Assembly: GCA_002695025.1 (NCBI GenBank)
Contig: NZNV01000025.1
Coordinates: 1 to 64,000, forward strand
Direction: 5' to 3'
DNA length: 64,000 nt
DNA from: Owenweeksia sp.
GTDB taxonomy: Bacteria; Bacteroidota; Bacteroidia; Flavobacteriales; Schleiferiaceae
Shown here: positions 1-64,000 of the stretch, piece after piece
How the letters are laid out: each line of letters begins with the position of its first letter
How positions within the stretch are numbered: the first letter of the stretch is position 1
The notes under the pieces: model-generated
What the model was told of the DNA's origin: nothing
What the model saw: only the letters and a program-made list of their open reading frames with translations
Databases searched by the model: none
Program-made: the position numbers and the translations under genes

Positions 1-2066
1 GTCTGATGGCCAAGCCTCAGAAATCAGGCTCCAGTGGTGGTGAGATCATCGAAAACCCAATTATCTCCAACTTTAAGGAAGGTTTGTCCATCCTTGAGTA
101 CTTTATTTCTACTCACGGTGCCCGTAAAGGTCTTGCGGATACGGCCCTTAAAACGGCTGATGCCGGTTACCTTACCCGTAGGCTTGTGGATGTAGCCCAG
201 GATGTGATCATCAACGAAGATGATTGCGGAACCCTTAGAGGTCTTGAGGTTACAGCCTTGAAAAAGAATGAAGAAGTGGTGGAGCCGCTGTTTGATCGTA
301 TACTTGGTCGGGTATCCCTGCATGATATCGTTGATCCGGTAACACAAGAGGTATATGCTAAATCCGGTGAGCAGATCACCGAAGATGCAGCAATCCGTAT
401 TGAAGAGTCACCTATTCAAATGGTGGAAGTACGCTCTGCGTTGACCTGTGAGTCTACCAAAGGTATCTGTGCCAAATGTTACGGACGTAACCTGAGCACC
501 GGTAAGATGGTACAAACGGGTGAATCTGTGGGAGTAATAGCTGCCCAGTCCATTGGTGAGCCTGGAACTCAGCTTACACTACGTACCTTCCACGTGGGTG
601 GTACTGCGGGTAACGTTTCCGAGGAATCCTCCATTATGGCTAAATTCAAAGGAAAGGTTGACTTTGAAGAACTTCGTACAGTAAAAGGAGAAGATAATGA
701 TGGCAATGAGGTAGAAGTGGTTATTGGCCGTACTGCCGAAATGCGCTTATTGGATCCAAAGAACAATATCGTGTTGGCTACCAACAACATTCCTTATGGT
801 TCATTCCTGAGGGTGGATGATGGGGCCATCGTAGAAAAAGGTGATGTGATCTGCGAATGGGATCCGTATAACGCGGTGATCATTTCAGAGATTGCCGGTA
901 CCATCAAGTTTGCAGATATCGAACAGGGTATTACGTACCGTGTGGAGATTGATGAGCAAACCGGTTTCATGGAGAAAGTGATCAGTGAAACCCGTAACCG
1001 TAAACTGATCCCTACCATCTCTATTGTGGATAGTAAAGGCAAAGAGCTTAAGCACTATACACTGCCGGTTGGAGCCCACATTATTGTGGAAGAAGGCGAT
1101 AAGATTAAAGCCGGTAAAACACTGGTTAAGATCCCACGTAAATCAGCCAAGGCTGGTGACATTACCGGTGGTCTTCCTCGTGTAACCGAGCTGTTTGAAG
1201 CCCGTAATCCATCCAACCCTGCTGTAGTTTCGGAAATTGACGGTGTGGTTTCCTATGGTAAGATCAAGCGTGGTAATCGCGAGATCATCGTAGAGAGTCG
1301 TACCGGTGAACTGAAGAAATACCTGATCAACCTGAGTAAGCAGATCCTGGTACAGGAGAATGACTACGTACGTGCAGGATTGCCACTGTCTGACGGTGCT
1401 ATTACGCCTACGGATATTCTCAATATTCAAGGACCAAACCGTGTTCAGGAATACCTGGTGAATGAAGTTCAGGAGGTGTATCGCTTGCAGGGTGTAAAGA
1501 TCAACGATAAACACTTTGAGGTGATCGTACGCCAGATGATGCGTAAGGTTGATATCCAGGATCCGGGTGATACTACCTTCCTGGAAGGAAACCTGGTTCA
1601 TAAGAACGACTTCATCGAGCAAAACGACTGGATATTTGATAAGAAGGTGGTAACCAATCCGGGAGAATCTGATACCCTTAAGGCAGGGCAAATCGTAACT
1701 GCCCGCAGGTTGAGAGATGAGAACTCACTTCTTAGAAGGGCAGATAAAGCGCTTGTTGAAGCACGCGATGCACAACCCGCTACCGCCAAGCCGGTACTGC
1801 AGGGTATAACCCGTGCGTCTCTGCAAACCAAGTCTTTCCTTTCTGCAGCATCCTTCCAGGAAACTACCAAGGTGTTGAACGAGGCTGCCGTTAATGGTAA
1901 GCGCGATTACCTTGAAGGACTGAAGGAAAATGTATTGGTGGGGCATAAGATCCCGGCCGGTACTGGACTGAAGGAGTACGAGAACATTATTGTTGGTTCC
2001 AGAGAAGATTACGAAAAGCTAAAAGGCAAGGAAGTAGTCGAAATAGAAGAAGAGGTAAAAGGTTAG
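1..2066 (+). CDS. rpoC: DNA-directed RNA polymerase subunit beta' (C-terminal part, 5' end outside window)
   Basis: Catalytic beta' subunit of RNA polymerase. The reading frame is open to the first base, so about 688 C-terminal residues are present and the ATG at base 6 is an internal Met (LMAKP motif). Visible landmarks are the bridge-helix/trigger-loop stretch ([16 protein letters not shown]), the four cysteines of the second zinc site (EDDC, then LTC, GIC and KC near base 450-480), and the [18 protein letters not shown] segment. The gene ends in TAG and is followed after 11 nt by a DUF3467 gene, the usual Bacteroidota arrangement. No frameshift is seen. Identification is certain. Confidence 0.98.
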
Positions 2067-2077
2067 AATAAAATCTA

Positions 2078-2404
2078 ATGTCAGAAGAAAAAGGTTCTCA
2101 AAAGACCCGGGAAGGGCAAATGAATGTGGAGCTGAGTGAGGAAGTAGCGGAAGGTATATATTCCAACCTTGCTATTATTAATCATTCAGCCAGTGAATTT
2201 GTCCTGGATTTTATAAAGATCATGCCGGGAGTTCCCAAGGCCAGGGTGAAGTCACGCATTGTGCTTACACCACAGCACGCAAAGCGGTTTTTAAGGGCAT
2301 TGCAGGATAATGTGGCCCGCTTTGAGAACCAGTACGGGGAGATCCAGGATACGGAGCAACCCCAGGTACCCCTCAACTTTGGTGGTCCTACAGGACAAGC
2401 ATAG
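2078..2404 (+). CDS. DUF3467 family protein
   Basis: A 108-aa soluble protein with the DUF3467 pattern: an acidic N-terminus, then EGIYSNLAIINHSASEFVLDF, the MPGVPKARVKSRI segment and a C-terminal helix beginning QHAKRFLRAL. The family function is not established. It sits 11 nt after rpoC and before a strong terminator, so it is probably the last gene of the rpoBC transcript. Cotranscription suggests, but does not show, a link to RNA polymerase or translation. No signal peptide or membrane segment is visible. Confidence 0.9.
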   Translation: MSEEKGSQKTREGQMNVELSEEVAEGIYSNLAIINHSASEFVLDFIKIMPGVPKARVKSRIVLTPQHAKRFLRALQDNVARFENQYGEIQDTEQPQVPLNFGGPTGQA

Positions 2405-2432
2405 TACTATAGTAGTATTGCATATAAATAAG

Positions 2433-2458
2433 CCCGCACCTTGTGTGCGGGTTTTTTT
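2433..2458 (+). terminator. Rho-independent terminator of the rpoC-DUF3467 transcript
   Basis: The perfect 7-bp stem CCCGCAC/GTGCGGG has a 5-nt loop and is followed by seven T. It starts about 30 nt after the DUF3467 stop codon. Confidence 0.9.
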
Positions 2459-2474
2459 ATGTACGGTACATTTG
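2441..2474 (+). promoter_or_regulatory. Bacteroidota-type promoter (-33 TTG / -7 TACATTTG)
   Basis: TACATTTG at 2467-2474 matches TAnnTTTG exactly. A TTG at 2441-2443 lies 23 nt upstream, at the long end of the accepted spacing, and sits in the loop of the preceding terminator. It would drive the lipoprotein gene at 2504, giving a leader of about 24 nt. Confidence 0.6.
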
Positions 2475-2503
2475 TTGATCCATTATAGCGAAAATTAACC
2501 CTC

Positions 2504-2953
2504 ATGAAGCTCATCCGACTTTTCTTTTTTGCGGGAGCATTAACAATTCTCAATAGTTGTTCTACCTGCGGTAATGAAGGAGAACCTACCGAAAATCGCG
2601 GATTGATAATCCGTAGTGTTTTTATTCCACAATGTGCCAGCAGGCTAAGGGCGCTTCCTGATGAACTGGTGATTAATAATGACAGTACCCTGGCTTATTA
2701 TTTTTCTATGGACCCTGGTTGTGCCTGGGAAGTAGACCTGGAAAATGAGACGTTATTACGTTATCCTTCCCAAGGCCAATGTGATGTTAAATTGGTTCGC
2801 GAGGTCAAAAAGGATGGTGAAGGAGGGTATATCTACCAAAAGACCATTGATGAATGTGGTGATTGTAACCTGGGTGTTTATGATGAGGGCTGGGTTTTGG
2901 TAGAGATAAAGGGCGATGCCGCTCAATTCAAATTCCGCACTATTCGCAATTGA
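2504..2953 (+). CDS. Putative lipoprotein, unknown function
   Basis: A 149-aa protein with a lipoprotein signal peptide: basic start MKLIR, a hydrophobic core, then lipobox LNSC with the Cys near residue 19. The mature part is short, acidic and Cys-rich (about eight cysteines, including CSTCG and DECGDC), so disulfides in the periplasm or at the cell surface are likely. I do not recognise a domain. It is monocistronic, with its own promoter and a 220-bp gap after it. The Cys pattern recalls small secreted Bacteroidota lipoproteins, but no function can be assigned. Confidence 0.75.
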   Translation: MKLIRLFFFAGALTILNSCSTCGNEGEPTENRGLIIRSVFIPQCASRLRALPDELVINNDSTLAYYFSMDPGCAWEVDLENETLLRYPSQGQCDVKLVREVKKDGEGGYIYQKTIDECGDCNLGVYDEGWVLVEIKGDAAQFKFRTIRN

Positions 2954-3098
2954 AAATTCGGATCATACTGTAATTAATTTGCGCAGTTCGGGGAATTTTT
3001 TCACGTTTATGTAAGAATCAACCTACTTGATTAAGTAACTGAAAATCAGTTAAATATTTAATGTGTGACCTTGGTCTTAGAAATTTTCCGAAGTAATA

Positions 3099-3153
3099 AT
3101 CCTACATTTTGTTATGATTGTAGGATAAATCTGTAGTAAAATTATTATATTTG
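3099..3153 (+). promoter_or_regulatory. Inverted-repeat operator candidate and -7 box upstream of the M43-like gene
   Basis: The -7 box TATATTTG at 3146-3153 is a perfect TAnnTTTG match. Just upstream lie perfect 8-bp arms ATCCTACA (3099-3106) and TGTAGGAT (3119-3126) separated by 12 nt; the right arm covers the position expected for the -33 element. This is the geometry of a repressor or activator site. The rest of the 2954-3150 gap is AT-rich with nothing else recognised. Confidence 0.55.
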
Positions 3154-3174
3154 TCTTGTAATTCAAAAATCGAG

Positions 3175-4077
3175 ATGGATATGAAAACTTTAATTACCCT
3201 TAGCGCTGTACTCCTTTCAATGATGGTTTTGGCTTCAGGTCCGGAAAAAAATAACAAGTCTTCCGAGCCTGCTTTTGTGAGCTATGATCCGGCTAAAGGC
3301 TCCTGGGAACAGCCCAATCCTATTTTTAGGTGGCCTTTACCCACGGTTAGCGGAGAAGTGCATATTAACCTGCAGTTTGTAGTGTTAGGAGAAGCAGAAG
3401 GACAGGAGAGGATACTTTCTGAAACAATGGATTACCTGAATAGTGTATATGGGAGCCACGGTATTTTTCTGAACTTCAAGTCTACCCGGAAAGAACCCGC
3501 AATTTCTCAATCAGAGCTTTTAACCAACTGGAAAACTATTTTACCAGAAGATGAGAGTCAGCTTACAGTCTACGTACTCCCTTTCCAGGGTACTGAGTTG
3601 GAGAGAGTGAATATTTATTCAACCAATGGTGTAGTTTCGGGCCAGGCACTAGTTCCCTTGCAAGAAGAAGTGGAGTTCAAGGTTTTTGTAGCGAAGAACG
3701 TGGGTCACATGCTTGGTTTATTGCCCACGTATTTTGAGAGCCCTGCTTATGGTGTAAACTCTGAAGATCCTGATAACTGTGGTAATGCCGGGGATTTTGT
3801 TTGTGATACACCACCGGATTATCTGGGTTTACGTAATGACGTGAAGAAAAGGAGCTGCCGCTATACTGGAAAAATAGGAGAACCGGATGCTGGTAATATC
3901 ATGTCTAATTCATGGACCGAATGCATGGACCATATTACTCCAGAACAAGCCAATAAAATAAAATACAATCTTTCTGTAATCCCGGCATTACAGTCTGTTC
4001 TCAATGAGCAGTCCACTATACCGTTTAATATAGATGAACTTTCCTTTGAGCAAGAGGATAATGCATCACTGGATTAA
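3175..4077 (+). CDS. Secreted M43 (pappalysin-like) metalloprotease homologue with destroyed active site
   Basis: About 300 aa with signal peptide MKTLITLSAVLLSMMVLAS. The start is placed at ATG 3175 (or 3181), because the -7 box ends at 3153. M43 landmarks are present: the Cys-rich loop DNCGNAGDFVCDTPPDYLG, and the C-terminal NIMSNSWTECMDHITPEQ, which corresponds to the Met-turn and NIMDY-type segment. However the zinc motif HExxHxxGxxH reads K-N-V-G-H-M-L-G-L-L-P (3694-3726). The first His, the catalytic Glu and the third His are replaced by Lys, Asn and Pro, while the middle His and the Gly remain. It is therefore probably a pseudoprotease with a binding or structural role. The frame is intact, arguing against a plain decaying gene. 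Confidence 0.75.
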   Translation: MDMKTLITLSAVLLSMMVLASGPEKNNKSSEPAFVSYDPAKGSWEQPNPIFRWPLPTVSGEVHINLQFVVLGEAEGQERILSETMDYLNSVYGSHGIFLNFKSTRKEPAISQSELLTNWKTILPEDESQLTVYVLPFQGTELERVNIYSTNGVVSGQALVPLQEEVEFKVFVAKNVGHMLGLLPTYFESPAYGVNSEDPDNCGNAGDFVCDTPPDYLGLRNDVKKRSCRYTGKIGEPDAGNIMSNSWTECMDHITPEQANKIKYNLSVIPALQSVLNEQSTIPFNIDELSFEQEDNASLD

Positions 4078-4112
4078 AAGACCTATCTCGATCATGCGGA
4101 AGCATGTAAAAA

Positions 4113-4138
4113 GGCTGGCCATTAGGCCGGCCTTTTTT
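4113..4138. terminator. Terminator between convergent genes
   Basis: An 8-bp stem GGCTGGCC/GGCCGGCC (one G-T pair) with loop ATTA is followed by six T on the + strand and preceded by five A. It can therefore stop transcripts from both sides. Confidence 0.85.
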
Positions 4139-4598
4139 AATTCCGGAGCTTTGCTTCTATAGGAAAGGTATATTTCATTCTAACGGGTTTGCCTTTCATA
4201 GTGGCGGGTTGTACTACCTGTACCCCTGAAACTGAATTTAGGGCCTCTGTTTCCAGCTCCTTGGCTGCCGCCAGTTGAGAAGGGTTGCCTTCGTAATTTT
4301 CATGGATACCTTTTAGAATACTGGTTTCGCTGATGCTTCCGTCCTTTTCAATCACTATACTTATACGGATGGTGCCTTCTACACCCTCTTTACGGGCTGA
4401 TTCAGGAAATACGAAATTTTCCGAAATCATATTCTGTATGCCTGTATCAAAGCAACTTTCACTATCAATAGGCTGTTCATTTTCACAACCTTGCAGAACC
4501 GGATAAACTTCTACCCGGGTATACAATATATCCTGATCCTGTGCAGATATGAGACCAGAGGTGAAGACCAAGGTAAGAAGTAATAGTACTTTTTTCAT
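4137..4598 (-). CDS. Secreted TonB C-terminal-domain protein
   Basis: A 153-aa protein with signal peptide (MKKVLLLLTLVFTSGLISAQ) followed directly by a TonB C-terminal-like domain. Landmarks are ENFVFPESARKEGVEGTI, then ISIVIEKDGSIS and MKGKPVRMKYTFPI near the C-terminus. It lacks the N-terminal membrane anchor and Pro-rich linker of a true TonB. It closely resembles the C-terminal third of the neighbouring M56 protein, including the CF..GI start and two Cys, so it looks like a domain-level duplicate. A terminator separates it from that gene. A periplasmic binding role is inferred. Confidence 0.8.
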   Translation of the reverse strand: MKKVLLLLTLVFTSGLISAQDQDILYTRVEVYPVLQGCENEQPIDSESCFDTGIQNMISENFVFPESARKEGVEGTIRISIVIEKDGSISETSILKGIHENYEGNPSQLAAAKELETEALNSVSGVQVVQPATMKGKPVRMKYTFPIEAKLRN

Positions 4599-4663
4599 AG
4601 TAAGGATTTTATGTTTGGATAACCACGAGGCTGTTTATAGGTTCAGGAGGGATGTTATCCTAA

Positions 4664-4697
4664 ATAAAAACCGCTGCTATATGAAATAACAGCGGTT
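4664..4697 (-). terminator. Terminator of the BlaI/M56 operon
   Basis: On the minus strand an 8-bp stem AACCGCTG/CAGCGGTT with a 13-nt loop is followed by a T-rich run (TTTTTATTTA). It lies just after the M56 stop codon. Confidence 0.8.
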
Positions 4698-4733
4698 CCT
4701 CAGAATAAAATAAGGGTATGGATCAGAATTTTC

Positions 4734-6035
4734 TCAGCTAAGTTTGAAGCCAATTGGAAGTACAAACTTCATAGCTACATCCTTTCCATTGAGTTGGGCA
4801 GGCTTAAAAGTGGGCAAATCAGCAACAAGCAAGAGCGCGCGGTTCTCCATCTGTCTAGCCGCTTCTTTCATTTCCCGGGAAGCATCTTCCGGAAGGGTAA
4901 TTCTGCGTACTGTGTTAACCTGGGTAACCTCCCCCGTTTTACTGATTACAAATTCAACGAATACCTTGCCTTCAAGACCCATAAGCTTTGCCTGTTCAGG
5001 ATATTCTATATGGTCCTGCAGGTGTTTGACTATGCCCTGTTGAAAGCATACTTTTTGATCATCAGCGGAAGCTGCCGGATCGCAGCTTGAGAACAGTGGG
5101 GGCTGCTCCACTTCCGCAAAGGTTATGGCTTTGGCCTCATTCTCTAGATCTTCGTTCTTTTCAGAGGTTTTGTTGCAAGCGTGTAAAGTCATAGCAACTG
5201 CCAAAGGCAACAGGACCCAATAGGTGAACCTTAACCATTGGGGCGATTCTTTTTTGTACATCATGGTAATTCTTGTTTTTAAGAGTGATGAATTAAAAAA
5301 TGGATTGACCGTACTGATCGTCATCGGGAGCGACCACTCCTTGTCAAAAGTGCTGCTGAGCAGCATGCGCGCATAGACTTCACGTGAAGTTTCTTCCAAT
5401 GCCTTTTGGTCCGCGAGGCACTCGTGTGTTTGCCTTAATTCACGTTTCAAAAGATGGATAAAAGGGTTAAACCAAAAGACTATTCCTAAAAGGTTGTAGT
5501 AAATGTTGTCGATACTGTGTAATTGACGGCTATGAACTTCCTCATGCTTCAAAACTGCGTTAAGGTTCGGGTGATCCTTTAACGCCATAGGTATTATGAT
5601 GCTTCGGAAAAAGGCAAAAGGACTATCGGTTTGGGAAGAAACCCTGAAATACCACTCATTTAGTTTTCCGGTGTGGCTTTGACGGATAATATGGTATACC
5701 TTAAAAAATCCGAAGACAAAAGGAATGAGGCTGAAAACAAAGCCGGCCAGGTATATCCACAACAGGTATACGGGGTTTGCATAGGGTATACCCGAGGAGT
5801 GAGGTTGCATATCGTTTATCACTACCTCAGGGAGCAGGGTGGTGGAAAAACCTGTGCGGGTGAGAACAGGATCCTTAAAGAAGGGAGCTATTATTGGTAT
5901 ACCAATGCTCAGGAGGGGAATACACAGTAGAATAGTACGATTGAGTTGTAAAAAACTCCACTTACGGAACAGCAGGGCATACAAACTGTAATAAATGCCA
6001 CTGAATAAGAGGGTATTGATTATAAAGAGGCTCAT
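4734..6035 (-). CDS. BlaR1-type M56 family metallopeptidase with C-terminal TonB domain
   Basis: A 433-aa integral membrane protein. Four hydrophobic segments lie near residues 1-22, 34-52, 88-113 and 269-286. The cytoplasmic gluzincin motif HEEVH is at 164-168, followed by HECLAD near 204 with the likely third zinc ligand Glu205. Residues ~330-431 form a periplasmic TonB C-terminal-like domain (YPEQAKLMGLEGKVFVEF) in place of the penicillin-binding sensor domain of classical BlaR1. In the BlaR1/MecR1 family an extracytoplasmic signal activates the protease, which inactivates the partner repressor. The start codon overlaps the blaI-like stop (ATGA), so the two are translationally coupled. The ligand is unknown. 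Confidence 0.88.
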   Translation of the reverse strand: MSLFIINTLLFSGIYYSLYALLFRKWSFLQLNRTILLCIPLLSIGIPIIAPFFKDPVLTRTGFSTTLLPEVVINDMQPHSSGIPYANPVYLLWIYLAGFVFSLIPFVFGFFKVYHIIRQSHTGKLNEWYFRVSSQTDSPFAFFRSIIIPMALKDHPNLNAVLKHEEVHSRQLHSIDNIYYNLLGIVFWFNPFIHLLKRELRQTHECLADQKALEETSREVYARMLLSSTFDKEWSLPMTISTVNPFFNSSLLKTRITMMYKKESPQWLRFTYWVLLPLAVAMTLHACNKTSEKNEDLENEAKAITFAEVEQPPLFSSCDPAASADDQKVCFQQGIVKHLQDHIEYPEQAKLMGLEGKVFVEFVISKTGEVTQVNTVRRITLPEDASREMKEAARQMENRALLLVADLPTFKPAQLNGKDVAMKFVLPIGFKLS

Positions 6036-6397
6036 TGCTGTTTCTCTTTTTCGATGAGCTTCATAATGGCATCCAGTTCTTTGGTATTCAGTTTATTCTT
6101 TTCTACAAAAAAGGAAACCATTTTACTAAGGGAGCCACTGAAATAGGATTCCATAAGGCCATTCATGCGAAAGCGACTATAGGTTTCCTTACTAACCAGA
6201 GGATGGTACTTATGGGATTTACCTACCGGTTCATGTGCTACCATCTCTTTTTGCTGCAGTATCCTCACAATGGTGGAAACTGTATTATAAGCTGGTTTGG
6301 GTTCCGGCATTTCAGCAATAATATCCTTAACAAAGGCTTTTTTCAAGCGCCAGAGGATATGCATAATTTCTTCTTCAGCACGGGTAAGTTCTTTCAT
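6032..6397 (-). CDS. BlaI/MecI/CopY family transcriptional repressor
   Basis: A 121-aa winged-helix protein beginning MKELTRAEEEIMHILWRLKKAFVKD, the family's characteristic first helices. It has the NTVSTIVRILQQKEMVAHE recognition-helix and wing region, then a C-terminal dimerisation half. Family members bind dyad operators as dimers and are cleaved when the M56 partner is activated. It is the first gene of the operon and its promoter carries two tandem dyads, so autoregulation is very likely. The regulated process is unknown; no beta-lactamase gene is nearby. Confidence 0.92.
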   Translation of the reverse strand: MKELTRAEEEIMHILWRLKKAFVKDIIAEMPEPKPAYNTVSTIVRILQQKEMVAHEPVGKSHKYHPLVSKETYSRFRMNGLMESYFSGSLSKMVSFFVEKNKLNTKELDAIMKLIEKEKQQ

Positions 6398-6417
6398 TCT
6401 GGAGAATTTGATAATTC

Positions 6418-6459
6418 CAAATGTATAACTAAAAATTTAGTTGAACTAATTTTTTAGTT
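6418..6459 (-). promoter_or_regulatory. Promoter and tandem dyad operators of the BlaI-type operon
   Basis: The -7 box TACATTTG (6425 to 6418, minus strand) is perfect and lies 20 nt before ATG. Directly upstream are two copies of AACTAA-N4-TTAGTT, at 6427-6442 and 6444-6459, with centres 17 bp apart. The first abuts the -7 box; the second extends toward the -33 region. Confidence 0.8.
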
Positions 6460-6474
6460 GAAAATAATAAAAAC

Positions 6475-6506
6475 CATAAAAAAGCCCCTGGATTACAGGG
6501 GCTTTT
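6475..6506 (-). terminator. Terminator of the Zn-peptidase gene
   Basis: A GCCCCTG/CAGGGGC stem with a 5-nt loop is flanked by A on the left and T on the right. On the minus strand it ends in a six-T run, following the gene that stops at 6525. Confidence 0.85.
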
Positions 6507-6524
6507 AACGAAGTAAGTTCTTGT

Positions 6525-7214
6525 TTAGTCGCGGCTTCCCATCAACAACATAACGTAATATGCCAGCTGAGTAAGGGAGGCCAGAGCAGCCACCAAATAA
6601 GTGTTTGCTGCTGCGTTCAGTGCATCTTTAGCCTGATCATGCTCAGAACGGGTGGTAGTTCCGGTATTTTCCAACCATACCAAAGCCCGGTTAGAGGCAT
6701 CGTATTCTACAGGTAGGGTCACCACTGTAAATAAGGTAACGGCTCCTTGCAGGATAACCACTGTCCACAGCACGGTGGTGAAAGGAAACAAGTGTACCGC
6801 AAAGGCACCGAAGAGCATCATCAAAAAGATAATATTAATGGCCCTGGAGCTGAAATTAACCATAGGCACCATGGCGGAACGAAACTGCAGCCAGCTGTAG
6901 GCCTGTGCGTGCTGCACGGCATGTCCACATTCATGAGCTGCAACAGCTGCTGCGGCTACACTATTGCTATTGTATACGCTTTCACTGAGGTTTACGGTTT
7001 TGTCAGCCGGGTTGTAATGGTCTGTCAGTCTACCGGGTGTAGAAATCACCTTTACATCATAGATATTATTATCATGCAACATTTTTTCAGCAATTTCCTT
7101 TCCGGTAAGGCCATTGCTGATCATGATCTTACTGTACTTTTTGAATTTATTCTTCAGGCGCGTCTGCACGATGAAGCCCACCAGCATGAAAAATATGAGA
7201 ATTATAAACAACAT
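6525..7214 (-). CDS. Membrane zinc metallopeptidase (YugP family)
   Basis: About 229 aa. ATG 7214 is preferred to a TTG at 7223; both lie downstream of a perfect -7 box. The order is an N-terminal membrane helix (MLFIILIFFMLVGFIVQ), a soluble part with LTDHYNPADKTVNLSESVY, the zinc-binding HEXXH motif in AAAVAAHECGHAVQHAQ, then three more hydrophobic segments. This matches Zn_peptidase_2/YugP proteins, predicted membrane proteases of unknown substrate. It is a single-gene transcript, divergent from surE. Confidence 0.88.
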   Translation of the reverse strand: MLFIILIFFMLVGFIVQTRLKNKFKKYSKIMISNGLTGKEIAEKMLHDNNIYDVKVISTPGRLTDHYNPADKTVNLSESVYNSNSVAAAAVAAHECGHAVQHAQAYSWLQFRSAMVPMVNFSSRAINIIFLMMLFGAFAVHLFPFTTVLWTVVILQGAVTLFTVVTLPVEYDASNRALVWLENTGTTTRSEHDQAKDALNAAANTYLVAALASLTQLAYYVMLLMGSRD

Positions 7215-7237
7215 GTTTGTCAAAGATTAGTCCGATT

Positions 7238-7245
7238 CAAAAATA
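7238..7245 (-). promoter_or_regulatory. -7 box of the Zn-peptidase gene
   Basis: TATTTTTG on the minus strand is an exact TAnnTTTG match, 23 nt before ATG 7214. No convincing -33 TTG was found. Confidence 0.5.
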
Positions 7246-7303
7246 GCAAATTGCATGCCTGCTCATTCCGCGATAGTGGTTAGTTTTACCCAAAATTGAT
7301 AAC

Positions 7304-8077
7304 ATGGCAACAAAAAAACCGCTTATCCTGGTATCCAATGATGATGGTATAACCGCCCCCGGATTACGTAACCTTATAAAGGTGGCAAATCAATTGGGTG
7401 AGGTTGTGGTAGTTGCACCCGATGGACCACAAAGTGGAAAGGGACATGCCATAACCATTGACGGTATTTTGCGTTGCGATGAAATAACGATTGATGACGG
7501 TCCGCAAAAGGAGTACAGCTGTAGCGGAACTCCCGTGGACTGTGTCAAGCTGGCAGTAAATGTAGTACTTGACCGTAAGCCTGATCTCGTGATTTCCGGT
7601 ATTAACCATGGCAGCAATTCTTCCATAAACGTGATCTATTCCGGTACCATGTCTGCTGCAGTGGAGGGCTCTCTGGAAGGAATCCCTGCTATAGGTTTTT
7701 CGTTATGTGATTATAGTTGGGAAGCCAATTTTGAGAAAGCAAATACAGCCATACTGGAACTGTGCAAAAGAGTTTTGAAAGAGGGTTTACCCAAAGGTGT
7801 CTGCCTGAACGTGAATATCCCCAAATACAACGGGAATCCTTATAAAGGAATGAAGGTGTGCCGGCAGGCCCGTGCCAACTGGGAAGAAGAGTTTGATAGT
7901 AGAAGAGACCCAAGGCATAGGAACTATTACTGGCTTACCGGCAAATTCGTCAATTATGATCATGGAGAGGATACGGATGAATGGGCACTGGATAACTATT
8001 ACATTTCGGTAGTGCCCGTTAATAGTGACGTTACCGCTCATGCTATGATACAAACCCTTAATGAATGGGATCTGTGA
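7304..8077 (+). CDS. surE: 5'/3'-nucleotidase SurE
   Basis: A 257-aa metal-dependent nucleoside-monophosphate phosphatase, full length for the family. The N-terminal ILVSNDDGITAPG carries the metal-binding Asp pair at residues 13-14. VVAPDGPQSGKGHAI and SGTPVDCVKLA follow, and ISGINHGSN has the conserved Asn. It acts in the cytosol on nucleotides. It is followed by a small membrane protein gene and lpxB, the common Bacteroidota order. Upstream there is only a near-match -7 box (TAGTTTTA at 7281). Confidence 0.97.
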   Translation: MATKKPLILVSNDDGITAPGLRNLIKVANQLGEVVVVAPDGPQSGKGHAITIDGILRCDEITIDDGPQKEYSCSGTPVDCVKLAVNVVLDRKPDLVISGINHGSNSSINVIYSGTMSAAVEGSLEGIPAIGFSLCDYSWEANFEKANTAILELCKRVLKEGLPKGVCLNVNIPKYNGNPYKGMKVCRQARANWEEEFDSRRDPRHRNYYWLTGKFVNYDHGEDTDEWALDNYYISVVPVNSDVTAHAMIQTLNEWDL

Positions 8078-8126
8078 TCCAATAATCCGTTTAAGTTGCC
8101 GTTGTGCTATATTCCAAGTTTATTTA

Positions 8127-8420
8127 ATGAAGAATAGAATTTCTCCCCAGTGGATAATGGGGTTGTTGATGGGAATCATTATGCCTATACTGGGCATCTT
8201 TCTGGTGCTGGATGCGCGCCCTGAGTTAGTGGGCCTACAGCGCTTTGAAGGAGAGGTAGTTAAGCATGTGAATACGCAGATCATAACTCTGGGAATTATT
8301 ATTAATGCTGCGCTTTTCTTTGTCTTTCTCCAGTTTAACAAGGAGGACATAAGCAGGGGCATTTTGTTTGCCAGCGTGGTTTATCTGGTAGGGATATTTG
8401 TCTACAGGTTCCTGTTATAA
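8127..8420 (+). CDS. Small membrane protein, unknown function
   Basis: 97 aa starting at ATG 8127; a longer frame opens inside surE and is not needed. Three hydrophobic segments are visible: near residues 10-28, 50-68 and 78-95 (ending YLVGIFVYRFLL). There is no recognisable domain. It lies between surE and lpxB on the same strand, with 49 nt after surE and 68 nt before lpxB. The position suggests an envelope-related role, but this is only context. Confidence 0.7.
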   Translation: MKNRISPQWIMGLLMGIIMPILGIFLVLDARPELVGLQRFEGEVVKHVNTQIITLGIIINAALFFVFLQFNKEDISRGILFASVVYLVGIFVYRFLL

Positions 8421-8488
8421 ACTTCTTAATAAGTGGGTTTTTCTCCCCAAAGAGCTTTCTAAATTTAAAGTTCATTTAAGCGTATTAC

Positions 8489-9601
8489 GTGAAGTATTAC
8501 ATCATAGCCGGTGAAGCCAGTGGCGACCTGCACGGAAGCAATCTGATGAAGGCTTTGAAGAAGAAAGATCCTCAGGCCGATTTCCGCGTTTGGGGAGGTG
8601 ACCGTATGGCGGCTGAGGGAGGAGAGCTGGTAAAGCATTTCAAGGATCTGGCCTTTATGGGTTTTGTGGAGGTGGTGATGAACCTGCGCACCATACTGGG
8701 GAACTTAAGATTTTGTAAATCGGATCTTGACGATTATAATCCGGATGCTTTGATCCTCATCGATTACCCGGGCTTTAACCTGCGTATGGCGGAATATGCC
8801 CACCTAAAGGGGTATAAGGTCATATATTATATTTCTCCCCAGATATGGGCCTGGAAGCAGAACCGTGTTCATAAGATCAAGCGGACGGTAGACCGTATGT
8901 TGTGCATCCTTCCCTTTGAGAAGGAATTCTATGCCCGTTTTGATTTTGACGTGGATTTTGTAGGCCACCCGCTTATTGATGCCATCGATGGAAGAGAGGT
9001 TGTAAACCCAGTCCAGCGGAAGGATAGCCTGGGCCTGTCTGAAAAGCCGGTCATAGCCCTGCTGCCTGGTAGCAGAAAACAGGAAATAAGCAGCATGTTG
9101 CCGGTCATGTTAAAAGCGGTACAGAAGAAAAAAGATTACCAGGTAGTTATTGCAGCAGCTCCATCCCAGGACCGAAGCTTTTATGAAGACCTCATTGGCA
9201 ACGCCCAGGTTGAAATAGTGGAAGGCAGGACCTATGATCTTCTGGAAGTAGCCGATGCGGCTTTGGTCACCTCGGGGACGGCTACGCTGGAAACGGCCTT
9301 ATTCAAGGTGCCTGAGGTGGTGTGTTATAAAGGCAGTTGGATGTCCTACTGGATTGCCCGGCAATTGGTAAAAGTCAATTATATATCCCTGGTGAACCTT
9401 ATCATGGATAAGGAAGTGGTTACCGAACTGATACAGGGCGAAATGAACCCCAGGCGGGTGGAGAAGGAGTTGGATCTTTGTCTGAAAGGTGGTCACCGCA
9501 AAGAATTGCTGGAGAATTATGATGATCTTATTGAGAAACTGGGCGGTATCGGGGCTTCGGATAATGCCGCAGACATTATTGCAGAGGAGGTAGGATTATG
9601 A
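8489..9601 (+). CDS. lpxB: Lipid-A-disaccharide synthase
   Basis: A 370-aa GT19 glycosyltransferase that joins UDP-2,3-diacylglucosamine and lipid X in lipid A synthesis, at the inner face of the cytoplasmic membrane. It starts at GTG 8489, since the N-terminal motif YYIIAGEASGDLHG begins at residue 3. Other landmarks are GHPLID at 159-164, LLPGSRKQEI at 191-200 and TSGTATLE at 261-268. Length is normal. The stop overlaps the start of the following SpoIID-domain gene (ATGA), implying translational coupling. Confidence 0.97.
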   Translation: MKYYIIAGEASGDLHGSNLMKALKKKDPQADFRVWGGDRMAAEGGELVKHFKDLAFMGFVEVVMNLRTILGNLRFCKSDLDDYNPDALILIDYPGFNLRMAEYAHLKGYKVIYYISPQIWAWKQNRVHKIKRTVDRMLCILPFEKEFYARFDFDVDFVGHPLIDAIDGREVVNPVQRKDSLGLSEKPVIALLPGSRKQEISSMLPVMLKAVQKKKDYQVVIAAAPSQDRSFYEDLIGNAQVEIVEGRTYDLLEVADAALVTSGTATLETALFKVPEVVCYKGSWMSYWIARQLVKVNYISLVNLIMDKEVVTELIQGEMNPRRVEKELDLCLKGGHRKELLENYDDLIEKLGGIGASDNAADIIAEEVGL

Positions 9602-10794
9602 AGTATTTATGCAGCATACTGTTAGGCCTGGCTCACTTTTCAGGCCTGGCTTTTGAGCTGAAAGTGCGGCTGTATTCAGATATGAACGTGGATAAGGTAA
9701 TTGTAACTCCGGATACAGGGCTCTATTACCTGGTGGCGCTCAATGACAAGTTGCAACAACTGGATACAGTATACGACATCTTTGATCAGGATAGTGTGCG
9801 TACTCTGTACTTCAGTAAGGATGGTCAGCGAGTATCCATCAATCGGGGAAAGCAGCGTATCGGAGATTTCGAAGCCCTTCGGCTGGTGAGTGCGGCCTCT
9901 TGTAAAGAGTTTCGTATTGAAGCAAACGGCCGTAACCGCATCTACCAGGATGATCTGCAAATAAGGGTGTACGAAGGTCATTTGCAGGTGGTGAACGTGG
10001 TGGATATGGAAAAATACGTAGCCGGAGTAGTGGAGAGTGAAGGGGGGCATGTTGAGGAACTCGAATACTTCAAGGCGCAGGCAGTGCTGGCCAGGACCTT
10101 TGCTCTTAAGAACCTTCAGAAGCACATGAGCCAGGGGTATAACCTGAAGGATGATGTCACCTCACAAGTGTATTTTTCCAAATGTCATTATAAGAACAGC
10201 GATATCATTAAGGAAGCTGTGGAATGTACCGCAGATACGGTAATAGTTACCGCTGATTGCAACCCTATTCTGGGGGTTTTCCATGCCAATAGCGGTGGTC
10301 AAACGGTGGGATCGGATCATGCCTGGCTTACTGCACTGGACTATCTTCAGGCCCGCCAGGACAGTTTTAGTATTGGAGTGGGTAGCTATACCTGGGAGAA
10401 GAAGATCGGGAAGAATAGCTTCTATTCTTTTTATGCACATTCCTTAAAAGTGGCTAATGACCTTTCCTTGCAGAAGTCTATCCTTAATTTTACCCAGCCC
10501 AGTCGCAAAGCATATTTTGAATACAAGGGAAGGCGTCTGAAACTCACTAAAGTAAGGCGTCAGTTCAATTTGCGGTCCACCTACTTCACCGTTTCGGAAA
10601 GTGGGAATAACGTGGTGTTGAGGGGACGTGGTTACGGCCACGGTGTGGGCCTGTCGCAAGACGGGGCTATTGAAATGTCAAGGCGTGGCTACAGCTACCG
10701 TCAGATACTCGGGTTCTATTTTGACGGAGTAGAGCTGGAGGCTGCCGCTCATATCCTGAATGCAGAGCCGGAAACCATGATCATATTGGACTAA
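9598..10794 (+). CDS. SpoIID/LytB domain-containing protein
   Basis: A 398-aa predicted secreted protein with an N-terminal hydrophobic signal (MKYLCSILLGLAHFSGLAF). The SpoIID domain spans roughly residues 110-380: VVNVVDMEKYVAGVVESEGG, then LARTFALKN, the ASSGGQTVGSDHAW-like stretch (read here as ANSGGQTVGSDHAW), and GRGYGHGVGLSQDGA near the end. SpoIID enzymes are peptidoglycan glycan-strand lytic enzymes in sporulating Firmicutes; in Bacteroidota the role is presumed cell-wall remodelling. It is coupled to lpxB by a 4-nt overlap. Confidence 0.9.
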   Translation: MKYLCSILLGLAHFSGLAFELKVRLYSDMNVDKVIVTPDTGLYYLVALNDKLQQLDTVYDIFDQDSVRTLYFSKDGQRVSINRGKQRIGDFEALRLVSAASCKEFRIEANGRNRIYQDDLQIRVYEGHLQVVNVVDMEKYVAGVVESEGGHVEELEYFKAQAVLARTFALKNLQKHMSQGYNLKDDVTSQVYFSKCHYKNSDIIKEAVECTADTVIVTADCNPILGVFHANSGGQTVGSDHAWLTALDYLQARQDSFSIGVGSYTWEKKIGKNSFYSFYAHSLKVANDLSLQKSILNFTQPSRKAYFEYKGRRLKLTKVRRQFNLRSTYFTVSESGNNVVLRGRGYGHGVGLSQDGAIEMSRRGYSYRQILGFYFDGVELEAAAHILNAEPETMIILD

Positions 10795-10799
10795 GAATT

Positions 10800-10821
10800 A
10801 AGCACTTATTTTGAAGTGCTT
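10800..10821 (+). terminator. Weak hairpin after the SpoIID gene
   Basis: A perfect 8-bp stem AAGCACTT/AAGTGCTT with a 6-nt loop is followed by TATATTTAAGG rather than a T run. It may terminate or merely attenuate. The downstream TATATTTA could serve as a weak -7 box ending 4 nt before the next ATG. Confidence 0.5.
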
Positions 10822-10832
10822 ATATTTAAGGT

Positions 10833-12323
10833 ATGTCAAACCTGCAAGTTTCATGTGCCTTCCTGTTGCTTTTCTTCGTCATTTCCTGTTCTTCCGATCC
10901 AATTGCCGAAGAGGATGATACTCCCGTTCCGGTGGTGGGAGCTATACGTGAACCCCTGGTAAACAGGGACCTGGACGCCATTAAAAAAGATGGTAAGCTT
11001 ACGGCCATTACGGTTTACAATTCTACCAGTTATTTCCTGTACCGCGGAAAACCCATGGGGTTCGAATTTGAGCTACTGTCTCGCCTGGCAAAAGATTTGG
11101 GGCTGGAGATGGAAATTGTAATAGCTGAGAACAGTGACGCACTTTTCGATATGCTGAATAAAGGGGAGGGGGATATCATTGCTCATGGTTTAACCATTAC
11201 CCAGGCGCGCCAGGAGATAGTTGACTTTACCGATTACCATTACGTAACCCATCAGGCACTGGTGCAGCGAAAGCCTAAGAACTGGCGCCAACTCCCGGGA
11301 TATAAAGTACAAAGACAACTGATCAGTACACCTCTTGACCTTATTGATGATACCGTGCATGTACGGTGGAACTCTTCCTATTATGAGCGGCTTCAGAATT
11401 TGTCCCGGGAAATAGGAGGTTCCATTTATGTGGACACCGTTCCGGGTAATACCACTACGGAAGACATCATAAAAATGGTGGTGGACGGTGAGATAGACTA
11501 CACCATTGCGGACTATAATATAGCAGCCATCAATCAAACCTATTACCCGATCCTGGACATTGAGACGCCCATCAGTCTTTCGCAGCGTATTGCCTGGGCG
11601 GTACGTAAGAATTCCCCGGAACTGCTGGAAGCCGTAAACCAATGGATAAAAAAAGTGCGGAAGCAGGATTTCTATTATGTAATCTACAATAAGTATTTCA
11701 AGAATAAGAAATCATACAGGCGGAGGATCAAAAGCGACTTTTTCAGTAAGAACGGAGGCAAGATAAGCCGTTATGATGATATCATCCGGGAACATTCCAA
11801 AAGCCTGGGCTGGGATTGGCGTCTGGTTAGTTCCCTGGTTTACCAGGAGTCTCGTTTTGACCCGGGTGTTACCTCCTGGACCGGGGCAGGCGGGCTGATG
11901 CAGCTTATGCCTTCCACAGCGGAGGATCTGGGCTTATATAATCCTGCCAACCCGGATGCCAACATCAGGGCCGGTACAGCCTATCTGCATGAATTATGGG
12001 AGAAATGGAGTGATATTAAAGATAGTATCCAAAGGATCAAGTTTACGATGGCTTCGTACAATTGCGGCTATGGCCATGTAAAGGATGCCCAGCGGCTGAC
12101 GGAATCCTTTGAGGAAGATCCATTGGTATGGGATGATAATGTGGAGGATTACCTTTTAAAGCTTTCCAGCCGGGAATATTTTACCATGCCCGAGGTGGAT
12201 TACGGGTTTGTACGCGGGCGTGAGCCCTATTTATACGTCAAGGAGATCTTCCTCAGGTATGAGCATTATTGCAAATTCATACCCCATGATCCTAAAAAGG
12301 GAAATACGGAAGCTTCGATCTAA
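10833..12323 (+). CDS. MltF-like membrane-bound lytic murein transglycosylase (lipoprotein)
   Basis: A 496-aa protein with lipoprotein signal (FFVISC, lipidated Cys19). Residues ~50-280 form a family 3 solute-binding domain (MGFEFELLSRLAKDLGLEME; ITQARQEIVDFTDYHYVTHQ). Residues ~310-450 form an SLT transglycosylase domain with catalytic Glu339 in VYQESRF, the GAGGLMQLMP motif and ASYNCGYGHV. This two-domain order is that of MltF, which cleaves glycan strands to 1,6-anhydro products and is allosterically controlled by muropeptides bound to the N-terminal domain. It is convergent with the TolC-family gene; the 25-nt gap holds no clear terminator. Confidence 0.93.
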   Translation: MSNLQVSCAFLLLFFVISCSSDPIAEEDDTPVPVVGAIREPLVNRDLDAIKKDGKLTAITVYNSTSYFLYRGKPMGFEFELLSRLAKDLGLEMEIVIAENSDALFDMLNKGEGDIIAHGLTITQARQEIVDFTDYHYVTHQALVQRKPKNWRQLPGYKVQRQLISTPLDLIDDTVHVRWNSSYYERLQNLSREIGGSIYVDTVPGNTTTEDIIKMVVDGEIDYTIADYNIAAINQTYYPILDIETPISLSQRIAWAVRKNSPELLEAVNQWIKKVRKQDFYYVIYNKYFKNKKSYRRRIKSDFFSKNGGKISRYDDIIREHSKSLGWDWRLVSSLVYQESRFDPGVTSWTGAGGLMQLMPSTAEDLGLYNPANPDANIRAGTAYLHELWEKWSDIKDSIQRIKFTMASYNCGYGHVKDAQRLTESFEEDPLVWDDNVEDYLLKLSSREYFTMPEVDYGFVRGREPYLYVKEIFLRYEHYCKFIPHDPKKGNTEASI

Positions 12324-12348
12324 GCTATTTAGTATAGTTCCCAGTTGA

Positions 12349-13758
12349 TCATCTACCGGAGAGATTCCCCAGCGCATATTTCACTTTTGCGTTAGCTACC
12401 TGGTTTTTGGATACCAACTGTATAAGCTTGATCCTGGAGTTGATATAGGCGGATTCGCGGGAGTTGATCATGAACAAGGAACTTTCTCCAGCGTCAAACA
12501 TGGTTCGTTCCCCCTCCAGTAAGCTCGAATAGTCTTTTACGGTTTTATCCATAATGGAGATCTGGCTGCGCGTGGTTTCCCATTCATTGAAGGACGACCG
12601 TAGTTTATACTGGATATTTTGCCTTTTAGCGAGCAGATCCCATTCAGCTGACTGGATTTTTAAGCGGGTAAGCTTAAGATCTCCTCGCTCTTTACGCAAA
12701 AAAATGGGGATGCCAAAGCTAATGCCCCACTGGTAGTTATTGGCGGTAAGCTCAGACAAACCCTCGTCTCCCACAGGCTGGGTCAGTAAGTTGTATTTAA
12801 GGTCCACTACCGGCTTGAGCTGCTCTCTCTTAAGACGTTCTTCTACTTTAAGCTCATCTATTTTAAGACGACTCCTTTCCAGTTCGGGGTGAAGGTTTGG
12901 AAGGTCTGAATTGAAGGAAAGCGTGTCCAGGGCGGGGTCGGTAAATGAAAACTGATCAATTTCATCATCTTCCGGCCTGGTTTGGGCATCAATTTCCAGG
13001 GGAATGCTACCATCGTTCCAGAGGTATACCGAAGCTAACTCCCGGGCATTGGCTTCCATCATCCTGGCTTCCTGCAGGGCCAGCAGACGGTTTTGTACCT
13101 GTATACCGGCCTCCAGGGTGTCAATAAAAGGACGATCGCCCAGTATGGCAGTAGATTTGATCGCTCTCATACGTTCGGTAGAAAGTAGGTAGGCATCCTC
13201 ATAAACCTCACGGGTGTGATATGCCTCAAACCAATTCCAGTAAGCTTTCCCAGCTTCCAGAAGCAGTTCGTTGAGTAATATCCTGCGCTCGGCCAGGGTG
13301 CTTTCCTGGTATATTTTCGCTTGTTTAAGGCTTGCCCTTCTCTGGTCAATAAATAAACGCTGACCGATAGGAAGGGATAAGCCGGCATACCATAAACCAC
13401 CGTCTGAAGTGGAATTTTCAGGATTAAGGTAGGTGCCATCATTTTTCTCAAAACCACCCTTTACTTCTATTCCATACCAGGTAGGTATCTTCAAGCCGCT
13501 ATCCCATAAGCGGTAATACGTGGTTCCATCAAAGTATTTTTGATTGGCTTGGCTGAAAACCTTTGGGTCAAACCCCCCTCTGGAACGCTGAAGTCTGGCT
13601 TCACCACGCTCCACAGCAAGTTCAGCCTGCATGGCCAGGGGATGATGATTCCTTACCTGGTCCATAAACTTCTCGTAACTGAACAAATACGTTGAATCCT
13701 GGCCCCGTACTTCTTGGATGCACAAAAGGACTATACCAATTATTGCCAGTTTTTTCAT
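12349..13758 (-). CDS. TolC family outer membrane efflux protein
   Basis: A 469-aa protein with signal peptide (MKKLAIIGIVLLCIQEVRG) and the TolC/OEP pattern of two repeated halves rich in long amphipathic helices. GISFGIPIFLRKERGDLKLTRLKIQ and LRSSFNEWETTRSQ mark the second half. It provides the outer-membrane duct of a tripartite exporter. It is the last gene of the operon TetR-ORF103-ABC-HlyD-TolC, and its ATG overlaps the HlyD stop (ATGA). The substrate is unknown. Confidence 0.92.
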   Translation of the reverse strand: MKKLAIIGIVLLCIQEVRGQDSTYLFSYEKFMDQVRNHHPLAMQAELAVERGEARLQRSRGGFDPKVFSQANQKYFDGTTYYRLWDSGLKIPTWYGIEVKGGFEKNDGTYLNPENSTSDGGLWYAGLSLPIGQRLFIDQRRASLKQAKIYQESTLAERRILLNELLLEAGKAYWNWFEAYHTREVYEDAYLLSTERMRAIKSTAILGDRPFIDTLEAGIQVQNRLLALQEARMMEANARELASVYLWNDGSIPLEIDAQTRPEDDEIDQFSFTDPALDTLSFNSDLPNLHPELERSRLKIDELKVEERLKREQLKPVVDLKYNLLTQPVGDEGLSELTANNYQWGISFGIPIFLRKERGDLKLTRLKIQSAEWDLLAKRQNIQYKLRSSFNEWETTRSQISIMDKTVKDYSSLLEGERTMFDAGESSLFMINSRESAYINSRIKLIQLVSKNQVANAKVKYALGNLSGR

Positions 13759-15107
13759 GATCCTTTTTCAGAAGATTTAGATGCTACAGGCTTATAATAG
13801 TCAGGAGGGAAGCCGTTGATCTTTCGCCATAGTTCGTAGCCGATCAGTACATTGCTAAGTAACAACATATTACGGGTGCCAGAACCTACTCTCAACTCAT
13901 CGGGCCACGGATGGTCATTAGGATCGGGCGCTACCAGTACCCGGTATTTACCGTTATCGCTGATGAAATTATCAATGGCATATACTTGTCCTCCATAGGT
14001 TCCGTAACTGGTGTTGGGCCATCCGGAAAAGACAATAGCGGGCCACCCATCAAACTGAATACGCACGTGTTGTCCCTTATCCAGCAGAGGTAGGTCCATA
14101 GGGTTTACGTACATCTCTACGGCCAAATCAAACCTGGCCGGCATGATGCTGACCACAGCCGTTCCCTCTTTAATGGTTTCGCCAATCCCGGATTGGATGG
14201 TTTTAGTAACATACCCATCCTGTGGAGCTTTGATATAATAAAGGCCGCTCCTTACCGAATAATTCATGTACTCGTTTTGCAGTTTGGTAACCATTACCTC
14301 AGAGTCATACATTTGAGAAAGGGAGGCGTACTTTTCGGCTTCCGCCTTGGCGATATTGTCTTTATACTGAGCCTGTATGGAAGCAATTTCCATCTGGGCA
14401 TTAATTACTTCATTCCTGCTGGCCAGTAATTTGTTTTCAGCCGAGATCATTGCCGCCTGAGCCTTTTGCAGGGTGAGTCTCCGGTTTTCGAGATCAGTCA
14501 GCGATTTTAATCCTTCTTCATACAGGTCCTCAAACCTTTGGTATTGCTGCCTGGCAATTTCAAAATTGGTTTGTGCCGCCTGAAAATCAATGCTATCACT
14601 GGTTACCTTGAGTATGGCCTGGCGTAACTTATTCCGGGATTGTTCCAACTTCAAGCGACTGGTTTTTAACAAAGCATCAATCTGAACGTCCAGTGCCGAT
14701 ACTTTTTCCGAGTAGGATTTTACAGCCATTTCTTTGGAACGTAATTGCTGCTCGGTACGCCCCAGTAATTCAGGGTCAAAATACTGGTCCTTTATCTCAC
14801 TGATGAATAGTATGGTATCTCCTTTCTCTACAAAATCACCTTCCTGAACATGCCATTCCTCAATCCGTCCCGCTATAACGGAATGAATAGTCTGAGGCCT
14901 TTGAGCTGGCTTCAGCGTGGTGATATTACCCCTTGCAGTGATGTTTTGGGTCCAGGGTAGGAACATTACAACCACCAAAATTATCAGGAAGGCTATGGAT
15001 AAGCGAATAATTACCTGGCCTGAACTGCGGTTTTCCACTTGTAAAAGTGACTTGTATCGGGAGGAATTTATCCGCTTGCGGGTGCTGTTTTCAGATATAT
15101 TGAGCAT
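13755..15107 (-). CDS. HlyD family periplasmic adaptor (membrane fusion protein)
   Basis: A 450-aa protein. A single membrane helix lies near residues 33-51 (IIRLSIAFLIILVVVMFLPW), followed by a biotinyl-lipoyl half (SVIAGRIEEWHVQEGDFVEKGDTILFIS). A long coiled-coil hairpin covers ~100-260, then the second lipoyl half (YYIKAPQDGYVTKTIQSGIGETIKEG) and a beta-barrel. It bridges the ABC protein and the TolC partner. It lies 12 nt downstream of the ABC gene and overlaps the TolC gene, so the three are one unit. Confidence 0.92.
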   Translation of the reverse strand: MLNISENSTRKRINSSRYKSLLQVENRSSGQVIIRLSIAFLIILVVVMFLPWTQNITARGNITTLKPAQRPQTIHSVIAGRIEEWHVQEGDFVEKGDTILFISEIKDQYFDPELLGRTEQQLRSKEMAVKSYSEKVSALDVQIDALLKTSRLKLEQSRNKLRQAILKVTSDSIDFQAAQTNFEIARQQYQRFEDLYEEGLKSLTDLENRRLTLQKAQAAMISAENKLLASRNEVINAQMEIASIQAQYKDNIAKAEAEKYASLSQMYDSEVMVTKLQNEYMNYSVRSGLYYIKAPQDGYVTKTIQSGIGETIKEGTAVVSIMPARFDLAVEMYVNPMDLPLLDKGQHVRIQFDGWPAIVFSGWPNTSYGTYGGQVYAIDNFISDNGKYRVLVAPDPNDHPWPDELRVGSGTRNMLLLSNVLIGYELWRKINGFPPDYYKPVASKSSEKGS

Positions 15108-15119
15108 TTTTCAAAAGAG

Positions 15120-16832
15120 TTATTGATTAAACAGACCTTGCATTTCACGGTAAGTACCGGAGCGGATTATCCGGCCTTTCTGCATTTGTAGTATGCGGTC
15201 GCATTTTTGTGCCAGGTAAGGATCAGTTGATATGGTAACCATTGACCATGGTTGTGAAGGGGTCATAAGAAAGTCTATGATGTTTTCCTTTTCACTCTGA
15301 TCCAGTTCTGAAAAAGGATTTTCCAGCACCAATAAAGCTGGCTCATGAACTATGCTCCTGGCCAGCAGGAGCTTTACAATAATGTTCCTGGGCAGGCCTT
15401 TGCCTTCGGGAGCCAGAGGGCTCTGATAGCCCTTCGGGGAGTTACGAATAAAATTTTGAAGCCCCAGCCTTTCTATAGTGTTTTTCACTTTTTCAAAAGT
15501 AACCTCCGACCGGCCCAGGGTTATATTTTCAATTACACTACCCCTGAACAGTTGACCTGTATGAAGGTAATCACCTACCATGCTGTAAAGTGAACTGGCT
15601 TCGAGGTTACCCTTCGGCATGCCGTTGAAGGTGAGGCTACCTTCCTGAATACCGTATAGCCCGGCTATTACCGGTAGCATGGTGCTTTTGCCGGATCCGC
15701 TTTCTCCGATAATGAGAAGTTTTTCTCCGGGATTTATTTTCAATGATACATCTTGAAGGGTGGGGCTCTGGTTGCCGGGATATGTAAAACTCACATTCTC
15801 CAACTGCACGGTAAGGCCCTGCCCGGGGGTTTTTTCTATACTCTGTCCGTCCGCATTTTCCAGTTCCAGGTCAGTTACCTGGCCTATCTTTTCAAGCGCT
15901 GTAAGCACGTCATAAAATGTTTCCAGACTGAGTATCAGTTTTTCCACTGAGTTCATAATCAGTAGGATAATGATCTCTGCAGCTACAAACTGGCCAATAT
16001 TCATCTGTTGTTCCATAACCAGTATACCTCCCATAGCAAGAAGGCCCAGGGCCACAATAACCTTGAAGACCACCATTAGGGAAAATTGCTGTATCAGCAC
16101 CTTGAAGTGAGCGTTCCTGGACTCCAGGTAAGCGGTGGCATGTTCATCGGTTCTTTGCATGTGCAGATCGGTTTTGCCAGACATTTTGAAGGATGTTGAA
16201 ACCCTGGCCATTTCTTCCAGCCAGTGAGCTAACTGGTATTTATGTCTGGATTCATTTAAACTGGCCGTGAGTCCTTTTTTACCGGTATAGCGAAAAATGG
16301 CGTACACCAGAACTACCAGTATCAAACTGAAACCAATGAAAAAGGGGTGGTAAAGAGACAATAATAAAAGTCCGAAAACAATGTGAAGACTGGCCGTTGA
16401 AAAGTCGATAAGTATTTTGGAGAGGCCTTTTTGTACGCTCATTACGTCAAAGAAACGGTTCATTAGCTCGGGTGCATAGTGCCGGTAAAGAGTTTCCATA
16501 CGAATAAGAGGAATACGGAAAGTGAATTCAAAGGCGGCTCGCGTGAATATTTTCTGTTGCAGGTCTTCCGTAATTTTCATCTGGAGGATCTGTAACAGGC
16601 CCGTAAGCGCTACCCCCAGCACCACAAAAGACACCAGGATTACCCATGAAGTATTGATCTGGCCCCCTTGGATGAGGTTGACAATAGCCTGTACTCCTAA
16701 AGGAAGGGAGAGGTATATCAACCCATTGAATACCGAGTAGATGTATACATTTCGTATTTCTTTCTGATCGGGTTTCAATAGCCGCCAAAAACGCTGCAGA
16801 GGTGTAAGAACCTCTTTATCATGTAATTTCAT
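15120..16832 (-). CDS. ABC exporter with noncanonical ATPase domain
   Basis: A 570-aa fused membrane/ATPase half-transporter. Residues ~25-310 form a six-helix ABC membrane domain; ~340-560 form the nucleotide-binding domain. Walker A is intact (GESGSGKST, 376-384). The rest is unusual. The Q-loop Gln position is His424. The LSGGQ signature reads LPRNI at 480-484. Walker B ends LLVLEN, so Asp is Glu504 and the catalytic Glu is Asn505. The switch His position is Thr536 (TIST). ATP may bind, but hydrolysis by the standard mechanism is doubtful. There is no C39 peptidase domain. No second ABC half-transporter is nearby to supply competent sites. Confidence 0.9.
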   Translation of the reverse strand: MKLHDKEVLTPLQRFWRLLKPDQKEIRNVYIYSVFNGLIYLSLPLGVQAIVNLIQGGQINTSWVILVSFVVLGVALTGLLQILQMKITEDLQQKIFTRAAFEFTFRIPLIRMETLYRHYAPELMNRFFDVMSVQKGLSKILIDFSTASLHIVFGLLLLSLYHPFFIGFSLILVVLVYAIFRYTGKKGLTASLNESRHKYQLAHWLEEMARVSTSFKMSGKTDLHMQRTDEHATAYLESRNAHFKVLIQQFSLMVVFKVIVALGLLAMGGILVMEQQMNIGQFVAAEIIILLIMNSVEKLILSLETFYDVLTALEKIGQVTDLELENADGQSIEKTPGQGLTVQLENVSFTYPGNQSPTLQDVSLKINPGEKLLIIGESGSGKSTMLPVIAGLYGIQEGSLTFNGMPKGNLEASSLYSMVGDYLHTGQLFRGSVIENITLGRSEVTFEKVKNTIERLGLQNFIRNSPKGYQSPLAPEGKGLPRNIIVKLLLARSIVHEPALLVLENPFSELDQSEKENIIDFLMTPSQPWSMVTISTDPYLAQKCDRILQMQKGRIIRSGTYREMQGLFNQ

Positions 16833-16909
16833 AAATGATCAAGTAATATAAAGTGTTCCGGTTCCGGAGCCGGGTAAAAGCTGCAATGTACAGGGAAAGG
16901 TTGGCTTAG

Positions 16910-17221
16910 TTAACAGCCTTCGGGAGGAGGGGAGAATGTAGAGCAGAGAAAGTGTGTTAACCCGGTACTTAATACTGGAGGAAAAAAGGAGCCATCCAAT
17001 GGTAAGACTACAATAGCCGCAGGAGCCAGATAGTCATCCAGTATCTTAAGGGAGCTTTCTTCAGATTCATAATCGGTTTCACCGGATTCCTGTACCTCCA
17101 TTGGAATATCGTATTTACCGTTCTGGTAGAAGCTGTTATGGGACAGGGCCAGAAGGAATAGTAATAGTATAACCCAGCCATTAAATAGCGAAACCTTTTG
17201 TATGTTGCTCCGGTTCCTCAT
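16910..17221 (-). CDS. Small membrane-anchored or secreted protein in the TetR/ABC operon
   Basis: 103 aa. It has a basic start (MRNRSNIQK), one hydrophobic segment near residues 12-28 (NGWVILLLFLLALSH), an acidic middle (SGETDYESEESS), a second hydrophobic patch near 67-90, and a C-terminus ending CSTFSPPPEGC. I do not recognise a family. The ATG overlaps the TetR stop (TAATG) and the ABC gene follows 77 nt later, so it is transcribed with the exporter. It could be an accessory subunit or the exported substrate. Short proteins ending in a Pro-rich tail occur beside transport genes in Bacteroidota, but this is only a loose resemblance. Confidence 0.65.
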   Translation of the reverse strand: MRNRSNIQKVSLFNGWVILLLFLLALSHNSFYQNGKYDIPMEVQESGETDYESEESSLKILDDYLAPAAIVVLPLDGSFFPPVLSTGLTHFLCSTFSPPPEGC

Positions 17222-17889
17222 TAGGGTGCAATACTTTTAAAGACCATATCATGGTAAAATTTGGAGATGGCATCTTCTCCTTCCAGGATATCCGTTAAGC
17301 TGGGCAAGTGTTCTGCAAAGTAGCGCTGATAATGTGACCCTTCTACTACTGTGGATATAAGCATGTGAGGGTATTTATAGTCAGGGTTTATTTCCATTAC
17401 AATATCACTGATGCGTGCCACCAGTCGCTTGTAAACCGAAAAAACCCCTTCACGGTTTACTTCATCAACTTCTTTTACCAAGTATACTTTAGAAGCTTCC
17501 GCGATTACGATCTTATTGAGTTTAACCTCGTCAACATGCGCAAACTTTCCATCCTGTTCAACCGGACCGGTGAGAAATTGTAAAGCTCTGGAAAGGCGTT
17601 CCTGTGGAGAAGAGATGTTGGCGGTACCAAAATGTAAGCGGTATTCCATCCATTCCCAATACCAGCAGGTAAGATAGAGTAACAATTTATGTTTGCTTTC
17701 AAAATAGCGATATACAGAGGCTTCGGTAGATTCGATGGTACCGGCCAGTTTTCGGAAAGTGAAGCATTCAAAACCCACTTCGTAGATCATCTCAATACTT
17801 CCGGATATAATGCGAAGTCCAAGATCACTGGACTCAGGATCTTTAAGGTAAGTACTGGAATTGATTTTAAATTTCAGATCAGGAAGCAA
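17221..17889 (-). CDS. TetR family transcriptional regulator
   Basis: About 222 aa. The N-terminal helix-turn-helix reads GSIEMIYEVGFECFTFRKLAGTIESTEASVYRYFESKHKLLLYL, typical of TetR; the C-terminal ligand and dimer domain is divergent. The start is uncertain. A TTG at 17919 overlaps the -7 box and cannot be right, so I place it at TTG 17889; CTG 17877 is an alternative and no ATG fits. It heads the five-gene exporter operon. A perfect 17-bp palindrome inside its promoter is the likely operator, so it probably represses itself and the exporter until a ligand binds. Confidence 0.88.
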   Translation of the reverse strand: MLPDLKFKINSSTYLKDPESSDLGLRIISGSIEMIYEVGFECFTFRKLAGTIESTEASVYRYFESKHKLLLYLTCWYWEWMEYRLHFGTANISSPQERLSRALQFLTGPVEQDGKFAHVDEVKLNKIVIAEASKVYLVKEVDEVNREGVFSVYKRLVARISDIVMEINPDYKYPHMLISTVVEGSHYQRYFAEHLPSLTDILEGEDAISKFYHDMVFKSIAP

Positions 17890-17916
17890 AGCTACTTTGA
17901 TTTTTAAATTTACACG

Positions 17917-17948
17917 CAAATATAATAGTAATACTATTAATTTGCAAA
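17917..17948 (-). promoter_or_regulatory. Promoter with embedded palindromic operator of the TetR/exporter operon
   Basis: On the minus strand, TTTG (17948-17945), a 20-nt spacer and TATATTTG (17924-17917) form a near-ideal Bacteroidota promoter. Inside the spacer lies the perfect palindrome TAATAGTA-A-TACTATTA (17923-17939), which overlaps the first bases of the -7 box. Occupancy would block RNA polymerase. Confidence 0.85.
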
Positions 17949-18021
17949 TGTAGCCATCCTCAAAATCCTCAAGCTATCTATTTTACAGTGTATGCAATGG
18001 ATTGTATAAAATGAAGGATAT

Positions 18022-18049
18022 AAAAAAAGCCCTCCATTGGAGGGCTTTT
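18022..18049 (-). terminator. Terminator of the tRNA-Arg transcript
   Basis: A GCCCTCC/GGAGGGC stem with loop ATT is followed on the minus strand by seven T (A run at 18022-18028). It starts immediately 3' of the tRNA. Confidence 0.88.
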
Positions 18050-18052
18050 GTG

Positions 18053-18126
18053 TGACCTTGCAGGGAGTCGAACCCCGAACCTCCGCATCCGTAGTGCGGT
18101 GCTCTATCCAGTTAAGCTACAAGGCC
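18053..18126 (-). tRNA. tRNA-Arg (anticodon ACG)
   Basis: A 74-nt cloverleaf on the minus strand. The acceptor stem is GGCCTTG/CAAGGTC with one G-T pair and discriminator A. The D-arm contains TAGCTTAACTGGATAGAGC. The anticodon loop is CTACGGA with anticodon ACG (reads CGU, and CGC/CGA if A34 is deaminated to inosine). The T-arm is GGGTTCGACTCCC. The CCA tail is not encoded. A terminator follows directly. Confidence 0.96.
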
Positions 18127-18169
18127 ATTGTTTGAGGGCTGCAAATATAAAACTATTTATGGGAAACTG

Positions 18170-18454
18170 TCAACAAATTTCAGCACTTAATCCACGGTTC
18201 AGTAATTCTGTGCATTTTGGCTTCAATTGGCTGTATTCCCCGGACTTAACCGTACACTTTCCTTTGTAATGCACCAGTATGCTGCATTGCTCGGCTTGTT
18301 CAAGTGTGTGATCACACACTTCCACCAGGCTGGTAATGACCCAATCAAAGGTATTTACATCGTCATTAAAAAGGACAATTTCATATAAGCGTGTGGTTTG
18401 CAGATCGGTTTTCGATCTTTCCAGGGTTTCGGTATCGGAGTTTCTAATCGTCAT
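18170..18454 (-). CDS. clpS: ATP-dependent Clp protease adaptor ClpS
   Basis: A 94-aa adaptor that binds the N-domain of ClpA/ClpC and delivers N-degron substrates to ClpAP-type proteases. The signature YEIVLFNDDVNTFDWVI lies at residues ~24-40, followed by a VHYKGKCTVKSG stretch. Length is normal for the family. The start lies inside the 3' end of plsY (11-nt overlap, different frame), so it is the second gene of a plsY-clpS unit. No clp ATPase gene is in the window. Confidence 0.94.
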   Translation of the reverse strand: MTIRNSDTETLERSKTDLQTTRLYEIVLFNDDVNTFDWVITSLVEVCDHTLEQAEQCSILVHYKGKCTVKSGEYSQLKPKCTELLNRGLSAEIC

Positions 18455-19055
18455 TTTTACGCAAGCTTATTTTACGTTCCTTTCCATTTAACAGTCTCTC
18501 AATATTTTTCTGATGGGTAATCAAAACCAAAAATACCATTGCGAAGGCAAACAGTACTAATATTTTGGAGTGCTCATGATAGCGGAATATTAACCATACT
18601 GGGAAAGATAAAGCGGCCAGGATAGAACTTAGTGAAACAATCCTGAATGACAGGAAGAAAATTATGAAAGTAGCTATGGCCATAAGGGCGGCTCCGCTAT
18701 GGATGGCGATGATCATTCCCAATAAGGTTGCTATTCCTTTTCCTCCTTTGAAGTTCCCAAAAACCGGAAAGATATGACCGATTACGGCACATACTCCTAA
18801 AACTACCATGAGCTCTATATCACCAGCGTAGGCAGGAAAGAGAAAAGCCAGTTTTACAGCGGCAAAACCTTTAAGTGCATCCAGGATCAAAACGGCCAGG
18901 CCGGGTTTGGTGCCTAACACACGCATTGTGTTGGTAGCGCCAGCGTTACCGCTACCATAATCCCGGATATCCACTCCGTAGAATATACGGCCTATCCAGA
19001 CAGACCAGGGTAATGAACCCAATAAGTATGCAAAGAGAACCAGTACCAATTTCAT
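18444..19055 (-). CDS. plsY: Glycerol-3-phosphate acyltransferase PlsY
   Basis: A 203-aa inner-membrane enzyme transferring acyl from acyl-phosphate to glycerol-3-phosphate, the first step of phospholipid synthesis. Family motifs are visible: AYLLGSLPWSVWIGR at the N-terminus, GSGNAGATNTMRVLG (motif 1), and GHIFPVFGNFKGGKGIATLLG (motifs 2-3). About five to seven hydrophobic segments are present. A perfect -7 box ends only 4 nt before the ATG, so the mRNA may be leaderless. It is followed by overlapping clpS. Confidence 0.96.
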   Translation of the reverse strand: MKLVLVLFAYLLGSLPWSVWIGRIFYGVDIRDYGSGNAGATNTMRVLGTKPGLAVLILDALKGFAAVKLAFLFPAYAGDIELMVVLGVCAVIGHIFPVFGNFKGGKGIATLLGMIIAIHSGAALMAIATFIIFFLSFRIVSLSSILAALSFPVWLIFRYHEHSKILVLFAFAMVFLVLITHQKNIERLLNGKERKISLRKNDD

Positions 19056-19059
19056 GCGG

Positions 19060-19067
19060 CAAATTTA
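19060..19067 (-). promoter_or_regulatory. -7 box of plsY, 4 nt before ATG
   Basis: TAAATTTG on the minus strand, then CCGC, then ATG. It is an exact consensus match; transcription would start at or next to the start codon. No clear -33 element. Confidence 0.5.
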
Positions 19068-19116
19068 ACAATTTGATAACACATGATGTTTATGGAGAGC
19101 TTCAGTAAGGTTTAGC

Positions 19117-21354
19117 TTACAAGGCCTTTTCTATGGCTGTATCGTACAACTCTTTATATTCCTCTACATGCCCCCAGTCTACATCATCAATCCGGATAGA
19201 CCCCTTGGTTACGTGGCCCATAAGGTCAAACTCTACACCGTTGAGCATCATAAGGTCAATAAAATCGTCTTCCTTGCTTTGGTCCACGGAGACAATGATC
19301 CGGCTTTGTGATTCTCCAAAGAGGTAAGCATCCCTGCGGATAGCGGAATCTGTGGTGATGTCAAAACCGAGCCCACTGCTCATGGCTTTTTCCATTAAGG
19401 CTACAAAGATTCCTCCTTCGGAAATATCGTGGGCCGAGGCCACCATTCCCTTGCGGATAATCATCTTCATCTGCTCCTGCAAGGAGTACTCTTCCTCCAG
19501 GCTGAAGAAAGGAACCGTGGATTTTTCAATACCATGAATATTCACCAGGTATTGGGAAGAGGAAATATCGTTGCGGTTTTCACCCAACATATAAATGAGG
19601 TCACCCTTTTGTTTAAAGGGGATTGTAGTTATGTGTTCCTTGTTTTCTACAATACCAATCATACCGATGGTTGGAGTAGGGAAAACCGGTTCAGTCTTTT
19701 CCTTAAGTACAGTTTGGTTGTAAAAGCTAACGTTTCCTCCGGTAACCGGGGTTTGGAAGCGTTCACATGCTCGGCCCATTCCTTTGATGGCGTGAACAAA
19801 TTGCCAGTAGACTTCAGGATTGTAGGGGTTACCAAAGTTCAGGCAGTTGGTTACCGCACTGGGAATGCCACCAGATACTACGATATTACGGGCAGCCTCG
19901 GCCACGGCTATCATGGTGCCCGTTTCAGGGTCTGCATTTACATAGCGTGAATTACAGTCTACGGTCATGGCAATGGCGCGATCTGTATCCTTGAGGTTTA
20001 CAATAGCAGCATCAGTAGGGCCATTGGTACTCATATTCACGGTACCTACCATACTGTCATACTGATCATATACAAAGCGTTTGGAAGCAATATTAGGATG
20101 GCTGATCAGTTTTTTGGCCACCGCTTGAAGGTCTTCAGGTACTTCAATCTCATTGATGTCAAATTGCTGATATTCCTTGAAGTAAGCGGGCTCGCGGTGT
20201 TCACGGTAGTATACCGGGGCACCTCCGCCCAGCACCAGTGGTGATGCCGGAGTTTCGGCTACCAGCTCGCCATGCCAGTAATATTGAAGTTTGTCTTCGT
20301 TAATTACCTCTCCTATCTGCTCACAGGGAAGGTCCCACTTATCAAAAATGGCGATCACCTCATGTTCGCGTCCTTTCTCAATTACCGCCAACATACGCTC
20401 CTGGCTTTCAGAGAGAAGAATTTCCCAGGGTTGCATATCATCCTGGCGTTGAGGTACCTTGTCAAGGTCTATACGCATACCTACACCGCCTCCGGCACTC
20501 ATTTCTGAGGTGGAGCAGGTAATACCAGCAGCGCCCATATCCTGCATACCTACCACCGCTCCGGTTTTAGCCAGTTCCATAGTAGCTTCCAGCAAGAGTT
20601 TTTCCTGGAAGGGATCACCCACCTGTACGGATGGAATATCCTCAGAGGAGGCTTCGGTAAGATCCTTAGAAGCAAAGGCGGCTCCGGCAATACCATCTTT
20701 ACCGGTATAGGAACCAATGATGAATACAGGGTTACCCGGGCCTTTGGCCTTGGCGCTGATCATTTTGTCGGTTTTGGTATTCAGGATACCGGCAGAAAAA
20801 GCGTTTACCAGCGGGTTTTGCTCGTAACACTTGTCGAAGTATACTTCACCGCCCACGGTAGGTACACCAAAGGAGTTCCCGTAATTACCAATTCCTTTTA
20901 CTACACCTTTCAGCAGCCATTTGGTCCTTTCACTTTTCAATTCCCCAAAGCGCAGGGAGTTGAGTTGTGCCACGGGGCGTGCCCCCATGGTAAAGATATC
21001 ACGGTTAATACCACCAACCCCGGTTGCTGCTCCCTGATAAGGTTCCAGCGCTGAGGGGTGGTTGTGGGATTCAATCTTGAAAGCACAGGCGATTCCATCG
21101 CCGATGTCCACCAGGCCGGCATTTTCCTCACCCGCTTTAACCAGCATGTGGGGTCCATCCTTGGGAAGGGTTTTAAGCCATACGATGGAATTTTTATAGG
21201 AGCAGTGCTCGCTCCACATAACCGAGTAAATGCTCAGTTCGTTGAAGTTAGGCTCGCGGCCCAGTATTTCTTTAATTTTGTCGTATTCCTCGGGTAAAAG
21301 TCCCAGTTCCTTAGCTGTTTCCACACCTGCCGGTGCCAAAGTGGATTCGCTCAT
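19117..21354 (-). CDS. purL: Phosphoribosylformylglycinamidine synthase subunit PurL
   Basis: A 745-aa small-type PurL (FGAM synthase II), the ATP-dependent ligase of step 4 of purine synthesis, working with PurS and PurQ. Landmarks are [14 protein letters not shown] with the conserved His (residues ~44-57), [25 protein letters not shown], then [18 protein letters not shown], and in the second half [12 protein letters not shown]. Length fits the stand-alone form rather than the ~1300-aa fused enzyme. It has its own promoter; purS and purQ are not in the window. Confidence 0.97.
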
Positions 21355-21377
21355 AAGTGCTCTTTTTTAAGAAAGTG

Positions 21378-21385
21378 CAAAGATA
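21378..21385 (-). promoter_or_regulatory. -7 box of purL
   Basis: TATCTTTG on the minus strand is an exact TAnnTTTG match, 23 nt before ATG. No purine riboswitch structure was seen in the 166-nt gap. Confidence 0.55.
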
Positions 21386-21520
21386 ATAGGATTAGTGGGT
21401 AAATGCGATGATAGGGGAAAGGATAAAGAGGAAAAGTGTATTCCACCTTCAGGTTTTGGATTATTCCTTATAGGCTCCAGAAATCCGTACCTTTAAAACG
21501 AACAATTAAAAACTCTACCT

Positions 21521-22999
21521 ATGAAAAAGTTAAATTTTGCTGCCTGTGTGGCAGTTAGTTTCGCGTGCACTGTGGCTTATGCCCAAAATGACCCTACCCA
21601 GGACCTTTGGGAAGATTCGGGAAATAATACCGAAATAGTCTTACCTAGTTCGGCTACTACGTCAGGAATGCTTGATATCGATGTGACCAGTGTTGATGCC
21701 AACGGGAATCAAACTGATTTTGAAAGAGCCTTGCAAATTAATGTGACGGATGCGGAAGACTTTATGTCTGTGGATAATGGTGCTTCTTACGATGAAATGT
21801 TTATGCCAGTTTTGGTAGGACATCGTGCATCCAACGTAGAGGAAGGTGGAGCTGCTATTACAATTATGGGAACCATCGAAAACGAGTTGGATGAGGCGGA
21901 ACTATTAAATGCTATGATGATGTTTGACGTACGGAGAAGTACTGGTGGAGGGATGGCTAATAGCAGCAACAAGGAGGCTGTGCAAAACCAAGACCTTTTT
22001 CTCTGGAGAAACTATACCACAGAGCTAATGCTGATGGATGTGGATGGAAATCTTGGCCTCAACACTTCCTCACCGGCCGCTAAATTTCATGTTAATGGAT
22101 CAGTACGTTTTCAGAATTTGCCATCAGGCAGCGGCACATCCATGTTGGTTATTGATAACAATGGGGATGTTAAAAAAAGCAGTTTCCCCTCAAGTGTTAC
22201 TCTGAACTGTACGGATGAAAATTTCATTCCGAAGGTAACCGGAACTGATGAATTGGGTTGTTCTCAAATCCAGGATGACGGGTCTACAGTAGGTATCAAC
22301 GGAATTAGCAATACGTATATGAGTAATCCGCTGGTATTGTATGTAAATGGAGATGGCCAGTGTACTGGCAACTGGTATGTAACCTCTGATCGTAGCTATA
22401 AAAAGAATATAACTGAATTATCAGATGCCTTAAGAGGTATACAGAAGCTCAGAGGAGTATCCTACAGTTATAGAGCAGCAGATTACCCGGAAATGAATTT
22501 CAGCAAGGGTACCAGTCTTGGTCTCATTGCGCAGGAAGTGGAAGAAGTATTTCCGGAATTGGTAATTACTTCTGATCAAGGCTATAAAGCCGTTAACTAC
22601 AATGGTCTGGTTCCGGTACTTATTCAAGGTATTAAGGAACAGCAAAGCATAATAGAACAACAGCAATCCGCTATAGGTGCCCTGGAAGACCGTCTTTCAG
22701 CCATAGAAGGTAAATTAGGCGTTTCCGGGGAAAGCAGGAATTTATCTGCCGGAGTTTTCAGCATTTATCCCAATCCTAATAATGGCCGGTTTACCTTTAA
22801 CTTCCAGTTAATGGATCTAACGATGGATACCCGTTTAGTGGTAATCAATTCTTCGGGAGAAGAAGTGTCTGCCAGCCGGTTGTATCAAACGGAGGGTAAG
22901 GTGGATGTGAATATGTCCAACCAGGCTTCCGGCTTATATATAGCGGAGGTTTTGCAGGACGGAAAAGTACTGAAGACCATCAAGTTCATTATAGAATAG
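21521..22999 (+). CDS. T9SS cargo protein with S74 intramolecular chaperone domain
   Basis: A 492-aa protein with signal peptide ending AYAQ. Residues ~25-270 are beta-rich and unassigned. From ~288 there is a Peptidase_S74 domain (TSDRSYKKNITEL; GLIAQEVEEVFPELV; YKAVNYNGLVPVLIQGIKEQ), then a trimeric coiled-coil-like stretch with QQ repeats (~370-397), then a T9SS sorting domain from ~410 (IYPNPNNGRFTFNF ... SGLYIAEV). S74 domains help fold trimeric fibres and often cut themselves off at a Ser within SDxxxK; Ser289 and Lys294/295 are present here. The product is probably a surface or secreted trimeric fibre. The promoter is only a near match (TACCTTTA at 21488). Confidence 0.88.
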   Translation: MKKLNFAACVAVSFACTVAYAQNDPTQDLWEDSGNNTEIVLPSSATTSGMLDIDVTSVDANGNQTDFERALQINVTDAEDFMSVDNGASYDEMFMPVLVGHRASNVEEGGAAITIMGTIENELDEAELLNAMMMFDVRRSTGGGMANSSNKEAVQNQDLFLWRNYTTELMLMDVDGNLGLNTSSPAAKFHVNGSVRFQNLPSGSGTSMLVIDNNGDVKKSSFPSSVTLNCTDENFIPKVTGTDELGCSQIQDDGSTVGINGISNTYMSNPLVLYVNGDGQCTGNWYVTSDRSYKKNITELSDALRGIQKLRGVSYSYRAADYPEMNFSKGTSLGLIAQEVEEVFPELVITSDQGYKAVNYNGLVPVLIQGIKEQQSIIEQQQSAIGALEDRLSAIEGKLGVSGESRNLSAGVFSIYPNPNNGRFTFNFQLMDLTMDTRLVVINSSGEEVSASRLYQTEGKVDVNMSNQASGLYIAEVLQDGKVLKTIKFIIE

Positions 23000-23020
23000 T
23001 GGCTATTTATATTTTAAGGA

Positions 23021-23044
23021 AAGGGCGCTTATGCGCCCTTTTTT
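23021..23044. terminator. Terminator between convergent genes
   Basis: A perfect AAGGGCGC/GCGCCCTT stem with loop TTAT ends in six T on the + strand, just after the T9SS gene and 4 nt from the end of the convergent DUF1801-like gene. Confidence 0.88.
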
Positions 23045-23047
23045 AGT

Positions 23048-23419
23048 TTAGATAAGATGATCACCTTGATAAAGATCTACTCCTTTTTCAATATGGAGGC
23101 GCAGTTCTTTTTCCAGTTCCGGTGTGAGATGTTTAACGTGAAAACAGCTCTTCCCCTTGAGTAGTTTTTTAAGATCATCTGAAAGTTGAAATTGATCCGG
23201 GTGCGTGTAAATGGGAAAGAAATAAAAGCGCACATCCTTAGGCTTGGGTACCACGCTGGCAAAGTAAAAGCCATCTACCTTTTGTTTTCCCTGCATGGTT
23301 TCCTTGGTGCCGGCCACTTCAAAGTTCTCCTCACTATCCGTACGGATCTTTAGCGGAGGAACCTGTTGTTTAAGTAAGCGTTGCAAGGTGTCACGGATCT
23401 CAGGGATATCTTTTTTCAT
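23048..23419 (-). CDS. DUF1801-like protein
   Basis: A 123-aa soluble protein resembling DUF1801/YdhG-type small proteins: KVDGFYFASVVPKPKDVRFYFFPIYTHP in the middle and GKSCFHVKHLTPELEKELRLHIEKG at the C-terminus. The family folds like an SRPBCC-independent alpha/beta module of unknown activity. It lies 10 nt downstream of the uracil-DNA-glycosylase-like gene and shares its transcript. The assignment rests on pattern resemblance and is moderate. Confidence 0.65.
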   Translation of the reverse strand: MKKDIPEIRDTLQRLLKQQVPPLKIRTDSEENFEVAGTKETMQGKQKVDGFYFASVVPKPKDVRFYFFPIYTHPDQFQLSDDLKKLLKGKSCFHVKHLTPELEKELRLHIEKGVDLYQGDHLI

Positions 23420-23429
23420 ACGAGTGTAT

Positions 23430-24002
23430 TTAGATCAATGCTTCCGCAATCTTTTGTTGCAGTAAAGGTATAACCTCCGCTTCAAACCAGGGGTTGCGTT
23501 TAAGCCAGATCCTGTTCCTGGGAGAGGGGTGAGGTAAGGGGAAATAGTGTGGGGCGTACTTTTTATGGGATCGAACGGTATCGGTCAGTGTTTTTTGATT
23601 CTCACCGGCCAGGTAATACGCCTGGGCGTATTGCCCAATCAACAAAGTTAGCTTTAGATCCGGCATTTGATCCAATAGCTTTTTGTGCCAGAGCGGAGCA
23701 CATTCCTTCCTGGGGGGCAAATCACCGGAGCGTCCTTTACCTGGGTAACAGAAGCCCATCGGTACAATCCCTACCTGTTGAGGATCGTAAAAATCCGCAT
23801 CGGAGATATTCATCCATTGCCGTAAGGTTTTCCCACTGGGGTCGTTCCACGGGATACCGGTTTTATGTACCCTGGTTCCGGGTGCCTGCCCGATCACCAG
23901 GATCTTACTTTTCCTGCTGGCGTTTAAAACCGGCCTCGGCCCGTGTTCCAAAAATGGAGCACAAACCGTACAGTTGCGTATTTCCGAAAGAAGATGTTCC
24001 AC
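23430..24002 (-). CDS. Uracil-DNA glycosylase family protein
   Basis: 190 aa starting at GTG 24002. UDG-superfamily motifs are present: ILVIGQAPGTRVHKTGIPWNDPSGKTLRQWM (motif 1, residues ~34-65), a central LLIGQYAQAYYL, and the C-terminal PLPHPSPRNRIWLKRNPWF with the catalytic-loop His. The N-terminal CTVC pair resembles part of an Fe-S site, but the four Cys of family 4/5 UDGs are not all present. It probably removes uracil or another damaged base from DNA; exact specificity is unknown. It is first in a two-gene unit. Confidence 0.87.
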   Translation of the reverse strand: MEHLLSEIRNCTVCAPFLEHGPRPVLNASRKSKILVIGQAPGTRVHKTGIPWNDPSGKTLRQWMNISDADFYDPQQVGIVPMGFCYPGKGRSGDLPPRKECAPLWHKKLLDQMPDLKLTLLIGQYAQAYYLAGENQKTLTDTVRSHKKYAPHYFPLPHPSPRNRIWLKRNPWFEAEVIPLLQQKIAEALI

Positions 24003-24035
24003 AGATGTGGTTTAAAAGTACAAAAGCAGGAGCAT

Positions 24036-24061
24036 AAAAAATCCCCGCATAAAGCGGGGAT
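24036..24061 (-). terminator. Terminator of the aconitase gene
   Basis: An ATCCCCGC/GCGGGGAT stem with loop ATAAA is followed on the minus strand by five to six T. It lies 26 nt after the aconitase stop. Confidence 0.88.
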
Positions 24062-24087
24062 CAGATAATAATGGAGAAAGAGATCAA

Positions 24088-26352
24088 TTATTTATTCTCT
24101 TCCTTGATCTTATTCAAAGCGCTACCGGCACGGAACCAGGCAATCTGGCCTTCATTGTAGGTGTGGTTACACTTAATGGTGTCCGAACTGCCATCCGCAT
24201 GTGTTACTTTGATATGGATGGGCTTGTCTTCAGCAAACTGGTCCAGGTCCACAGTGTCAAAAGTATCATCTTCCTGTATGAGATCGTAATCGCTCTCGTT
24301 GGCAAAGGTAAGCGCCAGCATACCTTGTTTTTTCAGGTTGGTTTCATGGATACGGGCAAAAGATTTTACCAGGACAATAGCCATTCCCAGGTGGCGAGGC
24401 TGCATGGCAGCATGTTCGCGGCTGGATCCTTCTCCGTAGTTATGGTCGCCCACTACTATGGTTTTGATGCCTTTGGCCTTATATTCACGCTGAACAGCAG
24501 GAACCGCACCGTATTCACCGGTCATTTGGTTCTTAACGCTATCGGTTTTGTCGTTAAAAGCATTCACCGCCCCGGTAAGGGTATTGTTGGAAATGTTATC
24601 CAAATGTCCACGGAAGCGCAGCCAGGGACCCGCCATCGAAATATGGTCGGTAGTACATTTTCCCTTCGCTTTAATGATGAGCTTCATTCCTTCCAGGTTT
24701 TTACCGTCCCAGGGTTTAAAAGGAGTAAGCAACTGCAGACGCTCAGAGCCTTCTGCAACAATCACTTCCACATTACTGCCGTCTGTTGCCGGTTCATGGT
24801 ACCCGTTTTCTTCAACGGCATAGCCGGCCGGAGGCATTTCAATACCCATGGGCTCTTCCAGCATCACCTCTTCACCATTTTCATTCACCAGTTTATCCTT
24901 CAGCGGATTAAAGGTCATATCACCGGAAATAGCCATAGCCGTTACCAACTCAGGGCTAGCCACAAAAGAGTGCGTATTGGGGTTACCATCGTTACGCTTG
25001 GCAAAATTACGGTTAAAGGAAGTGATGATGGAATTCTTGCGATTGGGATCGTCCGTATGACGAGCCCATTGACCGATACAGGGTCCACAGGCGTTAGCCA
25101 GCACTACACCACCCATGGCGGTGAATTTGTCCAGCAAGCCATCACGGTCTGCCGTGAAGCGTACCTGTTCAGAGCCTGGTGTTACCGTAAATTCTGATTT
25201 TACCTTAAGCTTTTTATCAATAGCCTGTTGGGCGATGGAACCGGCCCTGGTAAGGTCTTCATAGGAGGAGTTGGTGCAGGAACCGATCAGGCCAACTTCC
25301 AGCTTGGAAGGCCAGCCGTTCTTCTTCACCTCTTCCGCAAATTCGGAAATGGGTGTAGCACGGTCAGGAGTAAAAGGCCCGTTGATGTGAGGCTCCAGTT
25401 CACTGAGGTTGATCTCGATAACCTGGTCGAAGTATTTTTCGGGATCCGCGTATACCTGGGCATCACCGGTAAGGTGTTCCGCAATCTTATCGGCCATATC
25501 CGCAACATCGGCACGCCCGGTTCCACGCAGGTATTCAGCCATCTTGGCGTCATAACCGAAGGTAGAAGTGGTGGCGCCTATCTCGGCACCCATATTACAA
25601 ATGGTTCCTTTTCCGGTACAACTCAGCGATTCAGCACCTGGTCCGAAATATTCCACAATGGCACCGGTGCCTCCCTTTACGGTAAGGATACCGGCCACTT
25701 TAAGGATGACGTCCTTGGAAGCGGTCCAGCCGCTCAGTTTACCGGTGAGTTTAACACCGATAAGTTTGGGGAATTTAAGTTCCCAGGGCATTCCGGCCAT
25801 TACGTCAACGGCATCAGCACCTCCCACACCAATGGCTACCATACCTAAACCACCGGCATTTACAGTGTGTGAATCCGTTCCGATCATCATTCCTCCGGGG
25901 AATGCATAGTTTTCCAGAACTACCTGGTGAATAATACCGGCTCCGGGTTCCCAGAAACCGATTCCGTATTTATTGGAAACAGATTGCAGGAAATCAAATA
26001 CTTCAGAACTTTTATTCTTGGCGTTGGCAAGATCCTGCTTGGCACCCACCTCGGCTTGTATAAGGTGATCACAGTGCACGGTAGAAGGAACGGCAGCCTG
26101 TTTACGGCCGGACTGCATAAACTGCAGCAGGGCCATTTGAGCGGTAGCATCCTGCATAGCTACACGGTCAGGGGCAAAGTCAACGTAAGACTTGCCTCTT
26201 TCAAATTCTTTGTTGGTTTTACCATCCCAAAGATGGGCGTATAAAATCTTTTCAGCAAGGGTAAGAGGTTTGCCGGTAACCTTACGCGCGGCTTCCACAC
26301 GCTCCGGGAATTTGGCATATACCTCCTTGATCATTTCTAAATCGAAAATCAT
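24088..26352 (-). CDS. acn: Aconitate hydratase
   Basis: A 754-aa [4Fe-4S] enzyme isomerising citrate and isocitrate in the TCA cycle. The three cluster-ligand Cys are visible in [11 protein letters not shown] and in [11 protein letters not shown]. Other landmarks are the N-terminal [27 protein letters not shown], and the C-terminal swivel-domain motif [17 protein letters not shown]. Length matches the mitochondrial-type aconitase usual in Bacteroidota. It appears monocistronic; the 145-nt gap upstream has only a one-mismatch -7 box (TAATTTCG at 26406). Confidence 0.97.
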
Positions 26353-26497
26353 AGATGTATGGTTTTAAAGAACGTATCCTGTTCGTTTTAAAGAGTCGCG
26401 AAATTAAGAAATGTGCTACCATTTTGAAAGGCCTCATAAATAGGAGCTTTCAATTGATAATGGTTCTAAATAGAACTTACAGAGGATTTTCGCGTGT

Positions 26498-27439
26498 CTA
26501 AAACCCGATATGGAAGAGAGCATCCCCTTTATGGATGAGGGGAAAGTTGTTGTGACCTATGATGTAACCTGAGTAAGGGCTTTTAACCTTTACAGAATAA
26601 TCATTGGTGGGGCTACTGATGTAACCAATGGTTTGGCCTTCCTTTACTTTTTTGCCCGATTCCTTTTTGTGGCGGAAAAGACCGGAAACCTCCGCGCGTA
26701 CCCAATGAGACTCTTTGAAATAGTGGGTCTTATGCTGTTGCATAGGCGCTTTGGCCAGCATTCCGAAATGGTGCAATACCCGCTTTATTCCCTTGATCCC
26801 TTCATCCACGGTCTTGGGGTCTATGCGCAGCGTTTCGCCTCCTTCAAAAACCACTACGGTCTTATCCATGTTTTTAGCGGTTTCGCGGAAGGATCCTTTG
26901 ATCACGGGTGAATTAAGCGTAAAGGGAGCGGCAAAAGTGTTGGCAATTTCTTCGGCCAGATTATCTCCTTCTTCGAAGCGTATTTGTGGAAAATTGGTCC
27001 GGCTGGCTCCACCGGTATGGAAATCCATACCAAAATCTACCTGGGGCAGAATATGAGTGGTAAGGGTGTGTGCTACCATGCTGGCCAGGGAACCATCCTC
27101 TTTACCGGGAAAACTGCGGTTTACATCCTTACCGTCTGGCACGTCCCGTGAAAAGTTGATAAAACCGTAAACGTTAATGATCGGCATGGCCACGATACTT
27201 CCTTTTAGAAGGCGGTCTGTAATACCTTTTTGTAAAAACCTGCGCACAATTTCAATACCGTTCACCTCATCACCATGCATGCCTCCGCTTAATAGTACTA
27301 CCGGGCCGGGCTCTTTACTGCGGTATACGTGTACCGGCATGGTAATTTGCGTGCCGGAAGGCAGGCGGGCTACGTTGAGTTCGAGGTAGCGTTGCTCTCC
27401 GGGGCTTATCTCCTGGCCATCGATGCGGATTACCTGCAT
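26498..27439 (-). CDS. Succinylglutamate desuccinylase/aspartoacylase-like zinc hydrolase
   Basis: A 313-aa protein of the M14-related AstE/AspA family. Zinc ligands are likely in LLSGGMHGDEVNGIEIV (His and Glu) and in VDFGMDFHTGG (His). The C-terminus has a small beta domain (VKEGQTIGYISSPTNDYSVKVKSPYSG) resembling a lipoyl-like fold. The family removes acyl groups from amino acids, but the substrate cannot be told here. Some relatives are paired with RimK-type ligases; none is near. It starts 1 nt after purB's stop, so it is cotranscribed with purB. Confidence 0.9.
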   Translation of the reverse strand: MQVIRIDGQEISPGEQRYLELNVARLPSGTQITMPVHVYRSKEPGPVVLLSGGMHGDEVNGIEIVRRFLQKGITDRLLKGSIVAMPIINVYGFINFSRDVPDGKDVNRSFPGKEDGSLASMVAHTLTTHILPQVDFGMDFHTGGASRTNFPQIRFEEGDNLAEEIANTFAAPFTLNSPVIKGSFRETAKNMDKTVVVFEGGETLRIDPKTVDEGIKGIKRVLHHFGMLAKAPMQQHKTHYFKESHWVRAEVSGLFRHKKESGKKVKEGQTIGYISSPTNDYSVKVKSPYSGYIIGHNNFPLIHKGDALFHIGF

Positions 27440-27440
27440 A

Positions 27441-28781
27441 TCAAATACCGGTATACGATTGGGGTGAAAGTAACTGTAATTCTTTTTTCACGGAATCATC
27501 CACATCCAGTCCTTCTATAAAAGCGGTTATGCTTTCACGGTTTATCTTGCTATTGGTCCGCGTCAGTCCCTTCAGAGCTTCATAAGGGTTGGGGTAACCT
27601 TCCCTGCGAAGGATGTTCTGTATGCCTTCAGCTACCACGGCCCAGTTTTCTTCCAGGTCGTGACTGATCTTATCCTTATTGATCAGCAGTTTGCTTAGTC
27701 CTTTGAGAGAGGCATTTATGGCAATCACCGAATGGCCCAGTGGCACACCGATATTACGAAGAACAGTGCTGTCCGTAAGGTCGCGTTGAAGGCGTGAAAT
27801 AGGAAGTTTGGCCGACAGGTGTTCATACAATGCATTGGCAATACCCAGGTTACCCTCAGAGTTCTCAAAGTCTATTGGGTTTACCTTGTGGGGCATTGCG
27901 GATGAGCCAACCTCTCCTTCCTTGATCCTTTGTTTGAAATAATCCAGGGAAATGTAAGTCCAGAAGTCGCGGTTCATATCAATAATAATGGTATTGATGC
28001 GCTTAAGGCAGTCAAAAAGAGCGGCCATATTATCATAATGCTCAATCTGTGTAGTGGGCCATGATTGTTGCAGACCCAGGTTGCCGTTCACAAAATCTTC
28101 TGAAAATTCCTTCCAGTCAATACCCGGGTAGGCTACGGAATGTGCATTGAAGTTACCGGTGGCGCCTCCAAACTTGGCCGAGAAAGGTATGTGACGCAAC
28201 TGGCGCAACTGCTGGTCAATGCGTTCGGTAAACACCATGATCTCCTTACCCAGGCGGGTGGGGGAAGCGGGTTGACCGTGGGTGCGGGCCAGCATGGGTA
28301 TATCGGCCCAGGTTTCAGCCAGATCCGTAAGGGTTACGATCATTTCCCCGATGAGAGGTATGTATTCGTTTTCCACAAACTCCTTAAGGGCAAGCGGAAC
28401 GGCTGTATTGTTGATATCCTGTGAAGTAAGCCCAAAGTGTACAAACTCGCGGAATTTACCAAGCCCCAGGTCATCCAGGTGTTCTTTAATGAAATATTCA
28501 ACCGCCTTAACATCGTGATTGGTAGTCTTTTCAATTTCCTTGATCCGTTCCGCATCCTTCAATGAAAAATCGAGGTAAAGGTCACGAAGCTCAATATACT
28601 TGGAACGGTCAAAACCCTTGAGTTGGGGCAGGGGAAGTTCACAAAGGGCAATGTAATACTCCACTTCCACACGAACGCGGTATTGGATGAGTGCGTATTC
28701 AGAAAAGTAATCCTTCAGGTTCTCAGTTACTTTTCTATACCTGCCGTCAATAGGGGATATAGCTAAAAGCTGGTTTTCCAT
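27441..28781 (-). CDS. purB: Adenylosuccinate lyase
   Basis: A 446-aa fumarase-superfamily enzyme acting twice in purine synthesis, splitting SAICAR and adenylosuccinate to release fumarate. Signature motifs are TTNHDVKAVEYFI, FGLTSQDINNTA, ARTHGQPASPTRLGKE and the flexible catalytic loop GSSAMPHKVNPIDFENSEGN. It begins MENQLLAISPIDGRY, standard for the E. coli-type enzyme. The next gene follows after 1 nt. Confidence 0.97.
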   Translation of the reverse strand: MENQLLAISPIDGRYRKVTENLKDYFSEYALIQYRVRVEVEYYIALCELPLPQLKGFDRSKYIELRDLYLDFSLKDAERIKEIEKTTNHDVKAVEYFIKEHLDDLGLGKFREFVHFGLTSQDINNTAVPLALKEFVENEYIPLIGEMIVTLTDLAETWADIPMLARTHGQPASPTRLGKEIMVFTERIDQQLRQLRHIPFSAKFGGATGNFNAHSVAYPGIDWKEFSEDFVNGNLGLQQSWPTTQIEHYDNMAALFDCLKRINTIIIDMNRDFWTYISLDYFKQRIKEGEVGSSAMPHKVNPIDFENSEGNLGIANALYEHLSAKLPISRLQRDLTDSTVLRNIGVPLGHSVIAINASLKGLSKLLINKDKISHDLEENWAVVAEGIQNILRREGYPNPYEALKGLTRTNSKINRESITAFIEGLDVDDSVKKELQLLSPQSYTGI

Positions 28782-28800
28782 TTTTCCTGTTTAAGAGGTG

Positions 28801-28808
28801 CAAAAGTA
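28801..28808 (-). promoter_or_regulatory. -7 box of purB
   Basis: TACTTTTG on the minus strand is an exact TAnnTTTG match, 19 nt before ATG. No convincing -33 element. Confidence 0.55.
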
Positions 28809-28895
28809 CTTATTTCTGTGGCCTTTGGGTCATGTTCATCAAGCAATCACACCTCTGTTGAAATTTAGTAATATTGAGAGTTTAATCTCAGATAC

Positions 28896-29765
28896 GTGAT
28901 CAAAGCTGGCGAAGATACGGTAGTATCCGAAAAATGCCCGAGTTGTGATGCCGCTCTTAGTGGTAGGTATTGTTCTCAATGTGGCGAAAAGAGCATGTAC
29001 CAGGAAGAAATGACCTTGAGATATTTCTTCGGGTCCGTGTGGAATGCAATAACCTTTACCGATATAAAATTTCTGCGGTCACTGTCAGCCTTATTATTTA
29101 AGCCGGGATTACTTACACAGGAATATTTCCAGGGACGTAGAAGATGGTACAGCCGGCCTTTGAGCCTGTTTTTCTTTATCAACCTGGTATATTTTATTTA
29201 CCAGCCTATTGACGCTTTGAACAGCCAGTACATTTCGCAAACCAAAGGACAGGTGTATAGTGAATGGGCCGAAGGTGTAAGCCGTGCAAAAATCGAGGCC
29301 ACCGGTTTGTCAGAGGAGCAATTCGGGGAGCGCTACAACCATATGACTTCCCAGGTCAGCAAACTCTTTTTGGTAGTTTTTGCTTTGATCTATGCTGCTT
29401 TTACGGCCCTTATCAACGTAGATACTAAGAAGATGTTTTCGTATCATCTCACATCGGCTGTCCATTTTGTGAGCTTCGCCATCTTCGCCATATTGATCAT
29501 GGTACCGTTGCTGGCCACGCTGCTAGCCTATGCTTATGTATATACCACCCGTAATTCTATTGGCTCCCTGGATCTTGATGCCTGGTATCTTACAGTGCCT
29601 CTCCTCTTCATTTTAGGTAACTACATTTATAAAACCCAAAGGAGGCTCTTTCACCAGCACACCTTGGTGGCAATCCTCAAAAGTGTGTTACTGTTGTTTT
29701 GCTTTATCCTTTCCATCCTCATCTACCGCTTTTTCCTTTTTGTGTTAACTATGGCGCTGGTTTAA
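28896..29765 (+). CDS. DUF3667 membrane protein with N-terminal zinc ribbon
   Basis: 289 aa from GTG 28896. An N-terminal zinc-ribbon-like motif C-x2-C-x8-C-x2-C (CPSC ... YCSQCGE) at residues ~14-31 is followed by the DUF3667 signature (DIKFLRSLSALLFKPGLLTQEYFQGRRRWYSRPLSLFFFINLVYF). Four to five membrane helices follow, near ~90-105, 150-170, 185-215, 227-240 and 260-285. Function is unknown. It is monocistronic, divergent from purB, and common in Bacteroidota. Confidence 0.85.
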   Translation: MIKAGEDTVVSEKCPSCDAALSGRYCSQCGEKSMYQEEMTLRYFFGSVWNAITFTDIKFLRSLSALLFKPGLLTQEYFQGRRRWYSRPLSLFFFINLVYFIYQPIDALNSQYISQTKGQVYSEWAEGVSRAKIEATGLSEEQFGERYNHMTSQVSKLFLVVFALIYAAFTALINVDTKKMFSYHLTSAVHFVSFAIFAILIMVPLLATLLAYAYVYTTRNSIGSLDLDAWYLTVPLLFILGNYIYKTQRRLFHQHTLVAILKSVLLLFCFILSILIYRFFLFVLTMALV

Positions 29766-29781
29766 AGTCGTTGACTCAATA

Positions 29782-29831
29782 CACAAGGTGTTTAAATAAA
29801 TGAGTGGTCCTCACTTGGCGGGAACCTTGTG
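29782..29831. repeat. Nested inverted repeat between DUF3667 and lipoprotein genes
   Basis: Outer arms CACAAGGT (29782-29789) and ACCTTGTG (29824-29831) are perfect, with a smaller dyad AGTG/CACT (29803-29806/29812-29815) inside. There is no T run, so it is not a standard terminator. It could be an mRNA structure or binding site 45 nt before the next ATG. Confidence 0.5.
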
Positions 29832-29875
29832 CTTGTATGCGTAACAGTAATACAGTTTAATTAAAAATCCTGCTT

Positions 29876-30841
29876 ATGAAATCTCTAGCACACAAACTCA
29901 AGTATTTATTGCTATTTTCATTTATTATGGCCGGCCTCTTTTCGTGTAAGAAGGAGGAGGTGGTAGATGTCCACAACCAGGGCGTCAATCCTCCGCCTAC
30001 TGTAGAAAGGATAAAGAGCCTGTTGGCCGCCAATGCCCCGGAACTGCAAGAGTTCAGTGTAGAAGGCGACAAGGCCGCCTCCATTTATGGTAAGGAAGGC
30101 ACCTTTCTGTATATTCCTGCAAACGCTTTTGTAAAACCGGATGGCAGCCCGGTAACCGGACCCGTTAACTTTGAATTGAAGGAACTGCTGAGCCCGGGAG
30201 CCATGATACTGGCAGATCGTCCCACGGTATCCAACGGCCAACGCCTGGTGAGTGGTGGCGAATTGTATATGAACGCCAGCCAGGGAGGTGTTAACCTGCG
30301 CATGGCCAGTGGAAAAAGTATTGGCGTGGAAGTGCCCACCCAGAATTTTGATCCCAATATGCAGCTCTTTACCGGTACGGGAAGTGGAGATAACTTTAAC
30401 TGGGTGCTTAATGCCAATACAGTGATACAGCAGTGTGGTATGGATAGCCTTAGTCCTGGTCCATCGTATTGTTTTGGGATCGACTCCCTGTTTAACTGGA
30501 TCAATTGTGATTATTACAATAATGATCCCAGACCATTGACTGAAGTGGATATGGTAGTGCCCTCCGGCTATACCGATAGCAATACGGTAATGATCATTCA
30601 TGTGCCGGTGGACCAGTCTATTGTAAGGGTTAGCAATTACGCCAATAACGTTTTTTCAGTAACCGGGGGATACCGCCTACCGGTAGGTATTAATGTCAAT
30701 TTCCTGGCTATCCATAGTGATTCACAGAATAACCTGTTCTATTCTCTCCAGAATAACACGATTGCTCAGAACCATGTTGAAAACATGTCTTTTCAGCAGA
30801 TAACGGAAACACAATTGATCCAACTGATACAGAGTCTCTAA
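29876..30841 (+). CDS. Putative surface lipoprotein, unknown function
   Basis: A 321-aa protein with lipoprotein signal ending GLFSC (Cys ~24), followed by KKEEVVD. Positive then acidic residues right after the Cys resemble the Bacteroidota lipoprotein export signal for surface exposure. The mature protein is beta-rich, with GTFLYIPANAFVKPDGSPVTGPVNFELKELLSPGAMI. That stretch resembles a beta-sandwich found in several Bacteroidota cell-surface proteins, but I cannot name the family. It is monocistronic and ends in a strong terminator. Confidence 0.72.
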   Translation: MKSLAHKLKYLLLFSFIMAGLFSCKKEEVVDVHNQGVNPPPTVERIKSLLAANAPELQEFSVEGDKAASIYGKEGTFLYIPANAFVKPDGSPVTGPVNFELKELLSPGAMILADRPTVSNGQRLVSGGELYMNASQGGVNLRMASGKSIGVEVPTQNFDPNMQLFTGTGSGDNFNWVLNANTVIQQCGMDSLSPGPSYCFGIDSLFNWINCDYYNNDPRPLTEVDMVVPSGYTDSNTVMIIHVPVDQSIVRVSNYANNVFSVTGGYRLPVGINVNFLAIHSDSQNNLFYSLQNNTIAQNHVENMSFQQITETQLIQLIQSL

Positions 30842-30854
30842 GGTCCCCAGTAAG

Positions 30855-30882
30855 AAGGCCATCCGGAAGGGTGGCCTTTTTT
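30855..30882 (+). terminator. Terminator of the lipoprotein gene
   Basis: An AAGGCCATCC/GGGTGGCCTT stem (one T-G pair) with loop GGAA ends in six T. It overlaps the stop codon of the convergent methyltransferase gene. Confidence 0.85.
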
Positions 30883-32038
30883 AATCTATGGCCAGTATCA
30901 ATCCCTTCAGGTAGGCGCCCTCCGGGTGATAAATGTTCACGGGATGGTCAGCAGGCTGGCTGAGCCTTTCTACAATTCTTACCGGGCGACCGGTTTCAAT
31001 GGCTGCTGCCCGTATGGTATCTTCAAAAAGCTGGGCGCTCATATGTTGAGAACAGGAAAAAGTGAAAATGAGCCCACCACTTTTCATATTCGAAATGGCC
31101 CGGGCGTTCAATCTTTTGTATCCCTGAATGGCATTGTGAATGGTTTTGCGACTTTTGGAAAAGGCAGGCGGATCCAGGATGATAATGTCAAAATCGGCTC
31201 CTTCATTTTTAAGGTGCTGCAACACATCAGAAACCACAGCTTCATGTTGTTCGGCATAACCGTTTATTTCAGCATTGGTATGGGCCAGGTCAATGGCTGC
31301 TTTTGAAATATCCACCGATACTACGCGGCTGGCCCCGGCCGCCAGGGCGTAAATAGAAAAACCACCGGTATAGGAGAAGGTGTTGAGGATGCTTTTTCCT
31401 TTGGCATAATCCGCCAGCTTTTTACGGTTCTCCCTTTGGTCCAGGAAGAAACCTGTTTTCTGACCTTCTTCCCAATCTATTTTAAAACGGTGTCCGTACT
31501 CCAGCACCTCTGTCTGATCACAAGCTTCGGTAAGCCAGCCTTTTTCGTCCTGGCCAATTTTATCTACGGGCTTATGGTAAACGTAGCGCACCACTTCAGA
31601 GATTAAAGTAGTGCTGATCAGTTTCAGATATGGAGTCCAGCCGGCATGATGCAGCTGAACCACCGCAGTTTGGTCGTAACGATCTATAACCAGGCCTGGA
31701 AGCTGATCGCCTTCACCAAAAACCAAGCGGCAGCAATTGGTGTCTTTTTGGTCCAGCAAACTCAGCCTTTTTCGATACTCTATGGCCTTTTTGATAAGAT
31801 GAGGTATAATTTCCTCCACTTCAGCTTCCTCAAAACTCAGGATCTTTACTGCAATACTGCCCTTGCCAAAAAAGCCCATAGCCTTAAATCCGGATTTATG
31901 ATCAACTACCCTTACCAAGGCTCCTTCATCAAGGTGTGTAGGAATATTTTTGAAGGCGCCTGAAAATATCCAGGGATGTTTTCGGTCCACTGCCTTGTCT
32001 TTTCCGGATTTTAGTTTCAGGGTTTCAAATTTCGTCAT
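30881..32038 (-). CDS. Class I SAM-dependent rRNA methyltransferase (RlmI-like)
   Basis: 385 aa from ATG 32038; a longer frame upstream overlaps the next gene and has no homologous content. The N-terminal PUA-like domain reads KLKSGKDKAVDRKHPWIFSGAF, then a central GEGDQLPGLVIDRY. The Rossmann methyltransferase has ILNTFSYTGGFSIYALAAGA (SAM loop), VVSVDIS and the catalytic DPPAFSKSR. The order matches RlmI (YccW), which makes m5C1962 in 23S rRNA in E. coli; the related RlmK/L family is less likely. The start overlaps the HsdR_N-like gene's 3' end by 14 nt. Confidence 0.9.
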   Translation of the reverse strand: MTKFETLKLKSGKDKAVDRKHPWIFSGAFKNIPTHLDEGALVRVVDHKSGFKAMGFFGKGSIAVKILSFEEAEVEEIIPHLIKKAIEYRKRLSLLDQKDTNCCRLVFGEGDQLPGLVIDRYDQTAVVQLHHAGWTPYLKLISTTLISEVVRYVYHKPVDKIGQDEKGWLTEACDQTEVLEYGHRFKIDWEEGQKTGFFLDQRENRKKLADYAKGKSILNTFSYTGGFSIYALAAGASRVVSVDISKAAIDLAHTNAEINGYAEQHEAVVSDVLQHLKNEGADFDIIILDPPAFSKSRKTIHNAIQGYKRLNARAISNMKSGGLIFTFSCSQHMSAQLFEDTIRAAAIETGRPVRIVERLSQPADHPVNIYHPEGAYLKGLILAID

Positions 32039-32480
32039 AGCGTGGGATAGAGTCAAAAAATTCAAGGCGGCCTTCATCCTGCATAACCCTGGCAGCATAA
32101 TGTTCCAGTCCGTTGGAGATGAGGATAAATGGTACTTTATAATGCAGGTTATACTGTAAGGCCTGGTCAAAGGTAGCCTGAGATATCTTAACCTGCGGAG
32201 CTTTACATTCTACAATCAGCTGAGGTTTTTGTGATTTATACACCAGGATATCCGTTCTGCGGGTCTGCTGGTATAATTTAAAACCACCTTCCAGGGCTAT
32301 GGCACTTTGCGGGTAATCCAATGATATCAGGTAATGCACCAGGTGCTGGCGTACCCACTCTTCCGGGGTGAGCTTCAGGTATTTCTGGCGGATGGTATCC
32401 CAAACCACAGGTTGATCACCTTTGCGGGCCATCCTTAGATCAGGCCGGGGAAGGTTCAAAGGAACAAGCCGCTTATTCAT
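32025..32480 (-). CDS. HsdR N-terminal-like (PD-(D/E)XK) nuclease-domain protein
   Basis: A 151-aa stand-alone protein like the N-terminal domain of type I restriction subunit R. Residues ~40-130 hold LTPEEWVRQHLVHYLI, then the nuclease core RRTDILVY (Asp) and LIVECKAP (Glu-x-Lys), followed by QALQYNLHYKVPFILISNG. No helicase, HsdM or HsdS gene is present, so it is not a restriction system. It is divergent from holA, an arrangement common in Bacteroidota, which hints at a housekeeping DNA role. Catalytic residues look intact. Confidence 0.85.
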   Translation of the reverse strand: MNKRLVPLNLPRPDLRMARKGDQPVVWDTIRQKYLKLTPEEWVRQHLVHYLISLDYPQSAIALEGGFKLYQQTRRTDILVYKSQKPQLIVECKAPQVKISQATFDQALQYNLHYKVPFILISNGLEHYAARVMQDEGRLEFFDSIPRYDEI

Positions 32481-32484
32481 TCCG

Positions 32485-32492
32485 CAAATATA
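32485..32492 (-). promoter_or_regulatory. -7 box of the HsdR_N-like gene, 4 nt before ATG
   Basis: TATATTTG on the minus strand, then CGGA, then ATG. It is an exact consensus match with the same 4-nt gap as plsY; a leaderless mRNA is implied. Confidence 0.55.
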
Positions 32493-32542
32493 ATCGCTTT
32501 AAAGAGCGGTGCTTTTTTCGTTGTTTTGCATGGCCTATTGTT

Positions 32543-33544
32543 ATGAAATACCAGGATATTTTAAGGGAGCTGAAAGCAGGTACGTATCGCCCCATCTATT
32601 TTTTGATGGGAGAAGAGGCTTATTTCATTGATGAGATCGTAAGGTTCATTGAAAAAAGGGCCCTGCCTGAAGATCAGCAAAGCTTTAACCAAACCATTCT
32701 ATACGGACGTGATACGGATATCCAGACGGTGATAGGTGAGGCCAAGCGCTATCCCATGATGGCGGACCGGGTAGTGGTTATCGTAAAGGAAGCACAGCAC
32801 CTCCGTAAGTTGGAAGAACTGGAATCCTATGCTGCAAACCCGCAACCATCCACGGTGCTGGTACTGGCCCATAAATACAAATCACTCGATAAGCGGAAAA
32901 AACTCTACAAGACCCTGAGCAACGCTCATGTGCTTATGGAGTCCAAAAAACTTTACGACAATCAGATCCCGGATTGGATTGCCCGCAACCTGGCCGAGAG
33001 GGGATATAATGCAACCCCTAAAGCTATTCATTTGCTGGGTGAAAGCTTGGGAAACGATCTTGGACGTATTGATAATGAGCTGCATAAACTGGAGCTGGTA
33101 GTTCCTAAAGGGCAAACGATTGATGATGAAGCGGTGGAGCAGAACATCGGCATCAGTAAGGATTACAACAATTTTGAGCTGATCAACGCCCTGGGTAGTA
33201 GAGATTTTGGCAGAGCCATGCAGATTCAAAGGTATTTTGCTGCCAACCCAAAGGACAATCCTTTGGTAGTTACCGTAAGCCTCTTATTCGGGTACTTCAG
33301 CAAACTGATGCTCATTCACCAGGCCAAGGATAAATCCCCTTCTGGCCTGGCATCTCTCCTTAAGGTAAATCCCTATTTTGTAAAGGACTACCAGAAAGGA
33401 GCTACTCAATACGACCTGAAGAAACTGGCGCGGATTATCAGTTATCTCCGGGAGTGTGATATGCGTTCCAAGGGAGTAGGAAACGTTTCTACTTCGGACA
33501 GTGATTTATTGAAAGAACTAATTTTTAAGATCATTTATACCTGA
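32543..33544 (+). CDS. holA: DNA polymerase III subunit delta
   Basis: A 333-aa clamp-loader subunit that opens the beta clamp. Landmarks are the N-terminal PIYFLMGEEAYFIDEIVRFIE, then RYPMMADRVVVIVKEAQ and GNDLGRIDNELHKLEL, with the C-terminal collar domain near residues 210-333. Length is normal. It lacks Walker motifs, as expected for delta. It is divergent from the HsdR_N-like gene with a 62-nt gap. Confidence 0.93.
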   Translation: MKYQDILRELKAGTYRPIYFLMGEEAYFIDEIVRFIEKRALPEDQQSFNQTILYGRDTDIQTVIGEAKRYPMMADRVVVIVKEAQHLRKLEELESYAANPQPSTVLVLAHKYKSLDKRKKLYKTLSNAHVLMESKKLYDNQIPDWIARNLAERGYNATPKAIHLLGESLGNDLGRIDNELHKLELVVPKGQTIDDEAVEQNIGISKDYNNFELINALGSRDFGRAMQIQRYFAANPKDNPLVVTVSLLFGYFSKLMLIHQAKDKSPSGLASLLKVNPYFVKDYQKGATQYDLKKLARIISYLRECDMRSKGVGNVSTSDSDLLKELIFKIIYT

Positions 33545-33599
33545 TTAAAATTTTTGATCAGATATTTGGCGGCCTTTACTGCCCTAGAATCATTGCATT

Positions 33600-35933
33600 A
33601 TGAAAAACACTGTACATGCCTCTCTGGTATGGATTGCCATGCTGATGTCATTTACCATTCACGCCCAGACCGGTAAGGTCCGGGGATTTGTTTATGATAA
33701 AGCTGACGATCAGCCTATCCCCTTTGCCAATGCGGTTATTGAAGGCACCAACTATGGTGCTGTTGCTAATGACGAAGGTTATTTCGTAATATCCGGCATT
33801 CCTGCGGGTAGCTATACTCTCAAGGTTACCTTCCTGGGATATACTGCGGTAAGCCAGAATGTGGAAATAAAGTCGGAACGTATTGTTACTACCAAGGTCT
33901 ACATGGATCAGGCTTCTGAGGTGCTGCAGGATGTGGAGGTAAGTGCGGAACGGCAGGAGCGAGAAACCAAGGTGTTGACCAGTGTGATCACTCTGGATGC
34001 CAAGGATATCAAACAATTTTCAGTGGGAGGCGATGCCGATATCATCAAGGCCGTACAGGTGCTTCCCGGGGTAATTACCACGGGTGACCAGGGCGGACAG
34101 ATCTATATCCGTGGTGGAGCACCGATACAGAACCTTATTCTGCTGGATGGTATGATTGTATACAACCCTTTCCACTCCATTGGTTTCTTCTCCGTTTTTG
34201 ACGTGGACATTATACAAAGTGCTGAGGTATACTCCGGGGGCTTTAATGCCGAATACGGTAGCCGTAACAGTGCGGTGATGGATGTGCAGACCCGTGACCC
34301 CAACCGCAGACGTTTTGCAGGAAAGGTATCCGCAAGTACCTATACTTCCAAGCTTTTACTGGAAACGCCCCTGGGTTCAAGAAATGAGGATGGCCTGGCA
34401 GCTACTTCCTTCCTGATATCCGGAAAAACGTCCTATCTGGATAAGACCAGTTCCATATTTTACCCCTACGTGGAAACAGAATACGGTGATCTTCCCTTTT
34501 CATTCCAGGATCTGTACGCCAAGCTTACTTCTCAGTCTGAGAACGGATCCAAAGTAAACGTATTTGGTTTCTCATTCCAGGATGCGGTGAAGTTTGGTGG
34601 CGACAACAGCATTGAATGGTCATCATTAGGAGGAGGTGCTGATTTTACGGTAGTACCCCCTTCTTCATCGGTTTTATTGTCCGGTGATTTCTCGTATTCC
34701 CAATACGCCATATCCTCCATTGAAGGAGGATCTGCTCCCGATGAAAGTAAGATCAACAGTTTTAACGGAGGTCTGGATTTCACCTATTTTTTACAAAAGA
34801 ACAATGAACTTAAATACGGTTTGGAAGCCATAGGCTACCGCACCGATCTCACCATCAATACCGAAAACGGAAGTACTATTTCGCAAATAGAAAACACCAC
34901 TGAGCTGGGAGCCTACTTGCAGTATAAGCTTAAGTTTAAACGACTTATCATTCAACCGGGTTTCAGGGTACATTATTACGGTTCACTTAGCGAGTTGAGT
35001 CCTGAGCCACGCCTCGGTTTCAAATACAACCTAACGGATAATATCCGTATTAAGGGTGCGGGTGGTCTTTATTCCCAGAACCTGCTCGCTTCCAATAGCG
35101 ACCGTGACGTGGTAAATCTTTTTTACGGTTTCTTAAGTGCTCCTCCCACTACAGAGGTGAGCAAAACCTTCCGTGGAGAAGAGGTTACCAGCCGCTTGCA
35201 GAAAGCCCGCCACGCAGTATTGGGAGTGGAATATGACATTACCAGCAAATTAACGCTGAATGTGGAAGGCTACATCAAGGACTTTAATCAACTGACTAAC
35301 CTGAACCGCAACCAGATTTACGCGGATAATGGTAGCAATAACGATAAGCCCGAAATATTGCGTAAGAACTATATTATTGAGAAAGGCCTTGCCAAGGGAC
35401 TCGACTTCCTTTTGAAGTATCGTGACCAAAAGTTTAGCCTTTGGTTGGCATATTCCATCAGTAAAGTTACCCGTGATGATGGTATTGTAGTATACTACCC
35501 TCACTTTGACAGGAGGCATAATCTGAATTTTGTAGGTACCTATACCTTTGGTGAAAATCGTAACTGGGAAGTGAGCACCCGTTATAACTTCGGTACTGGA
35601 TTTCCTTTTACACCCACACAATTGTACTATAGCGAAAACCCCTTTACCACTAACAACGGTCAGGTGGATATTGCCTATGATTACACCACCGAAAACGGTG
35701 AACTGGGAACCCTCTATGGAGATTTAAACTCCAAGCGTTTACCTAATTATCACCGGGTAGATGTTAGCCTTACCAGGAATTTTGACCTGGCAGGAGATCA
35801 GGAACTGGAGGTTTCTTTGGGGGTTACCAATATCCTCAACTATGAGAACATCTTCTACTATGACCGGATTGATATCAAAAGAGTGAACCAATTGCCGATA
35901 ATGCCCAGCCTCAGTATAAGCTACGCTTTTTAG
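33600..35933 (+). CDS. TonB-dependent receptor with carboxypeptidase-like N-terminal domain
   Basis: A 777-aa outer-membrane protein. After the signal peptide (ending IHAQ), residues ~23-105 form a CarboxypepD_reg-like domain (GKVRGFVYDKADDQPIPFANAVIEGT). Then comes a plug (VQVLPGVITTGDQGGQIYIRGGAPIQNLILLDGMIVYNP), then a ~560-residue beta-barrel ending in aromatic Phe (SISYAF). It imports a ligand with energy from TonB. There is no SusD partner, so a glycan is less likely than a metal complex or small molecule. It lies 55 nt after holA with only a one-mismatch -7 box (GATATTTG at 33561). Convergent with the glycosyltransferase gene. Confidence 0.92.
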   Translation: MKNTVHASLVWIAMLMSFTIHAQTGKVRGFVYDKADDQPIPFANAVIEGTNYGAVANDEGYFVISGIPAGSYTLKVTFLGYTAVSQNVEIKSERIVTTKVYMDQASEVLQDVEVSAERQERETKVLTSVITLDAKDIKQFSVGGDADIIKAVQVLPGVITTGDQGGQIYIRGGAPIQNLILLDGMIVYNPFHSIGFFSVFDVDIIQSAEVYSGGFNAEYGSRNSAVMDVQTRDPNRRRFAGKVSASTYTSKLLLETPLGSRNEDGLAATSFLISGKTSYLDKTSSIFYPYVETEYGDLPFSFQDLYAKLTSQSENGSKVNVFGFSFQDAVKFGGDNSIEWSSLGGGADFTVVPPSSSVLLSGDFSYSQYAISSIEGGSAPDESKINSFNGGLDFTYFLQKNNELKYGLEAIGYRTDLTINTENGSTISQIENTTELGAYLQYKLKFKRLIIQPGFRVHYYGSLSELSPEPRLGFKYNLTDNIRIKGAGGLYSQNLLASNSDRDVVNLFYGFLSAPPTTEVSKTFRGEEVTSRLQKARHAVLGVEYDITSKLTLNVEGYIKDFNQLTNLNRNQIYADNGSNNDKPEILRKNYIIEKGLAKGLDFLLKYRDQKFSLWLAYSISKVTRDDGIVVYYPHFDRRHNLNFVGTYTFGENRNWEVSTRYNFGTGFPFTPTQLYYSENPFTTNNGQVDIAYDYTTENGELGTLYGDLNSKRLPNYHRVDVSLTRNFDLAGDQELEVSLGVTNILNYENIFYYDRIDIKRVNQLPIMPSLSISYAF

Positions 35934-35961
35934 GAAGCAGGGAAAGAAACGAGAAGAAAGT

Positions 35962-36681
35962 TTATTTAAAAAGGTTGTAACGCAGGATGCAATAGATGGC
36001 CCTGAAACCATCTTTCCAGTTGATCTTTTTGCCTTCTGCAAAAGTGCGTCCGTAATAACTTATGCCCACCTCATAGATCCGTATTTTCGGGATCCGGGCA
36101 ATTTTGGCGGTTACTTCCGGTTCAAAGCCAAAACGCTTTTCTTTCAGGTGTATAGACTGTATCGTTTTGGTGCGAAAGAGTTTGTAGCAGGTTTCCATAT
36201 CCGTAAGGTTCAGGTTGGTGAACATATTGGAAAGGAAGGTGAGGAACTTGTTGCCAATGGAGTGCCAAAAGAACAGGATACGGTGAGCATTGCCCCCCAT
36301 AAAACGTGATCCGTATACCACATCCGCAAAACCATCTAAAACAGGTCGCAGGAGAATATTAAATTCTGCAGGGTCGTATTCCAGGTCAGCATCCTGGATA
36401 ACCAGAAACTCACCTTTGGCCATGGCGATGCCTGTATGAAGCGCAGCCCCTTTCCCTTTATTCACCTCATGTTTGTAATACTGGATGTTGAGATCAGGAT
36501 ATGTGGATTTGTAGCTATGGAGAGCTTCTTCCGTATTATCAGTAGAGCAATCATTTACCACAATTACTTCCTTGGTAATACCGCCTATGAGTTCAACCTC
36601 ACGAACCTTGTCAAGTATCCGGTGAATGGTTTTACCTTCATTATAGGCTGGAATAATAATGGATAATGCAGTTACCTCCAT
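35962..36681 (-). CDS. Family 2 glycosyltransferase (dolichol-phosphate-mannose-synthase-like)
   Basis: A 239-aa soluble GT-A enzyme. LSIIIPAYNEGKTIHRILDKV at the N-terminus, VIVVNDCSTDNTEE, and the metal-binding IQDADLEYDP (DxD-type) are typical of DPM1-like transferases; KGKGAALHTGIAMAKGEFL is also conserved. It lacks the C-terminal membrane helices of some relatives. It probably transfers a sugar from a nucleotide donor to a polyprenyl phosphate. No glycan cluster is nearby. A perfect -7 box lies upstream. Confidence 0.92.
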   Translation of the reverse strand: MEVTALSIIIPAYNEGKTIHRILDKVREVELIGGITKEVIVVNDCSTDNTEEALHSYKSTYPDLNIQYYKHEVNKGKGAALHTGIAMAKGEFLVIQDADLEYDPAEFNILLRPVLDGFADVVYGSRFMGGNAHRILFFWHSIGNKFLTFLSNMFTNLNLTDMETCYKLFRTKTIQSIHLKEKRFGFEPEVTAKIARIPKIRIYEVGISYYGRTFAEGKKINWKDGFRAIYCILRYNLFK

Positions 36682-36701
36682 AAGCGCTTTCTAAAAGGAG
36701 G

Positions 36702-36709
36702 CAAATATA
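36702..36709 (-). promoter_or_regulatory. -7 box of the glycosyltransferase gene
   Basis: TATATTTG on the minus strand, exact match, 20 nt before ATG. CCTCC follows immediately but is the antisense form of a ribosome-binding site, so it is not one. Confidence 0.55.
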
Positions 36710-36726
36710 GGGTTCCTGGCCCTAAT

Positions 36727-36752
36727 AAAAAGCCCGGCCACAAGGCCGGGCT
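36727..36752 (-). terminator. Terminator of the small T9SS gene
   Basis: A perfect AGCCCGGCC/GGCCGGGCT stem (9 bp) with loop ACAA is followed on the minus strand by TTTTT. Confidence 0.9.
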
Positions 36753-36774
36753 ATACTGACTATTCAATAGCAAA

Positions 36775-37203
36775 CTATAATTTTTTGAATCGTATCACTT
36801 TACGGTCGGTTTTCAGGAAGTAAAAACCGGTATTCAGGTTTTGAAGGTCCACTTCCACCTGATCAGCCAGCTCCGAAACCGTTTTGCGATAAACCACCTG
36901 GCCTATCAGGTTGGAGATTACGATCTCCTTTCCTCCGAGGTCTTCCATTTCAACGGTAAAACGCCCGTTATTGGGATTAGGGTAAAGTTTAAGCAGTTTG
37001 GATTTTTCTTCTTCCTCAAGTCCTACAAAGGGTGGGGGAGGAAGTGGAAAATCGGGTATTTGCGTGGCACTTTCAATTACAGCGGGTGAGGCGGTTTTTT
37101 CATTTCCCGTGGTCGCCAGTTTTTGCGCAAGAGCCGGCATAGTCATGCCGGCTAACAAGACTGTGGCCAGCAGTGCGTTTTTAAGATGTGTTGTTTTTTT
37201 CAT
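36775..37203 (-). CDS. Small T9SS-sorted protein
   Basis: A 142-aa protein made of a signal peptide (MKKTTHLKNALLATVLLAGMTMPALAQ), a ~40-residue unstructured Pro/acidic linker (PDFPLPPPPFVG), and a T9SS type A sorting domain from ~72 (LYPNPNNGRFTVEME ... NTGFYFLKTDRKVIRFKKL). Essentially no passenger domain remains. Either a short peptide is displayed or the product serves as a stand-alone CTD protein. It has its own promoter and terminator and diverges from the histidine kinase gene. Confidence 0.85.
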   Translation of the reverse strand: MKKTTHLKNALLATVLLAGMTMPALAQKLATTGNEKTASPAVIESATQIPDFPLPPPPFVGLEEEEKSKLLKLYPNPNNGRFTVEMEDLGGKEIVISNLIGQVVYRKTVSELADQVEVDLQNLNTGFYFLKTDRKVIRFKKL

Positions 37204-37228
37204 GTGGGGTATTTTAGTTTTCGTATCT

Positions 37229-37236
37229 CAAATCTA
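37229..37236 (-). promoter_or_regulatory. -7 box of the small T9SS gene
   Basis: TAGATTTG on the minus strand is an exact match, 25 nt before ATG. The -33 region has GTTTT instead of TTTG. Confidence 0.5.
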
Positions 37237-37322
37237 TATATAATACACTCCTAAAACTGTTAATGGTTGCCTGAGTATTGTTAAAATCCAGTTAAATATT
37301 ATACAAGCGATGTGTGCAGGAC

Positions 37323-37330
37323 TAAATTTG
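37323..37330 (+). promoter_or_regulatory. -7 box of the histidine kinase gene
   Basis: TAAATTTG is an exact match. It lies 8 nt before ATG 37339, which rules out the GTG at 37312 as the start and implies a very short leader or a start at ATG 37345. Confidence 0.5.
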
Positions 37331-37338
37331 CGTTGAAT

Positions 37339-38892
37339 ATGCGGATGAAGACCATACATAGCAAAAAGAGGATCCGTTGGCTTATTGCCCTTATGACCAT
37401 ATCGTTGGTTGGCATTACCGGTATACAGGCCTATTGGCTCTCAAACGCCTATAGTATTAAAGAGGAAAAATTTGATCAGCAGGTGAGTGAGGCGCTTTTC
37501 AGTACTTCCAAACGCCTGGAAAACCTGGAGAACATGAATTTCCTTTACGATAGTTTTCGCCTGGAGCCCATTTTTAGTTCCAAGCTGCAATCCAACATAG
37601 GCTTTTTTAACAACGGAGACAGTATTAACCGCAAGCTAAGGCGTGACAGTCGCTTTCAAGTGTCTATGCGGGTAAACGGGGATACTATACTGGTGGTTGA
37701 TTCCGATTCGAGTCACCTGAATATACAGGCAACTCTTGGCCTGGATACCAACCCACGTTTGTTACTACACCAACTCCCGGGACAGCTCAGGAAAAAGGCC
37801 CAGAATCTGGATGTGGTCTTTGAAAAAATGATCCTTCACGAGGTTCGTAAAACCAGCCGCCTGGAAAACCGGCTTACCCCGGATGACCTGGACTCTATCC
37901 TCAGCTTTGAGTTTCAGACACGCGGCATTGAATTGCCTTACCAGTTTGCGGTAGCGGAAAACAATCGGCTGGTCATGACCAGCTCCGGATGGAAGCCGGA
38001 ACAGGAACAGCATAAGGCCGTTCTTTTTCCCAATGATTTTTTCGGCAACCGCCTTATGATGGTGAGTTTCCCCGGTAAAGCCAATTACCTGTTGAGTTCT
38101 ATGTGGGCCACGCTTCTCATCAGTATGGTATTTACCATAGCTATGATCATTACCTTCTCCAGAACACTTTCCTATTCCATTCGCCAGAAGAGGATCAGTG
38201 AGATCAAAACGGATTTCATCAACAATATGACCCATGAATTCAAAACGCCCATTGCCACCATCAACCTGGCGATTGATGCCATGAGCAATGAAAAGATGAT
38301 CAATAATCCTGAAAAGGTGCGGCACTACAGCCAGGTAATCAAGCAGGAGAACCAAAGAATGAATATGCAGGTGGAGAGCGTGCTGCGAATGGCCTTGATG
38401 GATAAGAAAGAGCTGGAATTGCAGTACGAGGAGGTAAATATGAGTGAGCTGCTGAATGAATGTGCTGAACACATCCGCTTACAGCTGGATGCAAAGGGAG
38501 GGAGGCTGAATAAATTTTTTAACGCTCCGGCCCTTCAACTCCACGCTGACCGTAATCATTTAGGGAACGCTGTTATAAATATCCTGGACAATGCCATGAA
38601 GTATTCATTGGGTTCCCCGGATATCACTATGGCCACAGAAGCCACCAAAAGCAACCTGATCATCATTATCAGTGATAAAGGTATCGGGATGACCAAAGAT
38701 GAACAGAAAAGGATCTTTGACCGGTTTTTCCGGGTATCCTCAGGCAATATTCATAACATCAAGGGCCATGGCCTGGGTCTCAGCTATGCTCAGGGTATCG
38801 TGGAGGCTCATGGCGGCAGGATTGAGGTGGAAAGTGAAAAGGGAAAGGGTAGCAAGTTTTATATCTATTTACCGTTAAGTACAACGAACTAA
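37339..38892 (+). CDS. Sensor histidine kinase
   Basis: About 517 aa. Two membrane helices lie near residues 10-30 and 245-270 and enclose a ~215-residue periplasmic sensor with no recognised domain. There is no HAMP; the second helix leads straight into HisKA with the phosphoacceptor in NNMTHEFKTPIATINLA. The HATPase domain follows: N box NHLGNAVINILDNAMKYS, G1 ISDKGIGM, then F box and G2 GHGLGLSYAQGIVEAHGG. The response regulator gene follows after 5 nt. The start follows the -7 box. Confidence 0.94.
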   Translation: MRMKTIHSKKRIRWLIALMTISLVGITGIQAYWLSNAYSIKEEKFDQQVSEALFSTSKRLENLENMNFLYDSFRLEPIFSSKLQSNIGFFNNGDSINRKLRRDSRFQVSMRVNGDTILVVDSDSSHLNIQATLGLDTNPRLLLHQLPGQLRKKAQNLDVVFEKMILHEVRKTSRLENRLTPDDLDSILSFEFQTRGIELPYQFAVAENNRLVMTSSGWKPEQEQHKAVLFPNDFFGNRLMMVSFPGKANYLLSSMWATLLISMVFTIAMIITFSRTLSYSIRQKRISEIKTDFINNMTHEFKTPIATINLAIDAMSNEKMINNPEKVRHYSQVIKQENQRMNMQVESVLRMALMDKKELELQYEEVNMSELLNECAEHIRLQLDAKGGRLNKFFNAPALQLHADRNHLGNAVINILDNAMKYSLGSPDITMATEATKSNLIIIISDKGIGMTKDEQKRIFDRFFRVSSGNIHNIKGHGLGLSYAQGIVEAHGGRIEVESEKGKGSKFYIYLPLSTTN

Positions 38893-38897
38893 AACAC

Positions 38898-39596
38898 ATG
38901 AACCTGGATAAAAAAGAAATTCTACTGGTAGAAGATGATCCTAATTTTGGAGCGGTACTAAGGGATTACCTTGAATTACACGATTTTAAAGTGATCCTGG
39001 CTAAGGACGGAGTCGAGGGCTTACAGGCCTACCGCAATTACGATCCTGAAATATGCATTCTGGACGTAATGATGCCTCATAAGGATGGGTTTACCCTGGG
39101 ATCAGAGATTCGTGACCTGGACCGGGAAATGCCTATTATCTTCCTTACCGCAAAATCCCTGAAAGAGGATGTATTGAAGGGTTACCAGGTTGGAGCAGAT
39201 GATTACCTGACCAAACCTTTTGATTCCGAGGTTCTTCTATATAAGATAAAAGCCATCATTAACCGGAGGTCCCAGGGAGAAAGTACGGATGACAGCAAGG
39301 TATTTAAGATTGGAGCCTACCAGTATGATTCGGAAATGCGAACTCTTACAGTGGGCAAGGATGAGAACCGGCTGAGCCCTAAGGAAGGTGCCTTGTTAAA
39401 ATTGCTTGCTCAAAACAAGAACCAGTTGGTTAGCCGTTCCGAGGCTCTGAAAAAGATCTGGAAGGACGATAATTACTTTACGGGACGCAGCATGGATGTG
39501 TATGTAGCCAAACTGCGCAAGTACTTGAAGCACGATACGAATGTGGCCATAGTGAATGTCCACAGCGAAGGATTTCGCCTGGTAGACGGGTTATAG
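38898..39596 (+). CDS. OmpR/PhoB-family response regulator
   Basis: 232 aa. The receiver domain (residues ~7-120) has the acidic pair in LLVEDDPNF, the phosphoacceptor Asp in CILDVMMPHKDG, Thr in FLTAKS and Lys in LTKPFD. The C-terminal winged helix (~135-230) includes NRLSPKEGALLKLLAQNKNQLVSRSEALKKIW and RSMDVYVAKLRKYL. It is the partner of the upstream kinase. Its last 6 nt overlap the 3' end of the convergent DUF2452 gene. The target genes are unknown. Confidence 0.96.
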   Translation: MNLDKKEILLVEDDPNFGAVLRDYLELHDFKVILAKDGVEGLQAYRNYDPEICILDVMMPHKDGFTLGSEIRDLDREMPIIFLTAKSLKEDVLKGYQVGADDYLTKPFDSEVLLYKIKAIINRRSQGESTDDSKVFKIGAYQYDSEMRTLTVGKDENRLSPKEGALLKLLAQNKNQLVSRSEALKKIWKDDNYFTGRSMDVYVAKLRKYLKHDTNVAIVNVHSEGFRLVDGL

Positions 39597-40052
39597 ATGT
39601 TCTATACCCCAGGTGTGATCGGCTAGCAGGCGTACACTGCGAATAAATTTCCGGTATTTGGGTTTTTTACCCCATTCATCCGGACCGATCATGGAAAGTA
39701 CGTTCTCTCCTTCCTGGTTTTCATAAAGGTGGTAAACGTGGTTTATTTCCGGTTTAAAGAGGATGTGCGCCTGGTATATCTGTGCGGAAATTTCCTTTCG
39801 CTCCTGTATCTCCTTAGCCTGGCGGGCTAAAAGGTCAATTTGTTCCTTTATCTGGTGCAACTGCATGTCGGTTTGCTGCTCCATAGAGGCCAGCGACTTG
39901 CTGCGTAATACACCCTGCTTATCAGGCCTTACCACCGCACCGCCCACCGTATGTGCATAAGGTAATAAGCCGGGGTTTTCAGCCACTTTATCCTTGTCGA
40001 TGGGGTTTACAAATTCTTTTCCACCATCTTTCTCTTCACGTGATCCACTCAT
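39591..40052 (-). CDS. DUF2452 family protein
   Basis: A 153-aa soluble protein: FVNPIDKDKVAENPGLLPYAHTVGGAVVRP at the N-terminus, a coiled-coil centre (~55-90, rich in Q/E/K), then ILFKPEINHVYHLYENQEGENVLSMIGPDEWG. This fits DUF2452, of unknown function. It is the last of three same-strand genes (SRPBCC, DUF429, DUF2452) but also has its own -7 box 4 nt before ATG. Confidence 0.82.
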   Translation of the reverse strand: MSGSREEKDGGKEFVNPIDKDKVAENPGLLPYAHTVGGAVVRPDKQGVLRSKSLASMEQQTDMQLHQIKEQIDLLARQAKEIQERKEISAQIYQAHILFKPEINHVYHLYENQEGENVLSMIGPDEWGKKPKYRKFIRSVRLLADHTWGIEHL

Positions 40053-40056
40053 AAGG

Positions 40057-40064
40057 CAAAAATA
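40057..40064 (-). promoter_or_regulatory. -7 box of the DUF2452 gene, 4 nt before ATG
   Basis: TATTTTTG on the minus strand, then CCTT, then ATG. It is an exact match and the third case of the same 4-nt spacing in this window. Confidence 0.5.
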
Positions 40065-40073
40065 ACAAGTGCA

Positions 40074-40670
40074 TCATATATATATGAGCCCTTCTTCGCG
40101 ATCACCGTACACTTCGCACTGTCCGTTGGTATGGTTCATGGCTGAAATAAGTGCCAGCAGAGCATCCAGGTGGTGCCAGGAGGTAATATCGTCTCCGTCA
40201 ATTTCAATATTCTCGTTAAAACGTTTAACGATAGCTTTGGTACAATCTCGAAGTGCAAGGCGGTTCCCTTTGTAACCGCGCGCTTTCAGCTTAAAGCGCA
40301 TAGCCAGGATCTTGGGATAGGTTTCCATCACTTCTATATCCTTACGCTCCAGTTCGGCCTTTAGTTCCATAGCCCGTGCTACCAAACCACCGAGGAACAT
40401 GGGGGACATGGCATGTAGCTCCAGGTCGGCCTGGCGAAAATGGTAATCTTGAAATTGTCGGTTCTTGGAATAAACACCAGGTAACGAAAGCGGGGCATCA
40501 ATAAACGCATGAGAGGGTTTAAAGTGATCGGCCGCGTTCAGTATAAAGCGATCCGCATCTACTCCTTTGTCTACATCCATAAAAAAGATATGCCCTTCGT
40601 TAAAAATGGCAATTACCGTATTACCGGTGAGTTTACTTCCGTAATCTATCCCAAAAACAGGTTTACTCAT
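40074..40670 (-). CDS. DUF429-like RNase H-fold protein
   Basis: 198 aa. The N-terminal FGIDYGSKLTGNTVIAIF resembles the first acidic strand of RNase H-fold proteins. DAPLSLPG and, near the end, DDITSWHHLDALLALISAM supply further acidic residues typical of DUF429. Activity is unknown; nuclease-like folds in this group are often of uncertain function. The start is coupled to the SRPBCC gene stop (TAATG), and the DUF2452 gene follows after 21 nt. Confidence 0.78.
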   Translation of the reverse strand: MSKPVFGIDYGSKLTGNTVIAIFNEGHIFFMDVDKGVDADRFILNAADHFKPSHAFIDAPLSLPGVYSKNRQFQDYHFRQADLELHAMSPMFLGGLVARAMELKAELERKDIEVMETYPKILAMRFKLKARGYKGNRLALRDCTKAIVKRFNENIEIDGDDITSWHHLDALLALISAMNHTNGQCEVYGDREEGLIYI

Positions 40671-41137
40671 TATACCTCAGCGCTTTTAGCGTTCCCGAAC
40701 AACTCGTTGATCTTATGATAACGGTATTCGAATGTTTCAATTAGTTTTCTCTTTACAATTAAGGGGTGGAAAAGTTTTCCAATAAACCCAAAAGGAGGTA
40801 AATAATATAAGCGGTCCTTTACTTCAACACCTCCTTCCACTTCCTTAAAATAATGTTGGTGATACCAGAAATTAAAGGGTCCTTCCACCTGGAGGTCATT
40901 AAAATAACCGGGTTCAGCAGTCCTTTGTATCAGGGATGTCCAGTTTACGGGTATTCCAAGTACGTTTACTTTAAACCGCACAACTAAGCCGTTCTCTATT
41001 TCATCCGGTAGCTTATCCAAGATCCGGAATTTCATACTGGGTGGAGTTAGGAGGGCCAGGTTTTTGGGGTTTGCAAAAAAGGGCCACACCTTATCCATTG
41101 GGGCGGTAATATGTTGAACCTGTTCAAATAGGAACAT
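40670..41137 (-). CDS. SRPBCC (START-like) family protein
   Basis: About 155 aa from ATG 41137; a TTG 15 nt upstream is possible. The pattern of a ligand-binding helix-grip fold is seen: FEQVQHITAPMDKVWPFFANPKNLALLTPPSMKF at the start, YFNDLQVEGPFNFWYHQHYF in the middle, and a long C-terminal helix (KRKLIETFEYRYHKINELFG). Such proteins bind lipids or other hydrophobic ligands, and some act as cyclases. It is the first gene of the three-gene unit with DUF429 and DUF2452. Confidence 0.85.
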   Translation of the reverse strand: MFLFEQVQHITAPMDKVWPFFANPKNLALLTPPSMKFRILDKLPDEIENGLVVRFKVNVLGIPVNWTSLIQRTAEPGYFNDLQVEGPFNFWYHQHYFKEVEGGVEVKDRLYYLPPFGFIGKLFHPLIVKRKLIETFEYRYHKINELFGNAKSAEV

Positions 41138-41239
41138 TGCTGCGTAGGTCAAAAAAACTATGTAATAAGGAGTGTTAAGGCCAAAGGTTCATACTTTCTT
41201 AAAAATGCCTCAATTTTGCTACTCGAAATCTTATTCAAT

Positions 41240-42958
41240 ATGAAAAACTACCTTCTGTTAATTTCGTTCACCTTTTGGTGCTTGGGCGCTACGGCACAAA
41301 CACCGCTGTGGTATTACAATAATGAAACCCTGGAGTATGATGAGGTGGTCCGTGCTTATACGGAGATGGATAACTTGTATGAAAATGCGATTTTACGTGA
41401 GTTTGGTACCACTGATAGTGGCAAGCCCCTGCATGTGTTCTTTATATCCTCCGGAAAGCTGGATAAGGAAGGAAAGGTGTCCGACTGGAAAAAGGATAAG
41501 ACCGTATTATTGATCAATAACGGGATTCATCCTGGTGAACCCTGTGGTATAGATGCATCGCTGGTATATGCCCGTAACCTGTTGGAAGCAGGCGCTCCCG
41601 ATAACGTCCTGATCGCTATTATACCAGTTTATAATATTGGGGGTGTTCTCAATCGTGGGTGCTGCAGCAGGGCGAATCAATTGGGTCCCGAGGCCTACGG
41701 TTTTCGGGGGAATGCCCGTAATCTTGATCTCAATAGGGATTTCATTAAAGCAGATGCACTTAATACCCGTAGTTTTTACGCCATATTTCACCTTCTGCAG
41801 CCCCATATTTTTATAGATACCCATACATCCAATGGAGCGGATTACCAGTATACGATGACCTTGATCAGCACCCAGAAGGATAAGCTTAATCCCGTATTGG
41901 CTGATTACCTTCAAAAGGACCTGGAACCAGCCCTTTACAGCAGTATGCAGGATCAGGGTTGGCCCATGATACCTTACGTGAATGTTTTTGGCGATGTGCC
42001 GGATAAAGGTTACGCTGCTTTCCTGGAAAGCCCACGTTATGCCAGTGGCTATACAGCTTTATTCAATACTATAGGATTTATTACCGAAGCACATATGTTA
42101 AAACCCTACCAGGACCGTGTAGAGTCTACCCGCGCTTTCCTGGATATTATAACTGACTATATGCAGGGACACAGCCAGGAACTGATAGACCACAAGACCA
42201 GAGCCCAGGAATACGATCGTAATCTGGAGCATCTCAGTTTGCAATGGGAGCTGGATTCTTCCAAAGTGCAGGAAATGGAGTTCATGGGGTACCGCGCTTC
42301 TTATATCCCCAGTAAGGTAACCACCGGTGACCGATTGAAGTACAACCGTAATGCCCCGGTGGATATTAGTATAAATTATTACAATTCCTACCGTACAACG
42401 GATTCTGTTGAGATACCAGAATACTACCTGGTGTCGGCTGCCTGGTACGAGGTTCCTCAATTATTGCAATACAACGGGATCCAGATGAGGCGGTTGAAAC
42501 GGGATACGGTGATAACGGTGGAGTCTTCGTACGTGTCATCATTTCGTTTTTTAAGCTCTCCTTATGAAGGGCATTTTCCCCTTCTGGATCTTGCTATAGA
42601 GAAAAGAACGCAGGAACGTATCTTCAGGGCCGGGGATTACATCGTGCCCACGGATCAGGAAAACGTCCGTTTTGTAGTTTCTGTGCTGGAGCCCACAGCT
42701 GCGGACAGTTACCTGCGCTGGAATTTTTACGATGAGATCTTTCAGCAGAAAGAACATTTCTCGGCCTATGTATTTGAAGATACGGCAGAGAGGTTACTGG
42801 AAGCAGACCCTTCGCTGAAGGAAAAATTTACGGAATGGCTTGAGATGGACCCTGAAAGAGAGAAAAGCCCTTATCAGCAACTGAGTTATATCTATCAGCA
42901 AACCCAGGCGTACGAAAAAGAGCATTTACGTTACCCTGTGGCCAGGATCCTTAAATAA
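41240..42958 (+). CDS. Secreted M14 family zinc carboxypeptidase
   Basis: About 572 aa from ATG 41240, with signal peptide MKNYLLLISFTFWCLGATAQ. The M14 domain has the zinc ligands His and Glu in NNGIHPGEPCGIDASL, NARNLDLNRDF (substrate-binding Arg), the third ligand in IFIDTHTSNGADYQYT, and catalytic Glu in GFITEAHM. A ~250-residue C-terminal region has no recognised domain. It probably removes C-terminal residues from peptides outside the cytoplasm. It is monocistronic. Confidence 0.91.
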   Translation: MKNYLLLISFTFWCLGATAQTPLWYYNNETLEYDEVVRAYTEMDNLYENAILREFGTTDSGKPLHVFFISSGKLDKEGKVSDWKKDKTVLLINNGIHPGEPCGIDASLVYARNLLEAGAPDNVLIAIIPVYNIGGVLNRGCCSRANQLGPEAYGFRGNARNLDLNRDFIKADALNTRSFYAIFHLLQPHIFIDTHTSNGADYQYTMTLISTQKDKLNPVLADYLQKDLEPALYSSMQDQGWPMIPYVNVFGDVPDKGYAAFLESPRYASGYTALFNTIGFITEAHMLKPYQDRVESTRAFLDIITDYMQGHSQELIDHKTRAQEYDRNLEHLSLQWELDSSKVQEMEFMGYRASYIPSKVTTGDRLKYNRNAPVDISINYYNSYRTTDSVEIPEYYLVSAAWYEVPQLLQYNGIQMRRLKRDTVITVESSYVSSFRFLSSPYEGHFPLLDLAIEKRTQERIFRAGDYIVPTDQENVRFVVSVLEPTAADSYLRWNFYDEIFQQKEHFSAYVFEDTAERLLEADPSLKEKFTEWLEMDPEREKSPYQQLSYIYQQTQAYEKEHLRYPVARILK

Positions 42959-42981
42959 GAAAGCCCCGGCAAAGCCGGGGC
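42958..42981. terminator. Hairpin between convergent M14 and USP genes
   Basis: A perfect GCCCCGGC/GCCGGGGC stem with loop AAA. The T-rich tail is on the minus strand (TTTCTTATTTA), serving the stress-protein gene; the + side lacks a T run. Confidence 0.75.
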
Positions 42982-43008
42982 CAATGAATAATATAGAGTT
43001 GGCAGTGC

Positions 43009-43887
43009 TTAGAAGCTCTCCCACATAGCCTCCCATTTTACTTCAGAAGGGGTAATACACATTACGGGGATTTCCGCATGGTATACCATAGCCTGAACAT
43101 CGGTACCCAGGAAGTAGTCAGTTATATCACGCTCCTTGTCGTCTTCTGTAATAATAATGAGGTCACCGTCATTTTCATAGGCATAGCTCAGGGTATTGCG
43201 AACCACTCCCTTTTCAGTAGGCTTGATAAGCTCGGCTGTACACTCCACGCCATGGTCGGAAATGAAAGTCTTGACCTGGTTGAGGTGAGCGCGTAATATT
43301 TTTTCTTCATCGCTCTCGTTAAGAACGGACACCACCTTAATGCGCGAATTGAAAAGCCGGGCATACTTAAGGGCTGGTCCTACCTTTTCTTTGGATCTGC
43401 GGTCCAGCACCAGTGGGAAGATAATGGTCTCTATCTTCTGGATATTGCGTACACCTTTAATAGTGATAACCGGTGGTTTTACCAGGGTGGCCACACGGTA
43501 GGCGTTACTGCCAATAAAGCGCTTCCTGAAGTTTTGAGGCTTGCCGTTGGTTCCCATGATCACCAGGTCGGCATCAATAAGCTCAGTAACCCGTGCCACT
43601 TCTTCATACACCACGCCCTTGGTAAGCATGGTGGATATTTCAATTTTGGATTTGGTGGAATACTCTGAGGCCATTGCCTTTAGTTTTTCATTGACCAGTT
43701 CCTTGAGGGCATCGCCTTTGCTTTCTGTATTGAAAAGCTTGCGGAACTGTTTGCTATCTTCAATTACCGTTAGAAGGGTAATTTTTGCTTTCATTGCCTT
43801 GGCAAATACCAGCGCCTGGTCGAGGGCAAGTATAGATTGTTCAGAAAAACCGGCAGGCACGAGGATGGTTGGAGAATTTTCAGCCAT
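43009..43887 (-). CDS. Tandem-domain universal stress protein
   Basis: 292 aa with two Usp domains (~5-145 and ~155-285). The first has an ATP-binding pattern G-x2-G-x9-G-S (MGTNGKPQNFRKRFIGSNAY). The second has only a degenerate version (ITEDDKERDITDYFLGTD), so ATP binding may be limited to one half. Usp proteins are cytosolic and linked to stress survival. It is divergent from the nucleoside phosphorylase gene and has a perfect -7 box. Confidence 0.92.
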   Translation of the reverse strand: MAENSPTILVPAGFSEQSILALDQALVFAKAMKAKITLLTVIEDSKQFRKLFNTESKGDALKELVNEKLKAMASEYSTKSKIEISTMLTKGVVYEEVARVTELIDADLVIMGTNGKPQNFRKRFIGSNAYRVATLVKPPVITIKGVRNIQKIETIIFPLVLDRRSKEKVGPALKYARLFNSRIKVVSVLNESDEEKILRAHLNQVKTFISDHGVECTAELIKPTEKGVVRNTLSYAYENDGDLIIITEDDKERDITDYFLGTDVQAMVYHAEIPVMCITPSEVKWEAMWESF

Positions 43888-43907
43888 GATTTTATCTTAT
43901 TTTGCAG

Positions 43908-43915
43908 CAAATGTA
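43908..43915 (-). promoter_or_regulatory. -7 box of the universal stress protein gene
   Basis: TACATTTG on the minus strand is an exact match, 20 nt before ATG. Confidence 0.5.
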
Positions 43916-43940
43916 ATACAATACCTTAATAAAGGATCCG

Positions 43941-44807
43941 GTGGCAAAAAGTTCAGAACTCATATTGAATAAAGACGGCAGTCTATACCATTTGGCTCTT
44001 CGCAAGGGTGAAGTAGCAGAAAAGATCATTACGGTAGGCGATCCCGATAGGGTAAGTGAAGTTTCCAGACATTTTGACCGAATAGAGGTGGAGCGCAAGG
44101 CCCGTGAATTTGTAAGCTGTACCGGAACATTGAACGGAGAACGGCTCAGTGTGATCTCCACGGGTATAGGAACGGATAATGTGGATATTGTAATGAATGA
44201 GTTGCACAGCTTGTTCCATATCGACCTGCGTACAGGAGAACCCCTTGATACAACAACCAAACTTACTTTTCTCAGGTTGGGTACCAGCGGTACCATCCGT
44301 GAAAATATCCCGGTAGATTCCATTCTCGCCTCGGAAGCCGCCCTGGGTTTTGACGGTCTTTTGCACTTTTACCAGTATGATATCGGTGAAGAGGAGGTAA
44401 GGAAATTAATGGAAACCAAACCGGCCCTTAAAGATCTTCCCAGACCCTACCTGGCTTTTGGTGATGCGGATATGCTGGAGCACTTTAAAGCTTGCTACAA
44501 TCACCAGGGGGTTACCGTTACAGCCCCGGGTTTTTACGCTCCACAAGGCCGGCAGGTAAATATTCCTCCCCGCCTGATCAACTTTACCGGGATTTTAGGA
44601 GAATCTGAAGTGGCGGGTATACCCGTTACCAATATTGAAATGGAAACAGCCGGGATCTATGGTCTGGCGTCCGTTCTCGGACATCGCGCTTTGTCGGTAT
44701 CCGCAATACTGGCCAACCGGATAAGCGGTGAGTTTTCCAGTACCCCGATCAAGACCGTAGAACGCATGATCGATCTTTCGCTTGAAAAGCTTACCGGGCT
44801 ACGTTAA
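43941..44807 (+). CDS. Nucleoside phosphorylase (uridine phosphorylase-like)
   Basis: 288 aa from GTG 43941. It belongs to the PNP/UDP family: [20 protein letters not shown] (phosphate site), [28 protein letters not shown], and the nucleoside-site segment [19 protein letters not shown] with the conserved Glu-Met-Glu. It splits a nucleoside with phosphate for pyrimidine or purine salvage; uridine is the best guess. The last 17 nt overlap the 3' end of the convergent rny gene. Confidence 0.91.
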
Positions 44808-46323
44808 CAGCCCTGGTTTCACGGATGACGGTGATCTTAACCTGACCGGGATAGGTCATTTCATTCTGGATCTTCTGGCTGATATCAAAGGAAATCTTGG
44901 CAGCATCGGCATCATTAACCTTTTCACAATCCACCATTACCCGTAACTCACGTCCAGCCTGAACAGCGTAGGCCTTGGTAACCCCGGAATGGCCCATCGC
45001 CAGGTTTTCCAGGTCTTTGAGGCGTTGGATATAAGATTCGGCAATTTGCCTGCGTGCCCCGGGACGTGCTCCCGAAATACCGTCACACACCTGTACAATA
45101 GGGGAGATGAGGTTGGTCATTTCGATCTCATCATGGTGGGCACCAATGGCATTACATACTTCGGGTTTCTCACCGTATTTTTCGGCCCATTGCATACCCA
45201 GAATGGCGTGTGGCAATTCACTTTCTTCGCTGGGCACCTTACCAATGTCATGCAACAGTCCGGCACGTTTGGCCAGCTTGGCGTTAAGTCCCAACTCAGC
45301 AGCCATAATACCGCAGAGGTTGGCCACTTCACGCGAGTGTTGTAAAAGGTTCTGTCCGTAGGATGAACGGTACTTCATGCGTCCTACGGTTTTCACCAGC
45401 TCGGGGTGAAGTCCGTGGATCCCGAGATCAATGGTGGTACGCTTACCTACGTCAAATATTTCTTCGTCTATTTGTTTGCGGGTTTTGGCTACTACCTCTT
45501 CCACGCGGGCCGGGTGAATACGACCATCGGTTACCAGCTTGTGCAGGGCCAGGCGTGCTATTTCCCTGCGTACCGGATCAAAGCAGGAAAGAATGATGGC
45601 TTCCGGGGTATCATCCACAATAATTTCAACCCCGGTAGCTGATTCCAAAGCCCGGATGTTACGTCCTTCGCGGCCGATAATACGGCCTTTTACATCGTCA
45701 TTTTCAATGTTGAAAACGGATACACTGTTTTCTATAGCCTGTTCGGTAGCTACCCTCTGGATGCTCTGGATCACCACCTTTTTGGCTTCCATGCCGGCAG
45801 TAAGTTTTGCCTCTTCCATGGTAGACTGAATGAAAGCAGCGGCCTCAGTCTTGGCCTCATCTTTCAGTGCAACAAGAAGTTGTTCCTTAGCCTCCTCAGG
45901 GGTAAGTCCTGAGATTACTTCCAATTGCTCCACCTGCTTGCGGTGCATTTTATTCAGTTCATCAGTCTTGCGTGCGTTCAGCTCTAACTGTTGGTTCAGG
46001 TCTTCCTGTGTCTTTTCCAGTTCCTTGGCTTTGCGGTTGTTTTCCTGCAAGCCTTTATTCACCTTGGACTCCTTGTCTTTAAGCTGGTTAAAACGGTCGT
46101 TGAGCTTATTCTCCCTTTTATTGATAACCTTCTCGTGTTCCGTTTTCAATTCCAGGAATTTTTCCTTGGCCTGTAGGATCTTATCCTTCTTAATGGCTTC
46201 GGCTTCTTTTTCAGCCTCCTTAACAATGCCGGATGCCTTTTTCCGTTCCATGGATTTTAAAAGGGCAAAGGCTATTCCTCCACCTACTAAAAAGGCTATA
46301 ATGCTTATAAATATTGTTTCCAT
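44791..46323 (-). CDS. rny: Ribonuclease Y
   Basis: A 510-aa membrane-anchored endoribonuclease initiating mRNA decay. The order is an N-terminal membrane helix ([17 protein letters not shown]), a long Lys/Glu-rich coiled coil (~25-150), a KH domain ([31 protein letters not shown]), then an HD domain with metal site LLHDIGK and GAHHDE. Length is standard. The gene lies directly downstream of the probable 6S RNA; AGGAA just before ATG may aid translation. Confidence 0.97.
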
Positions 46324-46344
46324 TTCCTATTTCTCGTTATAAAT

Positions 46345-46513
46345 AAAAAAACCCGCACCTATTCAAACTTTGTCTAAACTCCGTTTAGACAAGACCGGAG
46401 CTTACCGGCTAATTTCGATCTTCCGCTGCAAGGCGGCCTGATCTAGAAAAACCGAGCCAAACTCCTATTATAGTTAGCGTTGAGTTTAGCAAAATTAGTT
46501 GAATCGATGCGGG
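46345..46513 (-). ncRNA. ssrS: Probable 6S RNA
   Basis: A ~169-nt transcript candidate between zapA and rny on the minus strand. The 5' end CCCGCATCGATTC (46513-46501) pairs with the 3' end GAATAGGTGCGGG (46364-46352) over 13 bp with one mismatch, followed by seven T as terminator. Inside there is a second long-range pair CTAAACTC/GAGTTTAG (46489-46482 with 46381-46374), an open region containing TATAATAGG, and an apical hairpin GATC-AGG-CCGC ... GCGG-AA-GATC. A long closed rod with a central bubble is the 6S shape, and zapA neighbours 6S RNA in many bacteria. A -7-like box TATATTTT lies just upstream. Confidence 0.8.
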
Positions 46514-46540
46514 AAAAAATATAGTATGTAAAGAACTTAA

Positions 46541-46831
46541 CTACTTGGTTGCGTTGATAAGAAGCGCTTCTACAGCGCCCAGTTGCTGCCCTATTTCATG
46601 GGCATCCACCAACTCCTTATCCTTGTTTTTTTCTATCCTTGAAGCCAGCTGCAAAGCACACATGGCCAAAAGATCCTGTTTATCCCTAACGGCATAACCC
46701 TCTTCATATTTTTTAAGTATGCCGTCAATGGTCTTGGCTGCAGCCCGTATCTGCTCTTCCTCCTCTCTTCGGATGGTAAGCGGATAAACACGGTCCGCAA
46801 TTGAAACCTTTATTTTAAGATAATCCGACAA
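46541..46831 (-). CDS. zapA: Cell division protein ZapA
   Basis: 96 aa. The start is TTG 46831: an in-frame TGA precedes it directly, and the family N-terminus LKIKVSIADRVYPLTI begins at once. ZapA binds FtsZ and promotes bundling of protofilaments at the division site. The C-terminal half (MCALQLASRIEKNKD...) forms the coiled-coil dimerisation helix. It lies 10 nt downstream of the coiled-coil gene and is followed by 6S RNA and rny. Confidence 0.92.
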   Translation of the reverse strand: MSDYLKIKVSIADRVYPLTIRREEEEQIRAAAKTIDGILKKYEEGYAVRDKQDLLAMCALQLASRIEKNKDKELVDAHEIGQQLGAVEALLINATK

Positions 46832-46841
46832 TCAGTTAGGA

Positions 46842-47132
46842 TTATTCATTTAACAACGCAATACAACGGTCAATTTCCCGCACAAGTGAACTGATCCGGG
46901 CCTTCGCAAGATTGGCATCTTCACCACCTTTTCCAATGCTCTGGGCAACTCGGGCCGTTTTCAACTCCCTTTCCATCTGCGCAAGTTCAGAATTTTTTTG
47001 GTACAATTCTGTTTCCAGTTCACGCACTTTCTGGTTCAGGACCTGATTCTGATCCTTTAGTTCACGGTGAGCACTTAATACCTTTCGGGTAAGTTCTTCA
47101 ATCCGTGCAATGCGCAGCTGTAAATCAGACAT
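46842..47132 (-). CDS. Small coiled-coil protein upstream of zapA
   Basis: 96 aa from ATG 47132; a longer frame upstream is excluded because the promoter lies within it. MSDLQLRIARIEELTRKV is followed by a long coiled coil (~20-75, LKDQNQVLNQKVRELETELYQKN). The conserved C-terminus reads SSLVREIDRCIALLNE. It is commonly found before zapA in Bacteroidota and resembles a ZapB-like or other division-associated coiled coil, though this is only by size and position. It is cotranscribed with zapA. Confidence 0.78.
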   Translation of the reverse strand: MSDLQLRIARIEELTRKVLSAHRELKDQNQVLNQKVRELETELYQKNSELAQMERELKTARVAQSIGKGGEDANLAKARISSLVREIDRCIALLNE

Positions 47133-47157
47133 GTTAAAAACTACCAAACTTGATGCA

Positions 47158-47188
47158 CAAAAGTATGAAGGTGCCGGATCAAAACAAA
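47158..47188 (-). promoter_or_regulatory. Promoter of the coiled-coil/zapA operon
   Basis: On the minus strand TTTG (47188-47185), a 19-nt spacer and TACTTTTG (47165-47158) form an exact Bacteroidota promoter, 25 nt before ATG 47132. Confidence 0.8.
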
Positions 47189-47275
47189 TTCCGTGAAACA
47201 AAATCCTTCGTTTATCCTTGTATGCATTGTGATTTAATTGATAATATTGATCCCAATTCCCGTAAACTGAACTGT

Positions 47276-48985
47276 ATGCGACTGGTTTGTGCTTTTATTC
47301 TGGCACTTTTATGCTGTACCCATAGATCCGATGCCCAGAGTAAGGACTACCCCAGGGATTATTTTACGTCTCCCCTGGATATTCCGCTGTATCTGTCCGG
47401 AACGTTTGGAGAGTTGCGTACCAATCACTTTCATTCGGGAATAGATATCAAGACCAATGGGCGCGAAGGTCAGCCGGTAAAGGCTGCGGCATCAGGAGTG
47501 GTATACCGTATCAAGGTTTCACCTTATGGTTTTGGCAATGCCCTTTACGTGCGTCATCCCAACGGGTATTCTACCGTTTATGCCCACCTGCAAAGGTTTA
47601 ATGAGGAAATTGCCGCCTACGTTCGAAAGGAGCAGTACCGTCAAAAATCGTATGGCGTAGAATTGTATCCTCCTTCTGAAATGTTTCCGGTGGAGCAGGG
47701 TGAGGTGATCGCCCTCTCGGGTAATTCCGGTGGAAGCGGAGGTCCGCACCTTCATTTTGAAGTACGTGATACCCGCACGGAAAACATCATCAATCCTTTG
47801 TTCTTTGGTTTTGATATTAAAGATACCCGCCACCCTGACCTTTATGAATTACTGATGTACCGCTTTGCGGATAAGGACCTGATCGGCTATGATAATTTTC
47901 GTCTTATTGAAGTTTCTGATGGGGAATATCGCATTGCTGGCAATGATGTCATTGAATATTCAGGAAGCCCTGCCTTTGCTTTGCAGGCTTATGATCGCCT
48001 GGATGGAGCGGCCAATAAGAACGGAGTGTACCAGATAAAGATGTGGATCGGGGCGGAAGAGTACTACGATTTCACTATGGAAAGTTTTGCCTTTGACGAA
48101 ACCCGTTACATCAACAGCCATATTGACTTTGGGCAGAAGATATGCTGCAATAAGGTCTTTAACCGCCTGTACCTGGAACCCAATAACCGACTGAGTGTAT
48201 ACGGGGAGAAGAAAAAAATGAATTTACCGGAGTTGGAGCGGGATAGTATTTACCCGGTTAGGGTGGAGGTGAAGGATGCTGCAGGAAATATGGCGTCCCT
48301 GTCATTCAATATCAAACGCACAGGTCCTTTGGAGGGCGATGCGCAGATGGTGGGCCTGCCGGTATTCAAATACGGGCAGACCAACTACTTTAAAACGGAT
48401 GATATTGAGCTGGTGCTGCCGGAAGGTGCTCTGTACCGCGATGTCTATTTTGAATACGAGGAAAAGCAAGCCTGTGAAGGTGGAGTGGGGCCGGTGTACG
48501 CACTGGGTGCACGCGAAATACCGGTTCACCGTTATTTTAATTTAAAGCTGAAGCCACCCCGTAGCTTTAAGGGTAACCCTCGCAAGCTGGCCGTGGCCAG
48601 CGTAGTGGGCGGCCGCATTGCCGATTACGAGGGCTCATCCTGGGAAAATGGTTATGTGGTAGGGCGTACCCGACAGTTGGGTGATTTTACCCTGGTGGCA
48701 GATAGTGTGCCGCCCCGTATCAGTTCCCTGGATTTCAGTTCTGGCAAAAATGTTTCTTCGCAGTCTTTCCTGAAACTCAAAGTAACCGATAACTTCAGCG
48801 GTATAGATACCTACAGTGCCGAGATTGACGGGGAGTGGGTATTGATGGAATACGATGCCAAGTACCGCCTGATGACCATACCTACCGCGGACCTTAAGTT
48901 AAGCTCCGGGGAACATAAACTGGTAGTGAGCGTTAAGGATGAAATGGGCAATAAATCCGAGGCACGATATTCGCTCATCTTCTGA
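47276..48985 (+). CDS. M23 family metallopeptidase
   Basis: About 569 aa from ATG 47276, with signal peptide MRLVCAFILALLCCTHRSDAQ; the upstream extension lacks signal features. The LytM domain (~45-190) has the zinc ligands in NHFHSGIDIKT (His, Asp) and GPHLHFEVRD (HxH), so it is intact. The rest (~200-569) is beta-rich, Ig-like, with KVTDNFSGIDTYSAEIDG and a final VSVKDEMGNKSEARYS repeat. It probably cuts peptidoglycan peptides in the periplasm. Divergent from the zapA operon. Confidence 0.93.
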   Translation: MRLVCAFILALLCCTHRSDAQSKDYPRDYFTSPLDIPLYLSGTFGELRTNHFHSGIDIKTNGREGQPVKAAASGVVYRIKVSPYGFGNALYVRHPNGYSTVYAHLQRFNEEIAAYVRKEQYRQKSYGVELYPPSEMFPVEQGEVIALSGNSGGSGGPHLHFEVRDTRTENIINPLFFGFDIKDTRHPDLYELLMYRFADKDLIGYDNFRLIEVSDGEYRIAGNDVIEYSGSPAFALQAYDRLDGAANKNGVYQIKMWIGAEEYYDFTMESFAFDETRYINSHIDFGQKICCNKVFNRLYLEPNNRLSVYGEKKKMNLPELERDSIYPVRVEVKDAAGNMASLSFNIKRTGPLEGDAQMVGLPVFKYGQTNYFKTDDIELVLPEGALYRDVYFEYEEKQACEGGVGPVYALGAREIPVHRYFNLKLKPPRSFKGNPRKLAVASVVGGRIADYEGSSWENGYVVGRTRQLGDFTLVADSVPPRISSLDFSSGKNVSSQSFLKLKVTDNFSGIDTYSAEIDGEWVLMEYDAKYRLMTIPTADLKLSSGEHKLVVSVKDEMGNKSEARYSLIF

Positions 48986-48991
48986 TTATAC

Positions 48992-48999
48992 TATTTTTG
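48992..48999 (+). promoter_or_regulatory. -7 box before the carboxypeptidase-like-domain gene
   Basis: TATTTTTG is an exact match starting 7 nt after the M23 stop. The gene at 49018 may thus have its own promoter despite the short gap. Confidence 0.45.
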
Positions 49000-49017
49000 G
49001 ATTTCTATATAACTCCA

Positions 49018-49680
49018 ATGAAGATACTGACCCCAGTCATAAGCCTGCTGCTTCTTTTTACCGCTGTTGATGATTTGCAGGCCCAAAAGAAAAAGCCTGT
49101 GCAGATATCGGGTATTGTGATCACGGCTGATACCGTAAGCCAGTTTATACCCTACGCCAACATTACCATTAAGAACCGCAAGCAAGGTACCATAACCAAC
49201 TCAGAAGGCTTTTTCTCCTTTCCCGCCCTCCCGGGTGATACCATTGTATTCTCCGCTATAGGCTTTAAAAAGGAAAGGTTGTACATACCGGATACATTGG
49301 GGCAAACCGAATATTTGTCCCGCGTGGCAATGAGGCGCGATACCACCGTTCTGGAAGAAGTAACCCTGTATCCATGGCCTACCCCGGAACGCTTTAAGGA
49401 AGAATTCCTGAAAACCAAAGTCCCCACTACGGAAGATGATATAGCCATGCGTAACCTGGCCATACAGGAACTTAAGGCCCGGGCTGCCGAAATGGGTTAC
49501 AGCCCTGAAGAACTTCAGGACTATGCCATTATGCAGCGGGAAGGAGATATCTATAATTACGGACGCTACCAGGGTTATTCCGATGGTGGTGCAGCCATAT
49601 TGGGTTCACTCACCAATCCATTTGCATGGGCGGAGTTCTTTTCGGCTCTTAAGCGCGGTGATTTCAATAAGAAACGCTAG
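49018..49680 (+). CDS. Secreted carboxypeptidase-like regulatory domain protein
   Basis: 220 aa from ATG 49018 with signal peptide (MKILTPVISLLLLFTAVDDLQAQ). Residues ~28-110 form a CarboxypepD_reg-like beta-sandwich (GIVITADTVSQFIPYANITIKNRKQGTITNSEGFFSFPALPGD), the same module as the N-terminus of the two TonB receptors here. The C-terminal ~100 residues are helical with no known domain. It is 32 nt after the M23 gene. Function unknown. Confidence 0.82.
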   Translation: MKILTPVISLLLLFTAVDDLQAQKKKPVQISGIVITADTVSQFIPYANITIKNRKQGTITNSEGFFSFPALPGDTIVFSAIGFKKERLYIPDTLGQTEYLSRVAMRRDTTVLEEVTLYPWPTPERFKEEFLKTKVPTTEDDIAMRNLAIQELKARAAEMGYSPEELQDYAIMQREGDIYNYGRYQGYSDGGAAILGSLTNPFAWAEFFSALKRGDFNKKR

Positions 49681-49715
49681 GCGGTTCTCTCACTTTTTGC
49701 TCCATTCAAAAAAAC

Positions 49716-49723
49716 TATCTTTG
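49716..49723 (+). promoter_or_regulatory. -7 box upstream of the second TonB receptor
   Basis: TATCTTTG is an exact match with a TTTTTG 16 nt upstream. It leaves a ~110-nt leader, which holds only a weak hairpin (CACTAAA/TTTAGTG at 49777-49783/49800-49806) and no recognised riboswitch. Confidence 0.55.
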
Positions 49724-49837
49724 GCGGCCTTTTAAGGATTTGCCGGTAATTTTCCCTACTTGTCAATGCGGAAAGGCACTAAAGCCACAACTTTTGAGTT
49801 TTAGTGTCCGGTAAAGGAAAAACAGATACTTTTTTGA

Positions 49838-52339
49838 ATGACAACAGCATCCCGGAAACCACTTCTTACATTTCTATTTGTGCTTGCCTGGGCTTTTACG
49901 CCCCTGCTGGCCCAGGAAACCACGGTAAAAGGAACGGTTAAGGATTCGGAGGGTACGCCTTTGGAAGGAGTACGCGTTACGGTGGGCGATTTCTACACCC
50001 TCAGTAAAGCTGATGGTACCTATAGGATGACCATTAATGATGGTGCCAATCTCATTGCCTTTTTCACCAATTTCGGGTACAAGCCGGATACCATTGTATT
50101 TTCCGTAAAGGAAGGTGCAACGGTTATTTTGGATAAGAGCTTGAAGCTGTTGCCCAACTTTTTGGATAATGTAGATGTAATTGATAAAAAAGCCCGCTTT
50201 GAGAACCAGATTGGTGTTAATAAGAAAGACATTGAAGCTTTTGTAGGGCCGGGTTCTGATGTAGAGGGCATCATCAAGACCCTCCCGGGGGTGAGTAGCT
50301 ATAATGAACTGAGCTCCCAGTATTCCGTGCGGGGAGGGAATTTTGACGAAAACCTGGTGTATGTTAATGGCATACAGGTGTACCGCCCTTTTTTGGTGCG
50401 TAACGGTCAGCAGGAGGGCTTGAGCTTTGTCAACTCCCAGATGGTGCGTAACGTAAAGTTCTCAGCCGGTGGTTTTGAAGCCCGTTATGGCGATAAGATG
50501 TCTTCCGTTCTGGATATAACCTACCGCCAGCCCGATGATTTCGGGATGACCCTGGAAGGTAGTCTCCTGGGAGGTAACCTTGTATATGAAGACCGGATGT
50601 TTAAAAAGCGGCTTTCTGCCATAGTGGGCGCACGTTACCGTACCAATCAGATATTACTGGGCTCATTGGATACGGATGCCGACTTCCGTCCCCGCTTTAC
50701 CGATGTGCAGGCCTATCTTACCTATTACCTGCGGGATGATCTGGAGATCAGTTTCCTCGGTAACTTTTCCCGCAATAATTACCAGGTAGTGCCGGATCGA
50801 AGGACTACCGATTTCGGTACTTTCCAGGAAGCCCTGCGCCTGGAGGTGTTTTTTGATGGTAAGGAAGACTATGATTTTACCACCCGCTTTGGAGCGTTAT
50901 CTACTACCTACCGCCCGGATAAAGAGTTGCAACTGAAATTTACCACCAGTGCCTTCCAAACTACCGAGCAGGAATATTTTGACGTAATAGGCGCCTACCG
51001 CCTGGGCGAGTTGAATAATAATCTGGGATCTGATGATTTTGGTGAAATATCCTTTTTACGTGGCATTGGCGGCTTCCAGAATTACGCCCGCAATAAGCTG
51101 GACGCCATTGTGGCCAATTTTGCCCATGATGGTATTTACGATAAAGATGAGGTCACCTGGCGATGGGGTGTGAAATATCAGTATGAAGATATTATTGACA
51201 CTTACAAAGAATGGGAACGTATTGACTCAGCCGGCTTTAGTGTACCCAATAGACCTTCCGTATCCTTCCCGGTGACAGGAGTGGATACTAATGCCAATGG
51301 GCAAGTGGTAGGAGGAGACCTGGGTTTGGTGTACGCCCCGGAAGACAGCATCCGTCTGTTTGAGAGTTTTGACAGCGATGCGGCCGTACAGTCTTCACGC
51401 ATTACAGCGTATGTAGAGCGGACCCAGCTTTTTCAGAAAAATGGCAACGATTTCTTCCTTAACCTGGGTTTACGTACCCACTACTGGACCTTTAACAACC
51501 AGAACGTAATAAGCCCGCGGGCCAGTTTTAGCTGGAAACCCGATTGGAAAAGAGATATGGTTTGGCGGTTTTCTTCCGGCTTTTACTACCAACCCGCCTT
51601 TTACCGCGAGATGCGCGATCTGAACGGAGGTCTCAATGAAAACATCAAGGCCCAGCAATCCATTCATTTTGTACTCGGTAATGATTACCAGCTTACCATC
51701 TGGAACCGTCCCTTCAAAATGGTAACGGAGGTGTATTATAAAATATTGGATAATCTTATTCCATACGACCTGGATAACGTACGTATACGTTACCGTGCTA
51801 TCAATAATTCGCGTGGTTATGCCACGGGTTTGGATTACCGTATCAACGGTGAATTTGTACAGGGAGTGGACAGCTGGCTTAGTATGTCAGTACTTTCCAT
51901 ACAGGAAGATATTGAAGGCGATGGGGCCGGTTACCTGCCCCGGCCCACCGATCAGCGCTTTAACGCCAAGATCTTTTTCCAGGATTACCTGCCCCGCGAT
52001 CCTACCTTCCGGGTGAGCCTTACCCTGATATACGGCACTGGCCTGCCTTTCGGGCCTCCCCAGGCTGAGCCTAAAGACCGCAACTACCGCCTGCCATCCT
52101 ATTTCCGCAGCGATATTGGTTTCAGCAAAGTGCTCAAGGCCGAAGGTAAAACCTATAAATCCAAATTCCTCAACCAGTTCAAAAGCCTGTGGGTAGGATT
52201 GGAAGTGTTTAACCTGTTGGCCCGCAACAATACCGTAAGTTATTTGTGGGTAAAAGATATAAGCACCGCCCGTGAATATGCCGTACCCAATTACCTTACC
52301 GGGCGCCTGCTCAATATAAAGTTGGTGGCAAAGTTGTAG
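49838..52339 (+). CDS. TonB-dependent receptor with carboxypeptidase-like N-terminal domain
   Basis: An 833-aa outer-membrane receptor. The signal peptide ends LLAQ; a CarboxypepD_reg domain covers ~28-110 (TTVKGTVKDSEGTPLEGVRVTVGD). The plug has GVNKKDIEAFVGPGSDVEGIIKTLPGVSSYNELSSQYSVRGGNFDENLVYVNGIQVYRP, and the barrel runs to the C-terminus (LTGRLLNIKLVAKL). No SusD-like gene is adjacent, so the ligand is open; siderophore, metal or peptide import are options. It has a long leader with its own promoter. Confidence 0.93.
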   Translation: MTTASRKPLLTFLFVLAWAFTPLLAQETTVKGTVKDSEGTPLEGVRVTVGDFYTLSKADGTYRMTINDGANLIAFFTNFGYKPDTIVFSVKEGATVILDKSLKLLPNFLDNVDVIDKKARFENQIGVNKKDIEAFVGPGSDVEGIIKTLPGVSSYNELSSQYSVRGGNFDENLVYVNGIQVYRPFLVRNGQQEGLSFVNSQMVRNVKFSAGGFEARYGDKMSSVLDITYRQPDDFGMTLEGSLLGGNLVYEDRMFKKRLSAIVGARYRTNQILLGSLDTDADFRPRFTDVQAYLTYYLRDDLEISFLGNFSRNNYQVVPDRRTTDFGTFQEALRLEVFFDGKEDYDFTTRFGALSTTYRPDKELQLKFTTSAFQTTEQEYFDVIGAYRLGELNNNLGSDDFGEISFLRGIGGFQNYARNKLDAIVANFAHDGIYDKDEVTWRWGVKYQYEDIIDTYKEWERIDSAGFSVPNRPSVSFPVTGVDTNANGQVVGGDLGLVYAPEDSIRLFESFDSDAAVQSSRITAYVERTQLFQKNGNDFFLNLGLRTHYWTFNNQNVISPRASFSWKPDWKRDMVWRFSSGFYYQPAFYREMRDLNGGLNENIKAQQSIHFVLGNDYQLTIWNRPFKMVTEVYYKILDNLIPYDLDNVRIRYRAINNSRGYATGLDYRINGEFVQGVDSWLSMSVLSIQEDIEGDGAGYLPRPTDQRFNAKIFFQDYLPRDPTFRVSLTLIYGTGLPFGPPQAEPKDRNYRLPSYFRSDIGFSKVLKAEGKTYKSKFLNQFKSLWVGLEVFNLLARNNTVSYLWVKDISTAREYAVPNYLTGRLLNIKLVAKL

Positions 52340-52835
52340 ATCCTGCCTTCAGTATTTCCGAAGGCTCGGTTTGAAAACTCACATCTCCTGTGGTTCTCTT
52401 TCCCTTCTCTTGGTTATTTATCCGTAAGTCAACCGTTCTATGGAGCAATTTCCACAAGCAGAAGGTGAGAATAAACGATAAAAACCTGGCTACCAATTTC
52501 CGGTGTAGTGAAAAGGCCATTATTGGTGTTACAAGCCTTAACCAGGGCAAACAATCCCTTTACCCTAACAAGCATCTTTTAGGGATAATTATCTGTAATG
52601 GATAAAAATTCTTTACTTTGGCTTAGCTTTGAACCAAGGGCTTACGTTATCTTCATTGTTTTAGAGTGCGGAAAATAAATGAGCCCATGCTCAATGGTAG
52701 CAAAGTAGGATATTCGGAATCAGTTCATTGCAACGTTTTCATGGGAGGAAACAAAGTATTGAAGAAGCTTACCGGTAGGTGAATCCCCGGCAAGGCTTCA
52801 GTTTTCCAGGTTTAACTTTAATACATACTCCAAGC
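52340..52835. other. 496-nt intergenic region without a recognised gene
   Basis: No convincing coding frame on either strand. Seen: a 6-bp inverted repeat CCCTAA/TTAGGG (52563-52568/52579-52584), then TACTTTG at 52614-52620, a one-base-short variant of the -7 box, which could start transcription of the T9SS gene and leave a ~210-nt leader. A 79-aa minus-strand frame is judged spurious. The region is AT-richer than the gene that follows. Confidence 0.5.
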
Positions 52836-55526
52836 ATGAAAAACATCCATTCCTTTTTGGGCGCGGGCCTTTTAGCGTTCGGCCTATGTAGCAGTTCGTA
52901 TGCGCAAAACTGCTCCTATGATCCCAACAACCCGCTGGTCATTAGCAGCAACACCGTTTGGAACGGCACCCAACAATTCAATACCGATATTGAAATAAAC
53001 TCCGGGGCCACCCTTACCGTATACGGTACCGTGGAAATGCTCACCGATGGTAAGATCATAGTGAAACCGGGTGGTAAACTGAGTATAAACGGTGGCCACA
53101 TTACCCGCAATGCTGCCTGCGGTCCTTCCTGGAAGGGTATAGAAGTAAAAGGTAACCGCAACCTCAGCCAAACGCCCGCTAACCAGGGAATCCTGGAGAT
53201 CATCAACAGCGGTAAAATATCCCACGCCTGCCGCGGTGTACTCAACACTACTCATACTCCGGCCGGGTACGACTGGCAGCATACCGGGGGCATGATTACC
53301 GCCCAAAACGCCATTTTTGAAAACAACACCCGCGATATTATCCTGCTTACCTACCATGATGGCAGTGGCAGCAGCGAGCCGGACTATAAAGCCACCTTTA
53401 CCAATTGCGACTTTTTGCGGGATAATAATTACAACAGCCCTTCCGCGCTGCTTTCCCACATGGCTTTGCTGGACGTGGCCGGTCCCAGCTTTGCTGGTTG
53501 CCGCTTTATCCGTACCCGTACGGGTGATACTACCGAAGACCGTACCGCCATAGGTGCCACCAATGCCGTGTTCTACGTAACCGGTTCCCCGCAACGCAAC
53601 GGGCGTTTTGAAAATTACGACCGGGCTATTTTTGCCTCCGGGGGAGGACGACCGGATAAGGAAATAGAAGTCAGTAACATTGATTTTTACAACGATGCTA
53701 GCGGGGTCCACTTTATGGCCTGTGCCAATGTAAAAGTGCAATACAACGCATTTTACATGCGTAAAGGCCAGCAATCTCCCGGTGGTGATACCTATGGCGT
53801 ATACCTGGATAATACCCAGGAATTTTCCGTAGCCCGGAATTACTTTACCAATATCAGTAGCGGTATTATAACCCGGCAAACCCCCGTGGTGGTAATGGAC
53901 TGCAAAGGCTACAGCAACCGTATTTACAAGAACCATATCGACCAGGTAGCCGGGAGTATACAATGCTATGAACACAACCGCAACGCCTCTGGTACCGATG
54001 GCCTGGTGATCCAGTGCAATGATTTCAATAAATTCTCCAATATAGGTGCCGATGGCTGGGTAATAGGTGGGTGGTCTTCTACTCATTCCGTAACGGCAGA
54101 ACTGGGCATTGCCAAACACCAGGGGCCTTTTGTGCCAGCTGCACCAGTCTATTCGAAAATGGCCAATAACCTGCATACCGTGGGAGATTCCGTGCATTGG
54201 TGGACCCAGCATACCTGCCAGGAGTCTTTTTACTATTGTTCGGAAAAGGAACCACGCTGTATACCGGTATCTTCGAATCGTCCGGGGTTTTCAAGACCTT
54301 TGGTATTACTTAAACAAACTATAGATTTTGACTATAGTACTCTTTGCCCTGACCCACCTTTGGCCATCAGCCCGGACGATCAGAATACCACCCGGGGCGG
54401 CCTGATGGGTGAAGACCAGGACTGGGGGGATACATGGGAACTGCTGGTGCAACTCATCGACAACGGCAGCACTCCAGGTCTGGAAGCGCAGATACTGGCG
54501 GCCGGTAACCCGGATTACCAGCAGTTGTACCTGGATCTCATGGATATGTCACCTTACGTATCCCGCACTAACCTGTTGAACCTGATGGGAATAGATGATT
54601 TCCCCGAGCTGGCTACCCGTAATATTTTAATAGCCAACCCCCACGGGGCGCGTGACCCGGAAGTGATGGAAGCCGTATACCACCACCAGCCGCCTTTTGC
54701 CGCCTCTACCATTGCCGATATAGAAGCGGGCAGCCAGACCTTTACCTCCTACGATGTACAGACCGCTAAAATATCCGGTCACAACTACCAACGGCACGAA
54801 TTGCTGGACCTTTTAATGGCTTCCTACGGAGATGAAGAGGATGCCCTGGACCGCCTGGCCGAACTGCTGGAAGGGCGGGATGAACTTTGGCTGCACTATA
54901 TGCTGGTGGATATGGAACTGCAGGCCGGGCGTTTGGCAGAGGCCGAAACGCATTTGGAAGCCATAGCGGCCACGGCCTTTATGGAAGGAAGTGAGGCAGA
55001 CCTGCATGCTGGGATGCTCACCTATTACGGTGTGGTGACCGGCTGCCTGCACGATGAGCGCCTGCTTACCCAGCTGAATGCCGAAGAGATCAACGTACTG
55101 CAGGATATGGCCACCTATGAACAAGCCGGCTACGGCCTGCTGCGCAATAAGGCCATTTCTTTGCTTTGGCTCAACGAAGTGGAGGCAGAGTACCGCCTGC
55201 CGGACTATCCCGCAGAACCACAGGGCAAACGCACCTTCAGCCAGCCCAACCGCCCGGCTCATCCCCTGGCCCGGGTACAGGTCTATCCCAATCCGGCTAC
55301 GGATCACCTCATTATACAGTGGGACTGGCTGCAACTGGGTTTGAGCGAAGCCCTGCTCATTGAATTATACACGATGGACGGACATCTGTTGCAAAGCCAG
55401 CGGGTGGAAGATTTTGCGCGCAATACCAGTGTGGTACGTTTACATGATCATCTGGCAGGTTCATATATTTTGCGGCTGCGCAGTGGCGAAGATGTAGTAT
55501 ATTCGGAAACGCTGTTGTTACAGTAG
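52836..55526 (+). CDS. Large T9SS cargo protein with parallel beta-helix
   Basis: About 896 aa from ATG 52836, with signal peptide ending SSSYAQ. Residues ~40-420 look like a right-handed parallel beta-helix: repeated short strands with Asn turns, such as GATLTVYGTVEMLTDGKIIVKPGGKL and FSVARNYFTNISSGI. Then comes a Cys-rich stretch (~445-480) and an alpha-helical TPR-like region (~515-800; HYMLVDMELQAGRLAEAETHLEAIA). The T9SS sorting domain starts with VQVYPNPATDHLIIQW. It is a secreted or surface protein with no visible catalytic motif. The gene is visibly richer in G/C-ending codons than its neighbours. Confidence 0.85.
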   Translation: MKNIHSFLGAGLLAFGLCSSSYAQNCSYDPNNPLVISSNTVWNGTQQFNTDIEINSGATLTVYGTVEMLTDGKIIVKPGGKLSINGGHITRNAACGPSWKGIEVKGNRNLSQTPANQGILEIINSGKISHACRGVLNTTHTPAGYDWQHTGGMITAQNAIFENNTRDIILLTYHDGSGSSEPDYKATFTNCDFLRDNNYNSPSALLSHMALLDVAGPSFAGCRFIRTRTGDTTEDRTAIGATNAVFYVTGSPQRNGRFENYDRAIFASGGGRPDKEIEVSNIDFYNDASGVHFMACANVKVQYNAFYMRKGQQSPGGDTYGVYLDNTQEFSVARNYFTNISSGIITRQTPVVVMDCKGYSNRIYKNHIDQVAGSIQCYEHNRNASGTDGLVIQCNDFNKFSNIGADGWVIGGWSSTHSVTAELGIAKHQGPFVPAAPVYSKMANNLHTVGDSVHWWTQHTCQESFYYCSEKEPRCIPVSSNRPGFSRPLVLLKQTIDFDYSTLCPDPPLAISPDDQNTTRGGLMGEDQDWGDTWELLVQLIDNGSTPGLEAQILAAGNPDYQQLYLDLMDMSPYVSRTNLLNLMGIDDFPELATRNILIANPHGARDPEVMEAVYHHQPPFAASTIADIEAGSQTFTSYDVQTAKISGHNYQRHELLDLLMASYGDEEDALDRLAELLEGRDELWLHYMLVDMELQAGRLAEAETHLEAIAATAFMEGSEADLHAGMLTYYGVVTGCLHDERLLTQLNAEEINVLQDMATYEQAGYGLLRNKAISLLWLNEVEAEYRLPDYPAEPQGKRTFSQPNRPAHPLARVQVYPNPATDHLIIQWDWLQLGLSEALLIELYTMDGHLLQSQRVEDFARNTSVVRLHDHLAGSYILRLRSGEDVVYSETLLLQ

Positions 55527-55546
55527 ACTAAAGTGAGTTATAAGGG

Positions 55547-55624
55547 TGTAAGGTTTTAAAGCTTTCAAGTTTAAATGAGCCTGAACCTTACATCCTTACA
55601 ACTTTAGAACCTTACAACTAAAGA
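55547..55624. repeat. Intergenic repeat copy 1
   Basis: It begins with TGTAAGGTTTTAAAGCTT (55547-55564) and ends with AACTAAAGA, as does copy 2 after the next gene. It contains GAACCTTACA twice (55583-55592 and 55607-55616). Its arms AAGGGTGTAAGGTT (55542-55555) and AACCTTACATCCTT (55584-55597) form a 14-bp inverted repeat with one G-T pair, which could act as terminator of the upstream gene. Confidence 0.75.
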
Positions 55625-57091
55625 GTGAAACAGAAACCCACATACCTCTTACTCCTCCTCTTGGTGACAGCTACGCTGGCCGGTCAAACCCACTTTAACC
55701 GTATTTACGATTGGGGTGGAGATCAGCCGGAACTGCTGGTGCTTGACTCCGGATATGTGACTATGTTCAAGTATCAGAAAAACCTGAACGGGCTGGTGAT
55801 ACGGGAGTATGATCTGCTGGGTGACGTAGTGGATTCTGCGTATTATCTTTTTGGGAATACCCCTTTTACTACCGGTCACTGCTTGTACAAATTGGCAGGT
55901 AAACAGCGCTTTATAGGAGCCTATACTATAGGCGGGCAGGTACGTTTTATCAAATTCAACCGGCAGTGGGATACCCTAAGTACTGATGTTCACCAAATTG
56001 ATTCTGCTTACACCGTGGTCAATTCTTTATACCCCGATAGCGACAGCACCTTTATGGCCTGCGGGCGTTTTGACCGTCCGGGTAATCTCTCTAATCTATA
56101 CCTATGCCGGGTAGATACCAACCTTAATGTATTATGGGAAAAGCACTATGAGGATACCACCAACGTAACTTTTGGCGGTTATTTTGGCGGTTATATCGCC
56201 CCAGTTGCAGATAAAGGTTATTTGCTGGGGGCTGGTGGCTCTTACGCCAGCCTGCATACCAATAAGGGTTTTATTATCCGCACCGATGCCCAGGGCAACG
56301 AATTGTGGAAAAGAGAATTCAGTAGTAAGAATGGTATTGGTCTGGTTAGATTAGCGGTTAGACCTAGCGGCAACTATTTGTTTATAGCACCTGAAGATTT
56401 GGATACCAGTTGGCAATCTTATAACAGGCCAATGAGGTTGCGGTTCGGGATAATTGACACTTCTGGAAATATCTCAGCAAATAATTATATAGGCCCAATA
56501 CTGGATGTGTTGGGTTCATGGGCTTTTACTCCAACCCTGGACGGACATTTTGTTGTCGGGGGCTACACCTACGTAGACCCTGGCAAGGACATCTCCTACC
56601 TCTTTAAGTTCAACGAGGACGGGGATAGTATCTGGCACCAGAATTATTGGTTCGGTTACCCAGAGGGTTTTAGCAATATCTATGCAGTACGGCCTACTGC
56701 GGATACCGGTCTCATTGCTGCCGGTTACTTCCTGGATCAGGATAATCGCTACTATGTGTTGGGCGGAGCCTACGATTGGACATGGTTGTTAAAACTTGAT
56801 CAATACGGTTGCGATACGGCAGGTTGCGAGCGAGTGAGTTTGCCGGAATTACCCATTAAGGAGGCGGACCTAAAGGTTTATCCCAACCCCGTATACGACC
56901 AGCTCAAACTGGCCTGGAAAGAACTGCAAAAAGAGGAGGAAATCAAGGTGTACACTGCCACCGGGCAATTGGTGTATGAAGCCGTATTTTCAGAGGTACA
57001 GCAGCTAACTATCCCCACCGCTGCCTGGCCACCCGGCATTTATCATTTGCAGAGCGGCAGCACTGAGGCGGTAAAAATCATCAAAGAGTGA
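55625..57091 (+). CDS. T9SS cargo protein, beta-propeller-like
   Basis: 488 aa from GTG 55625 with signal peptide ending LAGQ. Residues ~20-395 contain about six repeats of a pattern of aromatic and Asp residues (LYLCRVDTNLNVLWEKHYED; FIIRTDAQGNELWKREF; YLFKFNEDGDSIWHQNYW), typical of bacterial beta-propellers of the DUF5074/PQQ-like type. The T9SS sorting domain begins LKVYPNPVYDQLKLAW. It is secreted or surface bound with unknown partner. The gene is flanked by two copies of a short intergenic repeat. Confidence 0.84.
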   Translation: MKQKPTYLLLLLLVTATLAGQTHFNRIYDWGGDQPELLVLDSGYVTMFKYQKNLNGLVIREYDLLGDVVDSAYYLFGNTPFTTGHCLYKLAGKQRFIGAYTIGGQVRFIKFNRQWDTLSTDVHQIDSAYTVVNSLYPDSDSTFMACGRFDRPGNLSNLYLCRVDTNLNVLWEKHYEDTTNVTFGGYFGGYIAPVADKGYLLGAGGSYASLHTNKGFIIRTDAQGNELWKREFSSKNGIGLVRLAVRPSGNYLFIAPEDLDTSWQSYNRPMRLRFGIIDTSGNISANNYIGPILDVLGSWAFTPTLDGHFVVGGYTYVDPGKDISYLFKFNEDGDSIWHQNYWFGYPEGFSNIYAVRPTADTGLIAAGYFLDQDNRYYVLGGAYDWTWLLKLDQYGCDTAGCERVSLPELPIKEADLKVYPNPVYDQLKLAWKELQKEEEIKVYTATGQLVYEAVFSEVQQLTIPTAAWPPGIYHLQSGSTEAVKIIKE

Positions 57092-57112
57092 GTGGGTGCA
57101 AAGTTTTAAGGA

Positions 57113-57209
57113 TGTAAGGTTTTAAAGCTTAAAGGGTAAATAGAACCATAAACGTTGAACTTTCAACTTTGAACCAGGAACCTTCAACCTTGAACTTTCC
57201 AACTAAAGA
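57113..57209. repeat. Intergenic repeat copy 2
   Basis: It starts with the same TGTAAGGTTTTAAAGCTT (57113-57130) and ends with the same AACTAAAGA (57201-57209). In between are degenerate direct repeats of TTGAACTTTC (57155-57164, 57190-57199) and AACCTTCAACC. It is about 97 nt, versus 78 nt for copy 1. Confidence 0.75.
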
Positions 57210-57244
57210 ACCCCCGGTGGGGTGCTGAGGTAGATTATATTCAA

Positions 57245-57252
57245 TAAATTTG
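57245..57252 (+). promoter_or_regulatory. -7 box of the TPR-like membrane protein gene
   Basis: TAAATTTG is an exact match, 18 nt before ATG 57271, followed by the GC-rich CCGCC seen after several -7 boxes here. Confidence 0.55.
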
Positions 57253-57270
57253 CCGCCTCAATAAAAAATC

Positions 57271-57786
57271 ATGCTGAACAAGATCATACGCCTTACACTC
57301 ACGGTACTCATTTTTGCGTGGGCCGTATGGCAATTTGTGGAAGGGAATATTGGCAATGGCATTATGCTGGTATTGCTGGCCGGGCTGGTATTGCTCACCT
57401 ATTTCCGAAACGAAAATATCATCATTGCCTTCTGGCATTTGCGTAAAAATAACCTGGATAAAGCGGAGAAGTCTCTTTTGCGTATCAAGAATCCTGAAGC
57501 GGCCCTGGTTAAAGGTCAGCTGGCGTATTATTATATGCTGATGGGCATGATTGAATCCCAAAGGAGCCTTACCAAGTCCGAGACCCTGCTACGCAAAGCA
57601 CTTTCTACCGGCTTACGGATGAAACACGACCAGGCTATGGTGAAGCTACAGCTGGCCGGAGTGGCAGTTTCCAAACGCAGGAAGCGCGAGGCTATGGTGC
57701 TGCTTACCGAAGTTAAAAAACTCGATACCCGGGGCATGCTCACTGATCAGGTGAAAATGATCAAGCAACAGATGAAGCGCATCTGA
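57271..57786 (+). CDS. Conserved membrane protein with TPR-like helices
   Basis: 171 aa. Two adjacent hydrophobic segments at ~5-22 and 27-46 (MLNKIIRLTLTVLIFAWAVWQF; GIMLVLLAGLVLL) anchor it in the membrane. The cytoplasmic remainder is helical and TPR-like: FWHLRKNNLDKAEKSLLRI, KGQLAYYYMLMG and LLRKALSTGLRMKHDQAMVKLQLAGVAVSKRRKREA. It is probably a scaffold, with function unknown. It precedes the penicillin-binding protein gene by 46 nt and may be cotranscribed with it. Confidence 0.75.
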   Translation: MLNKIIRLTLTVLIFAWAVWQFVEGNIGNGIMLVLLAGLVLLTYFRNENIIIAFWHLRKNNLDKAEKSLLRIKNPEAALVKGQLAYYYMLMGMIESQRSLTKSETLLRKALSTGLRMKHDQAMVKLQLAGVAVSKRRKREAMVLLTEVKKLDTRGMLTDQVKMIKQQMKRI

Positions 57787-57832
57787 ACCTTTTGGGTCAC
57801 TTTTTTGTCCTTGTGTCCATATTTAGCCGGAC

Positions 57833-60127
57833 ATGAAAAGAAAATACATCCGTAAAGTCCTCTTGTGGACAGGAGGCATAGTGGGAGCTTTCCTGCTGGG
57901 TATAGGACTTTTCTTTTTACTGGTCAGCTGGGAAGCCTTCGGCCCTTTACCCGATAAAGAAGAGTTAAAGGACATTCACCATGCTACGGCTACCCTTGTT
58001 TTTTCAGCAGACCAAAAGCTGATCGGGAAGATATTCGAGGAAAATCGCACCAATGTTTCTTACGAGCAATTTCCCCAAAACCTGATCCACGCCCTGGTGG
58101 CTACGGAAGATGCCCGGTTCTTTGAGCATGAAGGTGTGGATAACCGCAGTGTGCTGAGGGTGCTTTTCAAAAGCATTCTCCTGGGCGATCGCAGTTCCGG
58201 GGGAGGAAGCACCCTTACCCAGCAGCTGGCCAAAAACCTCTACGGGCGCAGGAATTTCGGCTTTCTTACCATGCCGGTCAATAAGGTGAAGGAGATGATC
58301 CTTGCCAATCGCATAGAGGAGATCTACAGCAAGGAAGAGATTCTGCAGCTCTACCTGAATACCGTTTCCTTTTCTGAGAATGTGTACGGTATTGGCGAAG
58401 GCAGCCGCAGGTTTTTCGGTAAAGAAGTGAAGGATCTTCATTCGGAAGAATCGGCCGTACTGGTAGGTATTCTCAAGGCCAATACCTATTACAATCCCCG
58501 TTTGCACCCGGATCATGCTTTAGGCCGCAGGAATGTAGTACTCAACCAGATGCTTCGCTACGGTTATTTGTCGGCAGAGGAGGCAGATTCCCTTAGAGGT
58601 TTACCCCTGGAGCTTTCCTATAAGAATATAGCCGATGCTTCACCTGCACCGTATTTTATGAAGCACGTCAGGAATAATGCGGCTGTATTGCTCCAGGACA
58701 AAGCCAGGTCTAACGGCACACCCTATGATATTGAAAAGGATGGTCTTCGCATTTATACGTCTTTGAATTATGCCATGCAATCCTATGCCAATCAGTCTCT
58801 TAAGGAACACTTAGGTGGTCTGCAGTCAGCTTTTGATAAATACGGAGACGGCAAAGACCCTATGCGCACGCACCGTTCCCTGTTTGAGCAGGAACTGAAA
58901 AAGAGTATTTCGTACCGCAATCTTGAACGGAAGAAGTTGAGCAAGGACTCTATGGAATATTATCTGGATAGGAAGCACCCGGTTCAGGTATATTACCGGG
59001 GAAGAGATACGGTGCTGGAGATGAGCATTCGTGACTCTGTGGCGTATTACGTAAAAATGCTGCAGGGCGCTTTTTTTGCGTTAAACCCTCAGTCCGGGGC
59101 CGTACTTTGCTGGGTAGGAGGGCTGGATCACCAGTTATTGCCTTATGATCATGTAATGGCACACCGGCAGTCGGCTTCTACTTTTAAGCCTATTGTATAC
59201 GCCACCGCATTGGAACAGGGCATTGATCCTTGCGAGTACATAGAGAACGAAAGACGTGTTTACGAAAACTACGAGGATTGGTCGCCCCGCAATTACGACA
59301 ATGAATATGGCGGGATGTACAGTATGAAGGGAGCTTTGAAAAAGTCTATAAATGTAGCTGCAGTAAAAACCGTTTTTGAAACGGGTATCAATAATGTAAT
59401 CGTTACAGCCAGGCGCATGGGGATAGATAGCAAATTACCCGAAAACCCTTCTGTGGCCTTAGGTACCGGTAGTGTTACCCTTTACGAGATGGTGAAAGCC
59501 TATGGTGTGTTTGCCAATAATGGTTTTAGTGTACAACCCTATTTTATTGAAAAGATCACCACGGCCACCGGTGAAGTTCTGTATGAAAGGACCAAAGGCC
59601 CGAGAGGTGAGCTGGTGATCAATCCGGATAACGCCAGGCTAATGACCGAGATGTTAAAGGCAGTGGTGGATGAAGGAACAGGGTACCGGCTTCGGGGAAC
59701 TTACGGCCTGAGGAACGATTTGGCTGGTAAGACCGGAACCGCCCAAAATTATACCGATGGTTGGTTTATAGGCTATAACCCTTCTGTAGTAGCCGGAGTG
59801 TGGGTGGGAGCGTCCAGCCCGGGCGTTCACTTTAACAACGGCTCTTATGGCAGTGGTTCGGCTATGGCTTTGCCGGTGTTTGGGGAGTTCTTCCGGATGG
59901 CGAATCGTAACCAGGATCTCAGTGCCTACACCGGGGCTGCATTTGCACCTTTAAATGATCGCCTGGCTCAAAAGCTGGATTGCCCGGATTACCGGGAAGA
60001 AGAACTGCTGGATAAGCTGAGGGACCTTTTTCATAGTGAAGAAGGAACCCGCGCTCGCGATGAAGATGACGAAACGGAAAAGAAGGGTTTCTTCAAACGT
60101 ATTTTCGGCAAGGACAGAGGCAATTAG
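57833..60127 (+). CDS. Bifunctional class A penicillin-binding protein (PBP1-type)
   Basis: A 764-aa protein. After one N-terminal membrane helix (~8-32), the GT51 transglycosylase domain has the catalytic Glu in ATEDARFFEHEGVD and GGSTLTQQLAKNLY. The transpeptidase domain has SASTFKPIV (SxxK), KSINVAA (SxN) and AGKTGTAQNYTDGWFIGY (KTG). It polymerises and crosslinks peptidoglycan at the periplasmic face. The C-terminus is a charged basic tail. It overlaps the convergent DUF4197 gene by 4 nt. Confidence 0.95.
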   Translation: MKRKYIRKVLLWTGGIVGAFLLGIGLFFLLVSWEAFGPLPDKEELKDIHHATATLVFSADQKLIGKIFEENRTNVSYEQFPQNLIHALVATEDARFFEHEGVDNRSVLRVLFKSILLGDRSSGGGSTLTQQLAKNLYGRRNFGFLTMPVNKVKEMILANRIEEIYSKEEILQLYLNTVSFSENVYGIGEGSRRFFGKEVKDLHSEESAVLVGILKANTYYNPRLHPDHALGRRNVVLNQMLRYGYLSAEEADSLRGLPLELSYKNIADASPAPYFMKHVRNNAAVLLQDKARSNGTPYDIEKDGLRIYTSLNYAMQSYANQSLKEHLGGLQSAFDKYGDGKDPMRTHRSLFEQELKKSISYRNLERKKLSKDSMEYYLDRKHPVQVYYRGRDTVLEMSIRDSVAYYVKMLQGAFFALNPQSGAVLCWVGGLDHQLLPYDHVMAHRQSASTFKPIVYATALEQGIDPCEYIENERRVYENYEDWSPRNYDNEYGGMYSMKGALKKSINVAAVKTVFETGINNVIVTARRMGIDSKLPENPSVALGTGSVTLYEMVKAYGVFANNGFSVQPYFIEKITTATGEVLYERTKGPRGELVINPDNARLMTEMLKAVVDEGTGYRLRGTYGLRNDLAGKTGTAQNYTDGWFIGYNPSVVAGVWVGASSPGVHFNNGSYGSGSAMALPVFGEFFRMANRNQDLSAYTGAAFAPLNDRLAQKLDCPDYREEELLDKLRDLFHSEEGTRARDEDDETEKKGFFKRIFGKDRGN

Positions 60128-60849
60128 TTTCCTACCCTGGGATCAGGACCCTGATAACCAAAAACTTTTTTAAGAAGTGCCGTAACCCGCGCAGCGGGAT
60201 CTTCCCGTATTTTTTCTTCTTCCTGTGCCAGCACCGTAAATAAACCACTCAGGGTGCGGTCCAGTACATACTCATCCAGGTTGGGGTTGAGTTTGTTGGT
60301 TAGCGGAAGCTTGTTGTAGGTGGTGATGATGGGGTTCCAGTAACGGGTAATTTCAACTTCATCCAGCGCTTGCTTGATTACCGGCCTGAATTCACTTATG
60401 AGCCTGGCTTGTGTGTTTTGCTGCAGGTACCGGGTAGCAGCATCTTTTTCACCCTGCCATATATCGTATACGTCCTGCAGGGTCATTTGCCGGATGGCAT
60501 CCACAAAAATCGGGGTGGCCTTTTCAGCGGCTTCTTCAGCACCATGGTTCAGGGTCTCCACAAATTGATCCACCTGCTTGTCCAGCCCCAGGTCACGAAC
60601 CGTTTGTTCCACCTTGGCAGCCTCCGGAGGGAAGGGGATCCTAATCAGTGAATTTCCATAAAAGCCATTTTCCTGGGCCGTTTGGAATACCGCATTTTTG
60701 ATCCCTACCGTCAGGGCTTCCCGTATTCCGTCACTGATCTCTTCCTTAGTGGGCGCAGCGTATAGGGATCCCGCATCTTTAGCGATTTGCTGAAGCTGGT
60801 CACAAGACAATAAAAGAAAAGATAACAGTACGGTAGAAAGTAGTCGCAT
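60124..60849 (-). CDS. DUF4197 lipoprotein
   Basis: A 241-aa protein with lipoprotein signal MRLLSTVLLSFLLLSC (Cys16), then an all-helical DUF4197 domain: SDGIREALTVGIKNAVFQTA, then RIPFPPEAAKVEQTVRDLGLDKQVDQFVETLNHGAEEAAEKATPIF and a conserved ARLISEFRPVIKQALD. Function is unknown; it is presumably anchored in an envelope membrane. It is monocistronic and ends 4 nt inside the PBP gene. Confidence 0.9.
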   Translation of the reverse strand: MRLLSTVLLSFLLLSCDQLQQIAKDAGSLYAAPTKEEISDGIREALTVGIKNAVFQTAQENGFYGNSLIRIPFPPEAAKVEQTVRDLGLDKQVDQFVETLNHGAEEAAEKATPIFVDAIRQMTLQDVYDIWQGEKDAATRYLQQNTQARLISEFRPVIKQALDEVEITRYWNPIITTYNKLPLTNKLNPNLDEYVLDRTLSGLFTVLAQEEEKIREDPAARVTALLKKVFGYQGPDPRVGN

Positions 60850-61075
60850 AGCCGAAGTTTTTAAGTTTTAAGGCAACTCCATTGAGGTTGAAAAGGTTTA
60901 GAAAACCCGTTTCCACCATGTCAATGATAAAATTTTAAATTTCTAAAATGTTGTTTTTAAGGGTTTTATACGTATTTCAAAAAATATTTCAATTTTTTTT
61001 GGTGTCCCACCCAACCTTTTTAGTGTTAAGATCGTGTTAAGGTCTGTTAATCCCAAATTAAATTAAAAACACAAA

Positions 61076-61510
61076 ATGAAAAAACTTTTGATGTTCGCAG
61101 CTATCTCAGCTGTAACCCTGGTAGCCTGTAAAAAGGATGACGATGATGATAACAACAACCCAACCAACGAACAGATGATCTTGGGTACTTGGACTTCAGT
61201 AGTTATCGAAGGTTCAACTTATGACAATACCAATTCTGATACTGTAGCAAGCTACAGTATTCCTGGACCGTTTTACACTCTTACCTTCGAGGCCAATGGT
61301 GTTGTTAAATCACAATTTGTTGGTGACTCCACCTACACCGGTACTTACACTCTGAATGGTAATACCCTTGTTGCTATTACGGATGGTGATACTGTAGGAG
61401 GAGAAATTTCTACCCTTACCTCTAACAAGTTGATCTTTGAGGAAACGGATACTTATACTGAGGGCAGCGTTTCGTATACCGATAAGAGCTACTTTGAGTT
61501 CTCTAAATAA
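61076..61510 (+). CDS. Lipocalin-like surface lipoprotein
   Basis: A 144-aa protein with lipobox LVAC (Cys19) followed by KKDDDDDNNN, a strong acidic export-signal-like tail for surface display. The mature part starts ILGTWTSVVIEGS and continues with GTYTLNGNTLVAITDG, the pattern of small lipocalin-like beta-barrels. Ligand unknown. The 226-nt upstream gap is very AT-rich with no clear promoter. It is followed by a strong terminator and a second lipoprotein of similar layout. Confidence 0.82.
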   Translation: MKKLLMFAAISAVTLVACKKDDDDDNNNPTNEQMILGTWTSVVIEGSTYDNTNSDTVASYSIPGPFYTLTFEANGVVKSQFVGDSTYTGTYTLNGNTLVAITDGDTVGGEISTLTSNKLIFEETDTYTEGSVSYTDKSYFEFSK

Positions 61511-61535
61511 GATATCCTGAAGTATATCGTTATAA

Positions 61536-61560
61536 AACCGCGCCTTGTGCGCGGTTTTTT
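61536..61560 (+). terminator. Terminator of the first lipocalin-like gene
   Basis: A perfect AACCGCGC/GCGCGGTT stem with loop CTTGT is followed by T. Stem and tail give six T at the end. Confidence 0.88.
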
Positions 61561-61614
61561 GTTTTTGGAAAGATGATGGTATATTTCTTTCCTTTGTAAC
61601 CTAATCCTATCAAA

Positions 61615-62100
61615 ATGAAAAGAATACTTGGATCGGTAGTGGCTTCGCTGATCATCCTTACAGCCTGTTCCAAAAAACAGGCACCAGAGGAGCCTGTAGA
61701 TAAGAAAGAGCTATTGGTAGGTACCTGGGCTTCTCAACGTTCGTATCAACAACTTACGGTTAACGGAAAAAGTGGAGAAGTCTTTGATTCAATTACCCCG
61801 GGAGCTACTTTTGAATTCACTGAAAATTTTAACTATTATGGATCTTTGGATACTAATGCCATTATCGGATCCATTAAGATGTTGGAACTGGCCGATACCG
61901 CAAAGTATAATCTTCACTTTGACACCCTGTACCTCATCAAGAATGCAGTGGCGTATGATACTCTTTTGGTAAAAACCCTTGACGAAACGAATTTGGAGGT
62001 CATTATCGATTACTTCACCCAAAGCATTGGTGGTCAATTGGTATCACAGGAAACGGTAGTTGCTTTTCAACGTGTCGCGGCTTCCAAAGAGGATAAGTAG
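61615..62100 (+). CDS. Lipocalin-like lipoprotein
   Basis: A 161-aa protein with lipobox LTAC (Cys18) and SKKQAPEEPVDKK following. The mature part starts LVGTWASQRSYQQL and has a beta-rich TFEFTENFNYYGSL. Size and layout match the preceding gene, so the two may be old duplicates, but identity is low and the domain call is tentative. It lies 26 nt before cinA. Confidence 0.75.
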   Translation: MKRILGSVVASLIILTACSKKQAPEEPVDKKELLVGTWASQRSYQQLTVNGKSGEVFDSITPGATFEFTENFNYYGSLDTNAIIGSIKMLELADTAKYNLHFDTLYLIKNAVAYDTLLVKTLDETNLEVIIDYFTQSIGGQLVSQETVVAFQRVAASKEDK

Positions 62101-62126
62101 GTGATCCTGTTTTGTAATTACTTTGT

Positions 62127-63374
62127 GTGAAAGCCGAGATTATAGCAATAGGTGATGAGATTCTCATCGGGCAAACTGTAGATACCAACTCCGCTTTTAT
62201 TGCCACCCAACTAAATCTGAACGGAATAAAAGTGGTTCAGAAACGGGTTATTGCGGACGAAGCAGACTCTATTAAGTATGCCCTGGATAATATCCTCCCG
62301 GAAACAAAACTGGTTTTTATGACCGGAGGCCTGGGGCCTACTAAAGATGATATCACAAAAACTACCCTATGTGAATATTTTGGAGGAGAGATGGTTTACC
62401 ATCCAGAGATATTCCACAATATTGAACGACTTTTTAAGAGCTTTAACCGTGTGCCATCCGAAGTAAACCGGGGTCAGGCCTGGTTACCTTCTTCCTGCGA
62501 GCCTATTTTGAATGAAATGGGTACAGCCTCCGGTATGCATTTCGAGAAGAATGGAATCCATTTTTTTTCCACTCCCGGGGTGCCTTACGAAACAGAACAC
62601 CTGGTAGGGGAAAAGATAGTACCCTGGATACTGGAAAAATTACAAAGAGGTAATGTGGTGCACCGTACCATCCTTACCCAGGGCGTTCCGGAAAGTGAAC
62701 TGGCAGAACGCATTCAAAGCTGGGAGGAAGCACTTCCGGCCGGTGTGAAACTGGCCTACCTGCCTTCCCCGGGTATCGTTAAACTCCGTTTATCTTCGTA
62801 TGACACCGATGAAGCATCGGCACGTAAGACCATAGATGATCAGATGGATACCCTTAAAGGATTGTTGGGTGATGTGGTATTTGGTGGAGAAGCCCAAACC
62901 CTGGAGGAAGTGGTGGGTGAATCATTGCGGGTAAATGGTCGTACTCTGGCTTTGGCTGAGAGTTGCACCGGTGGTTACCTGGCACACCTCATTACTTCTG
63001 TGGCGGGAAGTTCTGATTACTTTAAGGGAAGTATTACCAGTTATGCCAACGAAATAAAAGTAGGTAAACTAGGTGTTTCTGAACACGACCTTAAAGAATA
63101 TGGCGCGGTGTCCAAGGCGGTGGTGGAACAAATGGCTTTGGGTATACAAAGAGAGTTCAGTACCGATTATGCCGTAGCTACCAGTGGAGTAGCGGGGCCG
63201 GGAGGCGGAACCCCGGAAAAGCCTGTGGGCACGGTATGGATAGCTGTGGCTTCACCGGCCGGGGTTAAATCCAGGATGTTCAGTTTCGGGAATCACCGTG
63301 GGCGTAATATCCGAAAGAGTGCCTTGATGGGACTGGACCTGCTGCGCAGGGAAATTCAGAAAAATGAAAACTGA
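62127..63374 (+). CDS. cinA: CinA family protein (competence/damage-inducible; NMN deamidase-like)
   Basis: 415 aa from GTG 62127. The N-terminal MoaB/MogA-like domain reads AEIIAIGDEILIGQTVDTNSAFIATQL and MTGGLGPTKDDITK. The C-terminal CinA domain (~250-415, TLALAESCTGGYLAHLIT; VATSGVAGPGGGTPEKPVGTVWIAV) is that of PncC nicotinamide-nucleotide amidohydrolase. It probably recycles NMN, with a pyrophosphatase function proposed for the N-terminal half. Upstream has TACTTTG, a one-nt-short -7 variant, right before the start. Confidence 0.94.
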   Translation: MKAEIIAIGDEILIGQTVDTNSAFIATQLNLNGIKVVQKRVIADEADSIKYALDNILPETKLVFMTGGLGPTKDDITKTTLCEYFGGEMVYHPEIFHNIERLFKSFNRVPSEVNRGQAWLPSSCEPILNEMGTASGMHFEKNGIHFFSTPGVPYETEHLVGEKIVPWILEKLQRGNVVHRTILTQGVPESELAERIQSWEEALPAGVKLAYLPSPGIVKLRLSSYDTDEASARKTIDDQMDTLKGLLGDVVFGGEAQTLEEVVGESLRVNGRTLALAESCTGGYLAHLITSVAGSSDYFKGSITSYANEIKVGKLGVSEHDLKEYGAVSKAVVEQMALGIQREFSTDYAVATSGVAGPGGGTPEKPVGTVWIAVASPAGVKSRMFSFGNHRGRNIRKSALMGLDLLRREIQKNEN

Positions 63375-63376
63375 AG

Positions 63377-63407
63377 TTGTGGAGCTTAAAAAGTTTCTTT
63401 AATTTTG
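63377..63407 (+). promoter_or_regulatory. Promoter of rpmB-rpmG-DUF4295
   Basis: TTG (63377-63379), a 20-nt spacer and TAATTTTG (63400-63407) are an exact Bacteroidota promoter, 28 nt before ATG. Confidence 0.85.
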
Positions 63408-63435
63408 CAGACCAATTTTTTAACGAGCAAGTAAT

Positions 63436-63675
63436 ATGTCACGAGTGTGTGAGTTAACAGGAAAGAAGGCGATTACCGGTAACAACGTTTCCTTCTCAAA
63501 CAAGAAGAACAAAAGGAAATTTAACGTAAACCTTACCAGGAAGCGTTTTTATATTCCGGAAGAGGATCGCTGGATTACCCTCAGGGTTTCCACTTCTGCT
63601 CTTAAAGACATTAATAAAAAAGGTATCTCGGCCGTAATTAAAGAGGCCAGAGCTAACGGTTACCTTACCAAATAA
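63436..63675 (+). CDS. rpmB: 50S ribosomal protein L28
   Basis: A 79-aa basic protein with SRVCELTGKKAITGNNVSFSNKKNKRKF and a C-terminal TSALKDINKKGISAVIKEARANG, standard for L28. It heads the rpmB-rpmG-DUF4295 set. The start is clear and the promoter is near-ideal. Confidence 0.97.
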   Translation: MSRVCELTGKKAITGNNVSFSNKKNKRKFNVNLTRKRFYIPEEDRWITLRVSTSALKDINKKGISAVIKEARANGYLTK

Positions 63676-63694
63676 TTAAAAGTATCATAGGGAT

Positions 63695-63877
63695 ATGGCT
63701 AAGAAAGGAAACAGAGTTCAGGTAATTATGGAGTGTACCGAGCACAAGGAAAGTGGTATGCCCGGAACTTCACGTTACATTACTACTAAGAACAAAAAGA
63801 ATACTCCCGACCGCCTGGAGCTTAAGAAATTCAATCCTATTCTTAAGCGCTACACGGTTCATAAAGAGATCAAGTAA
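63695..63877 (+). CDS. rpmG: 50S ribosomal protein L33
   Basis: A 60-aa protein, [60 protein letters not shown] in pattern. L33 features are the [20 protein letters not shown] core. The four-Cys zinc motif of the C+ type is absent (one Cys only), so it is a zinc-free form. It is 19 nt after rpmB. Confidence 0.97.
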
Positions 63878-63896
63878 TCCACTAAAGATATTTAAC

Positions 63897-64000
63897 ATGG
63901 CAAAGAAGGTAGTAGCAACACTGAAAAAAGAAGGAAGTGCATCTTTCACCAAAGTGGTGCGCATGGTAAAAAACGATAAGACCGGTGCTTACGCTTTTGA
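63897..64000 (+). CDS. DUF4295 family protein (3' end outside window)
   Basis: 34 codons are visible, beginning MAKKVVATLKKEGSASFTKV and ending with VKNDKTGAYAF. This matches the ~50-aa DUF4295 proteins, which in Bacteroidota follow rpmB-rpmG and are probably ribosome-associated. Lys-rich, no membrane segment. Cut by the window end. Confidence 0.85.
   Translation, partial: MAKKVVATLKKEGSASFTKVVRMVKNDKTGAYAF

Follow-up and report, generated by a model that had tools for sequence, protein, structure and literature searches.

An exporter operon of Owenweeksia sp. (Flavobacteriales) encodes an ABC-type inner-membrane protein whose nucleotide-binding domain (NBD) lacks the residues of ATP hydrolysis, and comparison of sequences indicates that this loss of the ATPase is real at the level of a whole family of tripartite exporters and goes further than was first stated, one clade of relatives having no NBD at all. 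We propose that the ABC-type/HlyD/TolC complex is probably not run on ATP hydrolysis, and that the NBD would be a relic and the membrane domain the part that works. The window referred to below is the entire analysed stretch of 64,000 nucleotides (positions 1 to 64,000 of contig NZNV01000025.1, assembly GCA_002695025.1).

Organization of the operon

The genes and protein features of the operon are listed in Table 1. The open reading frames of the TolC, HlyD, ABC and TetR genes are all intact; the ABC and HlyD genes are 12 bp apart, and the HlyD and TolC genes overlap by 4 bp. A first-pass annotation had described a complete, TetR-controlled exporter operon. Its completeness was borne out by Pfam, which recognised ABC, HlyD and TolC components; the TetR gene is indeed adjacent and co-directional, and the word "controlled" is to be read as that adjacency. 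In the ABC protein, the membrane domain scored 33.5 bits against PF00664 (cut-off, 28), the NBD matched PF00005 (2.5e-15), and no peptidase domain was recognised by Pfam. Look-alikes of the 103-aa ORF occupy the same place between the TetR and ABC genes in L048, L076, L077 and L092, and most relatives are without one.

Table 1. Positions of the operon genes and of the sites of the ABC protein in the window
Feature	Position	Strand	Remarks
TolC-family outer-membrane channel, 469 aa	12349-13758	minus	Pfam OEP 5e-37
HlyD-family periplasmic adaptor, 450 aa	13755-15107	minus	Pfam HlyD_3 5e-15
ABC-exporter-like protein, 570 aa, predicted catalytically dead NBD	15120-16832	minus	ABC_membrane + ABC_tran
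Switch-His position: Thr536	15225-15227	minus	
Walker B LLVLEN, residues 500-505	15318-15335	minus	Glu504 for Asp, Asn505 for catalytic Glu
Signature position: LPRNI (residues 480-484)	15381-15395	minus	replaces LSGGQ
Q-loop position: His424	15561-15563	minus	replaces Gln
Walker A GESGSGKST, residues 376-384	15681-15707	minus	intact
Transmembrane domain (TMD), residues 8-330	15843-16811	minus	strongly conserved (NRFFD-x4-QK, GQFVAAE)
Glu286 in TM6	15975-15977	minus	
Second coupling-helix region, residues 208-224	16161-16211	minus	helix 212-217 in AF2 model
103-aa ORF between TetR and ABC genes	16910-17221	minus	one hydrophobic segment, acidic stretch, C-terminal PPPEGC
TetR-family regulator, first gene	17221-17919	minus	Pfam TetR_N 6e-7; TTG start uncertain

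Just upstream of the TetR gene lie a tRNA-like sequence and then a terminator-like hairpin (~18050-18130, minus strand), and the TetR promoter region has TATATTTG, which resembles the Bacteroidota -7 element. The convergent neighbour (10833-12323) encodes an SBP_bac_3 solute-binding domain fused to a lytic transglycosylase SLT domain and is MltF-like.

Family-wide loss of catalytic residues

The ABC gene of the window was found in 36 of 60 near relatives, and a profile search (E < 1e-100) detected its family or the sister clade in 97 of 395 genomes across the phylum. A scan of GTDB genomes gave 294 relatives, from which 80 loci were kept. HlyD came after the ABC gene in all 80, and TolC was present in 74 and a TetR homologue, mostly just upstream of the ABC gene, in 56; several of these loci, including several of those without TolC, end at contig ends. 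As the first-pass annotation had said of the window operon, no partner ABC half is encoded alongside, and no second ABC half-transporter adjoins the family ABC gene in the 80 loci inspected.

The residues were counted in 164 full-length Bacteroidia relatives (the per-position table still counted one sister-clade sequence, which this census excludes). The catalytic Glu was found in 10 and the switch His in one, with both together in none; Walker B Asp and Q-loop Gln were each found in 16 and the signature Gln in none, while the Walker A Lys was kept in 158. The commonest Walker B pair is a swapped Glu-Asp (75/164), followed by the Glu-Asn of the window protein (22) and Lys-Asp (21), and Glu-Tyr and Asp-Asn also occur. 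Positions 424 and 536 belong to the more variable ones. The motif losses first noticed in the window protein, with Walker A kept, are thus confirmed position by position and had been understated; the canonical residues are lost throughout the family, the substitutions at the catalytic positions vary between lineages, and a Bacteroidia homologue combining this operon with canonical motifs was not found.

Walker A is itself lost or altered in the full-length proteins of L105, L111, L117, L118-L120 and L288. An N-terminal extension of ~150-240 aa is present in L161-L163 and L164-L168, and no Pfam family was found in those scanned (L161, L162 and L164).

Other exporters of the same genome (L002-L007), aligned beside the window protein, have the Q-loop Gln, LSGGQ or a near form of it, the switch His, and a Walker B in which D is followed by E (by D in one). 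Since these exporters are canonical or near-canonical in the same alignment, the losses cannot be put down to misalignment or to a peculiarity of the genome; nor are they due to chance or sequencing error, because they recur across the whole family.

Relatives without an NBD

In 68 family proteins of 329-385 aa, from three bacterial families (coded f17, f23 and f24) and some of them from single-contig genomes, the chain ends after the membrane domain and the whole NBD is gone. HlyD is the gene that comes next on the same strand in all 68 cases (gap, -53 to +118 bp; mostly an 8-bp overlap), and TolC comes after HlyD in the longer loci. With HlyD directly next, these loci leave no space for an NBD, and an NBD split off as a separate ORF is ruled out. 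With the nearest dead NBD as the query, no displaced family NBD was found in 10 NBD-less genomes; the best NBD matches in them were 22-32% and belonged mostly to ordinary full-length exporters or stand-alone ATPases, and therefore no family NBD has simply been relocated. One further locus (L211) seemed NBD-less and in fact ends at a contig end. Both forms occur together in one genome (G622), which has two NBD-less copies alongside one that is full-length.

Eroded relatives were also found on Sphingomonadales plasmids together with HlyD and TolC (e.g., N. aromaticivorans pNL2 WP_049759575.1 and Croceicoccus WP_066850558.1), where RefSeq names them "ABC transporter transmembrane domain-containing protein". 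The eight Sphingomonadales relatives checked are without Walker A, the Walker B acids and the switch His, and keep the operon. Erosion is similar in Aureibacter tunicatorum WP_309940528.1; in this protein, as in a Sphingobium relative, Pfam finds no NBD. Of the Sphingomonadales loci (L287 and L396-L402), two have, in the place of TetR, an immediately upstream gene for a LysR-type regulator.

Evolution and selection

Walker B DE and the switch His are for the most part retained in a sister clade from other families of the phylum, which already lacks the Q-loop Gln and a complete signature; with its DE and His, this clade shows the ancestral state. In a membrane-domain tree (IQ-TREE, 63 rows), which was oriented by this DE-His clade, the TMDs of the own-genome exporters being too distant as an outgroup, the clade was split from the Bacteroidia family with 100/100 support. 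The NBD-less proteins formed one clade (100/99) nested within the dead-NBD Bacteroidia family, with an N-terminally extended dead-NBD protein as its sister (100/96), and FastTree recovered the same 68-member clade in a larger set. The three groups may be a preserved evolutionary series, from a motor with DE and His through a dead motor to no motor.

Purifying selection acts on the dead NBD and on the NBD-less membrane domain alike, with dN/dS of ~0.03-0.2 and ~0.02-0.28, respectively, for pairs with unsaturated dS. Together with the family-wide losses, this rules out a sequencing error or a pseudogene, and the earlier judgement that the operon is not decaying stands. Among dead members, change is faster in the NBD than in the TMD (mean entropy, 2.20 versus 1.36 bits), and NBD identity exceeded TMD identity in 0 of 2000 random pairs; the contrast is milder in the DE-His clade (1.63 versus 1.35 bits), where NBD identity was higher in 26% of pairs. 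Residues 208-224, which include the second coupling helix, lose conservation only in the NBD-less clade, and the NRFFD-x4-QK and GQFVAAE motifs stay conserved there.

Glu89, Glu194 and Glu286 are conserved, Glu286 being invariant in all Bacteroidia relatives, with or without an NBD, and present also in Sphingomonadales relatives. A gain of charged transmembrane residues alongside the loss of catalysis was not seen, most conserved membrane charges predating that loss; because of this, the gain of a proton path cannot be shown from them, and Glu286, which likewise predates the loss, is a candidate only.

Structural models and comparison with known systems

In AF2 monomer models, the window protein had a mean pLDDT of 85.7 with a confident NBD, and an NBD-less protein (mean pLDDT, 82.8) was predicted to have an elbow helix and six long helices in an exporter bundle. 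The NBD-less model matched TmrB (6rai_B; Z 27.0, 2.5 A, 320 residues) and HlyB (8dck_A; Z 26.4, 2.7 A, 324 residues). The top fold matches of the window model were heterodimeric degenerate-site exporters (the TM287/288, TmrAB and MsRv1273c/72c group).

The operon of ABC, HlyD and TolC and the six-TM exporter fold are common to the type I secretion and peptide exporters (HlyB-HlyD-TolC, PCAT1 and the LssB type). The closest NCBIfam subfamily, TIGR03375 (LssB-type), scored 205.8 bits against a cut-off of 693.1, and other type I secretion subfamilies were also far below their cut-offs. Unlike type I secretion ATPases, the window protein is without the catalytic residues and one clade of its relatives is without the NBD.

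The nearest precedent is SbmA/BacA (SLiPT), like that clade an ABC-exporter-type membrane domain without an NBD, which is driven by the proton gradient and has been proposed to originate from a full-length ABC transporter by loss of the NBDs and coupling helices (PMC13316013). SbmA, however, is an importer of a different family, whereas the present family adjoins HlyD and TolC genes, its dead-NBD intermediates survive, and only the 68-member clade, not the window protein, is without an NBD. Transport by SbmA/BacA is driven by protons through a glutamate ladder. PF00664 was the only membrane-domain family above cut-off for both the window and the NBD-less proteins, which by sequence do not belong to the SbmA family. 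The absence of SbmA among the 50 fold matches listed for the NBD-less model carries no weight against a similarity. A literature search, covering papers outside subscription, found no such system described.

Inorganic-carbon genes near the operon

Pfam-checked genes for SulP, beta-carbonic anhydrase (CA) or DabA recur near the operon (L325, L048, L109, L215, L298, L333 and L287). SulP, CA, ABC, HlyD and TolC form one run in L325:6751-10770, with a 4-bp overlap of SulP and CA; neighbour regions lie at L048:3155-10464 and L287:1312-5614, and CA adjoins TolC in the NBD-less locus L333. SulP or CA was present in 8 of 80 discovery loci against 0.4 genes expected from genome density, this set being the one in which the pattern was first noticed and the expectation ignoring shared ancestry. 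It was present in 3 of 59 further loci (0.7 expected, P ~0.03) and in none of 41 shifted control regions, and Sphingomonadales loci are mostly without it. These neighbours suggest a link to inorganic carbon, which we regard as a lead and not as a result.

Proposed mechanism and alternatives

In the tripartite envelope complex that we propose, an ABC-exporter-type membrane dimer would act with the HlyD adaptor and the TolC channel, the inner-membrane subunit having presumably descended from an ATP-driven exporter and no longer using ATP hydrolysis as its drive. Since the hydrolysis residues are gone, the operon is kept and the domain is dispensable in one clade, the conserved membrane domain would be the working part and would function without ATP hydrolysis. 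The strong conservation of Walker A and the purifying selection on dead NBDs suggest that nucleotide binding matters, for structure or control, where the NBD is kept; the NBD of the window protein would then be a folded pseudo-ATPase, probably still nucleotide-binding, with a structural or regulatory role. The most plausible energy source may be an ion gradient, because SbmA, the proposed former ABC transporter, is proton-driven (PMC13316013); alternatively, the complex would be a gated conduit. Discarding of the NBD would be a later step in the nested clade. We infer the lack of ATP hydrolysis in vivo, the nucleotide binding, the ion-gradient drive and the direction of export.

The first-pass annotation favoured an altered but working motor, which appears either too weak a statement or wrong. 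On that account, a homodimer would hydrolyse ATP slowly through the swapped Glu-Asp Walker B and without a switch His; this pair, at positions 504 and 505, is the commonest, and the retention of Walker A, the purifying selection on the NBD and its confident model agree with such a motor. We nevertheless consider it unlikely: a dispensable motor fits better than a re-engineered one, because the substitutions vary (Glu-Asn in the window protein, and Lys-Asp, Glu-Tyr or Asp-Asn in others, with 424 and 536 variable), the NBD changes faster, several members lack Walker A, and the NBD is gone from one clade.

A canonical ABC half-transporter or an NBD encoded elsewhere could also supply one consensus site in a heterodimer. 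Exporters with one degenerate site and noncanonical residues in the exporter fold are known (TM287/288, MsRv1273c/72c; PMC12038006), and other, unlinked exporters are present in the genome of the window. However, TM287/288, TmrAB and MsRv1273c/72c keep one consensus site per dimer, whereas the operon and the 80 syntenic loci inspected encode no partner half, and the NBD-less relatives combine the lack of a displaced family NBD with a relaxed second coupling helix; a partner in trans is accordingly rather improbable. Least probable is a regulatory or structural scaffold that performs no transport and whose role would be to anchor or gate the HlyD-TolC conduit, or to sense a nucleotide or ligand, for although HlyD is at least as conserved as ABC in most related loci and the operon has outlived its motor, strong conservation extends over the whole six-TM exporter bundle, inner residues included, beyond what a scaffold would seem to need.

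Implications

Descriptions of tripartite pumps name ABC, RND or MFS transporters as the inner-membrane engine (PMC8277102). If the proposed reading, a complex not run on ATP hydrolysis, is true, an ABC-type engine minus its ATPase would be a further way to energise such pumps, and the family would represent, after SbmA, what looks like an independent second instance of ATPase-domain loss from an ABC transporter, with the intermediates extant. Members that RefSeq names "ABC transporter ATP-binding protein" (e.g., Riemerella WP_004920602.1 and Aureibacter WP_309940528.1) are probably misnamed in function. Only tentatively can the larger claim be advanced that these proteins may form a distinct class of tripartite envelope transporters, energised without ATP, with its evolutionary steps preserved and perhaps linked to inorganic carbon. 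The natural set of DE-His, dead and NBD-less proteins would allow ATP-free cycling of an exporter membrane domain to be tested directly.

Follow-up and report, generated by a model that had tools for sequence, protein, structure and literature searches.

A diverged 6S RNA between zapA and rny in Owenweeksia, with a predicted release hairpin and a boxA-like motif upstream

Gene order and identity of the element

The window, i.e., the whole stretch of 64,000 nucleotides analyzed here (Owenweeksia sp., assembly GCA_002695025.1, contig NZNV01000025.1), carried on its minus strand, in this order, a small coiled-coil-like ORF, zapA, a 6S RNA element and rny (Table 1). One copy of the element was present in the genome. 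The 6S-Flavo model of Rfam matched 25 of 60 relatives, none above the curated cut-off, and in a first set of 25 loci (the window's included) the element was flanked by rny in all and by zapA in 24. A further 80 loci, fetched via the RNase Y protein, had the same gene order, and zapA was upstream of the element in 103 of the 105 loci, the exceptions being L019 and L069 (the latter locus ends close by). At L078, where 50 nt lay between zapA and rny, the model R1 described below had no match.

The first-pass annotation had proposed a 6S RNA at this site, and that reading is well supported by the Rfam matches, a covarying rod, the gene order and homologs above an Rfam cut-off. The check it had suggested, a search with the 6S and 6S-Flavo models, gave a divided answer: both models matched the same strand and span, but both scores were below the curated gathering cut-offs. 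In a 501-base search, RF01685 (6S-Flavo) scored 58.6 bits against 85 (E = 5.2e-9) and RF00013 (6S) 34.0 bits against 46.4 (E = 2.7e-5). The window RNA is homologous to RF01685, yet not a member by the rule of Rfam. The 85-bit cut-off left out all 25 matched relatives, though their neighbors mark them as 6S, and for sequences unlike those of Flavobacteriaceae it seems overly strict.

From 18 relatives a model, R1, was built. It recovered the RNA at all but one of 82 loci, and 63 of the 81 matched loci had no part in its construction; the 82 were what remained of the 105 loci after identical and similar ones were dropped. Across the class, R1 matched 49 of 198 genomes under strict filters. At R1 sites, 10 of 20 tested loci passed the RF01685 cut-off, and L152, found class-wide by R1, passed RF01693 (Bacteroidales-1) at the same site. 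Thirteen of 94 R1 matches were antisense, weak secondary signals that arise because the rod is nearly palindromic. Of the sets used below, the family set (f1) comprised 15 family loci plus L029, added for its similarity, to which set A1 added L097 and L024; the class set (A4) comprised 46 loci, including L111 and L114 from the window's own order.

Table 1. Features of the zapA–6S–rny locus in the window.
Feature	Positions	Strand	Basis
TACTTTTG, candidate operon promoter, before the coiled-coil-like ORF	47158–47165	−	only TAnnTTTG on the minus strand between 47300 and 6S
Small coiled-coil-like ORF upstream of zapA	46842–47132	−	sequence and translation only
zapA, cell division protein ZapA, directly upstream of 6S	46541–46831	−	Pfam PF05164, E 4.5e-18
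boxA-like GTTCTTTACATA between the zapA stop and 6S, few bases past the stop	46525–46536	−	motif search
6S RNA rod (closing stem, central bubble, apical stem)	46346–46513, approximate ends	−	RF01685 46376–46485; RF00013 46346–46518; covarying rod, 18 relatives; R1 match 46349–46513
Inner closing stem, 5' strand (A), contains CTAAACTC; predicted product-RNA template	46482–46494	−	pairs with 46369–46381; 8-bp core P 0.85–0.86 in free RNA
Central bubble, 5' strand; predicted product-RNA start C46479; contains TATAAT 46472–46467	46466–46481	−	AACTCAAC invariant 18/18
Central bubble, 3' strand; TGTC invariant 18/18, CYUG at −7-like register	46382–46396	−	alignment of 18 relatives
Alternative local hairpin TTGTCTAAAC-GGA-GTTTAGACAA, 3' bubble	46370–46392	−	10 bp, 100% complementary, GGA loop
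Inner closing stem, 3' strand (A'), contains GAGTTTAG; common to both pairings	46369–46381	−	folding, inverted repeats
Outer closing stem, 3' half, then U-run 46345–46351	46352–46367	−	inverted repeat with 46499–46513; helix 1 97.0% of cells paired
rny, RNase Y, directly downstream of 6S	44791–46323	−	Pfam PF12072, E 1.1e-32, plus HD and KH domains

Rod structure and alternative pairings

The 169-nt element folded at −61 kcal/mol (z = −4.98), and none of 200 shuffles was as stable. A closing stem, a large central bubble and an apical stem were recovered, with 90.5% of rod cells paired in 18 relatives. Covariance pointing to a different structure had been named as grounds for refutation; the rod was instead borne out, with 74 double-change cells against 25.4 in shuffled alignments and 0 of 500 shuffles reaching the observed number. 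The 3' half of the outer closing stem and the U-run probably also serve as an intrinsic terminator. The predicted product-RNA start at C46479 was placed by the spacing given in the available text of PMC6847099.

The two pairings claimed for the inner closing stem were present as described, i.e., GAGTTTAG (46381–46374) with CTAAACTC (46489–46482) on the minus strand, and a local hairpin at 46391–46371, to which one extra pair can be added (46392–46370). They exclude each other because both use GTTTAG. The hairpin pattern, with three mismatches allowed, occurred once in the 64 kb (shuffle mean 0.02). In the free RNA the long-range stem was predicted at P 0.85–0.86 and the local hairpin at P 0.13. 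When the predicted product-RNA template was blocked, by masking the bases under product RNAs of three start points and five lengths, the hairpin rose to P 0.73–0.77 in one case and to 0.90–1.0 otherwise, at a cost of 4.5–7.4 kcal/mol, not counting the energy of the hybrid. The same procedure, run on E. coli 6S RNA as a positive control, gave a 9-bp hairpin with a 3-nt loop at nt 132–152 (P 0.86–1.0), which is the one described in the accessible part of PMC8876501. An E. coli-type arrangement in the window, in which the 3' bubble and the 3' strand of the opened stem form a hairpin of ∼9 bp, was found by folding only.

In the 18 relatives, 85.1% of the hairpin cells were paired, and no double, compensatory changes occurred in a sequence too conserved to reveal them. 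The bubble together with A' was more stable than column-permuted bubbles in 16 family RNAs (−7.84 versus −3.04 kcal/mol, 0/400) and in 53 other RNAs of the Flavobacteriales set (−3.69 versus −1.59 kcal/mol, 0/400), with 2/400 in 40 further Bacteroidia RNAs. In these permutations, in the comparison of A' partners that follows and in the decoy tests below, L023, one of the 16 rows of the family, had its anchor in the apical arm; L149 had no anchor in the permutations and decoy tests. The partner of A' was CUAAAC beside the loop in the window's family, and UAAACYU further upstream in many other Flavobacteriales. Under template blocking, GAGUUU was paired locally at above 0.5 in 10 of 16, 20 of 63 and 9 of 37 RNAs, i.e., refolding was predicted for some of the wider set only; the measure is lowered because the loop of the 9-bp form takes up two of these six bases. 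In this test, 2 of 65 and 9 of 46 RNAs were left out. Three of the 18 relatives (L024, L025, and L029) break outer hairpin pairs while TGTC is still invariant, and TGTC may be conserved for another reason.

Other strand exchanges had been overlooked in the first reading. In the 5' arm, GCTAAACTC (46490–46482) can form a 9-bp hairpin with the apical GAGTTTGGC (46464–46456), predicted at P 0.14 in the free RNA and paired in 89.5% of cells in the 18 relatives, and therefore the rod strands appear, in these models, partly interchangeable. A second exchange, TAAGCTCCG with CGGAGTTTA, stayed at P ≤0.02 once the template was blocked. In 15 of the 63 other Flavobacteriales RNAs (A3), the freed closing-stem strand favored a 5' partner on template blocking. 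This preference recalls the bubble-collapse helix of B. subtilis 6S-1; families within a single order may not all share one mode of release.

The evidence above bears on three alternatives to a 6S RNA with an E. coli-like switch. That the element is another structured RNA, or merely a zapA terminator, is hardly credible: the Rfam scores under the cut-offs would allow it, but two 6S models agree on strand and span, the rod covaries, and homologous loci pass RF01685 and RF01693. A more serious contender, though an unlikely one, accepts the 6S RNA and takes the 3'-bubble hairpin as a by-product, the rod fixing the stem strand and polymerase contact fixing TGTC, so that their complementarity is not used in release. 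The lack of double changes, the persistence of TGTC in relatives without its partner, and a pairing that is weaker and differently placed outside the window's family all speak for this; the advantage of bubble plus A' over column-permuted bubbles in both family and order (0/400 each), and a geometry equal to that of the E. coli hairpin, speak against it. Release through a bubble-collapse helix of the B. subtilis kind, or by another exchange such as 5' arm with apical strand, is less probable again. It can draw on the GCTAAACTC/GAGTTTGGC pairing and on the 5' preference of those 15 A3 RNAs, but in each of the 15 folds computed for the window with the template blocked, the freed strand favored the local hairpin, and pairing with the apical partner never rose above 0.02. 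An E. coli-like switch is, on the folding models, the likely arrangement in the window's family; the switch of the original proposal is plausible and of the kind described for E. coli (available text of PMC8876501), but it is a prediction, and its hairpin shows no compensatory changes.

The same proposal had regarded TATAAT in the open region as a possible decoy. The hexamer is present, but on the 5' bubble strand, which is the template side, and it is poorly conserved (4 of 16 family members, 2 of 41 other RNAs of the Flavobacteriales set, 1 of 32 further Bacteroidia RNAs); it was rejected as a decoy and is incidental. On the opposite strand, CYUG lay about where the TTTG of TAnnTTTG would fall if the product RNA starts opposite C46479, the register being set by the 4–5 nt spacing reported for F. 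johnsoniae (PMC6847099, available text). The match to TAnnTTTG in the 3' bubble was nevertheless not significant in the window's family (2.19 of 6, permutation 0.21) or in the further Bacteroidia RNAs (1.93 of 6, 0.26), and marginal in other Flavobacteriales (3.25 of 6, 0.020), so that such a mimic was not upheld. Conservation of UAAACYU in the 3' bubble could just as well reflect its use as an additional partner of A'. Over the whole window TAnnTTTG was not enriched (55 versus 54.4 expected), and its use in promoters is taken from work on other Bacteroidota (PMC6847099, PMC7366714, and PMC9723704, each in the text available).

A boxA-like motif after zapA

Of 36 class-wide loci with zapA upstream, 31 carried a boxA-like motif, CGTTCTTTA, in the zapA–6S gap (searched as G[TC]TC[ATC]T[TA]), against 0 and 1 in the controls. 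In 30 of the 31 it lay within 17 nt of the zapA stop, though the gap spans 16–238 nt. In the Flavobacteriales set, GTTC[ATC]T[TA] occurred in 70 of 80 distinct upstream regions, compared with 1 of 80 reversed and 1 of 80 reverse-complemented; L004, L005, and L078 had no anchor in one motif analysis. In all 10 class-set loci without zapA beside 6S, the genome carried zapA elsewhere, and the 90 nt after it held no such motif, a difference of 31/36 versus 0/10 (Fisher P = 7e-7, uncorrected for relatedness). Two of these 10 loci (L135 and L154) carried the motif before 6S.

An own promoter for 6S was rejected for the window, as TAnnTTTG was absent within 60 nt upstream there and in 79 of 80 regions of the Flavobacteriales set, and in the class set it occurred at this distance in 5 of 10 loci away from zapA versus 0 of 36 beside it.

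The assembly of the window's genome contains no 16S, and rRNA leaders were compared in relatives. A 16S match was obtained in five of six related genomes. Leaders of G005 and G250 fitted the first motif pattern, that of G002 a looser one (GTTCTTA), and those of G039 and G054 showed near variants only, by eye. The motif was thus present in rRNA leaders of relatives from the same family and genus, as GTTCTTTACAATATTG in G005 and GTTCTTAAACATATTG in G002. Genome-wide, AAGTTCTTTACATA with two mismatches gave 32 + 27 matches versus 29 + 22 for the control, no clear excess; the motif alone is therefore unspecific, and position and conservation carry the argument. At L109, L110, and L140 a short inverted repeat, noted by eye, seemed to lie between the motif and 6S, and could be a processing site or boxB-like.

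That GTTCTTTA serves 6S as a promoter element, or zapA as a signal, and is not boxA, is improbable, if somewhat less so than release by another exchange. Its location 15–60 nt before 6S in many loci would fit. Its place, however, tracks the zapA stop (30 of 31 lie 0–17 nt away), whereas the stretch that separates it from 6S grows or shrinks with the gap. All 10 genomes that have 6S elsewhere lack it after zapA, and rRNA leaders of relatives have it. As far as the sequence goes, the motif is likely boxA, shielding untranslated RNA where ribosomes leave, and its pattern suggests antitermination-protected co-transcription of zapA and 6S, with the coiled-coil-like ORF as the likely first gene of the transcript. 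A boxA consensus is established for E. coli and B. subtilis, and E. coli 6S RNA is processed from longer precursors. No report linking boxA with 6S RNA was found in an open-access library, where the one match concerns Hfq and invE by its title, and a term search of the available main text of a Nus-target search (PMC5725501) returned no 6S RNA, ssrS, or Bacteroid-.

Proposed mechanism and comparison with known systems

The element is a diverged 6S RNA of a Flavobacteriales family, and the best explanation of the locus, held with good confidence, is a 6S RNA with E. coli-like hairpin release on a zapA transcript that bears boxA. The analysis itself showed the 6S rod, its gene order, the exclusive pairings with their predicted balance, and a conserved boxA-like motif linked to 6S; polymerase binding, product RNA, refolding, Nus action and co-transcription are what we infer. 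The rod would mimic an open promoter and hold the housekeeping RNA polymerase. Once nucleotides are back, the polymerase would copy the 5' bubble strand, making a product RNA from about C46479, and its synthesis would strip the 5' strand off the inner closing stem. The freed 3' strand could then fold onto the 3' bubble as a 9–10 bp hairpin and help to eject the polymerase, as described for E. coli. The 6S RNA itself would probably be made as the untranslated tail of the zapA transcript, with boxA recruiting a Nus antitermination complex where ribosomes leave, and the transcript ending at the 6S closing stem and U-run.

A wider hypothesis, for which belief and doubt are evenly balanced, is that 6S RNA of Bacteroidia is made under rRNA antitermination: boxA would stand at the end of translation on a transcript from upstream of zapA, and Nus factors would shield 6S. 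Away from zapA, either boxA would stay with 6S or 6S would have its own promoter, and the E. coli-type hairpin would belong to the window's family, with other refoldings in relatives. If true, the RNA that inhibits RNA polymerase globally would be under the same control as rRNA, and would need Nus factors as well as free S10; the boxA-like motif, if functional, would link a polymerase-silencing RNA to the machinery that sustains rRNA transcription. The switch is of a known kind and the boxA link is the newest part. The results also show a 6S RNA that is missed by the Rfam cut-offs in the window's family, and they predict release by an E. coli-type switch in a phylum whose housekeeping sigma factor and promoter are different.

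Among known systems, 6S-Flavo (RF01685; Weinberg et al., 2010, PMC2864571, as far as its text is available) shares with the window the place between zapA and rny, the TAAACTCAAC and GGAGTTT boxes and the apical stem, and the sites matched by R1 coincide with those of RF01685. The window differs in its score (58.6 versus 85, below the cut-off like all 25 matched relatives), its longer 3'-bubble hairpin, and conserved rod ends that lie outside the Rfam model. Bacteroidales-1 6S (RF01693), the type of B. thetaiotaomicron, where 6S and its product RNAs were detected by dRNA-seq (PMC7366714, available text), is connected through L152, where R1 and RF01693 matched the same site. In contrast to the window, 6S of L152 lies away from zapA and has TAnnTTTG upstream, no boxA-like motif and no stable local hairpin.

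B. subtilis 6S-1 is similar in that product-RNA synthesis drives the opening of the inner closing stem, but it forms a bubble-collapse helix and no extended 3'-bubble hairpin during this synthesis; such a hairpin is likewise lacking in A. aeolicus 6S, and an extra one hinders release of 6S-1 (all from the available text of PMC8876501). E. coli 6S (ssrS) also has zapA upstream and gave, by the same folding procedure, a hairpin of 9 bp and a 3-nt loop in which the 3' bubble pairs with the freed stem strand. It differs in sequence, in having fau downstream instead of rny, in its sigma-70 promoters, and in the 41 nt between zapA and ssrS, which hold no boxA-like motif.
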